Positions 1 through 64,000 of a stretch of 64,000 bases of DNA are shown piece after piece. Numbering within the stretch: position 1 is the stretch's first letter; each line of letters begins with the position of its first letter. The notes beneath the pieces were generated by a model, which was not told where the DNA came from, did no database searches, and was given only the letters and a program-made list of their open reading frames with translations. A program made the position numbers and the translations under genes. Origin of the DNA: an uncultured Mediterranea sp. (GTDB lineage Bacteria; Bacteroidota; Bacteroidia; Bacteroidales; Bacteroidaceae); assembly GCA_945831575.1 (NCBI GenBank), contig CAMACX010000002.1, forward strand, positions 85,459 to 149,458, in the 5' to 3' direction.

Positions 1-225
1 TTTGTCGTTGCCGAATGCAACAAAGAGCTGCAACTCTTTGTTGATGATGACCCGGGTCAACGGCTTGGCTGATGTCTGCTGCTTGCCTTGCGGAAGCAAT
101 ACCTTGATGGCATTGGGCGATACCATGGTCGATGTAATCATGAAGAAGATCAGTAGCAGGAAGATGAGGTCGGTCATTGATGCCATACTGAAGGCTGGCG
201 ATATTTTGGCTCTGCGTTTCAACAT
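1..225 (-). CDS. exbD: ExbD/TolR-type biopolymer transporter (partial, runs off window start)
   Basis: Reverse-strand translation MLKRRAKISPAFSMASMTDLIFLLLIFFMITSTMV..., an ExbD N-terminal TM segment; adjacent to ExbB. Confidence 0.85.
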   Translation of the reverse strand, partial: MLKRRAKISPAFSMASMTDLIFLLLIFFMITSTMVSPNAIKVLLPQGKQQTSAKPLTRVIINKELQLFVAFGNDK

Positions 226-237
226 CTTGCGGCCCTC

Positions 238-951
238 CTATTGCTTCTCCTTCGGTTCGTAGAGCAGGTCCATGAAGGCCATGGTCTTGGCTTCCATTTT
301 GTTGATCACGCCATCGATCAGTGTGACCAGATAGTTGTAGGAGAACATGGCAATGATGCCCACAATCAGTCCTCCAACGGTGGTGATCATGGCTTCGTAG
401 ATACCTCCTGACAGGGTGGTGATGTCAATGTTGTTGCCTGCATTGGCCATGTTCCAGAAGGCACGTACCATACCGATGACGGTGCCTAGGAAGCCAATCA
501 TGGGCGCACCACTTGAGATAGTGGCCATGATGGTGAGTCCTTTTTCAAGCTTGGCTACCTCCATGTTGCCTACGTTCTCGATGGCCGCTTGGATATCGCT
601 GATAGGTTTGTCCAGACGGCTGATGCCCTTCTCAATCATGCGTGCCGACGGGGTCTGCACGCCTCTGCAGTAGCCTATAGCCGCTTTTGTCTCGCCGTTG
701 GCGATGTAGTCCTTGATGCGTTCCATGAAAAGTGGATCCTCCTGGCCAGCCTTACGGATGACGTAGTTGCGCTCAAAGAGTATATAGAAACAAATCACCG
801 ACAGGATGGCTAGTATCACCATGATCCATCCTCCTTTTGAGGCCATCTCCAGCAAGTTCATCTCATTACTTTCTGCCCCAGTGGTCAATACGGGGAGCTC
901 CTGTGCGGCAGCTCCTGCAGCTGCTTGCAGCAGCGTGTTAAGAGTAATCAT
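238..951 (-). CDS. exbB: MotA/TolQ/ExbB proton channel family protein
   Basis: Three TM segments and ExbB core GAPMIGFLGTVIGMVRAFWNMA...GGIYEAMITTVGGLIVGI. Confidence 0.9.
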   Translation of the reverse strand: MITLNTLLQAAAGAAAQELPVLTTGAESNEMNLLEMASKGGWIMVILAILSVICFYILFERNYVIRKAGQEDPLFMERIKDYIANGETKAAIGYCRGVQTPSARMIEKGISRLDKPISDIQAAIENVGNMEVAKLEKGLTIMATISSGAPMIGFLGTVIGMVRAFWNMANAGNNIDITTLSGGIYEAMITTVGGLIVGIIAMFSYNYLVTLIDGVINKMEAKTMAFMDLLYEPKEKQ

Positions 952-1665
952 TTAAATCAGACAGTTTTTATATTCATGTATAGTACGTTCTAATCCCAGG
1001 TAGAGGGCATCGCTGATTAGGGCATGGCCTATGGATACTTCGTCCAACCAGGGTATTTGTTGATGGAAGAAGCTGAGGTTCACCAGGCTTAGGTCATGGC
1101 CTGCATTCAATCCCAATCCCAGTTTGCGTGCCGTTGTGGCCGCCTCGATAAAGGGGGCAATGGCTGCTTCGCGGTTTTGTGTGTAGGCTGATGCATAGGG
1201 CTCGGTGTAGAGCTCAACGCGGTCGGCACCTGCCTTGGCAGCATATTCAATGGCTTCACTATCAGCCGCTACGAAGACCGAGGTACGGATTCCTGCTCCC
1301 TTGAAGGCTTCGAGCACTTCGCTCAGGAAGCCTAGATTGTTCTTCGTATCCCACCCTGCATTCGAGGTAAGCTGCGTGGGACTGTCGGGCACGAGGGTCA
1401 CTTGATGAGGCTTTACCTTCAGCACCAGGTCGACAAACTCGGGAGAAGGATTGCCTTCGATGTTGAACTCTGTACGGAGCAGGGGGCGCAGGTCAAACAC
1501 GTCGCTGCGGCGAATGTGCCGCTCGTCAGGGCGTGGATGTACCGTAATTCCCTCAGCACCAAACTTCTCACAATCCAGAGCCACTTTTACCACATCAGGT
1601 ACATTGCCTCCTCGGGCATTGCGAAGGGTGGCTACCTTATTAATATTAACGCTTAATCTTGTCAT
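952..1665 (-). CDS. pdxJ: pyridoxine 5'-phosphate synthase
   Basis: [17 protein letters not shown]...[14 protein letters not shown]...[13 protein letters not shown] motifs. Confidence 0.95.
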
Positions 1666-1769
1666 TTGTTCTTTTCACTATTTGCGGCAAAAATACAAAA
1701 TATCGCAATAACTTGATTGTTTTCTGAGAAAAATAACTCATCTTTGCATTCTGAAAGATGTGAAAGCCT

Positions 1770-2639
1770 ATGAAATTTGTCTTATTCGGTAACGTTTATC
1801 AAGCTAAGAAGTCGCAACACGCCCTGCATCTGTGCGAGTTATTGCAGCGCCACGGGGCGGAAATCTGTATGAACAGTGAGTTTTATCGCTTTTTGACTGA
1901 TGAGCAGCATTTCTGTCTTCCATCAGTGTCGCTTCTTGAAGAGGGATGCGCGCAGGCAGACATGGCCATCAGCCTTGGTGGCGATGGTACTTTCCTGAAG
2001 GCTGCTACCCAGGTGGGTAACAGGCAGATTCCTATTCTTGGCATCAATACGGGTCGTTTGGGATTCCTGGCCGATGTCTTGCCCGAGGAGATGGGACAGG
2101 TGGTGGAGGAGATCATGCACGGGCATTATCGTGTGGAAGAACGCAGCGTGTTGCAGGTCACTTCCCCTACTGGCGTTATTCATTTGAGCCCTTTCGGACT
2201 CAATGAGATTGCAGTGCTCAAGCACGACTCTTCTTCGATGATCAGCATTCATACAGCCATCAATGGCGAATTGCTTACCACATATCAGGCAGATGGCTTG
2301 GTGGTGGCCACACCGACAGGTTCGACAGCCTACTCGCTGAGTGTGGGCGGGCCGATTATTGTGCCCCACAGCCGTACATTTGCCGTTACGCCGGTGGCAC
2401 CCCACAGTCTCAATGTGCGCCCCTTGGTGATTGATGATGATGCAGAGATTAGTTTGCGCATCGAGAGTCGTAGCCACAACTACTTGGTCTCGGTAGATGG
2501 GCGGAGTGAGTCGCTGTCGGAGGAGATGCGGCTCATTATTCGTAAGGCTCCTTATTGTGTACGTGTGGTGAAGCGTTTCGACCATCACTTCTTCAATACG
2601 TTGCGTAACAAAATGATGTGGGGGGCTGATGCACGATGA
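1770..2639 (+). CDS. nadK: NAD kinase
   Basis: [11 protein letters not shown] (GGDG motif), [29 protein letters not shown]. Confidence 0.95.
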
Positions 2640-4786
2640 TTGACCGCGCTACTGTTGACCGTATCATGGATGCCGCTCAGATCTATGACGTGGTATCTGA
2701 CTTTGTCACTCTCCACAAACGGGGAATAAACTATGTGGGCCTTTGTCCATTTCACGACGATACGACCCCTTCGTTCTCCGTCTCACCGGCTAAGGGGCTT
2801 TGCAAATGCTTTGCCTGTGGTAAGGGAGGCAATGCTGTACACTTCATCATGGAGCATGAACAGATAGGTTTTGCAGATGCGTTGCGTTATTTGGCCAAGA
2901 AATACAATATCCCTGTCGAGGAGCGGGAATTGACACCCGAAGAGAAAGTGGCCCAGAGTGAGCGTGAGGGTCTGTTTGTGCTCAATCAGTATGCCCGTGA
3001 CTACTTCTGTAAGTCGCTTCAGGAGACTTCGGAAGGACGTAGCGTGGGGCTGGCTTACCTGCGTAGCCGTGGCATTCGTGATGATATCATCCGGAAATTC
3101 CAGCTGGGTTACTGCCCCAAGTCGGGGCGAGGCTTATGCGATGAGGCGCTGCGGCAATCCTATAAGCGTGAGTACCTGGTGAAGACGGGCCTATGCTACG
3201 AGAGGGAGGATGGGAGCCTACGTGACCGCTTTTGGGGGCGTGTCATCTTCCCTGTGCATACCTTGAGTGGGAAGGTGGTAGCCTTTGGTGGACGTGTGCT
3301 CTCATCCGCCACCAAGGGAGTCGCCGCCAAGTACGTCAACTCACCTGAGTCGGAGATTTACCATAAGAGCAACGAACTCTATGGCATCTATCTGGCTAAG
3401 CAGGACATAGTCAAGCAGGATCGCTGCTATCTGGTGGAGGGCTATACCGATGTCATCTCCATGCACCAGAGCGGGGTGTGCAATGTGGTGGCTTCATCGG
3501 GTACGGCGTTGACTCACGGACAGATTCGTATGGTACATCGCTTTACGCAAAATATGACTGTGCTTTACGATGGCGATGCGGCTGGTATCAAGGCCTCGTT
3601 GCGAGGCATAGATATGCTGCTTGAGGAGGGGATGAACATTAAGGTGTGCCTCTTACCTGATGGCGATGACCCTGATTCGTTTGCTCGCAAACACAATGCC
3701 GAGGACTTTCGTCAGTTTATTACCAGCCATGAGCAGGACTTTATCCGCTTCAAGACGGGGTTGCTGTTGAATGAGGCTGGGGATGATCCGCAACGCCGCG
3801 TGATGCTGATTAGCAGTGTGGTGCAGAGCATAGCCGTGATACCTGATGCCATCAATCGCGATGTCTATATTCGCGAGTGCTCGCAGATGCTTGGGGTGGA
3901 TAACCGCTTGTTGGTGAGTGAAGTGGCCAAACGGCGTGAGAAGAAGGCTGAAATGGATGCAGAGCAGCGGGCACGCGAGGCGGCTAAGGCGCAGAATCAG
4001 CAAGCAGGGCTTACTGGGGATAATCAGCAGGGAGGCACAACAATGGGTGGAGTCCCAGCAGATACAGCGACAGAGCGTCCTGCTACGCTGAACCAGGGAG
4101 GGGCATCTGCAGTGGTCCCAGGTAGTCAGGATGCTGTAGGCGAAGCGAATCCGCTTGTTGACAGTCTAGGCCAGTTCGCTCCCTCATCCGAATCGCTCAT
4201 CACTATACAGCAGCGCAACCAATCGGAGTTTTACCGTTATGAGCGTCAGCTCATTCAGCTGGTGGTGCGTTATGGGGAGCGGAAGATGTTTGAAGGCATG
4301 ACCGATGAAGAGGGCAACGAGTTGCCTTCCCTTTCCGTGATAGATTATATCGTCAGCGAGTTGCAGCAAGATGAACTCACATTCCACAACGAGATTCATC
4401 GCCGTATTCTTGGAGAAGCAGCAGCTCATCAAGCTGACCCTGGCTTTGTGGCCGAGCAATACTTTATCAATCATCTGGATGCCGACATCAGTAAGGTATC
4501 CGCTGAGTTGCTCAGCGACCGCTACCAACTCAGTAAGTATCATTCGCGGGCGCAAAAGATTCTAACCGACGAAGAGCGGTTGGACGAGTTGGTTCCCCAG
4601 ATTATGATGAGCTTCAAGCTAGCTATCGTGAGTGAAGAGATAAAGCAGCACCTGCATACCCTTCAAGACCCTGCTGTGGCAGCCGACAAGGAGCGCTGTA
4701 GCCAGATTATGGCGCGCTGTGGTGAGTTAATGAAGTTGCAGAATCTCCTGGCAAAGAATGCGGGTGAGCGCATCCTGTTGCGTTGA
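2636..4786 (+). CDS. dnaG: DNA primase
   Basis: [34 protein letters not shown] zinc finger; [20 protein letters not shown]; start overlaps nadK stop (ATGA). Confidence 0.95.
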
Positions 4787-4790
4787 GGCT

Positions 4791-5438
4791 TCAGTCGTAG
4801 GGTACCTCCTCAACCGTACCGTCGGGCATCCGGCGCTTGATGGTGTTCGGGAACTGACGGGTCAGGAAGTCGTGCAAGGTACCTTCGTTGAGCTGCTTGG
4901 CCAGTTGGCGTGAGTGGCGGCGATACTCCCTTTGCAGGCTGTCGATGATGTGCGTCAAGGCCTCTTTCTCTGCTTGGTTGCCCTGCTTGACAGCCTCTCG
5001 GAGCTTCATGCGATAGGGAATGACGCGTTGGGTATGGGCTACGGTGTATTCTTTCCACTGTTGCAGCGAGTCGTTTTGGGGAGTGCCTCCTCCGTGGCTC
5101 ACCGAGTCAATGGTCACCTCGACACGGCCAGGCTCAGCCACTACCAGCAGATCTTCTACTCCGGTTCGGAAATGGTAGTCGATGCGGATAATCTTCATCT
5201 CGCCGGGTGCTACATGGAATGCAAATCGGCCATTTTGAATCATGGCGGAATCCACTGTTTCGGCCACTGCAGGCCCCTGTTGTGGCACGAGGAAAATCTT
5301 CTTTCCCTCAAATCTTGGGTTGATTGTGCCATAGATGTGGCATTGCCCGTCGTTGTCGTTGACTGCTGTATGGCAGGCTCCTGCAAGGAGTGAGAGGAGT
5401 GCCAGGGCACCTAGGAGTTGTAGTCTTTTCTTTTTCAT
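4791..5438 (-). CDS. DUF4369-like putative lipoprotein
   Basis: Lipobox LLAGAC; N-terminal domain CHIYGTINPRFEGKKIFLVP... Confidence 0.6.
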   Translation of the reverse strand: MKKKRLQLLGALALLSLLAGACHTAVNDNDGQCHIYGTINPRFEGKKIFLVPQQGPAVAETVDSAMIQNGRFAFHVAPGEMKIIRIDYHFRTGVEDLLVVAEPGRVEVTIDSVSHGGGTPQNDSLQQWKEYTVAHTQRVIPYRMKLREAVKQGNQAEKEALTHIIDSLQREYRRHSRQLAKQLNEGTLHDFLTRQFPNTIKRRMPDGTVEEVPYD

Positions 5439-5467
5439 TGCTTATGTATGGTGTTTTTTCTTCTCAT

Positions 5468-6946
5468 TTACTGATTCTTTAGTTTGACTTGGCGGCGTTC
5501 ACCGTGGAAAAGCTCATCAAAGGCCTTTCGTTGATCCAACGCTACGGGGGTAAGGGTGAAGTCGGGGCAGTTGAATGAGTCGGCCTCCTTTTTGTAGTAG
5601 AGCAGGGGACGGCGTTGGGGTAGTAGCAACGGTTTTGAGGCACGTCCCTCGTCATCAATGTGGGCTAGATAGGCCCAGCTTTGCAGACCATTCTCCCGCT
5701 TGCTGGAGAAGACGAACCACTTACTGTTGCTGCTCCAGTTATGGTAGCTCTCCGAGGCAGAACTGTTGACTTCATCCATGCTGCGCAGGGCACCGCTCTG
5801 CAGGTCTAGGAGACAGAGGTCAGAAGTCTCACGGCAGATGGGGAAGTTGCCGCGGTCGGTTTTGCAGATCATCAGCCAGCGGCCATCGTAAGAAGGCCGT
5901 GCCAACACGTAGCTGCAGTTATCCTTCAGTCCATGGAGCAGGGTATCGACCTGTTGACCGAAGCTGCCTGTCGCTGCATCGAACTCGATGGCGCAGAGGC
6001 TGCATTTCACCTTCTCATATTCCATTGGTACGTTGCAGGGTTGAGAGGAACTGAAGTAGAGACGGTGGCCATCAGCGGAGAAGGCGGGAAAGATTTCCAG
6101 CGATTCGGTGGAGAGTAGCTCGGGGCGTAGCAGTTCGTCATGTTCCGTGTCGAGTACCACGATATCGCTGAATTGATGATACACCTCGATGCGCCCTTCG
6201 GGCCGGACGAAGAAACTCTGATGAACAGAGTTGGTGGCGTAAGCGCAGTAGCGCCCTTCGGGGTGCCAGTAGGCGTAGCTGCCGGCTGCTTTGGTCTGCG
6301 GAGTGCGGGTCTCGTACCATCGCTGCACGCCCTCTTTCTGCACCAAGGTGCCCCCAAGGGCTCCACGTACCTGGAGGGTCAGTTGCGAAGGATTGGTGTG
6401 GTTGGCTGTATGGCAGTTGAAGCAGCGTCCGGGCAGTGCGGTCTCACTCATCAGCTTTACTTCGCGGTAGCTACTCAGTTCACGCTGACAGATGCTGATG
6501 TTGCCTCCCACCTCATACCCCGGCTGGATGCGTCGGTAGGTCAGCCCGTAGTCAGGCAACGGGTCGCTGCTCACCAGAATCTCAAACGGCTCAAAGTGGG
6601 TCCACCGTTCTCCCTTGGCGTACACTTCCACGCGCAGCGTCCCTCCGCGATTCTGCGCTGTCAGTGCGTGCCACTCCTCGGGGGCGAAGTGGGCAAATAC
6701 ACCTTGGGTATGTAGGCTGCCTCCTTTGCTTCCCTTAATGGTGACGTCCACTTTGTGGCATCCTTTCATCATGACATCGAAGTTGAGTGGAGCCAATTCT
6801 GCAGGAATCGTCACGCCTATGTAGTCGGGGTAGATGGGGGGCAGACAACCTGCCTCAGTGGCATGCTCTACGCGCTCGGTACAACCCGTGGTAAAGAGCA
6901 GGGCGAATAGGATAAGGCTGATTAGAGGATTCTGATGTTTCGTCAT
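5468..6946 (-). CDS. TolB/PD40 beta-propeller-like lipoprotein with one CxxCH motif
   Basis: Lipobox FTTGC; CFNCHTANHT (CxxCH); repeated blades EIFPAFSADGHRLYFSSS, SSNSKWFVFSSKRE. Confidence 0.65.
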   Translation of the reverse strand: MTKHQNPLISLILFALLFTTGCTERVEHATEAGCLPPIYPDYIGVTIPAELAPLNFDVMMKGCHKVDVTIKGSKGGSLHTQGVFAHFAPEEWHALTAQNRGGTLRVEVYAKGERWTHFEPFEILVSSDPLPDYGLTYRRIQPGYEVGGNISICQRELSSYREVKLMSETALPGRCFNCHTANHTNPSQLTLQVRGALGGTLVQKEGVQRWYETRTPQTKAAGSYAYWHPEGRYCAYATNSVHQSFFVRPEGRIEVYHQFSDIVVLDTEHDELLRPELLSTESLEIFPAFSADGHRLYFSSSQPCNVPMEYEKVKCSLCAIEFDAATGSFGQQVDTLLHGLKDNCSYVLARPSYDGRWLMICKTDRGNFPICRETSDLCLLDLQSGALRSMDEVNSSASESYHNWSSNSKWFVFSSKRENGLQSWAYLAHIDDEGRASKPLLLPQRRPLLYYKKEADSFNCPDFTLTPVALDQRKAFDELFHGERRQVKLKNQ

Positions 6947-6988
6947 ACATTTTTATTTTATTTCAATCTAAATATTATCCCGCATAGT

Positions 6989-8620
6989 TTACCTGTCTAT
7001 GCTAAGGTTAGCTTGGCGCTTGATGTATTGCCCGTAGGGTGAGTCATTGGCACTTTTTTTCTGTTGTGCATACTCCAGGGCATCTCGGTAGGTGGTGGGC
7101 ATCTGACTGAATCCACCGTATTGCTGTACCCAGGGCATACTCTGCATCAGCATGTTCAGGTCTCCGTTGAGCAGCAGCTGGGCCATGTGGTATTGTAGAG
7201 CCAGGAGGTTGTTGGTGTTGCTTGCAAAGAGCAGTCCCAGGATCTTGTGCCGTTCGTGGTAGTTGTAGAGGAAGTTCTCCTTGAAACGCAATTTGCGCAG
7301 CTGTCCGTAGATAGGGTGTTGGTCGATGAGGTTGTCACGACCCACGAGGCGCATGTTCTCCTTGGCCCATGAACGATAGAACAGGCTTTGTTCCAGCCAT
7401 TGCAATTCCTTGGCTGCTGCAGTGTGATTGCCGTTGATGAGGTGGCATTCAGCCATGCGCTTCGTGCAGCGGCCGCTACGCTTGTAGGTCAGGATGGATT
7501 GTTGCAGGTCAGTGGTATAGCGCAGGGCTTCGTTTATCATGCCAAGCTGGAAGAAGGCCTCAGCCGTAGGGAGGTCACTCACGTTGTCGCGTATCATAGG
7601 CATCAGCAGTCCTTCTGGGCCATCTTGATAAAGCTCGAACATGCGGTGAGGGAGTTGACCGGTCATGCCGAGGGCCAGGTTGACACATTGCGAGGTGAAG
7701 GGAGATGGTACGGGATGGTGCTCCACACGGTGTATGACTTCCTCCCATGCTCCGTGGCGCACCAGCATATCCAACCTGAGTATCTCCATCTCGTTGCGGT
7801 CGGGGCAACAGAAGAGAGTAAGGAGTGCGAGGGCGAGCGGACAGGGTAGGAGCAGAAGGGAAGGACGCTTCGGGGTGGCTACCCAGCGGTAGTAAATTGC
7901 AGGGAGAAGAACCATTGCAGCGAGCAGATGGGCGGACCAGGGCGATTGCAGGGCATCGGTGCGGTAGTGTATGCCGGCCAGTATCACTTGCCAGGGCCAC
8001 TGCGTCAGGACATAGGCTGCTGTCGCTACGATGAGTCCCAGGTAGGGTAGGCTCCATACCATACGCAGTCCCATCGTCAGTATGCGCCATGCTGCGTAGA
8101 GCCAAGCCACCGGGCCTACCATCCAGTAGAGTACAGGGAGCAGTAGCAGGTCCATCCACGGACGGCTCTTGCCGGCCAACCAAGTGGCTGCGAGCACGAG
8201 GAGGAGCACAAGGGGTAAGGTAGGCGTCCAGCGCACGTGGCAGGTCATGAGTGTGATGGCAACCGTGAGCAGCAGGGATACCACATTGTAGTGGGGGCGC
8301 AGTTGAGCCAGCAAATTGCTGATGAGCAGGAAGGTCAATACCGATTGGATTGCCATCCAGAGAGCTCCGAGGGTGGGGTAGTAGGCTAGCTGCATGCCTG
8401 CTTCAGCCAGATAGTCGGCCAATCCGCCAGGCAGGGAGAGCGCATGGGTCAGGTGGTCAAGCGTAAAGAGGAAGAGCTGGTTCTGCTCATGGTAGTTGAG
8501 CACTCCGGGTGCCACCTGTTGCCAGTATAGAAAGGCACTTACTGCCGTGAGGAGTAACAGGGAGAGTCGGTATTGTGTCTGTTGCATGGTTGTCACTGTG
8601 CGAAAAAAAATGACCGCCAA
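6989..8620 (-). CDS. polytopic membrane protein with C-terminal helical region, DUF6057-like
   Basis: About 10 N-terminal hydrophobic segments then a soluble helical C-terminus; adjacent to PD40 lipoprotein gene. Confidence 0.55.
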   Translation of the reverse strand: MAVIFFRTVTTMQQTQYRLSLLLLTAVSAFLYWQQVAPGVLNYHEQNQLFLFTLDHLTHALSLPGGLADYLAEAGMQLAYYPTLGALWMAIQSVLTFLLISNLLAQLRPHYNVVSLLLTVAITLMTCHVRWTPTLPLVLLLVLAATWLAGKSRPWMDLLLLPVLYWMVGPVAWLYAAWRILTMGLRMVWSLPYLGLIVATAAYVLTQWPWQVILAGIHYRTDALQSPWSAHLLAAMVLLPAIYYRWVATPKRPSLLLLPCPLALALLTLFCCPDRNEMEILRLDMLVRHGAWEEVIHRVEHHPVPSPFTSQCVNLALGMTGQLPHRMFELYQDGPEGLLMPMIRDNVSDLPTAEAFFQLGMINEALRYTTDLQQSILTYKRSGRCTKRMAECHLINGNHTAAAKELQWLEQSLFYRSWAKENMRLVGRDNLIDQHPIYGQLRKLRFKENFLYNYHERHKILGLLFASNTNNLLALQYHMAQLLLNGDLNMLMQSMPWVQQYGGFSQMPTTYRDALEYAQQKKSANDSPYGQYIKRQANLSIDR

Positions 8621-8658
8621 GTGTGGAAGCCACTTTAGCAGTCAATACTAAATCTTGT

Positions 8659-8735
8659 TGGTAGCGGGACCCGGGATTGAACCGGGGACCTCATGATTAT
8701 GAATCATGCGCTCTAACCAGCTGAGCTATCCCGCC
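8659..8735 (-). tRNA. tRNA-Met (CAT anticodon; elongator or tRNA-Ile2 not resolved)
   Basis: Reverse complement GGCGGGATAGCTCAGCTGGTTAGAGCGCATGATTCATAATCATGAGGTCCCCGGTTCAATCCCGGGTCCCGCTACCA folds as cloverleaf; loop TTCATAA; CCA encoded. Confidence 0.95.
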
Positions 8736-8917
8736 AGGTGTTTTTTGATTTCGGGTGCAAAGATACGGCTAATTTTTATACCTCCAAAATTTTCTGCAAA
8801 AAAAATGCGTTCTTCATCAAAAAATGACTAAAACAGGGAAAGGAGCAAATTATTTGGCCGAAAATTTGGTCATGTCGAAAAAAGTCCATATTTTGGCCCG
8901 CAAATTAATGATATGCT

Positions 8918-9304
8918 ATGGACAAACAGAAAATACATCTGGAGTATGCGCTCAACGCTGCGTCCAAAACAATACTTTGGAATGCCATCAGCACACCCAT
9001 GGGGCTAGAAGGATGGTTTGCTGACAAGGTGGATTCCGAAGGCAGGCAGGTTACTTTCCATTGGGGAAAGAGTGAGGTACGCAAGGCTGAGGTAGGAGCT
9101 ATGCGGGCCTATTCCTACATCCGGTTCCACTGGCTTGATGATGGCATCAGCCGTGGACAGTTTGAGCTCAAGATGTCGTACAGCGAGCTGACTACAGACT
9201 TTGTGCTCGAAGTCACGGACTATTGTTATGCCGATGACGTGGATGACCTCTGTGAGATTTGGGACAAATCGGTCAAGACCCTGAGGCAGACCTGTGGCTT
9301 TTGA
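8918..9304 (+). CDS. START-like domain (AHSA1/SRPBCC-type) protein
   Basis: LEYALNAASKTILWNAISTPMGLEGWFADKV...FHWGKSEVRKAEV. Confidence 0.75.
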   Translation: MDKQKIHLEYALNAASKTILWNAISTPMGLEGWFADKVDSEGRQVTFHWGKSEVRKAEVGAMRAYSYIRFHWLDDGISRGQFELKMSYSELTTDFVLEVTDYCYADDVDDLCEIWDKSVKTLRQTCGF

Positions 9305-9376
9305 TTCTCTGAAGTAATCTTTGGCACCGTTAGGAATCTTTGCGTAGAAAAATTTCCGTAACTCCCGAATTTGTTC

Positions 9377-9384
9377 TACCTTTG
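9377..9384 (+). promoter_or_regulatory. Bacteroidetes -7 element TAnnTTTG (TACCTTTG) for lptF/G-like gene
   Basis: Exact match to TAnnTTTG 30 bp before the start codon. Confidence 0.5.
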
Positions 9385-9413
9385 TCGCTCCATTGGAATA
9401 GTGGCAATTAAAC

Positions 9414-11321
9414 ATGTTGAGGATAAAAAAATTAGATATATTCATACTGAAAAGTTTCTGTCTGCTCTTCACGGGGACATTCTTCATATGTCTCTTCATC
9501 TTCATGATGCAGTTTCTGTGGAGGTATGTGGACGAACTGGTGGGCAAGGGATTGGAAATGACCGTGCTTGCCCAGTTCTTCTTCTACTCAGGCCTTACGC
9601 TGGTACCGGCCTCGCTGCCGTTGGCTGTGTTGCTGGCAGCACTCATTACCTTCGGTAACTTTGGCGAGCGCTTTGAGCTGCTGGCCATGAAGGCGGCGGG
9701 TATTTCCCTGCTCAACATCATGCGCCCGCTTATCGTCTTCATTGCCTTCGTGTGTTGCCTCTCATTTTATTTCCAGAACGTCATAGGCCCCAAGGCGCAG
9801 AGTAAGCTCTGGACACTGCTCCTCTCCATGAAGCAAAAGTCGCCTGAGGTCGATATACCCGAGGGGGTATTCTACGATGAGATTGATGGCTATAACCTCT
9901 ACGTGAAGCATAAAGACCGCAAGACGGGTATGCTCTACGATGTGCTTATCTATAACTTCGACAAGGGATTTGAGAATGCCCAGGTCATCAAGGCTGACTC
10001 TGGGAGGCTGGAGATGACGGCTGATAAGCAACATCTCTATCTGCATCTCTACAGCGGAGAGCAGTTTGAGAACCTCAAGTCGCAAAATATGAATCAGCGC
10101 AACGTGCCTTACCGCCGTGAGGCCTTCACGGAGAAGCACGCCATCATAGAGTTTGACTCAGACTTCAACATGATGGACGAGGGTATCATGAGTAACCAGT
10201 CGAACAGCAAGGACATGCGTATGCTGCAAGCCAGCATCGACTCCATCTCCCACCGCAACGACAGCGTAGGCCGCAGCTACTACAACGATGCCGTGGGCAA
10301 TGTCTATCGTATCGGTAATGTGCCCAATCACAGCGACTCGCTCAAGCTCAAGCAGGAGGCGCTGGCACCTGTCAACATCGACAGCATCTACCGATCGGGT
10401 ACGCTGCAAGACCGTCAGCGCTGGCTTTCGGCTGCCCGTAACCGGGCTGAGAGCACCTCCAACGACTGGAATTTCAAGAGCCTTAACCTTACCCAATCAG
10501 ACTACGCCCTGCGCCGACATCAGACGGCCTGGCACGAGAAGATTACCCTCTCTCTGGCTTGTATGATCTTCTTCTTTATCGGTGCTCCATTAGGTGGCAT
10601 TATCCGCAAGGGTGGTCTGGGTATGCCTGTGGTGGTATCGGTGCTCATCTTCATCATCTATTACATTATTAATAATACGGGTTACAAGATGGCTCGCGAC
10701 GGGCAGTGGGTGGTCTGGATGGGTATGTGGACCAGTACCGCTGTGCTGGCACCCCTCGGCGCTTTCCTCACCTATAAGTCCAACAGCGACTCCGTCGTGC
10801 TAAATGCCGATGCCTATGTCAACTGGTTCAAGCGGGTGATGGGCATACGCTCTGTGCGTCACCTCTTCCGCAAGGAGGTAATCATCGACGACCCTGACTA
10901 CCGCCGTCTGCCTGCCGACTTGGAGGCGTTGAGCCGGCAATGCCAGGCCTATGCGGAGAGCCGCCGCCTCAAGCGTGCTCCCAACTATGTCAGGATGTGG
11001 CTTAAAACTGCCATCGATGAGGAGATGGAGGGTATCAACGAACGCATGGAGGTGCTCATCGAGGAGATGTCCAATACCCGCTCCATCCATTTGCTCAACT
11101 GGCTCAATAATTACCCAATCATCCCCGTACATGCCCATGTGCGTCCCTTCCGCACCTGGTGGCTCAATCTGCTCTGCGGTCTCTGTATTCCTGTGGGTAT
11201 CTTCTTCTATGTCAGGATATGGATTTTCCGCATCCTGCTCAGCAAGGACCTGGAGCGTATCGTAACGACCAATAATGAGATTATTCAACTGATTCCCCAA
11301 CTAGATAATAAGAACAATTAA
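9414..11321 (+). CDS. LptF/LptG family LPS export permease (YjgP/YjgQ)
   Basis: N-terminal [42 protein letters not shown]-terminal TM block with [29 protein letters not shown]. Confidence 0.9.
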
Positions 11322-11344
11322 CCCCGATAACAATTAACCCCGAT

Positions 11345-12559
11345 ATGGAAAAGGTAAAACTCAACAGCATTGAAGAGGCCATTGAAGATTTCAAGGCCGG
11401 TAATTTCGTCATCGTCGTGGACGATGAGGATCGTGAGAACGAGGGCGATTTCATTATTGCAGCCGAAAAGATTACTCCTGAGAAGGTCAACTTCATGTTG
11501 AAACATGCGCGTGGTGTGCTCTGCGCACCCATCACGTTGTCACGTTGTAAGGAACTCGACCTGCCTCATCAGGTGATGGATAACACCTCGGTGCTCGGTA
11601 CCCCTTTCACCGTGACCATTGACAAGTTGGAGGGTTGCTCCACTGGTGTGTCGGCTGCCGACCGTGCCGCCACTATCCGTGCCTTGGCTGACCCTGCTTC
11701 TACGCCGGCCACTTTTGGACGTCCCGGCCACATCAATCCGCTCTATGCCCAGGAGAAGGGTGTGCTGCGCCGTGCAGGCCATACCGAAGCAGCCGTTGAC
11801 CTGGCCCGTCTGGCCGGACTCTATCCTGCAGCAGCCCTGATGGAAATCATGAGCGATGACGGTACTATGGCCCGTTTGCCTGAGTTGCGCCGCATTGCTG
11901 ACCAGTACAACATCAAGCTGGTCTCTATTGCCGATCTCATCGCCTACCGTCTCAAGCAGGAATCTATCGTGGAGAAGGGTGTAGAGGTGGACATGCCCAC
12001 CGACTACGGTCACTTCCGTCTTATCCCCTTCCGCCAGGTGGCTACAGGGCTGGAGCATGTGGCCCTCTTCAAGGGTGAATGGACAGCAGATGAGCCTATC
12101 TTGGTGCGTATGCACTCTTCATGCGCCACGGGCGATATCTTCGGCTCCATGCGTTGCGACTGCGGTGAGCAGCTCCACCGCGCCATGCAGATGATAGATG
12201 AAGCTGGCAAGGGTGTACTGGTCTATCTCAACCAGGAGGGACGCGGTATCGGTCTGATGGATAAGATCAAGGCCTACAAACTGCAGGAAGATGGTATGGA
12301 CACGGTGGATGCCAACCTTCATCTCGGCCATCTGGCCGATGAACGCGACTACGGCGTAGGTGCCCAGATCCTGCGCGAACTGGGTGTACACAAGATGCGT
12401 CTGCTCACCAACAACCCTGTGAAGCGTGTCGGCCTCGAAGCCTACGGACTGGAAATCATTGAGAACGTGCCCATCGAAACCACGCCCAACAGCTACAACG
12501 AGCGCTACCTTCGCACCAAGAAGGAACGCATGGGGCATATGTTACACTTCAATAAATAA
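11345..12559 (+). CDS. ribBA: bifunctional 3,4-dihydroxy-2-butanone-4-phosphate synthase / GTP cyclohydrolase II
   Basis: [56 protein letters not shown]. Confidence 0.96.
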
Positions 12560-12605
12560 TATAATAAATTAATGTTCGCGCGTACATTATTCATATATTA
12601 TATAT

Positions 12606-12634
12606 GGAGTTACAAGCTACTGGTTACTAGTAAC
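12606..12634. repeat. short repeat with GCTTGTAACT / ACTAGTAAC motifs (reverse orientation of the 31.1 kb array)
   Basis: Reverse complement cgttactagtaaccagtagcttgtaact resembles 31.09-31.17 kb array. Confidence 0.5.
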
Positions 12635-12653
12635 GTATGAGGTGTTAATATCT

Positions 12654-12763
12654 CAGCCGCGAACATTTAACTCTCCAGCTGCGAACATTTAACTCCCCAG
12701 CTGCGAACATTTAACTCCCCAGCCGCGAACATTTAACTCTTCGGCTGCGAACATTTAATTGAA
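12654..12763. repeat. 5 tandem copies of a 22-bp repeat CAGCYGCGAACATTTAACTCYC
   Basis: Units start at 12654, 12676, 12698, 12720, 12742; units 2 and 3 identical. Confidence 0.95.
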
Positions 12764-12802
12764 TAAAAAAACAGAGCATAAACTTATTACATTAATATCC
12801 CT

Positions 12803-13996
12803 ATGAATACATTATCCAATCGTCTGAACAGTCTGTCGCCATCGGCCACCCTGGCTATGTCGCAGAAAAGTGCTGAGCTCAAGGCACAAGGTGTAGATGT
12901 CATCAACCTGAGTGTGGGTGAACCCGACTTCAACACACCCGAGCATATCAAGGAGGCCGCTAAAAAGGCCATCGATGAAAACTGGTCACGCTATTCTCCC
13001 GTAGCGGGTTACCCCTCGCTGCGCAATGCGATTGTGGCTAAACTGAAGCAGGAGAATGGACTCGACTACACTGCTGCACAGATCTCATGTGCCAACGGTG
13101 CCAAGCAGTCAGTGTGCAACACCATCCTCACACTGGTCAATCCGGGTGATGAGGTGATTGTACCCGCTCCCTTCTGGGTAAGCTATCCCGAGATGGTGAA
13201 GCTGGCTGAGGGTACACCCGTCATCGTAGCCGCAGGCATCGAACAGGACTTCAAGATTACGCCCGAACAGCTTGAGGCTGCCATTACACCCAAGACCAAG
13301 GCGCTGATACTCTGCTCTCCCTCCAATCCCACGGGCTCGGTCTATAGCAAGGAGGAGCTGGCTGCACTTGCTGCTGTGCTGGTGCGTCATGAGCAGGTCT
13401 ATGTTATTGCTGACGAAATCTATGAGCACATCAACTACATCGGTCGCCATGAGAGCATCGCTCAGTTCCCCGAACTGAAAGAACGCGTGGTGATTGTCAA
13501 TGGTGTCTCCAAGGCCTATGCCATGACTGGCTGGCGCATCGGCTTCATCGCAGGTCCCGAGTGGATAGTGAAGGGGGTCAACAAGTTGCAGGGTCAATAC
13601 ACTTCAGGCCCCTGCTCCGTATCGCAGAAAGCTGCTGAAGCCGCTTATATCGGTACACAAGAGCCTGTAGAAGAGATGCGCAAAGCCTTTGAGCGCCGTC
13701 GTGATTTGATCGTCCGCTTGGCTAAGGAGGTACCTGGATTTGAGGTCAATGTACCTCAGGGAGCCTTCTATCTCTTCCCCAAGTGCAGTTCGTTCTACGG
13801 CAAGTCGGCTCACGGACGTACTGTCAACAACTCCGATGAACTGGCTATGTACCTGCTCGAAGTAGGTCACGTGGCTTGCGTAGGTGGTACCTCGTTTGGC
13901 GCACCTGAGTGCATCCGCATGAGTTACGCTACCAGCGACGAGAACATTGTTGAGGCCATCCGCCGCATCAAGGAGGCCTTGGCTGAACTGAAGTAA
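12803..13996 (+). CDS. aspC: class I PLP aminotransferase (aspartate aminotransferase type)
   Basis: SVGEPDFNTPEHI; SNPTGSVY; GVSKAYAMTGWRIGF (PLP lysine). Confidence 0.9.
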   Translation: MNTLSNRLNSLSPSATLAMSQKSAELKAQGVDVINLSVGEPDFNTPEHIKEAAKKAIDENWSRYSPVAGYPSLRNAIVAKLKQENGLDYTAAQISCANGAKQSVCNTILTLVNPGDEVIVPAPFWVSYPEMVKLAEGTPVIVAAGIEQDFKITPEQLEAAITPKTKALILCSPSNPTGSVYSKEELAALAAVLVRHEQVYVIADEIYEHINYIGRHESIAQFPELKERVVIVNGVSKAYAMTGWRIGFIAGPEWIVKGVNKLQGQYTSGPCSVSQKAAEAAYIGTQEPVEEMRKAFERRRDLIVRLAKEVPGFEVNVPQGAFYLFPKCSSFYGKSAHGRTVNNSDELAMYLLEVGHVACVGGTSFGAPECIRMSYATSDENIVEAIRRIKEALAELK

Positions 13997-14011
13997 ACTC
14001 CTGTAATTGTT

Positions 14012-14806
14012 ATGGGAGCAGCTAAATGGATTGGGGGCATCATCGGCTTCATGGCCGGTGGCCCTATCGGTGCCTTGGCCGGTTATGCCCTCGGCTCCAT
14101 CTTCGAATCGAGTAGTGACACCCCTTCGCAGGACTATTCCCGCCGGGGCTATGACACCGTTGACAGAGGATATAGTGCGGCTGAAGGGCAGCGCAACAGT
14201 TTCCTCTTCTCGCTGTTGGTCATGGCCTCGTACGTCATCAAGGCCGATGGCAAGGTGATGCACAGCGAGATGGAGTATGTGCGTCAGTTCCTGCGTCAGA
14301 GTTTCGGTCCCGTGGCCGCTCAGCAGGGGGAGCAGATCTTGCTCAACCTCTTTGAACAGCGCAAGCGGATGGACCAGAACAACCCCATGGCCTTCCGTCA
14401 GACCATACGCGAATGCGGCGCACAGATTGCCGAAAACCTCTCGCCCGAACAACGCCTGCAGTTGCTGGCTTTCCTGGCTGAGATAGCCAAGGCCGACGGT
14501 AACGTCTGCCAGGCTGAGATTGAGGCGCTCAAGGAGGTGGCCGCTGCCATGCGCCTTAGTGAGCAAGAGGTCCTCTCGATGCTCAACTTGGGCGGCAGTA
14601 GTCTCGAAGAGGCTTACAAGGTGCTTGAAGTGGATCCCACCGCTTCTGATGATGAGGTCAAGGCTGCTTACCGTCGCTTGGCTCTCAAGCATCATCCCGA
14701 CCGTGTGGCTACGCTCGGTGAAGACGTGAAGCGTGCTGCTGAAGAGAAGTTCCAGCAGATCAACAGTGCCAAAGAGATGATTTACAAGGCTAGGGGAATG
14801 AAGTAA
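14012..14806 (+). CDS. TerB-like plus C-terminal J-domain protein (DjlA-like)
   Basis: Gly-rich N-terminal membrane segment; YKVLEVDPTASDDEVKAAYRRLALKHHPDRV (HPD motif). Confidence 0.85.
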   Translation: MGAAKWIGGIIGFMAGGPIGALAGYALGSIFESSSDTPSQDYSRRGYDTVDRGYSAAEGQRNSFLFSLLVMASYVIKADGKVMHSEMEYVRQFLRQSFGPVAAQQGEQILLNLFEQRKRMDQNNPMAFRQTIRECGAQIAENLSPEQRLQLLAFLAEIAKADGNVCQAEIEALKEVAAAMRLSEQEVLSMLNLGGSSLEEAYKVLEVDPTASDDEVKAAYRRLALKHHPDRVATLGEDVKRAAEEKFQQINSAKEMIYKARGMK

Positions 14807-14863
14807 TTCCCGCATATTTACTCCAAGATTCTATTGAAAACCGACTATCAATCGTTATCTTTT

Positions 14864-17800
14864 ATGAAAAAAAGACTGATTACCCTCTGTCTGGGTATGG
14901 TAGCTTTGACTAGCTATGCCATCACTCCGTTGTGGATGCGCGACGTGCGCATCTCGCCCGATGGGTCGCAGATTGCCTTCTGCTACAAAGGCGATATCTA
15001 TAAAGTGGCTGCTGCAGGTGGCGAAGCACAGCGTCTCACTACGCAGGAGTCTTACGAGAGCAACCCGGTGTGGAGTCCCGATGGTAAGCAGATAGCTTTT
15101 GCCAGCGACCGCTACGGCAACTTCGACCTCTTCGTAATGTCTGCTGCAGGTGGAACGGCTACCCGCCTTACCGCCCACTCCAGCAGCGAACTCCCCTGGA
15201 GCTTCTCGCCCGATGGGCGCGATATCTACTTCTCTGCCGCCATACAGGATCCGGCCAGCAGTGCACTTTTCCCCTCAGGAGCCATGACAGAACTCTACAA
15301 GGTACCTGTCGCAGGTGGACGCACCCAGCAGGTGCTGGCCACTCCGGCAGAGATGGTCTGCTTCAGTGCCGACGGTAACCGGCTCTATTACCAGGACCGC
15401 AAGGGCTTTGAGGACGAATGGCGTAAGCACCACACCTCTTCGATAACCCGTGATATCTGGGTGGTCGATACGGCTACGGGCCGTCACACCAATCTCACCC
15501 AACGTCCAGGAGAAGACCGTAACCCCGTCCTCAGTCCCGACGGTAAGCAGCTCTACATACTCAGTGAACGCAACGGAGGTTCCTTCAATGTCTATGCCCT
15601 CGATGCGACCAACCCCTCGAAGGCTGAGGTTGTGACTCACTTCACGACCCATCCCGTTCGCTTCCTCTCCATGGGGAGCAATGGATTGCTCTGTTACACC
15701 TACGACGGTGAGATCTATACCCAGCGTCCAGGCAGTGAACCTCAGAAGGTTGCTATCAATCTGGTCAGCGATGATGCACCTACCTTTGCCAACCTTCACT
15801 TGAGTCGTGGTGCTACCGATGCAGTACCTTCACCCGATGGCAAGCAGGTGGCCTTCATCCTTCGCGGAGAAGTGTTTGTCACCTCCGTTGATTACAACAC
15901 CACCAAACAGATTACCCATACTGCTGCGGCAGAGAGCAATATAACTTGGGGAGCCGATAACCGTACCCTTGCCTATTGCAGCGAACGCGATGGTAAGGTG
16001 CAGCTCGTTGTGGCACGCATTGCCCGCAAGGAGGATCCCAACTTTGCCAACGCTACGCTGATTGACGAGGAGATTCTCCTCCCATCCGCCGATGTGGAGC
16101 GTATGATGCCCACATTCAGTCCCGATGGCAAGGAGTTGGCCTTCATCGAGGACCGTTTCCGCCTCATGGTGCTCAATATGGAGAGCGGACGTGTGCGTCA
16201 GGTGACTGACGGCTCCACCTGGTATGATACTGGTGGTGGGTTTACTTTCCGTTGGAGCCCTGATGGCCAGTGGTTTACCCTGGAGTTCATCGGCAATCGA
16301 CGTGACCCCTATGCAGATATTGGCCTGGTGAGTGCTCAGGGTGGTGAGATTACCAACCTCACAGGCAGCGGCTACATGCACGGCCATCCACGCTTCGTGA
16401 TGGAGGGTAACGCCATCCTCTTCAGCAGTGAACGTTACGGTATGCGTTCCCACGCCTCATGGGGTTCGCTCGATGATGCCCTGCTCGTCTTCCTCAATCA
16501 GGATGCCTACGACAAGTACCGTCTGAGCAAGGAGGACTACGAACTGCTCAAGGAGATGGAGAAGGAGAATAAGAAGAAAGGTGAAACATCGAAAGACAAG
16601 AAGGATGCTGGCAAGAAGAAGGGTAACAAGAAGGAATCCGATGAAGAGATCCCCGAGGTGAAGCCTATCAAGGTGGAACTGGAGGGCATTCAGGACCGCA
16701 TTGTGCGCCTTACTCCCAATTCTTCGCACATGACCGATGCCCTTCTCTCACCCGATGGAGAGAATCTTTACTACCTTGCTTCCTTTGAGGGAGGTTACGA
16801 CCTCTGGAAGATGGATTTGCGTAAGCGTGAGACCAAGTTGGTTCATAAGTTGGATGCCGGATGGGCTTCGCTGGAACTCGATGCCAAGGGAGAGAAGATG
16901 TTTATCCTTGGCGGCAACATCGCCAAGCGTATGGACTTGAAGTCGGACAAGCTCGACAACATCAGCTACCAGGCCAACTTGAAGATGGACCTCGCAGCCG
17001 AGCGCGAGTACATGTTTAATCACGTCTATCGCCAGGAGCAGAAGCGCTTCTATAACCTCAACATGCACGGTGTGGATTGGGATGCGATGAGTGCAGCCTA
17101 TCGTAAGTTTCTTCCTCACATCAACAACAACTACGACTTTGCTGAGATGCTCAGCGAATGGTTGGGCGAACTCAACGTGTCGCACACCGGTGGACGTTAC
17201 TACTCCGACCTGCAAAGTGAACCGACTGCCAACCTGGGTCTGCTCTATGACTGGAGCTACGAAGGCAATGGCCTCAAGGTGGCCGAAGTGGTTGAGAAGG
17301 GGCCATTTAGCCGTGCTACGAGCCGTGTGAAGGCTGGTGTCATCGTGGAGAAGATTGACGGACAGTCCCTCTCAGCTGAGGCCGACTATGCTCCGTTGCT
17401 GGCCAACAAGGTGGGCCGAAAGACCCTCGTCAGCTTCTACGACCCGCAGCGTGGAGAGCGTTGGGATGAGGTGGTACTCCCCATCTCGCAGGGCACTATG
17501 GGCGGCCTTCTCTACACGCGTTGGGTGAAGCAGCGTGCAGCCGATGTGGAGCGGTGGTCCAATGGACGTCTGGGCTATGTACACATCCAGTCGATGGCCG
17601 ACGGCAGCTTCCGCACGGTCTATAGTGATATCCTCGGTAAGTACAATCAGTGCGACGGCATTGTAATCGATACCCGCTTCAATGGTGGTGGTCGCTTGCA
17701 CGAAGACATCGAAATCCTCTTTAGCGGTGAGAAGTACCTCACTCAGGTCGTACGGGGCCGCGAGGCGTGCGACATGCCCAGCCGCCGTTGGAACAAACCC

Positions 17801-18121
17801 AGCATCATGTTGCAGTGTGAGGCTAACTACTCCAATGCCCACGGCACCCCCTGGGTCTATAAGCACCGTGGCATAGGCAAACTGGTGGGAGCTCCTGTAC
17901 CTGGCACTATGACTAGTGTGTCGTGGGAGACCCTGCAAGACCGTTCGCTTGTCTTTGGCATCCCTGTCATTGGTTACCAGTTGCCCGATGGCAGCTACCT
18001 GGAGAACAAGCAGCTCGAGCCCGATATACAGGTGCTTAACGCTCCCGAGACAATCGTGACCGGTGAAGACACCCAATTGCGCAGAGCTGTGGAAGAGTTG
18101 CTTAAAGAGGTGAAGAAATAA
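14864..18121 (+). CDS. S41 family peptidase, tricorn protease homolog
   Basis: Repeated PD40 blades (SPDGKQIAFASDRYGNFDLF), PDZ-like region, C-terminal S41 region; signal peptide; true start probably 14864 rather than TTG 14834. Confidence 0.85.
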   Translation: MKKRLITLCLGMVALTSYAITPLWMRDVRISPDGSQIAFCYKGDIYKVAAAGGEAQRLTTQESYESNPVWSPDGKQIAFASDRYGNFDLFVMSAAGGTATRLTAHSSSELPWSFSPDGRDIYFSAAIQDPASSALFPSGAMTELYKVPVAGGRTQQVLATPAEMVCFSADGNRLYYQDRKGFEDEWRKHHTSSITRDIWVVDTATGRHTNLTQRPGEDRNPVLSPDGKQLYILSERNGGSFNVYALDATNPSKAEVVTHFTTHPVRFLSMGSNGLLCYTYDGEIYTQRPGSEPQKVAINLVSDDAPTFANLHLSRGATDAVPSPDGKQVAFILRGEVFVTSVDYNTTKQITHTAAAESNITWGADNRTLAYCSERDGKVQLVVARIARKEDPNFANATLIDEEILLPSADVERMMPTFSPDGKELAFIEDRFRLMVLNMESGRVRQVTDGSTWYDTGGGFTFRWSPDGQWFTLEFIGNRRDPYADIGLVSAQGGEITNLTGSGYMHGHPRFVMEGNAILFSSERYGMRSHASWGSLDDALLVFLNQDAYDKYRLSKEDYELLKEMEKENKKKGETSKDKKDAGKKKGNKKESDEEIPEVKPIKVELEGIQDRIVRLTPNSSHMTDALLSPDGENLYYLASFEGGYDLWKMDLRKRETKLVHKLDAGWASLELDAKGEKMFILGGNIAKRMDLKSDKLDNISYQANLKMDLAAEREYMFNHVYRQEQKRFYNLNMHGVDWDAMSAAYRKFLPHINNNYDFAEMLSEWLGELNVSHTGGRYYSDLQSEPTANLGLLYDWSYEGNGLKVAEVVEKGPFSRATSRVKAGVIVEKIDGQSLSAEADYAPLLANKVGRKTLVSFYDPQRGERWDEVVLPISQGTMGGLLYTRWVKQRAADVERWSNGRLGYVHIQSMADGSFRTVYSDILGKYNQCDGIVIDTRFNGGGRLHEDIEILFSGEKYLTQVVRGREACDMPSRRWNKPSIMLQCEANYSNAHGTPWVYKHRGIGKLVGAPVPGTMTSVSWETLQDRSLVFGIPVIGYQLPDGSYLENKQLEPDIQVLNAPETIVTGEDTQLRRAVEELLKEVKK

Positions 18122-18167
18122 GTAACATTCTATCTTCGTACAATCTATCTACAAGACTACAAAACAT

Positions 18168-19445
18168 ATGACTACAACAGGAATGAAACCGACCTATACG
18201 CTGGTGGCCCCGGTGACTTTGCAGGCTCGTGTGGCTCTGCCGGCATCCAAGAGCATCAGTAACCGTGCGTTGATATTGCACGCCTTGAGTGGGGGCGTGC
18301 AACGCCCCCTCAATCTGAGCGATTGCGATGATACGGCTGTGATGATTCGTGCCTTGGAGTGTGACAGTGCAGCGATTGACATTCATGCCGCTGGTACGGC
18401 GATGCGTTTTCTAACGGCCTACCTCAGTACCCGTCCAGGCAGCAGGTTGCTCACAGGAAGTGCTCGCATGAAGCAACGTCCCATCCGTCTGCTGGTCGAT
18501 GCCTTGCGTACCCTTGGGGCAGACATCCGCTATGCTGAGCAAGAAGGTTTTCCACCCCTGTTGATTCAAGGGAAGGCGCTACCTGGCAGTGAGATTACAC
18601 TGGCAGGTAGCGTCAGTTCCCAGTATATCTCCGCCCTGTTGATGATTGGTCCTACGCTGCCCAGTGGCTTGACCCTTCATTTGACGGGTGACCTCATCTC
18701 CGTACCTTACATCAACCTTACCCTCTCCCTTATGGGCCATTACGGTGCTGAGGCTCGCTGGAGTGACGAACGCACCATCCGGGTAGAGCCAGGTAGATAT
18801 CGTGATGTACCCTTTACGGTAGAGAGCGATTGGAGTGCGGCCTCCTATTGGTATGAGATGATGGCGCTGTGGCAACCACAGCACGAGGAGATGGGGAGTT
18901 CTGCAGAGCACAATCCCTGCATCGAGTTGCAGGGTCTCTTTCCCCGTAGCAGTCAAGGTGATAGCCGTGGTGCGGAACTCTTTGCCAAGCTGGGGGTCCA
19001 TACCGCATTTACCGATGAGGGGGTACGGTTGACCCGTCTGGGTACGCCTGTAGCCCGCATGGTAGAGCATCTGGTCGATATGCCTGATCTGGCACAAACC
19101 TTTGTCGTGACCTGCTGTCTAATGGGAATTCCGTTTAGATTCAGCGGTTTGCAGAGCCTGCGTATCAAGGAGACCGACCGCATATCAGCCCTCCAACAGG
19201 AACTCCGTAAGTTGGGTTATGTGATTAAGGACGAGCACGACAGCATCCTCTCCTGGAATGGTGAACGCTGTCCTGTGGAAGAACATCCAGTGATTGCCAC
19301 CTACGATGACCACCGTATGGCCATGGCCTTTGCCCCCGCCGTACTCCGGTTGCCGGAGCTTACTATAGACCATCCTGAGGTAGTCAGCAAGTCCTATCCT
19401 GTCTATTGGCAACATCTGGAGGCAGCAGGCTTCTCCATCCGTTAG
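18168..19445 (+). CDS. aroA: 3-phosphoshikimate 1-carboxyvinyltransferase
   Basis: LPASKSISNRALILHAL; AGTAMRFLTAYL; RIKETDRISALQQELRKLG; DDHRMAMAFA. Confidence 0.93.
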   Translation: MTTTGMKPTYTLVAPVTLQARVALPASKSISNRALILHALSGGVQRPLNLSDCDDTAVMIRALECDSAAIDIHAAGTAMRFLTAYLSTRPGSRLLTGSARMKQRPIRLLVDALRTLGADIRYAEQEGFPPLLIQGKALPGSEITLAGSVSSQYISALLMIGPTLPSGLTLHLTGDLISVPYINLTLSLMGHYGAEARWSDERTIRVEPGRYRDVPFTVESDWSAASYWYEMMALWQPQHEEMGSSAEHNPCIELQGLFPRSSQGDSRGAELFAKLGVHTAFTDEGVRLTRLGTPVARMVEHLVDMPDLAQTFVVTCCLMGIPFRFSGLQSLRIKETDRISALQQELRKLGYVIKDEHDSILSWNGERCPVEEHPVIATYDDHRMAMAFAPAVLRLPELTIDHPEVVSKSYPVYWQHLEAAGFSIR

Positions 19446-19473
19446 CACCTCTTGCACTCCCCGTACGCTCGAT

Positions 19474-20532
19474 TCAGCGGGTCAGTTCACCGGCTAGAGG
19501 GGTCATCATCAGGCGGCGTACTTCTGAAGGAGAGTAGTGGTGACCTAGCAGAAACATCAGTTTGGTCACGGCAGCCTCTATAGTCATGTCGTAACCGCTC
19601 ACCACGCCGGCTTGCATCAGGTGATATCCCGTCTCGTAGCGCTCCATTTCCACTGTGCCGGCGTTGCATTGCGTTACATTGATTACCACGATGCCCCGCT
19701 GTGTAGCCTCGCTCAGTGCATTGAGAAACCACGGCTTGCTTGGTGCATTGCCCGAACCAAACGTCTCCAGAATCACCCCCTTCAGCCCCGGCGTGTGCAG
19801 TACAGCATCCACGATGTGCTGGCCAATGCCAGGGAAGAGCTTGAGCACCGTCAGGTTGGTGTCGAGCAGGTAGTGTGGATTCAGGCTTCGCTCTACCTCC
19901 CGTTCTTCTCGCGTGGGGTGATTGGTGTTAATCTGAGGCAGATTGTACTTGATGTGGATGCCCGCCGTGGCCAGTGAAGGGTAGTTGAAGGAGCGGAACG
20001 CATTAAAGTCCTCCGCATTGATTTTCGTCGTACGGTTGCCCCGCATGAGGTGGTTCTCAAAGAAAATGCACACTTCGGGTACTACAGGTGACCCGTCTTC
20101 ACGAGTGGCTGCTGCAATCTCCAGGCTGGTCAGCAGGTTCTCCTTGCCGTCCGTGCGGAGTACCCCGATGGGAAGCTGTGATCCGGTGAGAATCACCGGT
20201 TTGTTGAGTCCTTCGAGCATGAAGCTCAAGGCCGATGCGGTGAAAGCCATGGTGTCCGTACCATGTAGTATCACGAAACCGCTGTAGCGCGCGTAGTTCT
20301 TGCTCACTACCTCTACTAGCTTGCGCCAGCTCTCCGTGTCCATGTCCGATGAGTCAATGGGAGGGTCAAACGTATAGGTGTCGATACTGAAGTCGAATCG
20401 TTCCAGCTCGGGGACATGTCTTTGGAGTTGCTCCAGGTTGAAGTTCTCAAGGGCACCCGTCTCCGGATTTTCCATCATACCGATGGTTCCTCCGGTGTAA
20501 ATTAGCAAAATGGAAGTATCAGAGCCGTTCAT
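19474..20532 (-). CDS. ansA: type I L-asparaginase
   Basis: LLIYTGGTIGMMENPETG; VILHGTDTMAFTASALSFML; start assigned at MNGSDTSILL (20532), upstream residues of ORF call look non-coding. Confidence 0.9.
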   Translation of the reverse strand: MNGSDTSILLIYTGGTIGMMENPETGALENFNLEQLQRHVPELERFDFSIDTYTFDPPIDSSDMDTESWRKLVEVVSKNYARYSGFVILHGTDTMAFTASALSFMLEGLNKPVILTGSQLPIGVLRTDGKENLLTSLEIAAATREDGSPVVPEVCIFFENHLMRGNRTTKINAEDFNAFRSFNYPSLATAGIHIKYNLPQINTNHPTREEREVERSLNPHYLLDTNLTVLKLFPGIGQHIVDAVLHTPGLKGVILETFGSGNAPSKPWFLNALSEATQRGIVVINVTQCNAGTVEMERYETGYHLMQAGVVSGYDMTIEAAVTKLMFLLGHHYSPSEVRRLMMTPLAGELTR

Positions 20533-20694
20533 GTGTGTTGTGATTGAATATTTTCGCTGCAAAGATATGAATATTCCTTGTATTATCCGACATTTTGATA
20601 CTTTCTTTTTGCGGTATTCTTCTCTTTTCTTTTTCAAGAAGAAAAAATATCGCAAAAAAGTGAGGAAAAGTGATAGATTGAAAAGATTTATTCT

Positions 20695-20702
20695 TAATTT
20701 TG
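20695..20702 (+). promoter_or_regulatory. candidate -7 element TAATTTTG for the thr operon
   Basis: TAnnTTTG match upstream of leader ORF. Confidence 0.4.
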
Positions 20703-20730
20703 CCGCGAATTTCAATAAAGCGTAGCAACA

Positions 20731-20802
20731 ATGATGTTATACAGTTACTATCTTCACTTCGTCACATCGACATACGTCGGTACCATGACCCCTCGGGGTT
20801 AA
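20731..20802 (+). CDS. candidate thr operon leader peptide MMLYSYYLHFVTSTYVGTMTPRG
   Basis: 23-codon ORF with 4 Thr codons (ACA, ACA, ACC, ACC) within 9 codons, in the long leader upstream of thrA; overlaps potential stem-loops. Confidence 0.5.
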   Translation: MMLYSYYLHFVTSTYVGTMTPRG

Positions 20803-20964
20803 GGATAGTATTTTGTGTTTCTACGTGATACACGCATTTTCAATCAGTTTCTTTTTTATCCACCCCGTTGTGTAGCCCTCTCCAAGGGGAGGAGGCTTGT
20901 TGCATAGGATACAGACAATAGCGTCCCCTTATATTTTGAAGTTTAAAAACAGATACGACATAGC

Positions 20965-23397
20965 ATGAAAGTAATGAAGTTTGGCGGCACCTCGGTAGGG
21001 TCCGTGAAGAGTATTTTGAATGTAAAGCAGATCGTTGAATCTCAGGAAGAACAGGTGATAGTGGTGGTTTCTGCCCTTGGTGGCATCACCGACAAGCTGA
21101 TTAACACCTCGAAGATGGCTGCCGAGGGCAATGCCAACTACGAGAGCGAGTACCGCGAGATTGTGCGTCGCCATGAGGAGATGATTCGAGAAGTGATTCC
21201 CCAAGGGGAAGCACGCCGTAGCCTAGAGCATCAGGTGGGCGTGTTGCTCTGCGAACTGAAGAATATCTTCCAGGGTATTTATCTCATCAAGGACCTCTCC
21301 CCAAAGACGAGCGACATGATAGTGAGTTATGGCGAACGCCTCTCTAGCATCATTGCCGCCGAACTGACAGGCTCTACCTGGTTTGACTCACGCGAGTTCA
21401 TCAAGACTGAGCGTAAGCATAACAAGAGCGTGCTCGATACGGAACTGACCAACGAATTGGTGCGCCGCACTTTTAGCAAGCTGCCCCAACGTTCGCTCAT
21501 CCCCGGCTTCATCTCCACCGACAAACTGACGGGCGATGTCACCAACCTGGGCCGTGGAGGCAGTGACTATACCGCTGCCATCGTGGCTGCAGCACTCGAT
21601 GCAGACTCATTGGAGATATGGACGGATGTGGATGGCTTTATGACTGCTGATCCGCGCGTCATTCCCAATGCCTATACCATTAACGAACTGAGCTACGTAG
21701 AGGCTACCGAACTCTGTAACTTTGGTGCCAAGGTAGTCTATCCTCCTACGATTTACCCTGTATGTCATAAGAATATTCCTATATTAATCAAGAATACCTT
21801 CAACCCCCAGGCCCCGGGCACTATCATCAAGCAGGAGGTCAGCTCGCCGCAGACCAAAGCTATCAAGGGTATCTCCAGCATCAACGACACCAGTCTGATT
21901 ACTGTGCAGGGTCTCGGTATGGTGGGTGTCATTGGCGTCAACTACCGTATCTTCAAGGCGTTGGCCAAGAACGGCATCAGCGTGTTCCTCGTGTCGCAGG
22001 CTTCGTCGGAGAACTCCACCTCCATTGGTGTGCGCAATGCCGATGCCGACTTGGCTTGTGAAGTGCTCAACGAAGAGTTTGCCAAAGAGATTGAGATGGG
22101 TGAGATCTCGCCGATTACGGCTGAGAAAAACCTCGCCACGGTGGCCATTGTGGGAGAGAACATGAAGCATACCCCGGGCATTGCCGGCAAGCTTTTTGGG
22201 ACGCTGGGACGCAATGGTATCAATGTCATTGCCTGTGCGCAGGGCGCTTCAGAGACCAACATCTCCTTTGTCGTAGATAGCCGTTGGCTACGCAAGTCGC
22301 TCAACGTCATCCACGACTCCTTCTTCCTCTCCGAATACCAGGTGCTCAACCTCTTCATTTGCGGTATAGGTACCGTGGGGGGCAGTTTGATAGAGCAGAT
22401 TCACAGTCAACGTCAGAAGCTGATGCAGGAGAATGGCCTGCAGCTCAACGTGGTAGGCATTGCAGATGCCAAGCAGATGCTCTTCACCCGAGCAGGTATC
22501 CCACTCGATGACTTTCGTAAGGTACTTCACGAGCAGGGCCAGCCGGCTACTGTGGAGCGCATGAAGGAGGAGATTATCGGTATGAATATCTTTAACTCCG
22601 TCTTCGTAGATTGCACGGCCAGCCCTGAGGTGGCTTCCATCTACCAGGAGCTGTTGCAGCACAACGTCTCCGTAGTGGCAGCCAACAAGATTGCCGCTTC
22701 GAGCGCTTATGACAACTACCGCATGCTCAAGCAGACAGCTCGTCAACGCGGCGTGAAGTACCTCTTCGAGACCAACGTAGGTGCCGGACTTCCTATTATT
22801 AATACCATTAATGACTTGATACACAGTGGAGACAAGATTCTGAAGATTGAGGCTGTACTGAGTGGCACGCTCAACTTCATCTTCAACCGTATCAGTGCCG
22901 ATGTGCCTTTCAGTCGCACCATCCGCATGGCGCAAGAGGAGCGTTATAGCGAGCCCGACCCACGCATCGACCTAAGTGGTAAGGATGTTATTCGTAAGCT
23001 CGTCATCCTGGCTCGCGAGGCTGGCTACCGTGTAGAGCAGGAGGAGGTAGAGAAGCATCTCTTTGTGCCTGATGACTACTTTCAGGGCACGTTGGAGGAG
23101 TTCTGGCAGAAGGTACCGCAGCTGGATGCCGACTTCGAGGTACGTCGGCAACGGCTGGAGGCTGAGCATAAGCATTGGCGTTTTGTGGCCAAACTGGAGG
23201 ACGGTAAGGCTTCGGTTGGCTTGCAGGAGGTGGGGATTGACCATCCCTTCTACGACCTGGAGGGTAGCAACAACATCATCCTGCTTACTACCGAGCGCTA
23301 TCGCGAGTACCCCATGATGATTCAGGGCTACGGTGCCGGAGCAGGCGTAACCGCTGCAGGTGTCTTTGCTGACATCATGAGTATTGCCAATGTCTAA
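20965..23397 (+). CDS. thrA: bifunctional aspartate kinase / homoserine dehydrogenase I
   Basis: MKVMKFGGTSVGSV; ACT domains; C-terminal homoserine dehydrogenase with NLFICGIGTVGGSL, VLSGTLNFIFN. Confidence 0.96.
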   Translation: MKVMKFGGTSVGSVKSILNVKQIVESQEEQVIVVVSALGGITDKLINTSKMAAEGNANYESEYREIVRRHEEMIREVIPQGEARRSLEHQVGVLLCELKNIFQGIYLIKDLSPKTSDMIVSYGERLSSIIAAELTGSTWFDSREFIKTERKHNKSVLDTELTNELVRRTFSKLPQRSLIPGFISTDKLTGDVTNLGRGGSDYTAAIVAAALDADSLEIWTDVDGFMTADPRVIPNAYTINELSYVEATELCNFGAKVVYPPTIYPVCHKNIPILIKNTFNPQAPGTIIKQEVSSPQTKAIKGISSINDTSLITVQGLGMVGVIGVNYRIFKALAKNGISVFLVSQASSENSTSIGVRNADADLACEVLNEEFAKEIEMGEISPITAEKNLATVAIVGENMKHTPGIAGKLFGTLGRNGINVIACAQGASETNISFVVDSRWLRKSLNVIHDSFFLSEYQVLNLFICGIGTVGGSLIEQIHSQRQKLMQENGLQLNVVGIADAKQMLFTRAGIPLDDFRKVLHEQGQPATVERMKEEIIGMNIFNSVFVDCTASPEVASIYQELLQHNVSVVAANKIAASSAYDNYRMLKQTARQRGVKYLFETNVGAGLPIINTINDLIHSGDKILKIEAVLSGTLNFIFNRISADVPFSRTIRMAQEERYSEPDPRIDLSGKDVIRKLVILAREAGYRVEQEEVEKHLFVPDDYFQGTLEEFWQKVPQLDADFEVRRQRLEAEHKHWRFVAKLEDGKASVGLQEVGIDHPFYDLEGSNNIILLTTERYREYPMMIQGYGAGAGVTAAGVFADIMSIANV

Positions 23398-23422
23398 CTA
23401 TTCACCACAAACCATACAACAC

Positions 23423-24712
23423 ATGAAGCAAAAAATGAAGCATATCATCATTCTGGGTGATGGCATGGCCGACTGGAAGGTCCCGCAGCTGGGCAATCGC
23501 ACCCTGCTGCAGGCTGCCCATACGCCCTACATGGACACGTTGGCCCGGCAGGGGCGCAATGGCCGCTTGATTACCGTAGCCCCAGGATTTCATCCAGGGA
23601 GTGAGGTGGCCAACATGTCTGTCCTGGGTTACGACCTTCCCAAGGTCTATGAGGGCCGTGGCCCTCTAGAGGCGGCAAGCATTGGCGTAGAACTGGAGCC
23701 AGGCGACATGGCTATGCGCTGCAATATCATCTGTATCGAGGGGGATCACATCAAGAACCACTCTGCAGGCCATATCACCACTGCCGAGGCCGACGAACTG
23801 GTACGCTACCTGGAGGAACAGCTTGGTTCCGAGCGTGTCCACTTCTATACCGGCGTGCAATACCGTCACCTGTTCGTCATCAAGGGCGGCAACAAGCATA
23901 TCGACTGCACACCGCCCCATGATGTGCCTCTCAAGCCCTTCCGTCCCCTGTTGGTAAAGCCGCTGGCAGAGGCTGAGACGAACGAGGCAGCTTCAGTGGC
24001 TGGTAATGCTGTAGTAGAGCGTATGACACCGCAACAGACTGCTGACCTCATCAACGACCTTATCCTCCGCTCGCAGGAGTTGTTGCGCAATCATCCCGTC
24101 AATCTTCGCCGTATGGCCGAGGGAAAGGATCCTGCAAATAGCATCTGGCCTTGGAGCCCAGGCTACCGTCCGCAGATGCAGCCCTTCTCAGTCCGTTTCC
24201 CCGAGGTGGAGCGCGGAGCCGTCATCAGTGCCGTCGATCTGATTAATGGCATCGGCCATTATGCCGGATTGCGCCGCATTACGGTAGAGGGCGCCACAGG
24301 CCTCTACGATACCAACTACGAGAACAAGGTGGCTGCAGCCCTAGAGGCGCTTCGCACCGACGACTTCGTCTATCTGCACATCGAGGCGAGTGATGAAGCT
24401 GGGCACGAAGGCAACATTGACTTGAAGATACGCACCATAGAAAATCTCGACAGCCGTGCCGTGGGACCAATCTACGAGGCTGTCAAGACGTGGAATGAGC
24501 CTGTAGCTATCGCCGTCTTGCCCGATCACCCCACACCATGTGCCCTCCGTACTCATACGGCTGAGCCTATTCCCTTCCTCATCTGGCATCCCGGCATTAA
24601 GCCTGATGAGGTGCAGACCTTCGATGAGGTATCAGCTTGCAACGGCATCTACGGTCTTCTCAAAGAGGACCAGTTTATTGAAGCTTTCATGAATCCCGTA
24701 GCATCGTTGTAG
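23423..24712 (+). CDS. alkaline-phosphatase-superfamily enzyme annotated as cofactor-independent phosphoglycerate mutase (ApgM type); candidate functional homoserine kinase
   Basis: HIIILGDGMADW; EVANMSVLGYD; HIEASDEAGHEGN; located between thrA and thrC. Confidence 0.85.
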   Translation: MKQKMKHIIILGDGMADWKVPQLGNRTLLQAAHTPYMDTLARQGRNGRLITVAPGFHPGSEVANMSVLGYDLPKVYEGRGPLEAASIGVELEPGDMAMRCNIICIEGDHIKNHSAGHITTAEADELVRYLEEQLGSERVHFYTGVQYRHLFVIKGGNKHIDCTPPHDVPLKPFRPLLVKPLAEAETNEAASVAGNAVVERMTPQQTADLINDLILRSQELLRNHPVNLRRMAEGKDPANSIWPWSPGYRPQMQPFSVRFPEVERGAVISAVDLINGIGHYAGLRRITVEGATGLYDTNYENKVAAALEALRTDDFVYLHIEASDEAGHEGNIDLKIRTIENLDSRAVGPIYEAVKTWNEPVAIAVLPDHPTPCALRTHTAEPIPFLIWHPGIKPDEVQTFDEVSACNGIYGLLKEDQFIEAFMNPVASL

Positions 24713-24764
24713 CCTTAAGCCGAAATAACCCCAAATAGCATAACGAACAATACCAGAACAAAAT

Positions 24765-26066
24765 ATGAAATATTATAGCACCTCCCTTCAAGCCCCCGAA
24801 GCCACCCTCGAAGAGGCTGTGGTCAAGGGCCTTGCCGCTGACAAGGGGCTCTTCATGCCCCGTAGCATCAAACCCCTTCCCCCTTCGTTCTACGAGGAGA
24901 TTGTTACACTCTCATTCCAGGAGATGGCCTACCGTGTAGCCGATGCCTTCTTTGGCGAAGATGTACCCGCTGATACGCTGCGTCAGATTGTGTATGACAC
25001 GCTCAGTTTCGATGTGCCACTTGTGTCCGTCAGCCCGGGCATCTATTCGTTGGAGCTCTTCCATGGACCAACACTGGCCTTCAAGGATGTAGGCGGTCGC
25101 TTCATGGCTCGTCTGCTGGGCTACTTCATCCGTAAGGAGGGCAAGCAGCAAGTTAACGTGCTGGTGGCTACTTCGGGCGATACCGGCAGTGCCGTGGCCA
25201 ACGGATTCCTCGGCGTGGAGGGTATTCACGTCTATGTGCTCTATCCGAAGGGCAAAGTGAGTGAGATTCAGGAGAAGCAGTTCACTACGCTGGGCCAGAA
25301 CATCACCGCTCTGGAGGTGGATGGCACCTTCGACGACTGCCAGGCTTTGGTCAAGTCCGCCTTCATGGATGCTGAGCTCAACGCTCATATGCAGCTTACC
25401 AGCGCCAACTCCATCAACGTGGCTCGTTTCCTGCCTCAGGCCTTCTACTACTTTTACGCCTACGCCCAGCTGCAACGCCTGCAGCCCGGGGTGAAGCCTG
25501 TGGTCTGTGTACCTAGCGGTAACTTCGGCAACATTACCGCCGGTCTCTTTGGCAAGCGCATGGGACTTCCTGTCGGTCGCTTCATTGCCGCCAACAACCG
25601 CAACGACATCTTCTATCAGTACCTGCAGACGGGTGAATACAATCCCCGTCCCAGCGTGGCTACCATCGCCAACGCTATGGATGTAGGCAACCCCAGCAAC
25701 TTTGCCCGTGTGCTCGACCTCTACGGCCACAGCCACGCGGCCATTGCTGCCGAGGTGAGTGGGGCTACCTATACGGACGAACAGATTGCCGAGACCATGC
25801 GTGCCACGTGGCAGGCCCACCACTACCTGCTTGACCCTCACGGGGCATGCGGCTATCGTGCCCTTGCCGAAGGATTGCGCCCGGATGAGGTCGGTATCTT
25901 CCTTGAGACGGCCCATCCAGCCAAGTTCAAGGATACCGTGGAACAGATCATCGGCAGCGAGGTCCAAGTCCCCGAGAAGTTGCAAGCCTTCATGCGCGGT
26001 ACCAAGCAGAGTCTCCCCATGAGCAAGGAGTTTGCTCAGTTCAAGGCCTACCTGATGGGGGAGTAG
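24765..26066 (+). CDS. thrC: threonine synthase
   Basis: MKYYSTSLQAPEATLEEAVVKGLAADKGLFMP; FHGPTLAFKDVGGRF (PLP lysine). Confidence 0.95.
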   Translation: MKYYSTSLQAPEATLEEAVVKGLAADKGLFMPRSIKPLPPSFYEEIVTLSFQEMAYRVADAFFGEDVPADTLRQIVYDTLSFDVPLVSVSPGIYSLELFHGPTLAFKDVGGRFMARLLGYFIRKEGKQQVNVLVATSGDTGSAVANGFLGVEGIHVYVLYPKGKVSEIQEKQFTTLGQNITALEVDGTFDDCQALVKSAFMDAELNAHMQLTSANSINVARFLPQAFYYFYAYAQLQRLQPGVKPVVCVPSGNFGNITAGLFGKRMGLPVGRFIAANNRNDIFYQYLQTGEYNPRPSVATIANAMDVGNPSNFARVLDLYGHSHAAIAAEVSGATYTDEQIAETMRATWQAHHYLLDPHGACGYRALAEGLRPDEVGIFLETAHPAKFKDTVEQIIGSEVQVPEKLQAFMRGTKQSLPMSKEFAQFKAYLMGE

Positions 26067-26100
26067 CGTACTATTAATTAAGCGATTGACGTTGCTTCAT

Positions 26101-26163
26101 AGCCGTTCAAACACTGTTCGTGTGCCTCATTTTGAAGGGCACATGAGCGCTGTTTGAACGGCT
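26101..26163 (+). terminator. strong hairpin after thrC
   Basis: AGCCGTTCAAACA...TGTTTGAACGGCT perfect 13-bp stem with inner stem TGTGCC/GGCACA, followed by cttctctt. Confidence 0.8.
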
Positions 26164-26237
26164 CTTCTCTTACAGTATTCTCCTTGGGAGTCTAGTAGCT
26201 TTTGGAGGTCAAGTGGCATTTAGAAGTTGTGCTAGTC

Positions 26238-26251
26238 GCAATCGTTTGCGG
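26238..26251. promoter_or_regulatory. candidate LacI-type operator GCAATCGTTTGCGG upstream of susG-like gene
   Basis: GCAA-N4-TTGC dyad; 14-mer identical to 52967-52980 upstream of susC-like. Confidence 0.6.
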
Positions 26252-26303
26252 CTAGGATGCACTAATTAGGGGTGTTTGATTAGGTGGTTACAGGAACTTA
26301 TTG

Positions 26304-26311
26304 TATCTTTG
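26304..26311 (+). promoter_or_regulatory. -7 element TATCTTTG for susG-like gene
   Basis: TAnnTTTG match 56 bp before start codon. Confidence 0.55.
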
Positions 26312-26366
26312 TGGCTGATAAATCTCAATATCATGTAATTTTATTTAGCATCTTATCTTTAAGTTT

Positions 26367-28472
26367 ATGAAGATTCCAAGACAACTCTCCTTTTTTCTCT
26401 TTTGTCTGCTGATGATGATGGCAGCGGCTTGCAGTGATGGTAATGGCGTGGCAGATGAACCCAAGCCAGACCCTACGCCTGATCCCGAACCAACTCCTGA
26501 GCCTACGCCCGAATGGGTGGCTGTACGTGCTACACCAGATGAATGGGATGGTGAGAAGCGTGCCTCCATCAGTTATCAGGTGCTGGTCTATTCGTTTGCC
26601 GACAGCGACGGCGACGGGTATGGCGATATCAACGGATTGATTTCCAAACTCGACTACATCCAGTCGCTGGGCATTAAGGCCATCTGGCTCTCGCCCATTC
26701 ATCCATCGGCCTCTTACCACGGTTATGATGTGAAGGACTACGATGCAGTCAATCCCAAGCTGGGCTCGGAGGCAGACTTCGACCGCCTTATTACGGAGTC
26801 CCACAACAAGGGCATCAAGATCTATCTGGACTATGTGCTCAACCACACCAGCACGCAGCATCCCTGGTTCTTGGCAGCTAAGGAGGCCCTGGCCAATGAG
26901 ACGGAGAGTCCCTACATCAACTACTACAGTTTCTCGCAGAATCCGGCCAAGGACGTGGCCGATGGCAAGATTGACATGATAGCCAGCGAAGGTACAGGTG
27001 GCTATAAAGACAACGAGTGGTACAGCCTCACCTCGCAGCGCGTGCAGGGAGTCTATACCTTTGTGCTCGACTGGAGCAACGCCTCCAAGCCTACAGTCAC
27101 TGTTACCGAGGGGGGAGAGGTTGATAAAGACAATCCAGATGCCAGTACGAATGGTGCTAAGTACCTTTACTTTGGTCAGGGTGTCTGCAAGAAATTCTAC
27201 GATAAAGGCAATGGGAAATACCAGCTTACGGTCAATCTCGACACCGATTGGGGCTTCCTGATTCGCACCAGCAACACCACCTGGGAAGGTGGTACGAAGT
27301 ATGGTGCCGCATCGGGTAGCACGCTCAAGCTTGGAGAAGCCTTTGTGCTCAACAATTCCACGGCAGCCGACATCAAGTTTAGCTTCATGCAGGCCTGGTA
27401 CTTCCACTCCCACTTCACTACCGATTGGTTTGCCGACCTCAACTACGGCAAGCTGTCCGAGCTCAAGCAGAATGCCGCCTTTCAGGAAGTGGTCAAGTCG
27501 GCCAAGGGATGGATTGACCGTGGCGTGGATGGCTTCCGCCTCGATGCCGTGAAGCACATCTATCACAAGGCTTCGGGCGATGAGAACCCCACCTTCCTCA
27601 AGACCTTCTACGATGAGCTCAACACCTACTACCAGGGCAAGGGGCACACCGAACCGCTCTATATGGTGGGTGAGGTGCTCTCCGGAGCCTCTGAGGTGGC
27701 ACCTTATTATAAAGGACTCCCAGCACTCTTTGAATTTGACTTCTGGTACCGTCTGGAGTGGGCTATCAACAACGGCACAGGATGCTACTTCGTCAAGGAC
27801 ATCATGGGCTACCAGCAGCTCTATGCTGCTAATCGCACCGACTATATCGAAGCCACCAAGTTGAGCAACCACGACGAAGACCGCACCGCCTCCAAGCTGG
27901 GCAAGAACACGGCCAAGGAGAAGCTGGCTGCAGCCGTCCTGCTCACTTCCGCTGGCGAGCCTTACATCTATTACGGCGAAGAACTCGGTATGTTTGGATT
28001 GAAGTATGAGAGCGAGACAAAGAATGGCGATGAATATGTGCGTGGCCCCATGCTCTGGGGTGACAACAGCGAGACCGCCTATACCGACTTGATAGACAAG
28101 AACGTGGCCAGCAGCATTGCCTCCGTCAGCAAGCAGCAAAGTGACGAGAAGTCCCTGCTCAACGTCTATTTGCAGTTTGCTCGCGTGCGCAACACCTACC
28201 CTGCACTGGCCCAAGGCACCGTCAGCAAGCACAGCGTCTATAATGACAGCAACACCACCACGGGCAAATCCATTGCTGCCTGGTATATGACGAAGGACAA
28301 CCAGAAGATGCTCGTCATCCACAACTTCGGCTCCACCACCGTAGAGCTTACGCTGACCGATGCCATCAGCAAGGCCGTAGCCCTTCAGGGCGATGCCCAG
28401 CAACTGGAGAAGGATGGGACCACCAGCCTCCGACTCAGCTCTTGCAGTTCAGTGGTCTATTTGCTGAAGTAA
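26367..28472 (+). CDS. susG: SusG-like GH13 alpha-amylase lipoprotein with CBM58-like insertion
   Basis: Lipobox MAAACSD; YQVLVYSFADSDGDGYGDINGLISKLDYI; DGFRLDAVKHI; insertion IASEGTGGYKDNEWYSL...LIRTSNTTWEGGTKYG. Confidence 0.85.
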   Translation: MKIPRQLSFFLFCLLMMMAAACSDGNGVADEPKPDPTPDPEPTPEPTPEWVAVRATPDEWDGEKRASISYQVLVYSFADSDGDGYGDINGLISKLDYIQSLGIKAIWLSPIHPSASYHGYDVKDYDAVNPKLGSEADFDRLITESHNKGIKIYLDYVLNHTSTQHPWFLAAKEALANETESPYINYYSFSQNPAKDVADGKIDMIASEGTGGYKDNEWYSLTSQRVQGVYTFVLDWSNASKPTVTVTEGGEVDKDNPDASTNGAKYLYFGQGVCKKFYDKGNGKYQLTVNLDTDWGFLIRTSNTTWEGGTKYGAASGSTLKLGEAFVLNNSTAADIKFSFMQAWYFHSHFTTDWFADLNYGKLSELKQNAAFQEVVKSAKGWIDRGVDGFRLDAVKHIYHKASGDENPTFLKTFYDELNTYYQGKGHTEPLYMVGEVLSGASEVAPYYKGLPALFEFDFWYRLEWAINNGTGCYFVKDIMGYQQLYAANRTDYIEATKLSNHDEDRTASKLGKNTAKEKLAAAVLLTSAGEPYIYYGEELGMFGLKYESETKNGDEYVRGPMLWGDNSETAYTDLIDKNVASSIASVSKQQSDEKSLLNVYLQFARVRNTYPALAQGTVSKHSVYNDSNTTTGKSIAAWYMTKDNQKMLVIHNFGSTTVELTLTDAISKAVALQGDAQQLEKDGTTSLRLSSCSSVVYLLK

Positions 28473-28506
28473 CTACCGCTTCCCTTGGTAACACATTCAT
28501 CCTCTC

Positions 28507-28565
28507 CATAGGCAGACTCCCCTCCCTCTGTATCCCGTTACGGGGCAGAAGGAGGGGAGTCTATG
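28507..28565. terminator. bidirectional hairpin between convergent genes
   Basis: AGACTCCCCTCC / GGAGGGGAGTCT perfect 12-bp stem, plus outer CATAG/CTATG. Confidence 0.75.
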
Positions 28566-28578
28566 TCTGCTAATGACG

Positions 28579-29607
28579 TTATTCGAAGCAATACTGTAGC
28601 AATCGGTTGAGCCATTTCCAACGGAAACGGAACCAGCGGCGTGTGCTCACCTGCTTGCCGCCGAAGCGTAGGACAAAGTCGCGGTAGCCATGCTGCTGGA
28701 AGGGGAGACCCACGTCCATAAACTCAAAATGCGCGTAGCCCAGTTCTTTCGCATCGGCCATTGCACGCCATACGGCCAATACCCCTGGGTACTGTAGCGC
28801 ATAGCTCTTGCGCAGACCGCCCGAGAACCAGAGGTAAGCCGTCGTCCCCGAATAGATGCAGACACTGCCTCCAATCACCTTGTCGTGATACTTCACTACA
28901 TAGATGCGGCTCAGTTTCTCCGTAGTCTCTGGCCGTTCATTCGCATGAGCGTTCACCTCTCCCTGAGCTGTCCTATGCACCAGCCGTTTGAAGAAGAGTC
29001 GGTTGGGAAAGTGCCGGCGGATCTTGAGTGAATAGTTGGCCTGTAGCATGTTGGTGAAGGCCTCCACCTCAACGGCCGAGTGCGCCTCGCTCACCGTTGC
29101 TCCATTCTTCAACCCCTGCTTCACCTGCCTGATGCGCGAGGTGCTGAACCGCTCCTCAGCCCGCTCCACGCTGTGCAGGGAGTTATAGACCCGCAGCCAG
29201 CTCACGGGGATGTAGTTGTTGCGGCTAAAAGCTCCATAGCCAAAGAGCGGGTGGGAGAGGTCTCTGAACTCAATTAGGAAACTCTCCGGCAAAGCCTCAG
29301 CCGTAACCCGCTCCAGCATCTGCTCAAAGATTGCCTCGCGAGGGCTGTCAGCTCCTTCATAGTACTCCCCTGTGCCAAACACCTCACAGCGTCGGATCAG
29401 ATTGGGTATCAGGCTTCGTCCCCCCCTGCGCACCACCGCAAGCAGCTTACCTACAGGACGTTCCTCCTCTGATGCTATCACAAGGAAAGGTCTGTAACCC
29501 GGTGTTTCCTCGTAGATACGCATCAGGGCCGTAGAGTGGAAGCTGTTCTTCCCGGGCAGGGGAGGCACTTCGCCTGCATGATAATATGTTGTCAGTTTAA
29601 GTCTCAT
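28579..29607 (-). CDS. GNAT/FemAB-like acetyltransferase family protein
   Basis: IRQVKQGLKNGATV...YVVKYHDKVIGGSVCIYSGTTAYLWFSGGL...AHFEFMDVGLPF. Confidence 0.7.
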   Translation of the reverse strand: MRLKLTTYYHAGEVPPLPGKNSFHSTALMRIYEETPGYRPFLVIASEEERPVGKLLAVVRRGGRSLIPNLIRRCEVFGTGEYYEGADSPREAIFEQMLERVTAEALPESFLIEFRDLSHPLFGYGAFSRNNYIPVSWLRVYNSLHSVERAEERFSTSRIRQVKQGLKNGATVSEAHSAVEVEAFTNMLQANYSLKIRRHFPNRLFFKRLVHRTAQGEVNAHANERPETTEKLSRIYVVKYHDKVIGGSVCIYSGTTAYLWFSGGLRKSYALQYPGVLAVWRAMADAKELGYAHFEFMDVGLPFQQHGYRDFVLRFGGKQVSTRRWFRFRWKWLNRLLQYCFE

Positions 29608-29635
29608 TGCTGGGCAAAAATAGAAATAATTTGTT

Positions 29636-29643
29636 TATCTTTG
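29636..29643 (+). promoter_or_regulatory. -7 element TATCTTTG
   Basis: TAnnTTTG match 20 bp before the 29663 start. Confidence 0.45.
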
Positions 29644-29662
29644 CACACACATACAACAAAAA

Positions 29663-30475
29663 ATGATAATGAATGTTTCCAGTACTTCCCAGAATTTCCC
29701 CCGCAAGGTGGTGATGGTCGGTGCAGGGCGTGTTGCTTCCCACCTCGCACCCGCCCTCCATGCCCATGGCGTGGCGTTTGCCCAGATCTATAGCCGCACC
29801 CTCTCCTCCGCCAATCAGCTGGCTCAACGCATTGGAGCCGAGGCTGTTGATTCGATAGACGCAATCTGTAGTAATGCCGACTGTTACCTCGTATCGCTTA
29901 CCGATGAGGCCCTCCTGCAGCTCACGCCCCGGCTCACCAAGGGACGGGAAGAGGCGTTGTGGGTTCACACTGCCGGTAGTGTGCCGATGCAGCTTTTTGC
30001 AGGCTATGCCCATCAGTTCGGTGTACTCTACCCCATGCAGACCTTCAGTAAGGGCGTCGCGGTTGATTTCACTCAGGTCAGCCTCTTCGTTGAGGCCAGC
30101 AGCCCTGTAGCCTTGCAGCAGCTCAAGCAACTCGCCTCCCTGCTCACCACTCACATCCACGAGGCCGACAGCCAGCAGCGCAAGTCGCTTCATGTGGCCG
30201 CCGTAATCTCCTGCAACTTCGTCAACCACTGCTACGCCCTGGCCCAGCGTTGGCTTGAGCAGCAGGGTCTTCCCTTTGAAGCCATGCTTCCTTTGATTGA
30301 CGAGACCGCCCGCAAGGTACATCAGTTGAAGCCCACCGAGGCCCAGACCGGTCCCGCAATCCGGGGCGATCAGCAGGTCATCCAGTCCCACCTCAAGCTC
30401 CTCGCTTCCTCTCCTCAGCTGCAGCAACTCTACCGCACCCTGAGTGAGAGCATTGCTACGTTGCGTGAAGAGTGA
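29663..30475 (+). CDS. Rossmann-like and DUF2520 domain protein
   Basis: KVVMVGAGRVASHLAPALHAHG; HTAGSVPMQLFAGYAHQFGVLYPMQTFSK. Confidence 0.8.
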   Translation: MIMNVSSTSQNFPRKVVMVGAGRVASHLAPALHAHGVAFAQIYSRTLSSANQLAQRIGAEAVDSIDAICSNADCYLVSLTDEALLQLTPRLTKGREEALWVHTAGSVPMQLFAGYAHQFGVLYPMQTFSKGVAVDFTQVSLFVEASSPVALQQLKQLASLLTTHIHEADSQQRKSLHVAAVISCNFVNHCYALAQRWLEQQGLPFEAMLPLIDETARKVHQLKPTEAQTGPAIRGDQQVIQSHLKLLASSPQLQQLYRTLSESIATLREE

Positions 30476-30510
30476 TAAATGATTAGTGAATAGTGTTTAG
30501 TGATTAGATT
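30472..30510. repeat. heptad-type repeat (TGATTAR/TTAGTGA) just after DUF2520 gene
   Basis: gtgataaatgattagtgaatagtgtttagtgattag; same motif at 44.0 and 58.3 kb. Confidence 0.6.
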
Positions 30511-30533
30511 CTTAAATAAATCCATTATACCGT

Positions 30534-31064
30534 ATGAGCTCCATCAATTACGACTTAAGGCAAATCAAAGCCTTGCTCTTTGATGTAGATGGCGTGTTGA
30601 GCGCCAATGTGATTCCCATGAGCCCCGAGGGCGAACCAATGCGTACCGTCAACATCAAGGATGGCTACTCCATCCATCTGGCCGCCAAACTTGGCCTTCT
30701 TCTCGGTATCATCACTGGCGGTCGCACCGAGGCCGTGCGCAGACGCTTTCTCTCCCTCGGCCTGAAGGAAGAGAATATCTATATCGGGTCATCAGTCAAG
30801 ATTCGTGACTACATCGACTTCCGCGACCGCCACGGTCTGAAGGACGAAGAGATTCTCTACGTGGGAGATGACATCCCCGATGTGGAAGTGATGCGTCAGT
30901 GCGGCCTACCCTGTTGCCCCAAGGATGCCGCCCCCGAGGTCAAAGCCATCTCACGTTACATCTCCCACGCCGAAGGCGGCTATGGCTGTGGCCGTGACAT
31001 CGTAGAGCAGGTCCTCAAGGTACAAGGCCTCTGGATGGCCAATGAGAAAGCCTTCGGTTGGTAA
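30534..31064 (+). CDS. kdsC: HAD phosphatase, KdsC-like (3-deoxy-D-manno-octulosonate 8-phosphate phosphatase)
   Basis: [52 protein letters not shown]. Confidence 0.88.
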
Positions 31065-31086
31065 TCCACTCCGTAATCAATAACAT

Positions 31087-31169
31087 ACTTGTAGCGATAA
31101 CCCGTAACTATAACTAGTAACTCGTATCTATTACTTGTAGCTCGTAGCTAAAAAGCAGCTTGTAACTAA
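31087..31169. repeat. degenerate 20-25 bp repeats with TCGTAnCTA...CTTGTARC motif
   Basis: ccgtaactataactagtaac / tcgtatctattacttgtagc / tcgtagctaaaaagcagcttgtaac. Confidence 0.65.
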
Positions 31170-31174
31170 AAAAC

Positions 31175-31747
31175 ATGTACCGAATCATATTAGCCAGTAA
31201 TTCCCCCCGTCGCAAGGAACTGCTCCGGGGTATCGGCGTAACGTACGAAGTGCGTACCCTACCCGATGTAGATGAATCTTATCCCTCCCACCTTCAAGGG
31301 GGCGACATACCGCTGTACATCGCGCGCGAGAAGGCCCAGGCCTACCGTGCCCTGCTCCAGCAGGACGAACTCATGATTACTGCCGACACCATCGTGTGGC
31401 ACGATGGCCGTCTCCTCGGCAAGCCCCACGACCGTCAGGATGCTATGGACATGCTCCGTCGTCTCTCCGCTTCCACCCATCAGGTCTATACTGGCGTAGC
31501 CCTTACCACGTTCGGGTGGCAGCGGAGCTTTGTGGCCGAGACCTCCGTGCGCTTCGCCTCCCTCACCGACGAGGAGATAACCCATTACGTTGATACCTAC
31601 CATCCCTTCGACAAGGCTGGAGCCTACGGCGTGCAGGAGTGGATAGGCTACATCGGCGTGGAGTACATCGCCGGCAGCTACTTCAATGTCATGGGCCTTC
31701 CCGTGCAGCGCCTCTACCAGGAGCTCAAGGCCGTATCGGCCCTCTGA
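31175..31747 (+). CDS. maf: Maf family nucleoside triphosphate pyrophosphatase
   Basis: ILASNSPRRKELLRGIGV; ADTIVWHDGRLLGKP; DKAGAYGVQEW. Confidence 0.93.
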   Translation: MYRIILASNSPRRKELLRGIGVTYEVRTLPDVDESYPSHLQGGDIPLYIAREKAQAYRALLQQDELMITADTIVWHDGRLLGKPHDRQDAMDMLRRLSASTHQVYTGVALTTFGWQRSFVAETSVRFASLTDEEITHYVDTYHPFDKAGAYGVQEWIGYIGVEYIAGSYFNVMGLPVQRLYQELKAVSAL

Positions 31748-31813
31748 CCGTTTCTTAGGCTTACCCTTTGACGGCTCCTTAGGTTTATCCTCTGACCAGT
31801 CTTCAGGTCAGGA
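31742..31813. repeat. 3 tandem copies of a degenerate 24-bp repeat
   Basis: CTCTGACCGTTTCTTAGGCTTACC / CTTTGACGGCTCCTTAGGTTTATC / CTCTGACCAGTCTTCAGGTCAGGA. Confidence 0.85.
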
Positions 31814-31815
31814 CA

Positions 31816-32412
31816 CTACAGCTGCTTCAGCGCCAGCTTGATGACCGTCTCCACGGTGGCGTCAGGCTGCTGCTTGAGTATGGCCAGCACCACCTTCTGC
31901 GACGGAGCTGCCTGAAATCCTAGGGCCTGCAGTGCTGCCAGTGCTTCCTCCTGTACTTGGTTCAAAGCCACTGTCATGCCCGGCAGTCCGCCCTGAGCCA
32001 CTGCCGTTGCACTCCCCTGGATTTTATCCTTCAGCTCCACGATGATGCGTTGCGCCGTCTTCAGTCCGATACCTTTCACCGTCTTCAGCAGTTGCGCATT
32101 CTCCGTACTGATGATGTTGATTAGCTCGGCAGGCGAGAGCGACGACAGGATGGTGCGTGCCGTATTCCCCCCGATGCCCGACACCGAGATTAGCAGCAGA
32201 AACAGCTCTCGTTCCTGCTTGCCCGCAAATCCAAACAGTAGGTGCGCATCCTCACGAATGGCTTCATACACATAGAGTTTACATACACTTTTGCTCTGTA
32301 TGGCACTATAGGTATTGAGCGAAATGTTGACCGCATACCCCACACCGCCACACTCCACCACGGCCACGGCAGGGGTCAGCTCCGTCAGTTCGCCTTTCAC
32401 GTAATCTATCAT
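31816..32412 (-). CDS. ruvA: Holliday junction branch migration protein RuvA
   Basis: [51 protein letters not shown]. Confidence 0.93.
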
Positions 32413-32481
32413 AAATAAGGGTAAAAATTAAAATTCGCCACGAAATTAGCGATAATTTGTGAATTGAGCCAAGATTTTTGC

Positions 32482-32489
32482 TACTTTTG
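32482..32489 (+). promoter_or_regulatory. -7 element TACTTTTG for ddh
   Basis: TAnnTTTG match upstream of 32542. Confidence 0.45.
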
Positions 32490-32541
32490 TGGCCAAAACC
32501 AATAAAAATACAATTCAAACCAATTAAAGGAAGAAACGAAT

Positions 32542-33441
32542 ATGAAGAAGATTAGAGCCGCCATCGTGGGGTATGGCAACATTGGACATTACGTATTACA
32601 GGCCCTGCAGGCTGCACCCGATTTTGAAGTAGCCGGTGTTGTACGCCGTCAGGGAGCCGAAGCCTGCCCCGATGAACTTCAGGCTTATCCCGTAGTCAAG
32701 CACGTCAGTGAGCTGCAGCAGGTCGATGTAGCCATCCTCTGCACCCCCACTCGTAAGGTGGAGGAGTACGCCAAGGAGGCCCTCGCCCTGGGCATCAACA
32801 CCGTAGATAGCTTCGACATCCACACCCAGATACCCGCCCTGCGCAGTAGCCTCGGCCAGGTAGCTCGCCAATATCAGGCTGTCTCCATCATCTCTGCCGG
32901 TTGGGATCCGGGCAGCGACTCCGTGGTACGTACCCTGCTTGAGGCCATCGCTCCCAAGGGCATTACCTACACTAACTTCGGCCCTGGTATGAGCATGGGC
33001 CACACTGTAGCCGTCAAGGCCATCGAGGGCGTGAAGGCCGCCCTCTCCATGACCATTCCGACCGGTACCGGCATCCATCGTCGCATGGTCTATGTGGAGC
33101 TCAATGAAGGGTATGACTTCGCCCAGGTGGCCGCTGCCATCAAGGCCGATCCCTACTTTGCCCACGATGAGACCCATGTCACCCTGGTGCCCAGCGTCGA
33201 TGCCCTGCTCGACATGGGTCATGGAGTCAACCTCACCCGCAAAGGTGTCTCCGGCAAGACGCAAAATCAGCTCTTCGAGTTCAACATGCGCATCAACAAT
33301 CCCGCCCTCACCGGTCAGGTGTTGGTCTGCGTAGCCCGCGCTGCCATGCGCCAGCAGCCCGGCTGCTACACCATGGTGGAGATACCCGTCATCGATCTGC
33401 TCCCCGGCGACCGCGACCAGTGGATTGGCCGTCTGGTGTAA
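32542..33441 (+). CDS. ddh: meso-diaminopimelate D-dehydrogenase
   Basis: [84 protein letters not shown]. Confidence 0.93.
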
Positions 33442-33488
33442 GTATAGGCGAGAGCCGATAGATAATGTATAAAACGTTGGAAACCTGA

Positions 33489-35024
33489 ATGATGAAGATA
33501 TTTCCTACTCACCTGATAAAGGAGCTTGATGCTTACACCATCGAGCAGGAGCCCATCGCCTCCATCGACCTTATGGAGCGTGCAGCTCAGGCGCTGACCG
33601 AGTCCATAGCCAAGCGTTGGAGTGACAAAGAAACTCCCTTTGTACTCTTTGCCGGTCCCGGTAACAACGGCGGTGATGCCCTCGCTGTGGCCCGCTTGCT
33701 GGCCCAGCGTGGCTACAACAACTTGCAAGTGGTGCTCTTCAATCCCAAGGGACAGCTCTCCGCCGACTGCCAGACCAATGTTGACCGCCTCGTTCGCGTT
33801 CCTCAGGTACACTTTCAGGTCGTCACCCGCCAGTTTACCCCGCCAGAACTCACGGCAGAGCATGTAGTGGTGGACGGCCTCTTCGGTTCAGGACTCAACA
33901 AACCCCTCTCCGGTGGATTCGCCACCGTGGTGCGCTACATCAATGCCTCGCGTGCCACGGTGGTGTCCATCGACATCCCCTCCGGGCTGATGGGCGAGGA
34001 CAACAGCTACAACGACCCCTCCTGTATCATCAAGGCCCACTACACCCTCTCCCTGCAGCTCCCTAAGCTCGCCTTCCTCTTTGCAGAGAATGAGCCTTTC
34101 GTGGGCCAATGGGAGCTGCTCGACATCGACCTCAGCGAGGAGGGTATCGACGAACTCCCCACCGACTGGCAGACCCAGGAGTGGGACGATGTAGCCCCCC
34201 TGCTCAAGACCCGTAGTCGTTTTGCCCACAAGGGTACATTTGGTAAGGCCCTGCTCATTGCTGGTTCGCAAGGTATGGCCGGTGCCTCCATTCTGGCCGC
34301 CAGGGCCGCTATGCGCTCCGGGCTCGGCTTGCTCAAGGTACACGTCCCCTTCTGCAACAACCTCATTGTGCAGACCGCCGTCCCCGAAGCCATTACCCTG
34401 ATAGACTACAGTGACAACTGCTTCAGCGAATGGGAAGAGACCGATGGTCTTCAGGCTTTGGCCATAGGACCCGGACTCGGACAGCATAAAGAGAGCGAAG
34501 AGGCTCTCATCGACCAGATCAGCAACACCCTTTGCCCCATGGTCGTCGATGCCGATGCCCTTAACCTCCTGGCCTCCCACCGCAGCCTGCTGGGTCAGTT
34601 GCCCAAAGGCTCCATTCTCACGCCTCATCCCGGTGAGATGGATCGCTTGGTCGGAAGCAGCTCCAACAGTTACGAGCGTCTCCAGAAAGCCATCCAGCTG
34701 GCCCAGACCGCCCAGGTACACATTGTGCTCAAGGGAGCCTATACCGCTATCATCGCCCCCGACGGCCGTTGCTGGTTTAATACCACGGGCAATAGCGGTA
34801 TGGCCACCGCCGGTAGTGGCGATGTTCTCACAGGCATCCTGTTGGCCCTACTCGCCCAGGGCTACGATACCCTTTCAGCCGCCCGTCTGGGCGTTTATGT
34901 CCACGGACTGGCCGGCGATGTAGCCGCCCAGAAAGAAGGCGATATCGGCATGACCGCCCTCAGTCTGGTCGATCAGCTCCCTACAGCTTGGCGCATGATG
35001 CAGAAGATGAAGAGTCAAATATAA
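33489..35024 (+). CDS. nnr: bifunctional NAD(P)H-hydrate epimerase / ADP-dependent dehydratase
   Basis: FAGPGNNGGDALAVARLL; LTPHPGEMDRLVG; NTTGNSGMATAGSGDVLTGIL. Confidence 0.93.
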   Translation: MMKIFPTHLIKELDAYTIEQEPIASIDLMERAAQALTESIAKRWSDKETPFVLFAGPGNNGGDALAVARLLAQRGYNNLQVVLFNPKGQLSADCQTNVDRLVRVPQVHFQVVTRQFTPPELTAEHVVVDGLFGSGLNKPLSGGFATVVRYINASRATVVSIDIPSGLMGEDNSYNDPSCIIKAHYTLSLQLPKLAFLFAENEPFVGQWELLDIDLSEEGIDELPTDWQTQEWDDVAPLLKTRSRFAHKGTFGKALLIAGSQGMAGASILAARAAMRSGLGLLKVHVPFCNNLIVQTAVPEAITLIDYSDNCFSEWEETDGLQALAIGPGLGQHKESEEALIDQISNTLCPMVVDADALNLLASHRSLLGQLPKGSILTPHPGEMDRLVGSSSNSYERLQKAIQLAQTAQVHIVLKGAYTAIIAPDGRCWFNTTGNSGMATAGSGDVLTGILLALLAQGYDTLSAARLGVYVHGLAGDVAAQKEGDIGMTALSLVDQLPTAWRMMQKMKSQI

Positions 35025-35337
35025 CCTCCATCATTTGCCACTTCTCCGCCGAAGAGGCATTAGGGTCACACCCCTGGAATTGGCTCACATAAGCTTCCCA
35101 CTCCGCCTGTCTAGGCAGTGTGGCTAGTCGCGCCATGTCGCGTTCCCAGTCAAAATCATCCACGGTATCCACAATCATGAAGAGCACGTTCCCCCGGGCA
35201 TAGATTTGCATCGAGAGGATTCCCACTTGATGTTGACCATCAATGATCTCCGGCCACACATGGGCATGCGCTTCGATATATTGCGCCACCAAGTCCGGAT
35301 TATTCACAAGCGTAAGAGTTTGGCAGTAACGTTTCAT
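34981..35337 (-). CDS. rhaM: L-rhamnose mutarotase family protein
   Basis: MKRYCQTLTLVNNPDLVAQYIEAHAHVWPEI...VGILSMQIYARGNVLFMIVDT. Confidence 0.85.
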   Translation of the reverse strand: MKRYCQTLTLVNNPDLVAQYIEAHAHVWPEIIDGQHQVGILSMQIYARGNVLFMIVDTVDDFDWERDMARLATLPRQAEWEAYVSQFQGCDPNASSAEKWQMMEVIFDSSSSASCAKL

Positions 35338-35515
35338 AATGTTAGTAATATGATGTCAGTAATTAGAGTTGCAATCGCTTATATGCAGCTGCAACAGGTT
35401 GATACTTTCGGTGCAAATATACCCATTATTGTTAAATGAAGCAAGTCTTCAACCTCTTATTTTAACGGCTTCTGTTGCGTTATCTAGTTTTTGATTATTT
35501 TGGGGGGAGCTTATC

Positions 35516-35665
35516 ATGCTGTGTGAGTCTGTCTTTAAGGAGTTGGGGTTTGACTCTTCCCGCATGAAGCACGGTCGTTCTTGGGTGGTGGTGAATTGCA
35601 TCGGTGACGAGATGAACAACTTGCTTCCTGAAGTCTGGCGTGTTAGAGAATCAATGACACCATGA
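35516..35665 (+). pseudogene. possible short remnant ORF (49 aa, MLCESVFKELGFDSSRMKHGRSWVVVNCIGDEMNNLLPEVWRVRESMTP)
   Basis: Protein-like composition in an otherwise non-coding 600-bp gap, followed by TGACAC repeats; family not established. Confidence 0.25.
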
Positions 35666-35770
35666 CACGTATGACACCTTTTTTATAGATACGCGAGAAA
35701 AATAGATAAATAGTACATTTTACCTTGTATGTCGTATTACACTTCTATTTATATATCCTATGAAAATGTC

Positions 35771-35794
35771 CGTCATCCCGTCATCCCGTCACCC
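35771..35794. repeat. 3 x 8-bp tandem repeat CGTCATCC
   Basis: cgtcatcc cgtcatcc cgtcaccc. Confidence 0.85.
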
Positions 35795-35808
35795 GTAGTG
35801 AGCCTCAG

Positions 35809-35874
35809 GGCCGTGGAGCGTTAACTGTTGACAGCTGACTTGTTTGTCCCTCAGTGCTGATGGGTTAACAGGTC
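35809..35874. repeat. 3 degenerate 22-bp repeats of the GTTAACT/CAGCTG family
   Basis: GGCCGTGGAGCGTTAACTGTTG / ACAGCTGACTTGTTTGTCCCTC / AGTGCTGATGGGTTAACAGGTC align in register with 54803-54868. Confidence 0.6.
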
Positions 35875-35944
35875 AGCCCTAGTCGTCGATGATGCTGTAC
35901 TTGCGCATTACGTAAGTCACGAAGTACCTGTCTCTAATGACGCA

Positions 35945-36640
35945 CTAGGGGAGGGTGGTGGGCCAGAAGTTGCGGCGGGCAAGAGTGGTTTGCCAGGCGG
36001 TGGCGGAGTGGGTGTCGGTGCCTGTATAGTGGTAGTAGCCTTGCTTGAGGAGCCACTCGGCCTTGCGCTGTACCTCCTTGCCGTAGCCTCCGGCCAGGGA
36101 GGGGAGGTTGAGCTGGAAGTGGACGCGCATGGCATGGAGTTGCTCGTACTCCTTCTTGTCCATGTAGAGGTAGCGCTCGGGATGGGCAAGGACGGGGTTG
36201 TACCCTTTGGACTGGATGCGCTTGAGGATGGCGTGCAGCCCGTAAGGGGGATTGAAGTAGGAGGTCTCCACGAGGAGGCTACAGCTGTCGTCGCCAATGG
36301 GTAGCAGGTCGCCCTCGCGAAGGCGCTCCTCGAAAAGACCGTCAAGCATGTGCTCCGCGGCAAGGTGGAGTTGCAGGGGGCCTTGGTAGGCGGCTAGCAG
36401 CTCTTCGAAGCGGGCCTTGAGCCGGGCGGTGGTGTTGGGGATGTCCTCCATGATGTGGGGCGTGAGCCACACGCTCTGGATGCCCTGCTGCTCGTAGGAA
36501 GCGAGGAGGGCAAGGCTTTCGTCAAGGGTCTGCACGCCGTCGTCCACGCCCGGCAACAGGTGGCAGTGCCAGTCGGTGAGTCCATGCAAGAGGCCGCTTT
36601 CGGCCAAGGTTTTTTTCTGTCTGAAGGGCCACATATTCAT
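35945..36640 (-). CDS. CpsB/CapC-type PHP-fold tyrosine-protein phosphatase
   Basis: LTDWHCHLLPGVDDGVQTLDESLALL; PVLAHPERY; YTGTDTHSA. Confidence 0.88.
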   Translation of the reverse strand: MNMWPFRQKKTLAESGLLHGLTDWHCHLLPGVDDGVQTLDESLALLASYEQQGIQSVWLTPHIMEDIPNTTARLKARFEELLAAYQGPLQLHLAAEHMLDGLFEERLREGDLLPIGDDSCSLLVETSYFNPPYGLHAILKRIQSKGYNPVLAHPERYLYMDKKEYEQLHAMRVHFQLNLPSLAGGYGKEVQRKAEWLLKQGYYHYTGTDTHSATAWQTTLARRNFWPTTLP

Positions 36641-36823
36641 TCGTTTTGCAGGTCAGTGGGTCAAAGGAACAAATACATTGATTTTGGGTATCAGCTCTAC
36701 GTGTCTGTTCTTTTGACCCTATTTGTCGGCAAATATAGTGACTCTTTTGGTGGCGTGCAAGGATTTTGGATTATTTTCTGCTTTACTTCCATCCATTTAT
36801 CTTCCCTATCGGCTTTGTCTTAT

Positions 36824-37552
36824 TTAAATGATGGTACCGAGACTGTAGAGGGCGATACAGAAGATGGTGAGCAGGCCTACTGTGATAGGGAGGTGGGCCT
36901 GGCGTAGCTGCTGTGTGGGTTGTTGTGTGGATTGCTGCGTGGTAATATGCGTGGTGGTGAGATGTGTGACGCAGCGGTAGAGGGCGTACATGAGGAGGGC
37001 ACCGAGAGAGCCAATCAGTGCGCCGACAAGTAGGTCGCCCGGGTAGTGGACTCCGAGGTAAATGCGTGAATAGCAGGTGACGAGGGCCCAACCCAACATG
37101 AAGAGGGTGAGGGCGCGGTGGCGCAGGAGAAGGGCAACGTAGAGGGCCAGCCCTACGGTGTTGGCGGCATGGCAGGAGGGGAAGCTGTAGCGGCCTCCGC
37201 GGTAGCCATCAACGATGTGGACGAGTGGGGCAATGGGGTTGTCGAGATTGGCAGGGCGCAGACGGGCCACGTAGGGGCGGATGAGGGTGGCACTAACCTG
37301 GTCGGCGAAGAGGATGACGAGCGCTACGCAGACCAGACCGCAGAGCAGCTGCCGCCATGTGAGGTTGCGCCACATGACATAGACTAGTGAGACGTAGAGC
37401 GGCACCCAGATGAGTTTGCCGCTGTAGAGCTTCATGAAGGGGTCGAGGTAGGCGGTATGGAGGGCGTTGAGTGTGAGAAAGAGGTCGGTGTCTATCTGGA
37501 CGAGCTGTTGGAGTAAGCTGGCTTCCTGAAGGAGGGCGAGGAGTGGGGTCAT
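36824..37552 (-). CDS. PAP2 family phosphatase
   Basis: RPYVARLRPA; YSFPSCHAANTVGLALYVAL; SRIYLGVHYPGDLLVGALIG. Confidence 0.9.
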   Translation of the reverse strand: MTPLLALLQEASLLQQLVQIDTDLFLTLNALHTAYLDPFMKLYSGKLIWVPLYVSLVYVMWRNLTWRQLLCGLVCVALVILFADQVSATLIRPYVARLRPANLDNPIAPLVHIVDGYRGGRYSFPSCHAANTVGLALYVALLLRHRALTLFMLGWALVTCYSRIYLGVHYPGDLLVGALIGSLGALLMYALYRCVTHLTTTHITTQQSTQQPTQQLRQAHLPITVGLLTIFCIALYSLGTII

Positions 37553-37618
37553 GGGGCTGCGTAGGGTTGATGGTTATTGACGGGGTATAGGGGTATAGCG
37601 GGGTGTCGGAGTGAGGGG

Positions 37619-39559
37619 TTAGCGTTGGGCAATGTCATCGTAGAGCTTCTGCAGGTAGGCCTGGCCGAGGGGGAGGTTGCGGCCCGGTGAGGTGCCTTCA
37701 TCGAGCACAGTACGTGAGGATTGGCAGTCGTAGATGAGCCGGTTGTCGGGGGTGACTATGCCGAGGCCATCGGGCATGGTGAAGAAGGCGAAGTGGGGGG
37801 CCTGAGGGTTGAGCAGGTCTTTGCTGAAGCGGAAGGCGCTGTGGTCGAGGCCGAGCTGGGCGAGCAGGGTGGCGGCGAGGTCATGCTGCGAACCATAGAC
37901 GTCGATGCGGCGGGGGCGCTGGAGGGCACCGCCTACGAGGAGCAACGGAATCTGGTAGCGCTCGACGGTGAAGTTGTCGATGGGGTCGGGGTAGCAACCC
38001 AGGTGGTCAGGCACGAGGATGACTACGCTCTTCTCCCAGAGAGGCATCTTGCGCAGCTCCTCCACGAAGCCGCCGATGCAGCTGTCGGCATAGGCGAAGG
38101 CATTGAGACGCGGGTTGTCGAGCCGTTGGAAGGGAACCTCAAAGGGCTCGTGGCTGCTGCTGGTCTGGATGACGGTGAATTGGGGCTGCTGACCGCTTGC
38201 GGGATGTAGCCGGGAGGCTGTCTGTTGCTCGCTGCGTGCTGCGATGCGGAGCTTCAAGTCATCGGCCACACGGCGGAAGAGGAGGTGGTCGTGTACGCCC
38301 CACTTGCTCAGACGGTCGGCAATCGGGAAGTCCTGATCGGAGACGATGGTCTCGTAGCCACCGGAGACGAGGTAAGAGCGCATATTGGTGAAGTCGGCAT
38401 CACCTCCGTAATAGTAGTGGGTGGCGTAGCCAGCCTGCTGCAGACTCCGAGCGATGGAGGGGAGCGACTGCGTCTTGCGCGGGTACTTCATCAGACTGGT
38501 GGTGGGCTGTGCAGGGTAGCCGCTGAGGATGGAGACGAGGCCGCGGTCCGTGCGGAAGCTGTTGGCGTAGAAGTGGGTGAAGAGTACACCCTCTTCAGCT
38601 AGCCTGTCCAGCTGGACGGCCACTGGAGCTTCGCCGCCCAGGCTCTGCATCAAGTGGGAGGAGAAACTCTCCATGATGACGAGGTAGATGTCGGGGCGGT
38701 CAGTACGGAAGAGGGTATCGCATGGAATGCAGTCTGCTGTCGGGGTGGTGCCCGATACAGTGGGTTCTGTTGAGGTGCAATTCATTACGGCAGGGTCAGC
38801 TAGTTGCTGGAAGAGGCGGTCGGCTTCGGAGGCCTCTAGGAAGCGGTATTGCTGGGCAAAGTTGTTTTGCTTGGCGAGTGACTCCATAAGGCTGAAGGCT
38901 GGGTTGACGGCGGCATGGTTGAGCCGGTTGTTGGCGCTGAAGTAGGCTTTGCCCGTATTCATGGTGGAGACGGTGAAGCCTCCCCGGATGGGGATGAAGA
39001 GGAGGGCGGTGAGGAGCAGCAGGGCGAAGCTAACCCTGAGCCGGTTAAAGGGGAGGTGGAGCCGGGAGAGCTGCTTCTCTGAGCAGAGAAGGCGACGCTG
39101 CAGCAGGTAGCAGCCGGCAGCCACGGCAATGCAGGCCACGAGGCCGCCCACCACCATCCAGACACTGACGCTGGCTATGGCATCCTTGGGTGAGGAGAAG
39201 AAGTAGAAGAGGGGGGTGGCATCGAGCCGGAACCCCCAGTAGCTGTAGAGCCCCAAATCGACTATGAAGATGAGGGCGATGAGGAGGGAGAGCAGCAGGT
39301 GGTAGCCGCGCCACAGGCGGTGGAGCCACTGCCCAGAGCTCCACACGGAGATGACGAGCAGCAGGCCCGGGATGACGCTGAAGTAGGCGGCCAATGCACG
39401 GTCAATGACCAGACCGTGCCATATCACGCGCAGCCACTCCGTCCAATTCACATCGGCATACAGCCCGTGGTGGTAAGCCATAAAGAGCGGCTTCTGTGCC
39501 ACCATCAGCAACAGCAGTAAGCAGTAAGTCTTAATAAATAGGTATAGTCTTTGTTTCAT
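37619..39559 (-). CDS. LTA synthase-like alkaline phosphatase superfamily membrane sulfatase
   Basis: Five TM N-terminus; DIYLVIMESFSSHLMQSLGG; FHTHFYANSFRTDRGLVSILSGYPA-like; SVVILVPDHLG. Confidence 0.88.
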   Translation of the reverse strand: MKQRLYLFIKTYCLLLLLMVAQKPLFMAYHHGLYADVNWTEWLRVIWHGLVIDRALAAYFSVIPGLLLVISVWSSGQWLHRLWRGYHLLLSLLIALIFIVDLGLYSYWGFRLDATPLFYFFSSPKDAIASVSVWMVVGGLVACIAVAAGCYLLQRRLLCSEKQLSRLHLPFNRLRVSFALLLLTALLFIPIRGGFTVSTMNTGKAYFSANNRLNHAAVNPAFSLMESLAKQNNFAQQYRFLEASEADRLFQQLADPAVMNCTSTEPTVSGTTPTADCIPCDTLFRTDRPDIYLVIMESFSSHLMQSLGGEAPVAVQLDRLAEEGVLFTHFYANSFRTDRGLVSILSGYPAQPTTSLMKYPRKTQSLPSIARSLQQAGYATHYYYGGDADFTNMRSYLVSGGYETIVSDQDFPIADRLSKWGVHDHLLFRRVADDLKLRIAARSEQQTASRLHPASGQQPQFTVIQTSSSHEPFEVPFQRLDNPRLNAFAYADSCIGGFVEELRKMPLWEKSVVILVPDHLGCYPDPIDNFTVERYQIPLLLVGGALQRPRRIDVYGSQHDLAATLLAQLGLDHSAFRFSKDLLNPQAPHFAFFTMPDGLGIVTPDNRLIYDCQSSRTVLDEGTSPGRNLPLGQAYLQKLYDDIAQR

Positions 39560-39765
39560 TTCCTTCGTCTATCGCTTTATCTAATTTTCAATGCTAATCC
39601 CTTCAGCTCATCTTTTATTCTTGCTGGAAGTTACTCGCTGCAAATATATTATTCTTTCTCTAAATGAACAAACAAAAGGATAAAAAGTTTTGTAAGGGGC
39701 TGTAGATGAAAAAGTCAGGGCAGACTCATTGGCCCGCCCTGACTAGGGTATTGGTTTGGGTGTGA

Positions 39766-40422
39766 TTAGCCGTTAACCTTGTGGTAGTCGGCGAGGAATT
39801 TCTGCAGTCCGGCATCGGTAAGGGGGTGGTTGAGCAAGCCCTTGATGGCCGACAGCGGACAGGTGGCAACATCGGCTCCGGCATCGAGGCACTGGATGAT
39901 GTGCGCCGTGTGGCGGATGGAAGCGGCAAGTACCTGCGTGGAGAAATTGTAGGTGCGATAGACCTTGACGATGTGGGCGATGAGGGCGATGCCATCTTCG
40001 CTAATGTCGTCTAGACGACCTACGAAGGGGGAGACGTAGGTGGCTCCGGCCTTGGCCGCGAGCAGGGCCTGTCCTACGGAGAAGACCAGGGTGCAGTTGG
40101 TGCGGATGCCCTTGCTGCTGAAGTACTTGATGGCGCGGATGCCGTCGGCGATGCAGGGTACCTTGACCACTATGTGGGGGTCGAGGGCGGCGAGGGCTTC
40201 ACCCTCGGCAATCATCTCATCGTAGGTGGTGGCGATGACTTCGGCGCTTACGTCGCTCTGCACCAGTTGGCAGATGTCAATGTAGTGCCGATGCTGATTC
40301 TCAACGCCTTTGATACCCTCTTTGGCCATCAGGGAGGGGTTGGTGGTGACACCGTCGAGTACACCCATTTCATAGGCTTCGCGGATTTGTGCCAGATTGG
40401 CTGTGTCAATAAAGAATTTCAT
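39766..40422 (-). CDS. fsa: fructose-6-phosphate aldolase / transaldolase family protein
   Basis: MKFFIDTANLAQIREAYEMGVLDGVTTNPSLMAKEG; VKVPCIADGIRAIKYFSSKGIRTNCTLVFSVGQALLAAKAGATYVSPFVGRLDD. Confidence 0.93.
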   Translation of the reverse strand: MKFFIDTANLAQIREAYEMGVLDGVTTNPSLMAKEGIKGVENQHRHYIDICQLVQSDVSAEVIATTYDEMIAEGEALAALDPHIVVKVPCIADGIRAIKYFSSKGIRTNCTLVFSVGQALLAAKAGATYVSPFVGRLDDISEDGIALIAHIVKVYRTYNFSTQVLAASIRHTAHIIQCLDAGADVATCPLSAIKGLLNHPLTDAGLQKFLADYHKVNG

Positions 40423-40482
40423 GATACTTAGTTTTAGAATGTTGGTTAGATAGTAAGTTGTTCTTATGTTGTTGATTAGGGG

Positions 40483-41952
40483 TTAGTGATTCGTGATAAG
40501 ATTCAGTCGCTTGGTGATACTGCGGGGAAGCTCGTTGGCGTAGTGGGTCACCATGATTAGGGTCTTGTCATTGCGGCGGCAGAAGGCTTCGATGATGCGC
40601 TTCACGCGGCGGCGGTTGTAAGTGTCGAGGCCGTGCAGAGGCTCGTCGAGGATGAGCAGTTCGGGGTCGCGCACAAATGCGCGGGCCAGTAGGGCCAGAC
40701 GTTGCTCACCGCTGCTGAGCTGCAGGAAGGGTCTCTCCCTAAGCGCAGCAATGCCGAAAATCTCCATCCACTGCATGCACTGATCCAACTCCTCGGGCTT
40801 GGGATGCACGTAGAGGCCGATGCTGTCGTGCAGACCAGAGGCCACAATCTCCACGGTGGGCAGGTTCTTGAGGTAGGCGCGGTGCATCTCGGGGCTTACA
40901 TAGCCGATGTGCTGCTTGATCTCCCAGATGCTCTCGCCCGTGCCCCTGCGGCGACCGAAGAGGCTGATGTCGCAGGCATACGACTGCGGATTGTCGGCGC
41001 AGATTAGACTGAGTAGGGTGGATTTGCCCGAACCATTGTGGCCACTTAAGGCCCACTTCTCGCCCCGCAGTACTTGCCAGTCGAGTTCACGCAAGATGGT
41101 TCGTTCGCCGTAGCGGATGCTTACCTTGCGGAGTGAGACCACCTCATTGCCGCTAAGGTTAGTGCCACGGTGGGGTATGGCAGCCACCAGTTGGTCCGTG
41201 GCTGCGTAGGCGGCTTCATCGGCTGTGCGGCGTGCAGCATCGGCAGCCGCCTGCTGCTCCAGGTAGCGGTTGCGCTCTACCTTCTCGCCCACGTGCATTG
41301 CCTCTACGGGGATGACATGGGTGATGAAGGGTGGTACATCGTCGAGCATGGAGAGGACGAGGATGAGCTGCAGCGGGAAGGTGTGGGTGAGCTCTTCGAG
41401 CAACTGACCCAGCATCTGGCGTGTGGGGGCATCCAGACCGATGAAGGGGTTGTCCATAATAAGGATGCGGGGGGAGGTGAGGAGCGCCTTGGTGAGCTGA
41501 AACTTGCGCAGCTCGCCGCTGGAGAGGAGGATAATCTTCTTGTCGAGCAGCGGCTCAAGGCCGAAGAGGCGGAAGAGGCGCTGACGGAGCTTCTCATCGG
41601 TACAACGCCCCAGGAGCTCACGCACCAGAGGAACATCATCCTGCTCCGTCTGGTTCCAGCGCTGCTGGTAGTAGTAATTGGCATCTGCCGAACCGTAGGT
41701 GTCGCGGAAGGCGATGTAGCGGATGTTGTCGTAGGCCCGCGTGCTGGCCGAAGGACGGAAATCGTACTCGGGGAAGCCCTGCAGGAGGGGGAGCTTGCCG
41801 GTCAACAGATCGACCAGCAGGCTCTTGCCCGCTCCGTTGGGTCCCACGATGGCCAGTTGCTCACCTGCGTTCAGTTGGAGGCTGACGGGTGAGGCCAGCC
41901 GCAACTGCGGGTTGCGGGCTATAGCCTGGCTCAGGGTGATGGTATGTTGCAT
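40483..41952 (-). CDS. duplicated ABC ATPase (ModF/PhrA-like), two nucleotide-binding domains
   Basis: Two Walker A motifs (GPNGAGKSLLVDLLTG, GHNGSGKSTLLSLI) and two signature/Walker B regions. Confidence 0.8.
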   Translation of the reverse strand: MQHTITLSQAIARNPQLRLASPVSLQLNAGEQLAIVGPNGAGKSLLVDLLTGKLPLLQGFPEYDFRPSASTRAYDNIRYIAFRDTYGSADANYYYQQRWNQTEQDDVPLVRELLGRCTDEKLRQRLFRLFGLEPLLDKKIILLSSGELRKFQLTKALLTSPRILIMDNPFIGLDAPTRQMLGQLLEELTHTFPLQLILVLSMLDDVPPFITHVIPVEAMHVGEKVERNRYLEQQAAADAARRTADEAAYAATDQLVAAIPHRGTNLSGNEVVSLRKVSIRYGERTILRELDWQVLRGEKWALSGHNGSGKSTLLSLICADNPQSYACDISLFGRRRGTGESIWEIKQHIGYVSPEMHRAYLKNLPTVEIVASGLHDSIGLYVHPKPEELDQCMQWMEIFGIAALRERPFLQLSSGEQRLALLARAFVRDPELLILDEPLHGLDTYNRRRVKRIIEAFCRRNDKTLIMVTHYANELPRSITKRLNLITNH

Positions 41953-41982
41953 CGTTGAGGTGACAAGGGTTAGGGGTTGATG

Positions 41983-43980
41983 TTACTTCTGATAGACAAT
42001 CAGGGCCGAACGGGCAGGTATTTGCAGCTCGGGACCGTAGAGGGTGCCGAGGCCTTGCTCATTGATAATACCGTCACGGCAGACTACGGTGTATTTGCCT
42101 GCGGGCACCGTCACCTTGGCCAGCTCGGTGCGGGCGTTGAGCACCACTACAATCTCTTTCCATGCATCGCCACCGGCATTGTCCTTCAGGCTGAAAGCGA
42201 TGAGGTTGCTGCCCTCCACAGGAAGAAACTCCAGGTGCTGACGCACGGCGTCAGCACTACCCATACGGAAGGCAGGGTGGTTGCGACGAAGCTGCATCAA
42301 TCCTTTATAATAGGCGAATACGTCGGCATGGAGGGCCTTACGGCTCCAGTCGATGGCGTTGATGGAGTCGGGGCTCTGGAAACTGTTGTGTACGCCCTTC
42401 TTGTCGCGCATCACCTCTTCACCGGCGTAGATGAAGGGGACACCCTGAGAGGTGAAGACGGCTGTCTGGGCCAATTTGTCGAGCTTGGCTACTTCGGCAG
42501 GCGTGATGCCCGGGATGCTGGTATTGAGGCGATCGACCAGGCACATGTCGTCGTGGCAGGAGATGTAGCTGATGAGCTGTGTGGGCTGATTGGCCCATGG
42601 GGCTTTGCTGTAGTTGACGCCCTCATTATCCACCTGCGGGTGCTGGATGCCGCCCACAAGGCCAAACTTGATGCTCTCCTCGTTGCCGGGCAGTCCGGCC
42701 AGGAAGGCACCTTGCTTGTTGTCGCTGAAGGGGCCACGCAGACCGTCGCGTATCTCGTCGCTGAAGGCGGCGATGCCGGGCATACGGTAGATGTTGGCCT
42801 TCATGGCCAGGGAGTCGGTAGGCATCTGGGGTGCTTCGGCAGCCCATCCCTCACCGTAGATGAAGATGGTGGGGTCAATCTCGGTGGCCGCCTGGCGGAT
42901 CTGGTTCATTGTCTCGATGTCATGGATGCCCATGAGGTCGAAGCGGAAGCCGTCGAGATGGTACTCGTTAATCCAGTACTTGACCGACTCTACCATATAC
43001 TTGCGCATCATGGGGTGGTTGCTGGCGGTCTCGTTGCCGCAGCCAGAGCCATTGGCAAACTGTCCGTCGGCCTTGTGACGGTAGAAGTAGCCGGGTACGG
43101 TGCGCTCGAAGTTGCTGTCATCGGTATTGAAGGTGTGGTTATAGACCACATCGAGCACCACCCGGATGCCGGCCTTGTGGAGGGCTTGTACCATCTGCTT
43201 AAACTCGCGGATGCGCACCTCGGGGCGGTAGGGGTCAGTGGAGTAAGAGCCATCAGGTACATTGTAGTTTTGCGGGTCGTAGCCCCAATTGTACTTGTTC
43301 TCGTCGAGGCGGCTCTCATCCACCGAAGCGTAGTCGTAGGAGGGGAGCAGGTGTACATGGGTGATACCCAGCTCCTTCAGGTGGTCGATGCCGGTGCTCC
43401 AGCCTTCGGGACTCTTGGTACCTGTCTCTGTGAGGGCCAGGAATTTACCTTTGTTGGCAATGCCTGAGGTGGGGGAAATGGAGAAGTCGCGGTGGTGCAT
43501 CTCGTAGAGGATGACATCGGCGGGTGAGGCGAGGGCGGGCTTCACATCTTCGCTCCACCCTTCGGGGTCGGTATCAGCCATGTTGATGATGGCGGCACGT
43601 TTGCCGTTGACCCCTACGGCGTGGGCATTGATACCCGGAGTATCGCCAAGCCATTTGTCGTTCACCTTTACGTTGAAGGTGTAGAATTTTCCTTTCAGGT
43701 CGCCCTCCTTCTCGGCGTTCCAGGTACCATCGTTACCCAGCGTCATGCTGAGTGTCTCGTAGGCATGGCCGCTCTCGCCGTCATCAAAGAGGAGCACCTT
43801 CACCTCATCGGCCGTGGGTGACCAGAGGTGGAAACGGGTGAGTTCAGGAGCGTATTCCATCTCCGTCAGACTGCCCTGACGCACAGGGTAGAGTTCATAC
43901 GAGGCGTACTCCTTCTTGGGAGCACAGCCAGTCAAAGTCGCGGTGGTGACACCGATAATCAATACATTGCTCAATTTCAT
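41983..43980 (-). CDS. pulA: type I pullulanase (GH13)
   Basis: Lipobox TLTGCAPK; YNWGYDPQNYNVPDGSYSTDP; VVLDVVYNHTF; LDGFRFDLMGIHDI. Confidence 0.92.
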   Translation of the reverse strand: MKLSNVLIIGVTTATLTGCAPKKEYASYELYPVRQGSLTEMEYAPELTRFHLWSPTADEVKVLLFDDGESGHAYETLSMTLGNDGTWNAEKEGDLKGKFYTFNVKVNDKWLGDTPGINAHAVGVNGKRAAIINMADTDPEGWSEDVKPALASPADVILYEMHHRDFSISPTSGIANKGKFLALTETGTKSPEGWSTGIDHLKELGITHVHLLPSYDYASVDESRLDENKYNWGYDPQNYNVPDGSYSTDPYRPEVRIREFKQMVQALHKAGIRVVLDVVYNHTFNTDDSNFERTVPGYFYRHKADGQFANGSGCGNETASNHPMMRKYMVESVKYWINEYHLDGFRFDLMGIHDIETMNQIRQAATEIDPTIFIYGEGWAAEAPQMPTDSLAMKANIYRMPGIAAFSDEIRDGLRGPFSDNKQGAFLAGLPGNEESIKFGLVGGIQHPQVDNEGVNYSKAPWANQPTQLISYISCHDDMCLVDRLNTSIPGITPAEVAKLDKLAQTAVFTSQGVPFIYAGEEVMRDKKGVHNSFQSPDSINAIDWSRKALHADVFAYYKGLMQLRRNHPAFRMGSADAVRQHLEFLPVEGSNLIAFSLKDNAGGDAWKEIVVVLNARTELAKVTVPAGKYTVVCRDGIINEQGLGTLYGPELQIPARSALIVYQK

Positions 43981-44003
43981 GGCGATATAATAAAGTATAT
44001 AAA

Positions 44004-44039
44004 ATAATCACTAATCATTTATCATTAATCACTAAGCAC
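44004..44039. repeat. heptad-type repeat, inverse orientation (ATCACTAATCA)
   Basis: ataatcactaatcatttatcattaatcactaagc. Confidence 0.6.
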
Positions 44040-44607
44040 TTCCGTGCGTCTTGCCTGGATTCTTGGCAATAAAGTCTTTCCAGCTCTTGTAGGCTTTATC
44101 TACAGCTGGCCGGCCCATCTGCAGGTAGTGGCAGTAGGCTGCTGCCAGGGCATCGGTAGCATCCATAAACTTAGGCATCTCCTCGGCGCTGAGGTGGAGC
44201 ATGCGTTGCAGCATACCGGCCACCTGCTCTTTGGAGGCCTGTCCGTTGCCGGTGATGGCCATTTTGATCTTCAGTGGGGCGTACTCTGTAATGGGGATGT
44301 CGCGGATGAGTGCCGCTGCCATGGCCACTCCCTGTGCACGTCCCAACTTGAGCATCGACTGTACGTTCTTGCCGAAGAAGGGGGCTTCGATGGCCAGTTC
44401 ATCGGGCAGGTAGCTGTCTATGATGCCCAGCACGCGGTTGTGGATGTGCTTCAGCTTGAGGTAGGTGTCAGTGGTCTTGCGCAGGTCGATGACTCCCATA
44501 GCAATCATCTCCGCCTTGGTCCCCGCGACGCGTATCAGTCCATAGCCCATCACGTTGGTGCCTGGGTCGATGCCCATGATAATCTTCTCCTTAACCGGTT
44601 GCATCAC
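44032..44607 (-). CDS. ruvC: crossover junction endodeoxyribonuclease RuvC
   Basis: [43 protein letters not shown]. Confidence 0.93.
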
Positions 44608-44906
44608 AGCACCACCTCCATCAGTGTGGGGAAGCCCACCACCTTATCCTTGAATGTCTTGATCAACTCCTCATTGAGTTTTACCCCCAATTCCTGATGC
44701 CAGTGATGGAGCAGGATAGAGTTCTCCACCTCAAACTGCACCGAGAAACAGGTGCCCTCGTCGTGGTGGCTTAGGATACGCATGATGCGCGGTTGCTTTA
44801 GCCGACCGTCTTTCTCCACTGCAGGAAGGTAGAATTCCTGCATCCAAATGAGGAAAAGTTGCTCATTTTCTGCCTCTAAATGGTATGTCGTATTAAAAAT
44901 TAGCAT
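44604..44906 (-). CDS. DUF4286 family protein
   Basis: [45 protein letters not shown]; 4-nt overlap with ruvC. Confidence 0.75.
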
Positions 44907-44956
44907 AACATCGAAAATTTTTCTGCAAAAATAGTGATTATTTCAGAAATAAGCAT

Positions 44957-44964
44957 TATCTTTG
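44957..44964 (+). promoter_or_regulatory. -7 element TATCTTTG for tRNA-Ala
   Basis: TAnnTTTG match 41 bp before tRNA 5' end. Confidence 0.5.
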
Positions 44965-45004
44965 CAGCGTCAAAATCAAAAAAGATTCTGAAAACGATTT
45001 CAAC

Positions 45005-45081
45005 GGGGCGTTAGCTCATCTGGCTAGAGCGCGACACTGGCAGTGTCGAGGTGATGAGTTCGAGTCTCATACGCTCCACCA
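45005..45081 (+). tRNA. tRNA-Ala (GGC)
   Basis: Cloverleaf GGGGCGTTAGCTCATCTGGCTAGAGCGCGACACTGGCAGTGTCGAGGTGATGAGTTCGAGTCTCATACGCTCCACCA; G3:U70 alanine identity pair; CCA encoded. Confidence 0.95.
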
Positions 45082-45088
45082 AAGTCAA

Positions 45089-45129
45089 GAAAAGAGGGTG
45101 TGTCAATATAATTGGCACACCCTCTTTTC
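45089..45129. terminator. hairpin AAAAGAGGGTGTG...CACACCCTCTTTT
   Basis: Perfect 13-bp stem immediately downstream of tRNA-Ala, U-rich 3' side. Confidence 0.8.
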
Positions 45130-45294
45130 ATTTATCTTCGTGCATTCTCTTACTTCTCTTCAGTACGTCCTTCTTCTCTTCAGCCCGTTTGGTATGCCGA
45201 ACAGCATGCGCTGGAAGTAGGTGTACTCGTAGTTGTTCTGTATCTCAAACTTATGTGGACACCAGACCTCTTGACCTTGAGATGGGGTGTAAGA

Positions 45295-45326
45295 AGAGAG
45301 CACCCCACAAAGATGAGGTGCTCTCT
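45295..45326 (-). terminator. hairpin downstream of susF-like gene
   Basis: AGAGAGCACC / GGTGCTCTCT perfect 10-bp stem. Confidence 0.7.
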
Positions 45327-45353
45327 CTGATTCATTAATCTACGATTCTAAGC

Positions 45354-46862
45354 TTATTCTACGCTCTTGAATACGAATTGACCTGTGATGTCGTTGAAGA
45401 ATACGTTGTACGTGCCGGCATGAATCTTCAGATTCTTACCGTTCTGTACACCGGTTTCGCTATTCTGGATGCTCAAGTCGATGGCGCCATCATACTCTCC
45501 GGCACCCCAGTTGACAGCCCAATCTGCGTCTGCACGGAACTTAATCATGCTATCACCATCAACAGAGAAGGTGCAAATCCAGTTGTGAGGAGCCTTTTCC
45601 AGCTGAGTGAGCTCGAAGTCAGCACCCCATCCATTGAAGTCACCAATCAGACCAATCTTCTTATACTCAGTAGGCTCTTGGTTGTCGAGTTTTGTCCATT
45701 CGTAGCTCATGGTCGAGAAGTTGGCAGTGAAGGTGTAGTAAACGTCTTTCTCGGGGCATACGATAGCACCAGCACCCGTACTAGCCAGAGCGGCTGCCAC
45801 TTCACTGCAACCATCATAGGTTGCGCCGAAGCATGCGTCCCAGTTGCCAATGTCGCTACCCAGAATCAGCTTGAAGTTGTGGTCATCCACCCATTTGGTG
45901 GTATAGCTCTGAATCATCGGTGTGGTGGGGTAGAGCATGTTGGTCATGCCTGTGGCAGAGTTGTTCCAGCCCTGCATGGCACCGATAACGTAGTATTCTG
46001 GAGCCACTTCCTTGATGCTATAGGTGTAGTCCATCATGTTGAGAGTCATGATGTACATACCCATCTTTTCGATCTTACCGGCATTGGCACCTACGTTGAC
46101 CAGTTTGCCTTCGAGGCTGGGATCACCATCTTCTACTACACCTACTACACCGTCGGCCCAAATGTTGCCGCCATCGTAGTTGCTCTTGGGGATAATCTTC
46201 CAGTAGGAATTCTCCTTTGTTGTAGTAAACATCAGCGTGAAGATAGGATCTTCATACACGTCTGCACCGCTGTGGTTGAAGGCGGTCGCAGCCTCAGCTG
46301 TCCATCCATTCAGCACTTCGTTGCCGTCTGCATCCTTAACAGTAAACATATCACCTACCAGGAAGTATCCATTGTCAATGACAGGAGCCTTGGGCGTAGC
46401 CTTGATGACAATGGGGTCGCAGGTAAGCAGAGAGGCCTGACCATCCTTCATGAGGTTGGCATAGACCTTGGCGTTGAGCGTGCGTTCTACAGGGCGCTTG
46501 CCGTAAGCCTCTTCAATGAGGGCTTGCAGTTCGGCAGTTACGACTTGACCATCGGTGGTGGCAGTGAGTTTAGTGGCCTGTGCACCCTCTACGTCAGCGG
46601 GGGTGATGTCCAGACGGAAGTTGTCGATGGTGGTGCCTTCGGGCATGCCGCTGGGCTGAGAGTAACTGAAGACGGTTACCATCTCGCCAGCCGTAGCCAG
46701 GTCGGCAGCAGCGGCAGCCGATGCGCTGAAGCCGGGCATGGTGATGGCCTCTTCTTGTGGCCAGCTCTGGGGTTCGGCCACATCCTCGTTGAAATCTTCG
46801 TTGCAAGCACCCATAGCCAGTGCAGCGGCACCTACAAGCGAATAAAGCAAATATTTTTTCAT
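45354..46862 (-). CDS. susF: SusF/SusE-like outer-membrane starch-binding lipoprotein
   Basis: Lipobox AMGACNED; SusE/F-type modules (GAMQGWNNSATGMTNMLYPTTP..., IGLIGDFNGWGADFELTQLE); follows susCDE. Confidence 0.8.
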   Translation of the reverse strand: MKKYLLYSLVGAAALAMGACNEDFNEDVAEPQSWPQEEAITMPGFSASAAAAADLATAGEMVTVFSYSQPSGMPEGTTIDNFRLDITPADVEGAQATKLTATTDGQVVTAELQALIEEAYGKRPVERTLNAKVYANLMKDGQASLLTCDPIVIKATPKAPVIDNGYFLVGDMFTVKDADGNEVLNGWTAEAATAFNHSGADVYEDPIFTLMFTTTKENSYWKIIPKSNYDGGNIWADGVVGVVEDGDPSLEGKLVNVGANAGKIEKMGMYIMTLNMMDYTYSIKEVAPEYYVIGAMQGWNNSATGMTNMLYPTTPMIQSYTTKWVDDHNFKLILGSDIGNWDACFGATYDGCSEVAAALASTGAGAIVCPEKDVYYTFTANFSTMSYEWTKLDNQEPTEYKKIGLIGDFNGWGADFELTQLEKAPHNWICTFSVDGDSMIKFRADADWAVNWGAGEYDGAIDLSIQNSETGVQNGKNLKIHAGTYNVFFNDITGQFVFKSVE

Positions 46863-46931
46863 ACGAATATCTATTATAATAAGTTAGTGTAATGGAGCGG
46901 CGGACGGGCCGCCGCCCCGCTATGGGGATGA

Positions 46932-48068
46932 TTATTCAATCTTACCGGTGTCGTTGGTGAAGTTCAGATACATCTTCTGTCCGGCCTTGGTCGCGATGCG
47001 GTCAAGGTCTCCACCTGCACCACGGTAGGTCAGCTTCTTGTCGAATACCATGAACTCAGACTTCCACCAGTCGTAGCCGTCAATCTTGACGTATGCACGA
47101 GGACCTTCAGGGGCATCCTGAGCAAAAGCGGGTGAAACGAAGTAGTCGTCGGCTGTCTCAGGTACGGAGAACATCCAGCCGTCCATCAGTTCATCCCACT
47201 TGCCGTCAGTAGTACATCCACCTATCAGCCATACCTCGGGCTTGTTGAGCTCTACAGTGTAGTCGATGTTGCGGCCGTTGACTGCTGAACGGATGACTAC
47301 CAGGTACCAGCCACCCTTCGTTACGCCGATGTTGCCACCGTCGTCGTAGGGGCTTGCACTGTTGTTATCTACCACAGTAGCTGCGGCAAAGCCCTTCTCA
47401 CCGCCGTCCCATGCGGTAGCGGTATTAAACTTGAAGCCGCTGTTGGCGGGCAGATAAACCATGCGCCAGAAGGTACCGGTCGTGCCATCTACGGTAGGAA
47501 TCATCTCAGGAGACTTGCCCCAATCCCAAGAGCTGAATGCTCCGATGAGGTAGAGCTTGGTGGGCAGCTTCACTGCGGGAAGTGCGAATTCTGAGAATAC
47601 GGTAGGGAGTTTAATCACGTTGGACGTGATGGATGAGATGGTGCCTGAAGTAGCGGTCAAGCTGGCCTTTACGCGGATGTACATGGCATCGGTTACGGGG
47701 AAGTCTGCTTCCACCTTGCCGTTGCTCAGCTGCAGGTTGGTAAATGCTACAGCCATCTCGTTGGCATCCACTGCCATCTTGGCTGTGGTATATTTGGTAT
47801 CAAGCTCGACTGATTCGCCGAAGCTTTCGCTCAAAGATACCTCTACAGAGTAGATGGTGGGAGCTGTGTAGCCGAAGTCGGGCTGCGAACAGGTCAGCTC
47901 TACGCTGGAAGAGCTGGTCAAGTCATAGACAGAGTTGACGTAAGCAGGGGTGTTAAGCACGAACTGTGTCGGCTCCTGCAACGTGGGGTTAGAGTCTCTG
48001 TCGGCATCGCAGGCGGCAAAGCCCATCATGCCTGCGAGTAACAAGGTATATAATGAAAAATTCTTCAT
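46932..48068 (-). CDS. susE: SusE-like outer-membrane lipoprotein
   Basis: Lipobox GFAACDAD; PTQFVLNTPAYVNSVYDLTSSSSVELTCSQPDFGYTAPTIYSVEVSL; adjacent to susD. Confidence 0.82.
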   Translation of the reverse strand: MKNFSLYTLLLAGMMGFAACDADRDSNPTLQEPTQFVLNTPAYVNSVYDLTSSSSVELTCSQPDFGYTAPTIYSVEVSLSESFGESVELDTKYTTAKMAVDANEMAVAFTNLQLSNGKVEADFPVTDAMYIRVKASLTATSGTISSITSNVIKLPTVFSEFALPAVKLPTKLYLIGAFSSWDWGKSPEMIPTVDGTTGTFWRMVYLPANSGFKFNTATAWDGGEKGFAAATVVDNNSASPYDDGGNIGVTKGGWYLVVIRSAVNGRNIDYTVELNKPEVWLIGGCTTDGKWDELMDGWMFSVPETADDYFVSPAFAQDAPEGPRAYVKIDGYDWWKSEFMVFDKKLTYRGAGGDLDRIATKAGQKMYLNFTNDTGKIE

Positions 48069-48107
48069 ATCTTTTGCGTTATAATTAGCGGTTAAACTAT
48101 CCGAGGA

Positions 48108-49697
48108 TTAATAGCCGGGATTCTGAACCAGGTTCTTGTTGGCGTTCATATCCGTGTCGGGGATAGCGAAGATGTTGAGGTTGGCGCTGAAGTTGGTACC
48201 TGCAAATGTACCACCCTTCCATTGCCACTTGTAGTCGCTGTTGCCACCGAACTTGCCGAAGCGGATCAGGTCGGTACGACGACGGCCTTCGAAGTAGAAC
48301 TCGCGGCCCCATTCATCGAGAATCTCATTAACGGTGTAGGAATCCTTGGTCGTGGTGTGGGCACGGCTGCGGATAGCATTGATGGCTGCAGCACCTTCAG
48401 TAGTCGTATTACCGTTGTTCTGGCGGGCGGTAGCCTCGGCATAAGCCAGGTAGGCTTCTGCGGTACGCATCAGGAAGAAGTCGGTGTCGGGGAACTGGGG
48501 ATCCTTGGGCGTGCTACCGTTGGAGTAGTGGTTATTGAACTTGGCGCAAGAGAAACCGCTCTCAAAGGTAGCGACATCCTCGATGTCGAGCGAGCGGTCC
48601 TGACCCCAGAAGAGGGCACGGTCGTCACCGGCAGCTGCCATCATGCTCCACATGTCGCCATTGGGTATGCCACCGTTGGGGAAGAACTTCTTGATGAGGT
48701 CGGGACGGCAACGGTTACCTGCCCAGATTTCCGTGGTGTTGTTGGTACCCGTACCGTAGATGGTCATGTCCTTCTGGAAAGTAGAGGCCATCAGGAAGAG
48801 GGTAGTACCCCAGCTGGTGGTCTGCTTACCATCCTGGAGCAGCGGGAGGATAGCTTCCTTCTGTGCACCGTTCTCGCCGTTGTTGCCCATGAAGAGCATC
48901 TGGTAAGCGGTCCACTGGCCTTCGCCCTGTGTGTGGAGGGCATAGCCACTGTCCATCACCTTCTTGGCGTATTCAGCAGCCTTGGCCCACTGGGCACTGC
49001 CAGTATAGACCTCAGCATTGAGGTAGAGGCGGCAGAGCAGCAACCAGGCGGCTGCCTTGTCGGCACGGCCGTAGGTGTTGGTCATCGGGGCAGCCATGTC
49101 AGCTTCGCACTCCAGCAGTTCGCTCTCGATGAAGTCATAGACCTCCTTGCGGCTAGCCTGAGGAGCAGCCTCAGAGCTAAGAGCAGTCAGGAAGGGGATG
49201 TTGCCCCAACCATCCATCAGGTAGTAGTAATAGAGGGCGCGGAGGAAACGGATTTCAGCCGTCATCGTTGCATCGTGTTCATAGGCTTCGCCCAGATAGA
49301 AGTTGCAGAAGGTTACACCGATGTAGAGGCGGTTGTAGTAACCACGCAGCATCGGGTGGCTGGCACCCCACTGGTTGTAGTTGAATGCGGGGATACCTTC
49401 GTCACCCCAGCAGCACATGGCCTCATCGGTGGTCAGCTCGTTGGCATTCCACAGCTGGCGAATGAAACCGGTGGTACCACCGTCCAGACCATCAACGTCG
49501 CAGTCGCCGTTGGCACCGCCGTTGCCGGCTACGGCCATGTTGGCGTAACACTTGGCGAACAGACCATCGTAATCGGGGGTCATGTTCGTACTGGGGTCAA
49601 TAGGCGTCACGTCCAAGTCACCGACGCACGAACCCAATCCCACTGACAGCAGCAGGGCTGCAGCAGGAGCAATATGTTTCAGTAAGCTAAATTTCAT
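48108..49697 (-). CDS. susD: RagB/SusD family nutrient-uptake lipoprotein
   Basis: Lipobox GLGSCVGD; RFLRALYYYYLMDGWGNIPF; C-terminal EILDEWGREFYFEGRRRTDLIRFGKF. Confidence 0.95.
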   Translation of the reverse strand: MKFSLLKHIAPAAALLLSVGLGSCVGDLDVTPIDPSTNMTPDYDGLFAKCYANMAVAGNGGANGDCDVDGLDGGTTGFIRQLWNANELTTDEAMCCWGDEGIPAFNYNQWGASHPMLRGYYNRLYIGVTFCNFYLGEAYEHDATMTAEIRFLRALYYYYLMDGWGNIPFLTALSSEAAPQASRKEVYDFIESELLECEADMAAPMTNTYGRADKAAAWLLLCRLYLNAEVYTGSAQWAKAAEYAKKVMDSGYALHTQGEGQWTAYQMLFMGNNGENGAQKEAILPLLQDGKQTTSWGTTLFLMASTFQKDMTIYGTGTNNTTEIWAGNRCRPDLIKKFFPNGGIPNGDMWSMMAAAGDDRALFWGQDRSLDIEDVATFESGFSCAKFNNHYSNGSTPKDPQFPDTDFFLMRTAEAYLAYAEATARQNNGNTTTEGAAAINAIRSRAHTTTKDSYTVNEILDEWGREFYFEGRRRTDLIRFGKFGGNSDYKWQWKGGTFAGTNFSANLNIFAIPDTDMNANKNLVQNPGY

Positions 49698-49720
49698 ATC
49701 TTTTATTCGGTTAAGAGGGT

Positions 49721-52700
49721 TTAGAAATTAAGAGTCAATCCCAGCTGTGCGGTGAACGGACGGGGATAGAGGTTGTTGTCGATACCGCCAAATACTTCGG
49801 GGTCGATTCCCTTGTAGTTGGTGATGGTGAAGACGTTGGTCACGGCACCGTAGATACGGCCGCCGATCTTGTGGCCAAACAGGTTCTCGAAGCTGTAACC
49901 CAGGGTGATGTTGTCGCACTTCAGGAAGGTAGCGTTCTGTACGAAGTAGTCAGACAGCACGTTGTCATTGCTCTGCCAACCCTTCTCAACAGACATCACG
50001 GGCAGGTTGCTTACGAAGTTCAGACGAGATACGTAGCCCTTGTTGACGTTGCTGGCACCAGCCTCCAGGTCGTTATATACGTAGTTGTCGAAGCTGGCAC
50101 GCAGTGAGAAGCCGAAGTCCCAGTTCTTCCACATGAGCTTTGAAGAGAGACCTGCAGTCCAGGGAGCAGCGGGGCTCTTGTAGAAGTACTTGTCGCTGTC
50201 GTTGATGATACCGTCAGCGTTGCGGTCCACATAGGCACCTTCGATGGCCTTGCCATCCTTGTCATAGACTTGCTGATATACATAGAATGAGCTGGCGGGG
50301 TGGCCTACAGCGTGAGCCTGGCAGTTACCACCTGTACCTGCTGAGATACCACCAGTAGCTACGAAGTAGTCATCGCCGCCGATGAGCTCAGTGATTTCAT
50401 TCTTATTGTAGGTAGCGTTGGCTGTGATTTCCCAAGAGAGGTCGCGGGTCTGGATGGGGCGGTAGGTCAGGCTGACCTCCACACCGGTGTTCTCCAGCGA
50501 ACCGATGTTGCTGTTCACCTTCGTACGGAAGTTGGAGCCTACGGGTACATCGACGTAGTTGAGCAGGTCAGTGGTCTTGCGGTAGTAGTAATCCACGCTA
50601 CCACTCAGTTTGCCGTTCCACAGGCCGAAGTCGATACCGGCGTTGTAGGTGGTCGTGGTCTCCCAAGTCAAATCCTGGTTGTAAGCATCGGGGCGGTAGA
50701 GGGTACCGTTGCCAATGATGGGATAGGCACTGCCGGGGATACCTACCACGTCACTTACGTTGTATGATGCGAAGTAGTTGTAGTCACCGATACCATCCTG
50801 CTGACCGGTCTGACCGTAACCCAGACGGAGCTTCAGGTCGCTGATGACTTCATTGTCTTTCAGGAAGGCTTCCTCGTTGATTCTCCAACCGAAGGCGAAT
50901 GAGGGGAAGAGTGCCCAGTGGTCTTTGAAGCGTGACGAACCGTCGTAACGTACGGTAGCAGTCAGCATGTAGCGGTCGAGCAGCGTGTAGTTGGCACGGC
51001 CGAAGAATGATACCAGGTAGTTCTCGCTCTTCCAGATCTTCTGGTTGCGGTTGTAGGGCGTGCCACGCTTAGAGGCATCGTTATTGGTGTCGCGGTAGGT
51101 ACCGAAGCCATCGCGCTCACCCTTGTGGTAGAAGTGCTGCCACTCGTAACCACCCATGATGTCGAAGTGGTGCGCATCGTTGAAGTCCTTATAGTACTGT
51201 GCGTACGCGTTGAACATCTTGTTGTACTTCGTAATCTTCTCCCAGCCGTCCCAGCCGTAGTAGTTGTTCTCGGTGGAGTAGGGAGAGATGATGGTGGTCT
51301 GCTTACCGGTAGAGAAGTCACCACCCACGTTCATGTGCAAGCGGAGGTCTTCGAAGCCGTGCACCTTGTAGTCGAACTCGGCGTTACCGATGAACGACTT
51401 TGAGTTGGCCGTGTCATCTTTCTGGTCGAGCGTAGCACGCGGGTTCTTCGTAGCGTTACGGTTGGTAGTGGTAGTCCAGGTGGGGTCGTCGAGGGCAGAT
51501 CCGTCGAGGGTCCACTGGCTGTAGCCACCAAACCAATCCTGCATCACGGCGTTGTCGGAAGCGGCACGCGGCGTCCAGGTAGGAATCATATAGACAGCTG
51601 CACCGATGGCACCGCCGTCGGCATAGCGGTTGTTGGCAATCATACCCTTGGCGTTCAGGTTGACGGTCAGGTGATCGTCAAAGAACTTGGGTGATACGTT
51701 GACTGAAGCCGTGTAGCGCTCGAAGTTAGAGGTGTCCAGGATACCGTTCTGATTGGTGTATCCCAACGAGATGCGGTAGGGCATGTTGTTCAGACCACCG
51801 GCAATAGTGATGTTGTGGTCATGGCTGATGGCGGTACGATAGATTTCGTCCTGCCAGTCGGTGTTGTTGTAGGTGTAGGTGCCGTCGCTGTTCTGACGTG
51901 CAAAGTCCCACGTTCCGTTGCCACGGTTGGCACCTACGGTGAGGTTCCACTCGTTGCTTCCTACACCATAGTACTCCTCAATCATTTCACCGAACTGCTG
52001 ACCGCTCAGCACGTCGATGGTCTTCTTCTTCATGCTCATTGACACGTTGCCGTTGTAGGTCACTTTGGCCTTCTGTCCGGAACGTCCCTTCTTCGTGGTG
52101 ATGATGATGACACCGTTAGAACCACGGCTACCGTAGATGGCTGTGGCCGAAGCATCCTTCAGCACGGTAAAGCTTTCGATATCAGCAGGGTTAACCATTG
52201 ACAGGGGGTTGGAAAGACCTTTTACACCTTCGTTGTCCATGGCCAGACCATCAATCACAATCAAGGGGCTGTTGCTGGCATTCAGTGACGAACCACCACG
52301 GATACGGATAGTAGCGCCACCACCCGGAGTACCACCGTCGCTTGTCACGTTGACACCAGCAATCTTACCTTGCATCATGTCTTGCGCATTGGTCACCAGA
52401 CCTTTGTTCATCTCATCCGGCTTCACGGCTGTAACAGATCCCGTCAAGTCGTTCTTCTTGGCTACACCGTAACCGATCACCACTACCTCATTCAGCAGCT
52501 CGGCGTCATCCTTCAGTTCGATGACCACCTGCGGTGCGGCGGCCACCTCGGCTGTTTGGTAGCCGATAAAAGACACCTGAAGGAAGGCTCCCTTAGGCAC
52601 TGTGAGCGTGAAGTTACCATCCAGGTCGGTAATCGTACCGTTAGATGGGTTACCTTTTTCGATGACGTTCGCTCCAATCACCTCACCCATGGCATCTTTG

Positions 52701-52807
52701 ACGTGCCCTTTCACGGTGATGGTCTGTGCATAAACGCCTACTGACAAGAACAACCCTAAAATTAGGGGCAGAATCGTTCGACAGATTCTCAGATTAACTT
52801 GCATCAT
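49721..52807 (-). CDS. susC: SusC/RagA family TonB-linked outer-membrane protein
   Basis: Carboxypeptidase-like N-domain, plug (VVIGYGVAKKNDLTGSV...), IYGSRGSNGVIIITTKKG, C-terminal YPRPFTAQLGLTLNF; start assigned at MMQVNLR. Confidence 0.95.
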   Translation of the reverse strand: MMQVNLRICRTILPLILGLFLSVGVYAQTITVKGHVKDAMGEVIGANVIEKGNPSNGTITDLDGNFTLTVPKGAFLQVSFIGYQTAEVAAAPQVVIELKDDAELLNEVVVIGYGVAKKNDLTGSVTAVKPDEMNKGLVTNAQDMMQGKIAGVNVTSDGGTPGGGATIRIRGGSSLNASNSPLIVIDGLAMDNEGVKGLSNPLSMVNPADIESFTVLKDASATAIYGSRGSNGVIIITTKKGRSGQKAKVTYNGNVSMSMKKKTIDVLSGQQFGEMIEEYYGVGSNEWNLTVGANRGNGTWDFARQNSDGTYTYNNTDWQDEIYRTAISHDHNITIAGGLNNMPYRISLGYTNQNGILDTSNFERYTASVNVSPKFFDDHLTVNLNAKGMIANNRYADGGAIGAAVYMIPTWTPRAASDNAVMQDWFGGYSQWTLDGSALDDPTWTTTTNRNATKNPRATLDQKDDTANSKSFIGNAEFDYKVHGFEDLRLHMNVGGDFSTGKQTTIISPYSTENNYYGWDGWEKITKYNKMFNAYAQYYKDFNDAHHFDIMGGYEWQHFYHKGERDGFGTYRDTNNDASKRGTPYNRNQKIWKSENYLVSFFGRANYTLLDRYMLTATVRYDGSSRFKDHWALFPSFAFGWRINEEAFLKDNEVISDLKLRLGYGQTGQQDGIGDYNYFASYNVSDVVGIPGSAYPIIGNGTLYRPDAYNQDLTWETTTTYNAGIDFGLWNGKLSGSVDYYYRKTTDLLNYVDVPVGSNFRTKVNSNIGSLENTGVEVSLTYRPIQTRDLSWEITANATYNKNEITELIGGDDYFVATGGISAGTGGNCQAHAVGHPASSFYVYQQVYDKDGKAIEGAYVDRNADGIINDSDKYFYKSPAAPWTAGLSSKLMWKNWDFGFSLRASFDNYVYNDLEAGASNVNKGYVSRLNFVSNLPVMSVEKGWQSNDNVLSDYFVQNATFLKCDNITLGYSFENLFGHKIGGRIYGAVTNVFTITNYKGIDPEVFGGIDNNLYPRPFTAQLGLTLNF

Positions 52808-52902
52808 GCATTTAAATTTTAAGTTAACAATATTAATAATACTATTTTCTCTCATGTTACATCATGCTGAGTCACTACACGTCACAGCATGATATGACGC
52901 GA

Positions 52903-52910
52903 CAAAAGTA
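52903..52910 (-). promoter_or_regulatory. -7 element TACTTTTG for susC-like gene
   Basis: TAnnTTTG match on minus strand upstream of 52807. Confidence 0.5.
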
Positions 52911-52966
52911 AGCGTTTTTATATTTCGCAGTTGTTAAATACAGCCCGAATAGCGATAAAAGAGTTT

Positions 52967-52980
52967 GCAATCGTTTGCGG
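52967..52980. promoter_or_regulatory. candidate LacI-type operator GCAATCGTTTGCGG upstream of susC-like gene
   Basis: 14-mer identical to 26238-26251. Confidence 0.6.
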
Positions 52981-53157
52981 GATGTTGCGGGTCTCCTGAC
53001 AGCCCCTATACCTTATTTATATATAGGCAATCTCAGTACTTATTGTCTCGCTTGCTTAGTCAGCCTTTCTGGAAAATGTTGGTCATTCAGTATTTGTAAT
53101 CCTATTTATTACCGACTAAAGGTGCTTTATTTGCAGTGTAATCCATAAATAGACTGT

Positions 53158-53361
53158 ATGACAATGAAAAAAGCAATCTTTAATCAATTAACGATGGTAC
53201 TTTCAGAATCTTGTAGAAATGAATCGCTGTTACTGCTGGCCTCGTTGGATGAAGAGATGAATCGGCTTAAACTCAGGGTGGGAGTGGACCGTGCTCCTTC
53301 TACCCTTCGTACCCTGAAGGTAGTGCAAAAACATTTAACTCTTGCGAAAAGCCCAAAATGA
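53158..53361 (+). pseudogene. truncated tyrosine recombinase (N-terminal core-binding-like remnant)
   Basis: LDEEMNRLKLRVGVDRAPSTLRTLKVVQKHLTLAKSPK resembles Bacteroidetes phage-integrase SAM-like domain, then stops; no catalytic domain follows. Confidence 0.45.
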
Positions 53362-53504
53362 ACCTACGGAGAGGTTCTTATCCCGTTTATCACGCCGTTC
53401 TAAGCCATATACACCTCATATAACACTTTTGGGGGCTAATAATCGCAATTATGGCATCGCTGCCTAAAAAGGGCCTAAGAAGCAAACATGATGTACAATG
53501 CCAA

Positions 53505-53543
53505 AAAAGAGGGCGTGTCGGTTACTTTTGACACACCCTCTTT
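53505..53543. terminator. hairpin AAAGAGGGCGTGTC...GACACACCCTCTTT, near-copy of 45089-45129
   Basis: 14-bp stem with one mismatch; downstream of the minus-strand small-protein pair. Confidence 0.65.
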
Positions 53544-53600
53544 ATAATTTGTACGCTCGGCATGAGCGTTGCCCATGCCACACTTTGTCCTAAGGGTATC

Positions 53601-53696
53601 TCAGTGCTTACACTTTTTTTTGTCCTGATGCGTGAAATAGGCAAATCCGATAATAGCCACTAAAGATACATATATAGATACTGCTATTGCTCCCAT
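53601..53696 (-). CDS. 31-aa single-TM peptide MGAIAVSIYVSLVAIIGFAYFTHQDKKKCKH
   Basis: ORF begins 2 nt after the stop of the upstream small ORF; TM helix plus basic tail; missed by ORF length cutoff. Confidence 0.5.
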   Translation of the reverse strand: MGAIAVSIYVSLVAIIGFAYFTHQDKKKCKH

Positions 53697-53698
53697 GA

Positions 53699-53881
53699 TT
53701 AATTCTCCTTTCTATCTTTTCCTATTAATATTAAACCGACCACAAGGGTTATCACGGATGATGCAATTACCGCAGTCACTACCCATCCGTTGCCCATATC
53801 TCCGAACGCAGAGGATAATAACAAAGCTGTAGTCATATACTTTGCTATATCCATTAACCACTTTCCAAATTCTTTTTTCAT
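53699..53881 (-). CDS. 60-aa two-TM small membrane protein (DUF6722-like)
   Basis: MKKEFGKWLMDIAKYMTTALLLSSAFGDMGNGWVVTAVIASSVITLVVGLILIGKDRKEN. Confidence 0.65.
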   Translation of the reverse strand: MKKEFGKWLMDIAKYMTTALLLSSAFGDMGNGWVVTAVIASSVITLVVGLILIGKDRKEN

Positions 53882-54464
53882 TCCAGGGTCTTTGTATTTC
53901 CCTGCAAATGTAGAAATATTAATTCATAACGTGCTAGGAAACTTTAGTTTTTATATTTGTTTAGCAATAATACTATGCGCATAGCATAGTTAAAACAGTA
54001 CAGCGTTTTTCGTCCTTTTTGCATTATTTTCAACTTATCACCTGAAATGTCGGATGAACGACTTTTTAATTATTAGGGGTGGTATACTTTTAAGTTAGAA
54101 TATACAACAAGTCCAATCGCCGGGTGTCCATGGGTGACCTGCTTCCATACGACCCTCTACAGATTTATTTTTGTGTCATTATGTTGCCATGTTGCAACAC
54201 TCTTTGATATACAATACGTTATGGGTGGCAACAAGGGTGGCAACAACTTGATCTTTGATGCAATTTAGGCAAAATACGGACTATTTTGCCACTTTTTGAT
54301 GCTTTTTTCCTGTAAAAATAGGGGTGTATTGTGTACGTTTTTGCGGTATAAGGGTATTTCACCCTATTTTTCATACATGTTTTGGGGTACTTTTGACGGG
54401 TATATACCCCTTTTATGAATGTAAGTGAACTGCCGAGATGCTGTCCCTCAGGCAGAAGCAATAG

Positions 54465-54600
54465 ATAGAGAATACAGAATATGGCCGTGAGCTCTGTCTG
54501 GTGCGTTCAGAGGTCATCGCATTCCTCAAGGACACTCAACCTGAAGAGTATCGGAAACTGGTAGCAGCCAAAGGTAATGAGCAGGATGCAGAGCAAGCAC
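54465..54600 (+). pseudogene. possible type I restriction HsdR N-terminal remnant
   Basis: In-frame IENTEYGRELCLVRSEVIAFLKDTQPEEYRKLVAAKGNEQDAEQAL, HsdR-like, then degenerates into repeats. Confidence 0.4.
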
Positions 54601-54617
54601 TCTTTTCTTTTAATACC

Positions 54618-54671
54618 GTTAGCTTCACCTGTTTAGTTAGCTTCATCTGTTCAGTTAGCTTCACCAACTGG
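54618..54671. repeat. 3 x 18-bp tandem repeat GTTAGCTTCACCTGTTTA
   Basis: Units at 54618, 54636, 54654. Confidence 0.9.
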
Positions 54672-54732
54672 AAGATTAATAATCTTAAAGCTACAAGGTT
54701 ATTAATCTTCAGCCGATAGGATTATTAATCTT
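54672..54732. repeat. 3 x 23-bp-period repeat with core TTATTAATCTT / palindrome AAGATTAATAATCTT
   Basis: Core ends at 54686, 54709, 54732 (exact 23-bp spacing). Confidence 0.85.
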
Positions 54733-54802
54733 AATCCCAAATGAGTAACTATGGCATTGGCTCCAACAATGAAGACCTCCGAGTGTGATTAGTTTGTTAT
54801 TC

Positions 54803-54868
54803 ACGGCTGAACAGTTAACTCTCCACAGCTGAGAAGTTAACTGCCCAGGGCTGGGGAGTTAACCTCTC
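54803..54868. repeat. 3 x 22-bp tandem repeat AcrGCTGrrrAGTTAACTstCC
   Basis: Units at 54803, 54825, 54847, same register as 35809-35874; related to 12654-12763. Confidence 0.85.
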
Positions 54869-54924
54869 AGAAGAACAGAACAATCTCATCGGGTGAATAT
54901 CTTTTTTAGTCGCGACATATCATC

Positions 54925-55008
54925 TGTGCAAAGCTTTTGTACAAATGTACAAAGCCTTTGAACAGTTGTTCGAAAGCTTTGGATAAGTGTACAAAGGCTG
55001 TGTACGAA
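54925..55008. repeat. 4 x 21-bp tandem repeat TGTacAAAGCyTTtGtACAar
   Basis: Units at 54925, 54946, 54967, 54988, exact 21-bp period. Confidence 0.85.
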
Positions 55009-55048
55009 CACTACCTCCCCAGGAAAATATTGTCGGCTCAACGTAAAA

Positions 55049-55197
55049 AATCCTTCACCCTTCACTTTAGTGACCTAACGTGTTGTACCATAATTAATTA
55101 AGTGGTGAAGGATGGCATTTTAATCCTTCACCCATCCTTCACCTTGTAATGTACTGTAATTCAGTGTGATAAAAGGGAAAGTGAAGGGTGAAGGATT
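55049..55197. repeat. perfect 20-bp inverted repeat AATCCTTCACCCTTCACTTT with internal copies of ATCCTTCACC
   Basis: Left arm 55049-55068, right arm 55178-55197; further copies at 55104 (-), 55123 (+), 55134 (+). Confidence 0.9.
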
Positions 55198-55222
55198 ATT
55201 TTCATTTTCTCTCAAAATTTCT

Positions 55223-56089
55223 CTACTTCTTGAGGAAGGCGAGTGACTGCTCAGCGTGGTACGAGGAGCGGACCAGGGGAGCGCTCTCTACCTGCTTGAA
55301 GCCTTTCTGCAAACCCAGCTCCTTGTAGCGCTTGAACTGCTCGGGGGTGACGTACTCGGCTACGTTGTAGTGGCGGTGCGAGGGCTGCAGGTACTGGCCG
55401 ATGGTGAGAATCTGGCAACCGATGGCACGGAGGTCGTCCATCAGTTCCTCCACCTCTTCGGGGGTCTCGCCCAGGCCCACCATGATGCCTGTCTTGCAGG
55501 TGATGCCACTCTGTGCAATCTGCTCAAGCACGCTGAGGCTGGTGTCGTAGCGGGCCACGCTCCGCACCTCGGGGGTGAGGCGGCGGATGGTCTCCATGTT
55601 GTGGGCAATGATGTGGGGCTGAGCGTCAATGACCTGCTGTACCAGTTCGCGGTGGCCCTGGAAGTCGGGTATCAGCACCTCTACGGTGGTGTCGGGGTTG
55701 GTCTGCTTGACCTCGCGGATGGTCTTCGCCCAATGGGCAGTGCCCAGGTCGGGCAGGTCGTCACGGTCCACACTGGTGATGACGGCGTGGCTCAGCTTCA
55801 TGAGCTGTACGCTGTGGGCCACGTGCTGCGGCTCGGCAGGGTCGAGGGGTAGGGGGCGGCCCGTCTGCGTGTTGCAGAAGCGGCAGCAGCGGGTGCAGAT
55901 GTTACCGCCAATCATGAAGGTGGCCGTGCCGCGTCCCCAGCATTCGCCCATGTTGGGGCAGCGCCCACTGCTGCAGATGGTGTGCAGGCAGTGGGACTCC
56001 ACGATGCGTTTCGTCTCGGTGTAGCGCTCATTGGCGCCGATGCTTATCTTCAGCCACTCGGGCTTGCGTACTCTTTGCTTGGGTTCCAT
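55223..56089 (-). CDS. lipA: lipoyl synthase
   Basis: CPNMGECWGRGTATFMIGGNICTRCCRFCNTQTGRP radical SAM and auxiliary cluster motifs. Confidence 0.96.
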   Translation of the reverse strand: MEPKQRVRKPEWLKISIGANERYTETKRIVESHCLHTICSSGRCPNMGECWGRGTATFMIGGNICTRCCRFCNTQTGRPLPLDPAEPQHVAHSVQLMKLSHAVITSVDRDDLPDLGTAHWAKTIREVKQTNPDTTVEVLIPDFQGHRELVQQVIDAQPHIIAHNMETIRRLTPEVRSVARYDTSLSVLEQIAQSGITCKTGIMVGLGETPEEVEELMDDLRAIGCQILTIGQYLQPSHRHYNVAEYVTPEQFKRYKELGLQKGFKQVESAPLVRSSYHAEQSLAFLKK

Positions 56090-56103
56090 GTGTTGCAGTC
56101 TTA

Positions 56104-58317
56104 TTACTTTTTCAGTTCGCGGTCGAAGAAGCTGGTCAGGCGGTTGTAGAGGTGCAGACGGGTATTGCCACCGTAGATGCCGTGGTCACGGTTGGTGTAG
56201 AGCTGCATCTCGAAGGGCTTATTCAGTTGTACCAGCTGCTCGGCATATTCGGCGCAGTTCTGGAAGTGGACGTTGTCGTCGGCCATGCCATGCACGAGCA
56301 GGAGGCTGCCATGCAGCTGCTCAGCGCGGCTGAAGGTGGAGGTGAGGCGGTAGTTCTCGCTATTCTCCTTGGGTGTGCGCATGAAGCGTTCGCCGTAGAT
56401 GGTGTCGTAGTAGCCCCAGTCGGTGACGGCAGCCACGGCCACACCGGCGCGGAACACGGGACGCCCTTCGCTCATGCTCATCAGCGTCATGTAGCCACCG
56501 AAGCTCCAGCCCCAGATGCCGATGCGCTCCTTATCCACGTAGCGCTGCTGACCGAGCCAGAGGGCCGTCTCCACCTGGTCGCGTGCTTCGAGATAGCCCA
56601 GCTTGAGGTAGGTACACTTCGTGAACTGTGCTCCCCGGCCTCCTGTGCCGCGTCCATCCACACAGACCACGATGTAGCCTCTGGAGGCCATGTAGGTCTC
56701 CCAAGAGATGCCAAACTGGTCGAGCACCTGCTGCGAACCGGGGCCGCTGTACTGGTGCATCAGCACGGGGTACTTGCGGTTGGCATCAAAGTCGCAGGGC
56801 TTCATCATCCAGCCGTTGAGCTGCACGCCCTCGCCGGTGGTGAAGCTGAAGAACTCCTTCTGCGGCACGGCATACTGGGAGAGCTTGGCCTTGAGTGCGG
56901 CGTTGTCGAGCAGGGTGGTCAGCTCACGGCCGTTGCAGTCGTTGAGGGTGATGACCGTGGGGGTGGAGAGGTTCTGGAAACGGTTGACGTAGTACTTCAT
57001 GTCACTGCTGAAGATGGCGCTGTTGGTGCCCCGCTGGCTGCTCAGCTTGGTCTTGCGCCCCTTGCGGTCCACCTTGTAGATGGCCTTGCACATAGGGCTC
57101 TCCTCGTTGCTGGTGAAGTAGAAGCTGCCGTCGGCCTCGCTGTAGCCCAGGAAGTCGATGACCTCGTAGTTGCCGCTGGTGATGGGCTTCTGCTGCGTGC
57201 CCGTGAGCGAGCACCAGTAGAGGTGGCTGAAACCCGTGCGTTCGCTCAGGTAACTGAAGTGATCGTCGTAGAACTTGATCTGATTGAGCGCATTCTCGCT
57301 GATGTAGGTGTCGCTCTCGTCACGCAGCAGCTCCTTGCAGACAGTGCTCCGCGGGTTGGCCAGGAAGATGTTGAGCAGGTTCTGGTGGCGGTTGAGGGTG
57401 ACGATGGCCAGCTGGTCAGGGTTGCGGGTGAAGAAGATGCGGGGGATGTAGCCGTCGGCATCCAGGGGCACCTGCATCTTGCGCGTCACCTTGCTCTTGA
57501 TGTCAAAGGTGTGAACCGACACGGTGGAGTTGACCTCACCCGTCTTGGGGTATTTATAGGTATATTCGCCCGGGTACTTGGCCAGTGCCTCGTGGCGCGG
57601 AGCCGCTCCGGCAAAGAGGGGGAAGCTGTACATCGGCACCTGGCTCTCGTCCCAGCGGATGAAGGCGAGCATCTTGCTGTCGGCGCTGAACTCCAGGGCG
57701 CGGTTCATCGAGAACTCCTCCTCATAGACCCAGTCGGGGATGCCGTTGAGCACCTCGTTGCGCTTGCCGTCCTCCGTCACCTGGCTCTCGCTGTTGCCGT
57801 AGAGCAGCTTGACGAGGAAGATGTTGTTGTCGCGTACGAAGGCCACCATCGTGCCGTCGGGCGAGAAGACGGGAGCCTGTTGTGCTCCACCGTCGCTGAG
57901 CCGCTCCACCACGTTGTTGATGCGCCCCTCGCTGTTGCGCTTGAGGCTGTAGAGGTAGTGTTCGGCGGTGTAGGAGCGTCGGTAGATGTAACTGGTCTTG
58001 GTGGCGATGAGCAGCTTGCTGCCGTCGGGGGCAAAGCTGTAGCTGTCAAAGTGCTTGAAGGGGCATTCGCGGGCCGTGGCGGCATCAAAGAGCACCTCCA
58101 CCTGCTTGCCCGTCTTGAAGGAGTACTTCACTACCTGGGTGTGGTCGGCACTCATCTGCGTGTAGTGCTCGCCGTCGCCCGGTATGGGGAGGACGTTGGC
58201 AATGTTCTGGGGGTAGAATGCACCACCCACGACATCTTTGAGTTCAATCGCTTGCTGTCCGAATGCACCCATCAGCGTGCAAAGACAGAGTAAACAGGTA
58301 AGGGTTAATCGGGTCAT
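56104..58317 (-). CDS. S9 family prolyl oligopeptidase / DPP-IV-like peptidase
   Basis: GIWGWSFGGYMTLMSMSEG (GxSxGG); DNVHFQNCAEYAEQLV; DHGIYGG; signal peptide. Confidence 0.93.
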   Translation of the reverse strand: MTRLTLTCLLCLCTLMGAFGQQAIELKDVVGGAFYPQNIANVLPIPGDGEHYTQMSADHTQVVKYSFKTGKQVEVLFDAATARECPFKHFDSYSFAPDGSKLLIATKTSYIYRRSYTAEHYLYSLKRNSEGRINNVVERLSDGGAQQAPVFSPDGTMVAFVRDNNIFLVKLLYGNSESQVTEDGKRNEVLNGIPDWVYEEEFSMNRALEFSADSKMLAFIRWDESQVPMYSFPLFAGAAPRHEALAKYPGEYTYKYPKTGEVNSTVSVHTFDIKSKVTRKMQVPLDADGYIPRIFFTRNPDQLAIVTLNRHQNLLNIFLANPRSTVCKELLRDESDTYISENALNQIKFYDDHFSYLSERTGFSHLYWCSLTGTQQKPITSGNYEVIDFLGYSEADGSFYFTSNEESPMCKAIYKVDRKGRKTKLSSQRGTNSAIFSSDMKYYVNRFQNLSTPTVITLNDCNGRELTTLLDNAALKAKLSQYAVPQKEFFSFTTGEGVQLNGWMMKPCDFDANRKYPVLMHQYSGPGSQQVLDQFGISWETYMASRGYIVVCVDGRGTGGRGAQFTKCTYLKLGYLEARDQVETALWLGQQRYVDKERIGIWGWSFGGYMTLMSMSEGRPVFRAGVAVAAVTDWGYYDTIYGERFMRTPKENSENYRLTSTFSRAEQLHGSLLLVHGMADDNVHFQNCAEYAEQLVQLNKPFEMQLYTNRDHGIYGGNTRLHLYNRLTSFFDRELKK

Positions 58318-58320
58318 TTT

Positions 58321-58434
58321 TAATTAGTGATTAATGATTAATGATTAGTGATTAATGATTAATGATTAATGATTAGGGATTAGTGATTAGGGTGATTTGG
58401 CTTGTTTAATCACTAAACACTAATCACTAATCAC
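58321..58434. repeat. heptad repeats (TTAATGA/TTAGTGA)n followed by inverse copies (TCACTAA)n
   Basis: attagtgattaatgattaatgattagtgattaatgattaatgattaatgattag ... aatcactaaacactaatcactaatcacc. Confidence 0.9.
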
Positions 58435-58446
58435 CATAAACTTCGT

Positions 58447-60273
58447 TTATTCGTCGCTGAAGTGTACGAGCACCTGTCGGTAGTTGTTGAATATCTTCGA
58501 CTTGGAGATGAAGCCCAGGTAGCGGCCCTCTTCATCGACCACGGGGAGGTTCCAGGCCTTGGTGTCGTCAAAGACCTGCATCACCTGCTCCATGCTGTCG
58601 GTGTTGTGGAGCCGGGCAGGGGGAGAGGTCATGAATTTGCCCACCGTGAAGCGGTGGTAGAGCTCCTGACGGAACATAATGTTGCGTATGTCGTCGAGCA
58701 GCACGATGCCGATGAGCTTCTCCTGCGCATCGGTCACGGGGAAGACGTTGCGCTTCGTGGCCGAGATGGCGTGTACCAGTTGCCCCAGGTCCATCTCGGG
58801 GTGTACCACCTGGAAGTCCTTCTCCACCACGTGCTCCATCTTCATCAGCGTCAGTACGGCGCGGTCCTTGTGGTGCGTCAGCAGCTGCCCCTTCTTGGCC
58901 AGACGCATGGAGTAGATGCTGTGGGGCTCAAAGGCGATGATGGTGAGGTAGGAGCTTACGCTGACGATCATAAGCGGCAGGAAGAGGTCGTAGCCACCCG
59001 TCAGCTCGGCGATGAGGAAGACTCCTGTGAGGGGGGCGTGCATCACACCGCTCATCACGCCGGCCATGCCCATCAGGGCAAAGTTCTTCTCCGGCAGGTA
59101 GGTCGTGGCATCAAAGTCGTTGCTGAAATGGGCAAAGACGAAGCCTGCGATGCACCCCAGATAGAGTGAGGGGGCAAAGATACCGCCGCAGCCACCGCCG
59201 CCGTTGGTGGCGCTGGAGGCAAACACCTTGAAGAGGATGATGAGCAGCAGATAGACTAGCAGCCACTGGCCGTGACCGTAGAAGAAGGAGTTGTTCATCA
59301 CCGTGTCCCACTCACTGGTATTGGTGCCGTTGAGCAGCAGCTCGATGGTGTCGTAGCCTTCACCGTAGAGCGGGGGAAAGAGGAAGATGAGCACGCTCAG
59401 CATCCCTCCGCCCAGGGCCAGCTTCTTGTAGGGGTTGCCCAGGCGGCCAAAGATGCCCTCCACCGCATTCATGGCGCGGGTGAAGTAGAGCGACACCAGT
59501 CCGCAGAAGATGCCCAGCAGGATCACGTAGGGGATGCGCTCCAGCTCAAAGGCCTGGTCGAGGTGAAACTTAAACATGGCATCCGTCCCCGTCGTGATGT
59601 AGCTCACCGTGGCTGCCGTCACCGCCGAGATGAGCAGCGGAAGCAGCGAGGTCATCGTCAGGTCAATCATCAGCACCTCCAGTGTGAAGACCAGTCCTGC
59701 AATGGGGGCCTTGAAGATACCGGCCACGGCTCCTGCGGCACCGCAGCCCACGAGCAGCATCAGCGTGCGGTGCTCCATCTTGAAGAGGCTGCCCAGGTTG
59801 CTGCCGATGGCCGAACCGGTGAGCACGATGGGTGCCTCGGCTCCCACCGAACCGCCGAATCCGATGGTGATCGAACTGGCTATCACACTGCTCCACGTGT
59901 TGTGCCGCTTGATGCGCCCCTGTCGGCGCGAGATGGCATAGAGGATTTTCGTCACTCCGTGGCCGATGTCATCCTTCACGATGCGGCGCACGAAGAGACC
60001 GGCCAGGAAGATACCCACTACGGGATAGACCAGGTAGAGGTAGTTGGCCTCCGTCGTATCAAAGTTTTCCGTGAGGAAATTCTGTATCCAGTGGATGAGC
60101 ATCTTCAGTATCAGCGCCGCAAAGGCGGTGAATATGCCCACCAGAAAGCTCAGTATGAGGATGAACCGCTTCTCCTTGATGTGGCGTTCGCGCCACACGA
60201 TGAAGCGCCTCAGCCCCTCCTTAGGCTCAGTCTTCATCCTCTTTAGGATAGAGTATAGTGTAAATTTCTGCAT
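58447..60273 (-). CDS. ClC-type chloride channel/antiporter with CBS domains
   Basis: GFGGSVGAEAPIVLTGSAIGSNLG; GCGAAGAVAGIFKAPIAGLVFTLEVL; C-terminal CBS pair. Confidence 0.93.
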   Translation of the reverse strand: MQKFTLYSILKRMKTEPKEGLRRFIVWRERHIKEKRFILILSFLVGIFTAFAALILKMLIHWIQNFLTENFDTTEANYLYLVYPVVGIFLAGLFVRRIVKDDIGHGVTKILYAISRRQGRIKRHNTWSSVIASSITIGFGGSVGAEAPIVLTGSAIGSNLGSLFKMEHRTLMLLVGCGAAGAVAGIFKAPIAGLVFTLEVLMIDLTMTSLLPLLISAVTAATVSYITTGTDAMFKFHLDQAFELERIPYVILLGIFCGLVSLYFTRAMNAVEGIFGRLGNPYKKLALGGGMLSVLIFLFPPLYGEGYDTIELLLNGTNTSEWDTVMNNSFFYGHGQWLLVYLLLIILFKVFASSATNGGGGCGGIFAPSLYLGCIAGFVFAHFSNDFDATTYLPEKNFALMGMAGVMSGVMHAPLTGVFLIAELTGGYDLFLPLMIVSVSSYLTIIAFEPHSIYSMRLAKKGQLLTHHKDRAVLTLMKMEHVVEKDFQVVHPEMDLGQLVHAISATKRNVFPVTDAQEKLIGIVLLDDIRNIMFRQELYHRFTVGKFMTSPPARLHNTDSMEQVMQVFDDTKAWNLPVVDEEGRYLGFISKSKIFNNYRQVLVHFSDE

Positions 60274-60329
60274 GATGTGCTTGGTTAGTATGTAGGCTTG
60301 GTCTTCTCTATTGGTGCAGGCCTCCGGGG

Positions 60330-60929
60330 CTACTCGCGGATGATGCGCACCTCCCCTTTGGCTCCTAGCTTGATGATGCTCGACGGGGCTGCCTGGGCCG
60401 TCTCCTCGCGGCGGAAGTCCACGATGTAATCTACCGCCTCCTTCACCTCCTCGCTGATGTCTGCGTAGGTGCGTGGTGAGGGGGAGCCGCTGATGTTGGC
60501 CGAGGTCGATACGATGGCCTTGCGGAAGCGCTGGCAGAGCTGCTGCGAGAAGTGCTCACGGGTCACCCGGATGCCCACGCTGCCATCTTCGGCCAGCAGG
60601 TTGGGGGCCAGGTTGCGTGCGTGGTCGTAGATGATGGTGAGCGGCTTGTTGGCCAGCTCGATGAGGTCCCACGCCACGTCGGGCACCTCGCTCACGTAGA
60701 AGTCCACCTTCACGGCACTGTCCACGAGCACCAGCAGTGCCTTGCTGTCGGTCCGCTGCTTGATCTCATAGACACGCTTTACCGCCTCGGCGTTGGTGGC
60801 ATCGCAGCCGATGCCCCATATCGTGTCCGTGGGGTAGAGGATGACTCCGCCCCGTGCCATCACGTCGCAGGCCTTCTTGACCTCTTCCCTCAGCTTGCTT
60901 TTTAGTTCATTGCTTGCATCTTCCTTCAT
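60330..60929 (-). CDS. Sua5/YciO/YrdC/YwlC family (L-threonylcarbamoyladenylate synthase)
   Basis: GGVILYPTDTIWGIGCDATN; KALLVLV; SVGIRVT; STSANISGSPSPRTY; start set at MKEDASN. Confidence 0.9.
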   Translation of the reverse strand: MKEDASNELKSKLREEVKKACDVMARGGVILYPTDTIWGIGCDATNAEAVKRVYEIKQRTDSKALLVLVDSAVKVDFYVSEVPDVAWDLIELANKPLTIIYDHARNLAPNLLAEDGSVGIRVTREHFSQQLCQRFRKAIVSTSANISGSPSPRTYADISEEVKEAVDYIVDFRREETAQAAPSSIIKLGAKGEVRIIRE

Positions 60930-61080
60930 AATCTGCTCAAAGGATTTAAAATCACTCGCAAAGATACAACTTTTCCCGCAAAGTACCAAATATATCCGGG
61001 GGATAAAGTTGTTTTCGCACATCATCTGGATTTCTGTGGTTGTGACGATGATTGTCCAGGCTCGCTATATGGCAACAGAA

Positions 61081-61113
61081 AGGGGGACGAGCTTCACAGC
61101 CCGTCCCCCTCAA
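61081..61113 (-). terminator. hairpin downstream of gdhA
   Basis: AGGGGGACG / CGTCCCCCT stem with U-rich minus-strand 3' side. Confidence 0.7.
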
Positions 61114-61147
61114 CATTTCAAAATCTATGCTCTTATACTATTGTTTC

Positions 61148-61183
61148 AGACTTCTGTCTGTCATTAGACTTATGTCTGTTATT
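61148..61183. repeat. 2 x 18-bp tandem repeat AGACTTMTGTCTGTYATT
   Basis: agacttctgtctgtcatt / agacttatgtctgttatt. Confidence 0.85.
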
Positions 61184-61204
61184 AAGTATTGACTCGTACT
61201 CATC

Positions 61205-62542
61205 TTATACGATGCCCTGAGCCATCATGGCCTTGGCCACCTTCATGAAGCCGGCGATGTTGGCACCCTTCACGTAGTTGACGTAGCCGTCGGGTTCGGT
61301 GCCGTACTTCACGCAGTTCTCGTGGATGTTCTCCATGATGTAGTGCAGTTTGGCATCCACCTCTTCGCTGCTCCAGGAGAGGCGCTCGGAGTTCTGCGTC
61401 ATCTCCAGGCCCGATACCGATACACCACCGGCATTGGAAGCCTTGCCCGGGGCGTAAAGAATCTTCGCTTCCTGGAAGACCTTGATGGCTTCGGGCGTAG
61501 AGGGCATGTTGGCTCCCTCGCTCACGGCGATTACGCCGTTGGCCACCAGCTGGCGGGCCTGGTCACCGTTGAGCTCGTTCTGCGTAGCGCAGGGCAGGGC
61601 GATGTCGGCCTTCTCTCCCCAGGGCTTTGCACCCTCCACGTACTTCACGCCGGGGTACTGCTCTGCGTATTCGCGGATGCGGCCACGGTAGAGGTTCTTC
61701 AGCTCCATGATGTAGTCGAGCTTCTCGCGGTCGATGCCTTCGGGGTCATAGACGTAGCCGTCGGAGTCGCTCATGGTCAGCACCTTGCCGCCCATCTGGA
61801 GCACCTTCTCGGCGGTATATTGGGCCACGTTGCCGGCGCCCGAGATGAGCACCGTCTTGCCCTGCAGGTCCATGCCGCGTGTCTTGAGCATCTCCAGAAG
61901 GAAATAGACGTTACCGTAGCCCGTAGCTTCGGGACGGATGAGCGAACCGCCAAATTCGCGGCCCTTGCCGGTGAGCACGCCGCTGAACTCACGCGTCAGC
62001 TTCTTGTACATGCCAAACATGTAGCCCACTTCGCGGCCACCTACGCCGATGTCACCGGCAGGTACGTCCACGTCGGGACCGATATGGCGCCACAGCTCCA
62101 GCATGAAGGCCTGGCAGAAGCGCATCACCTCGGCGTTGCTCTTGCCACGGGGCGAGAAGTCGGATCCGCCCTTGCCGCCACCCATCGGGAGCGTGGTGAG
62201 TGAATTCTTGAAGGTCTGCTCGAAGGCCAGGAACTTCAGGATGCCCAGGTTGACTGAGGCATGGAAGCGGATACCGCCCTTGTAGGGGCCGATGGCGTTG
62301 TTGTGCTGCACGCGGTAACCCATGTTGGTGCGTACGTTGCCCTGGTCATCCACCCAAGTCACGCGGAATTGATATACGCGGTCGGGGATGCAAAGGCGCT
62401 CTATCAGGTTGGCCTTGTCAAATTCGGGATGTTTGTTGTACTCTTCTTCGATGGTTCCTAAAACCTCTTCTACTGCTTGATGATACTCGGGCTCTCCTGG
62501 AAACCGTCTTTTCAAATCTTCTAATACGTTAGCTGCATTCAT
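61205..62542 (-). CDS. gdhA: NADP-specific glutamate dehydrogenase
   Basis: GPYKGGIRFHASVNLGILKFLAFEQTFKNSLTTLPMGGGKGGSDF. Confidence 0.96.
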   Translation of the reverse strand: MNAANVLEDLKRRFPGEPEYHQAVEEVLGTIEEEYNKHPEFDKANLIERLCIPDRVYQFRVTWVDDQGNVRTNMGYRVQHNNAIGPYKGGIRFHASVNLGILKFLAFEQTFKNSLTTLPMGGGKGGSDFSPRGKSNAEVMRFCQAFMLELWRHIGPDVDVPAGDIGVGGREVGYMFGMYKKLTREFSGVLTGKGREFGGSLIRPEATGYGNVYFLLEMLKTRGMDLQGKTVLISGAGNVAQYTAEKVLQMGGKVLTMSDSDGYVYDPEGIDREKLDYIMELKNLYRGRIREYAEQYPGVKYVEGAKPWGEKADIALPCATQNELNGDQARQLVANGVIAVSEGANMPSTPEAIKVFQEAKILYAPGKASNAGGVSVSGLEMTQNSERLSWSSEEVDAKLHYIMENIHENCVKYGTEPDGYVNYVKGANIAGFMKVAKAMMAQGIV

Positions 62543-62796
62543 AATCTTATTCTATTCTTTTGTTTGATTGAACTATTTCGTTATTCTTTCTCTATCGTAA
62601 AAACAGGCTTTTGATGTTGCTGTTTCTTCGTTTGCGGTTGCAAAAGTACATAGAAAATTCAAACTAGCAAACAATTTATAAAGAAAATGCACGAAAATGA
62701 TGAAAATTGTAATTTATGCATCTTTATGCAGGGCTTTCAGAGTGAGATGGGAGGGCGATAGGTTCATCCTAAAAGCTGTATGAGGCCCCCAAAAAA

Positions 62797-62832
62797 AAAG
62801 AGTCAGGAGAGGGCGCTCCTGACTCTTTTTAG
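62797..62832 (-). terminator. hairpin downstream of FKBP gene
   Basis: AAAAGAGTCAGGAG / CTCCTGACTCTTTTT perfect stem. Confidence 0.85.
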
Positions 62833-62856
62833 GAAGTGTGTTGCAATAGTAGGTTC

Positions 62857-63483
62857 TTACTCCAGCGTGACGGCTACCAGCTCGACATCGAAGGTCAGGG
62901 CGGAGTAGCCGGGGATGCTGCCGCTGCCCGAGGTGCCGTAGGCGCAGGTGTGGGGGATGTAGAGCATCCACCGTTCGCCGGTGCGCATCAGCTGCAGGGC
63001 GGAGGTCCAACCGCTGATGACCTGCGATACGCCAAACTCAGTGGGTGAGTCGGTGGCTTGCGGCAACCGCTCATCGGGGTTAATGCTACCCTGATAGGTC
63101 GCAGGGAAGCCGGTGAAGTTGCCGTCGAAGCGGGTACCGTTGATCAGCGTGCCGTAGTAGAATGTGGCTACCTGCTCTGTGTAGAGGGGGCGGCGCCCTT
63201 CGGGCACGGCGCGGAGCTTCTTGCAGTAGATATAGCACTCCTCCTCGTTGGTGCTAGCTGCGGGCACGTAGATGGAGAAGAGCTGACCCACGGGCATCTG
63301 GTCGGCCTGCTCGATGGTGGCCGCATTGACCTGTCCCGTCAGGGTGCGGATAGAGTCGATGAACGCCTCGTTGCGCTCCTGCCAGTTGTCGTAGGCAGTC
63401 GGTTCGGACACCTCATCGCAGGCGCTCAACAGGGCCGTACCCCCAAGTACTAAGGCCACTATCCAGGAATAGATTTGCTTCAT
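62857..63483 (-). CDS. FKBP-type peptidyl-prolyl isomerase lipoprotein
   Basis: Lipobox LLSACDEV; FYYGTLINGTRFDGNF; QVISGWTSALQLMRTGERWMLYIPHTCAYGTSGSGSIPGYSALTFDVELV. Confidence 0.85.
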   Translation of the reverse strand: MKQIYSWIVALVLGGTALLSACDEVSEPTAYDNWQERNEAFIDSIRTLTGQVNAATIEQADQMPVGQLFSIYVPAASTNEEECYIYCKKLRAVPEGRRPLYTEQVATFYYGTLINGTRFDGNFTGFPATYQGSINPDERLPQATDSPTEFGVSQVISGWTSALQLMRTGERWMLYIPHTCAYGTSGSGSIPGYSALTFDVELVAVTLE

Positions 63484-63548
63484 TTTGATGATTAATGTTA
63501 CGGGTTATCAGTGGTTCCTAAATAATAAATCATATATTCACTCCCCTA

Positions 63549-64000
63549 TCAGAGCTTCTTCAGCAGGGAGGGGATGCTGACGCGCTCCTCGATGAGGCTG
63601 CAGAGGCTGCTGATGGCTACGCGCTCTTGCTGCATCGTGTCGCGGTCACGCAGGGTGACGCAGCCGTCGTTGAGCGTCTCGTGATCTACCGTGATGCAGA
63701 AGGGGGTGCCGATGGCATCCTGGCGGCGGTAGCGCTTGCCGATGGAGTCCTTCTCGTCGTAGCGGCAGTTGAAGTGGAACTTCAGGTTGTCCACAATCTC
63801 GCGGGCCTTCTCAGGCAGCCCGTCCTTCTTGACCAGCGGCATCACAGCCAGCTTCACGGGGGCCAGGGCAGCGGGCAGCTTCAGCACCACGCGGCTCTCG
63901 CCGTTCTCCAGCTTCTCCTCCTGATAGCTGGCGCAGATGATGCTCAGGAACATACGGTCCACACCGATGGAGGTCTCGATGACGAAGGGCGTGTAGCTCT
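63549..64000 (-). CDS. glyS: glycyl-tRNA synthetase, C-terminal part (runs off window end)
   Basis: SVGVDRMFLSIICASYQEE; LPAALAPVKLAVMPLVKKDGL; GKRYRRQDAIGTPFCITVDHETL. Confidence 0.92.
   Translation of the reverse strand, partial: SYTPFVIETSIGVDRMFLSIICASYQEEKLENGESRVVLKLPAALAPVKLAVMPLVKKDGLPEKAREIVDNLKFHFNCRYDEKDSIGKRYRRQDAIGTPFCITVDHETLNDGCVTLRDRDTMQQERVAISSLCSLIEERVSIPSLLKKL

Follow-up and report, generated by a model that had tools for sequence, protein, structure and literature searches.

The repeat island beside lipA in the window (the whole 64,000-nucleotide stretch analysed here, from an uncultured Mediterranea sp. genome referred to as G000) combines several dispersed repeat families in a mosaic, and its modules have many further copies scattered through the genome. 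The modules are present in multiple copies, conserve their period and architecture, are co-located, and turn over in sequence at fixed sites. We consider it about 60% probable that the island is an extragenic dispersed mosaic of non-coding repeats in which two classes meet, with a part in DNA-level docking and dispersal that we infer. The first class would comprise 21–23-bp tandem arrays in genome-specific families, often with a dyad in each unit, which may locally sample a Bacteroidales-wide population of intergenic minisatellites that favours a 22-bp period. The second would be a palindromic element of ~150 bp in which a 7-bp word is repeated both directly and in inverted form, and which spreads or undergoes conversion between loci, with the word copies of one element changing together. 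Arrays and elements would act as DNA, forming rows of docking sites two helical turns apart near gene ends for a dimeric, nucleoid-type protein, and could owe their dispersal to recombination or to non-autonomous transposition, mechanisms already proposed for repeats of the BIME and MITE types. The first-pass annotation of this region, made from the letters alone, was partly supported.

Composition of the repeat island and its array families

Array detection using Tandem Repeats Finder and an ungapped repeat search confirmed four stacked arrays followed by an exact 20-bp inverted repeat at 54618–55197 (Table 1). All four periods reported in the first-pass annotation (18, 23, 22 and 21 bp) were recovered at the same positions by autocorrelation, and the shuffled-sequence control that it had proposed gave 0 arrays of this kind in 1000 dinucleotide-preserving shuffles of the island. 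Copy numbers were ~3 for the 22-bp array, ~4 for the 21-bp array and 2.7 each for the 18-bp and 23-bp arrays; for the 18-bp array, the extent found by Tandem Repeats Finder and the ungapped search was 54618–54665, the third unit consisting of the first 12 bases only. The inverted repeat described as closing the island is indeed perfect, with 109 bp between its copies, but belongs to a longer element, of which it forms the outer arms and which has inner arms as well. The T-rich tail of this element has the consensus TATTTTTATTTCTCYGCGTTTTTTT in other copies and is diverged in the window copy.

Table 1. Repeat features of the window and the gene adjoining the island.
Feature	Position	Strand	Description
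22-bp array, GTTAAC family (second in window)	12654–12758	.	4.8 copies
18-bp array	54618–54671	.	Unit GTTAGCTTCACCTGTTYA, 2.7 copies
23-bp array	54672–54734	.	2.7 copies; unit with 15-bp dyad AAGATTATTAATCTT
22-bp array, GTTAAC family	about 54802/54803–54868	.	~3 units; ~25 loci genome-wide
21-bp array	54925–55008	.	Unit TGTNCAAAGCNTTTGNACANN, dyad in each; ~4 units
Palindromic word element	55049–55197	+	Outer arms ATCCTTCACCCTTCAC, two copies of the 7-bp word
Inverted repeat, first copy	55049–55068		AATCCTTCACCCTTCACTTT
Inverted repeat, second copy	55178–55197		Exact reverse complement of AATCCTTCACCCTTCACTTT
Inner arms of palindromic element	55097–55115 / 55132–55150
T-rich tail of palindromic element	55198–55222	+	Abuts lipA stop codon
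lipA (lipoyl synthase)	55223–56089	-	3′ end abuts element; homologues 70–93% identical

The region is non-coding: short ORFs across the island matched no Pfam family, and an Rfam search of the window returned two tRNAs only, with no match for the island. Nor did the island match anything in plasmid, phage and viral collections, and such an origin was ruled out on that basis. In the decayed island upstream, a short ORF on the minus strand (54219–54461) likewise had no Pfam match, and two exact 12-bp repeats, GGGTGGCAACAA, lie at 54223–54246.

By its LipA sequence, G000 falls closest to uncultured Mediterranea/Bacteroides genomes. BLAST of the island against its own genome gave many partial matches, with no further copies of the 18-bp array. 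The family of the 23-bp array was also present in genomes G154 (stretch L379:3601–3659) and G011 (L004), and the 21-bp family recurs at C47, C32, C35, C14, C5, C27 and C12 of G000. The GTTAAC 22-bp pattern had 47 forward matches versus 0 with a reversed-pattern control. Its 27 array calls, which include a few duplicates of one locus or weak chains, hold 118 units at ~25 loci of G000; the second array in the window lies between a gene ending at ~12559 and an aspartate aminotransferase-like gene. This recurrence corrects the initial description of the units as unrelated. A replication element, one of the functions initially suggested, is unlikely, because parts of the island are found again in dozens of intergenic regions. 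Next to the GTTAAC family, the 21-bp family is seen repeatedly with a homologous spacer (80% identity over 214 bp between C32 and C12); an 84-bp flank that is contiguous with the array at C12 is set apart from it at C32 by an ATPase gene. A stack resembling the window island occurs at C5, where a 33-bp array (AAAGTCGCCCGAAAAAATGTTGAA...; L013:5181–5269) adjoins 22-bp and 21-bp arrays and two palindromic elements.

The palindromic word element and turnover at fixed sites

With at most one mismatch, the element's outer arm occurs in G000 only as seven pairs, each spanning 145–148 bp, at C1, C2 (the window), C5, C14, C27, C32 and C47. The arms of these seven copies are nearly invariant and the interior is diverged. 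In each copy, two hairpins lie nested or in tandem, with an arm of ~2.3 copies of the 7-bp word, and the T-rich tail, conserved after most of them, reaches the stop codon of the converging gene in five of the seven. When later-found copies are included, the architecture is present 15 times in G000, seven times with the window's word. A covariance model of the seven copies detected the family in 14 of 160 genus genomes (additional copies in G000 and relatives in 13 others) under stricter filters, with weak matches lost because more than 40 genomes were searched. Words found across element copies were CCTTCAC, CCTACAC, ACTTCAC, ACTTCAT, ACCTCAC and TCTTCAC; though the words differ, their order and orientation, the loop motifs and the tail are constant, and within one element all word copies agree. 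One- or three-hairpin forms occur in some genomes, and the C47 element is 85% identical to that at C5 over 177 bp. Nested CCATCAC / CCCTCAC word hairpins in genome G026 (L006:1500–1840) are apparently a more distant member of the family outside close relatives.

We compared orthologous sites between genomes. Downstream of a VapE-like gene (C47), otherwise matching elements carry the CCTTCAC word in G000 and ACTTCAT in G154, so an element can keep its place while nearly all word copies change, and ectopic conversion by copies elsewhere suffices to explain this. The site near aspC is occupied by a GTTAAC array in G000, by three diverged units of that family in G154, and by a 23-bp array of unrelated sequence in G153. 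The lipA 3′ region, a comparison recommended in the first-pass annotation, does hold an array in G154 (23 bp), but its units are unrelated. The dnaX-ferredoxin and C27 sites have 22-bp arrays with other units in G154, and at bioC-bioD an array was found only in G000. At C14 (dnaX; L012:6272–6418), a small secreted-protein gene ends at residue 48 beside the element tail (48 codons in G000 versus ~170 codons in G153), which suggests an insertion or rearrangement there.

The two classes of repeat were frequently co-located: 24 of 30 palindromic elements (80%) had a 20–24-bp array within 400 bp, compared with 11–25% of control intergenic gaps of at least 200–400 bp in the larger samples (the window's own long gaps, two of four with an array, are too few to count as a control). 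The 21-bp array is reversed with respect to the palindromic element at C47, C14, C5 and C27, though not in the window or at C32. Because both relative orientations occur, the modules do not move as one unit, and a single mobile unit was ruled out.

Relation to known extragenic repeats

The nearest relative in kind is the BrickBuilt MITE of Porphyromonas gingivalis, in which imperfect 23-nt tandem units lie inside a MITE with many intergenic copies, predicted stem-loops, leader and tail flanks with inverted ends, and no Rfam match (PMC4596501). The likeness covers the imperfect units, the copy number, the predicted stem-loops, the inverted ends of the flanks and the lack of an Rfam match, as well as membership of the same order and spacerless 21–23-bp tandem arrays that are intergenic and multi-locus. 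However, BrickBuilt has one unit family in one element, whereas the island has several unit families (18–23 bp) beside a separate palindromic element, and its modules are also found apart from one another and in either relative orientation. The IS5-like terminal inverted repeat of BrickBuilt, GAGACCTTTGCA, had 0 matches (at most two mismatches) in the island and three elsewhere in the window, which is below chance expectation.

A similar mosaic character is found in the BIME/REP sequences of enterobacteria, which are extragenic palindromic mosaics of short modules near gene ends with many copies per genome, but the units in G000 are 21–23-bp arrays and a 7-bp-word palindrome rather than REP hairpins. 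A PF01797 search detected no Y1_Tnp (RAYT) transposase in G000 (94.5% complete), ruling out a RAYT-driven REP element there, and detected one in four of the nine genomes searched. Iterons of 22 bp at plasmid origins are also protein-bound direct repeats of about two helical turns; unlike these, the G000 arrays lie at dozens of chromosomal intergenic loci with different units and have no plasmid match, and no replication initiator gene was noticed next to the array loci read. A CRISPR array was ruled out, as the units are contiguous without unique spacers. We therefore file the island among extragenic mosaic repeats, with only the 22-bp period lacking a known match: a search of the open-access literature found no description of it in Bacteroidales, BrickBuilt being the nearest (PMC4596501).

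In size, terminal inverted repeats and intergenic dispersal, the palindromic element resembles MITEs and the RU small mobile repeats of enterobacteria, which are 127–168 bp long (PMC2759123, PMC2229807), and it shares with MITEs a length within 100–600 bp and multiple dispersed copies. Unlike them, it varies in word composition from copy to copy under a constant architecture, and its arms are made of repeated 7-bp words. That it is a non-autonomous transposon, moved by an IS-type transposase and carrying or attracting arrays as BrickBuilt does, is possible but doubtful. Such an origin would fit the 15 copies with terminal inverted repeats and a conserved tail, the constant distance between outer arms for the main word, and the C14 gene, full length in G153, that stops right at the element. 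Against it, no target-site duplication was recognised in the flanks of the copies read (these are AT-rich, without consistent duplication), and the C47 element occupies the same site in two species, so it has not recently moved there. Moreover, since exact arms occur only at the seven elements, no autonomous partner or parent IS with such ends was seen in G000, nor was one found in viral contigs, and Y1, the only IS transposase family searched, is absent from G000. Under our preferred reading, a dispersed mosaic of two repeat classes, the palindromic element probably moves by recombination or MITE-like copying.

The 22–23-bp period and candidate roles of the repeats

We assessed array periods in 80 lipA-centred loci from GTDB species genomes, taken because the repeats must not drive the choice of loci, together with the window and 20-kb stretches of other genomes. 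Across ~1.53 Mb of Bacteroidales sequence, 49 non-coding arrays with periods of 10–60 bp were detected, 35 of them at 22–23 bp (26 of 22 bp and 9 of 23 bp). Other Bacteroidota (~491 kb) had three non-coding arrays, one of 22 bp, E. coli (50 kb) had none, and shuffled sequence of the first census set gave two arrays in total. Periods of 24–60 bp were nearly absent, in a scan that disfavours periods below 15 bp but not above 23 bp. With coding arrays left in, nine of 19 strict arrays in G154 were of 22–23 bp. Unit sequences mostly differ from one array to another, and the early observation that the period is kept while units diverge was borne out. The palindromic cores noted at the same time correspond to an enrichment of dyads in the census units (13 of 35 at p<0.05; combined p ~9e-10).

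A conserved length of 22–23 bases with shifting unit sequence hints at an internal ruler, that of an unknown protein or copying process. Should the 22-bp period hold genome-wide, Bacteroidales, which are among the commonest gut bacteria, would have widespread intergenic DNA that fixes spacing rather than sequence. Either a nucleoid or recombination protein not yet recognised or a new mutational ruler would then be indicated, and repeat islands that disrupt assemblies and misguide the annotation of small ORFs would have an explanation.

Of the functions initially put forward, a phased protein-binding array survives as our first choice, held tentatively and at well below even odds; it is preferred because dyads in a row, at intervals of two helical turns, are what binding by a dimeric protein would call for. 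However, a single sequence-specific protein would not account for units that vary in sequence between loci and between species, and significant dyads occur in only some arrays. A sequence-independent 22-bp array system, in which selection, or an array-generating or array-binding machine, maintains the period and often the dyad while the units and the 7-bp word turn over in concert by lineage, is conceivable, though doubtful.

The main rival to docking is that the arrays may be neutral minisatellites born of replication slippage beside a dead MITE, the period being a mutational ruler (a ~22-base polymerase or nuclease footprint) and the palindromes perfected by template switching. We regard this as unlikely. 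It is compatible with a period independent of sequence, with aspC arrays that are homogenised within a locus and divergent between species, with arrays gained or absent at bioC-bioD, and with the agreement of all word copies within an element. Slippage, however, gives broad period spectra, yet periods of 24–60 bp are nearly absent though the scan allows them; a consensus can still be recognised in the GTTAAC family at ~25 loci (with a search pattern that favours the GTTAAC core); and the partnership of elements and arrays is non-random.

A transcribed structured RNA (a small RNA or 3′ UTR element), also raised in the first-pass annotation, is very improbable, although the palindromic element is predicted to fold much better than its shuffled versions, whichever strand is taken (z ~-7), and has a T-rich tail beside gene ends; strong predicted folds carry no RNA signal because any palindrome folds on both strands. 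RNA-type covariation is absent. In both dyads of the GTTAAC arrays, paired columns were no more complementary than shuffled columns, and the palindromic element had double changes in three of 34 pairs, with an unfavourable covariation term within the main word type. Outer-arm mismatches comprised 17 G-T and 18 A-C, with no G-T excess on either strand, so that selection as RNA is apparent on neither strand. The island has no Rfam match, and no terminator- or sigma-70-like site was found (a weak test for this phylum); a strand-specific terminator was accordingly dropped.

Several arrays adjoin AAA-ATPase (PF01637, PF09820, PF13173/DUF4143), HU-HIG or AbiEii genes, with AAA-ATPase or AbiEii genes near 22-bp arrays at L010:3326–4456, L011:3567–4955, L064:1–1443, L069:2142–3201, L071:1614–3182 and L078:216–1091. 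These neighbours prompted the idea of a gene cassette or integron-like arrangement; most array loci are without such genes. Heptamer microsatellites of the ATTAGTGA/TAATCAC type were also observed in the window (44005–44040, 58323–58389 and 58407–58434) and at L013:10660–10716 and L066:1759–1820, and are recurrent in G000 and other Bacteroidales loci. The arms of the palindromic element are likewise composed of 7-bp words.
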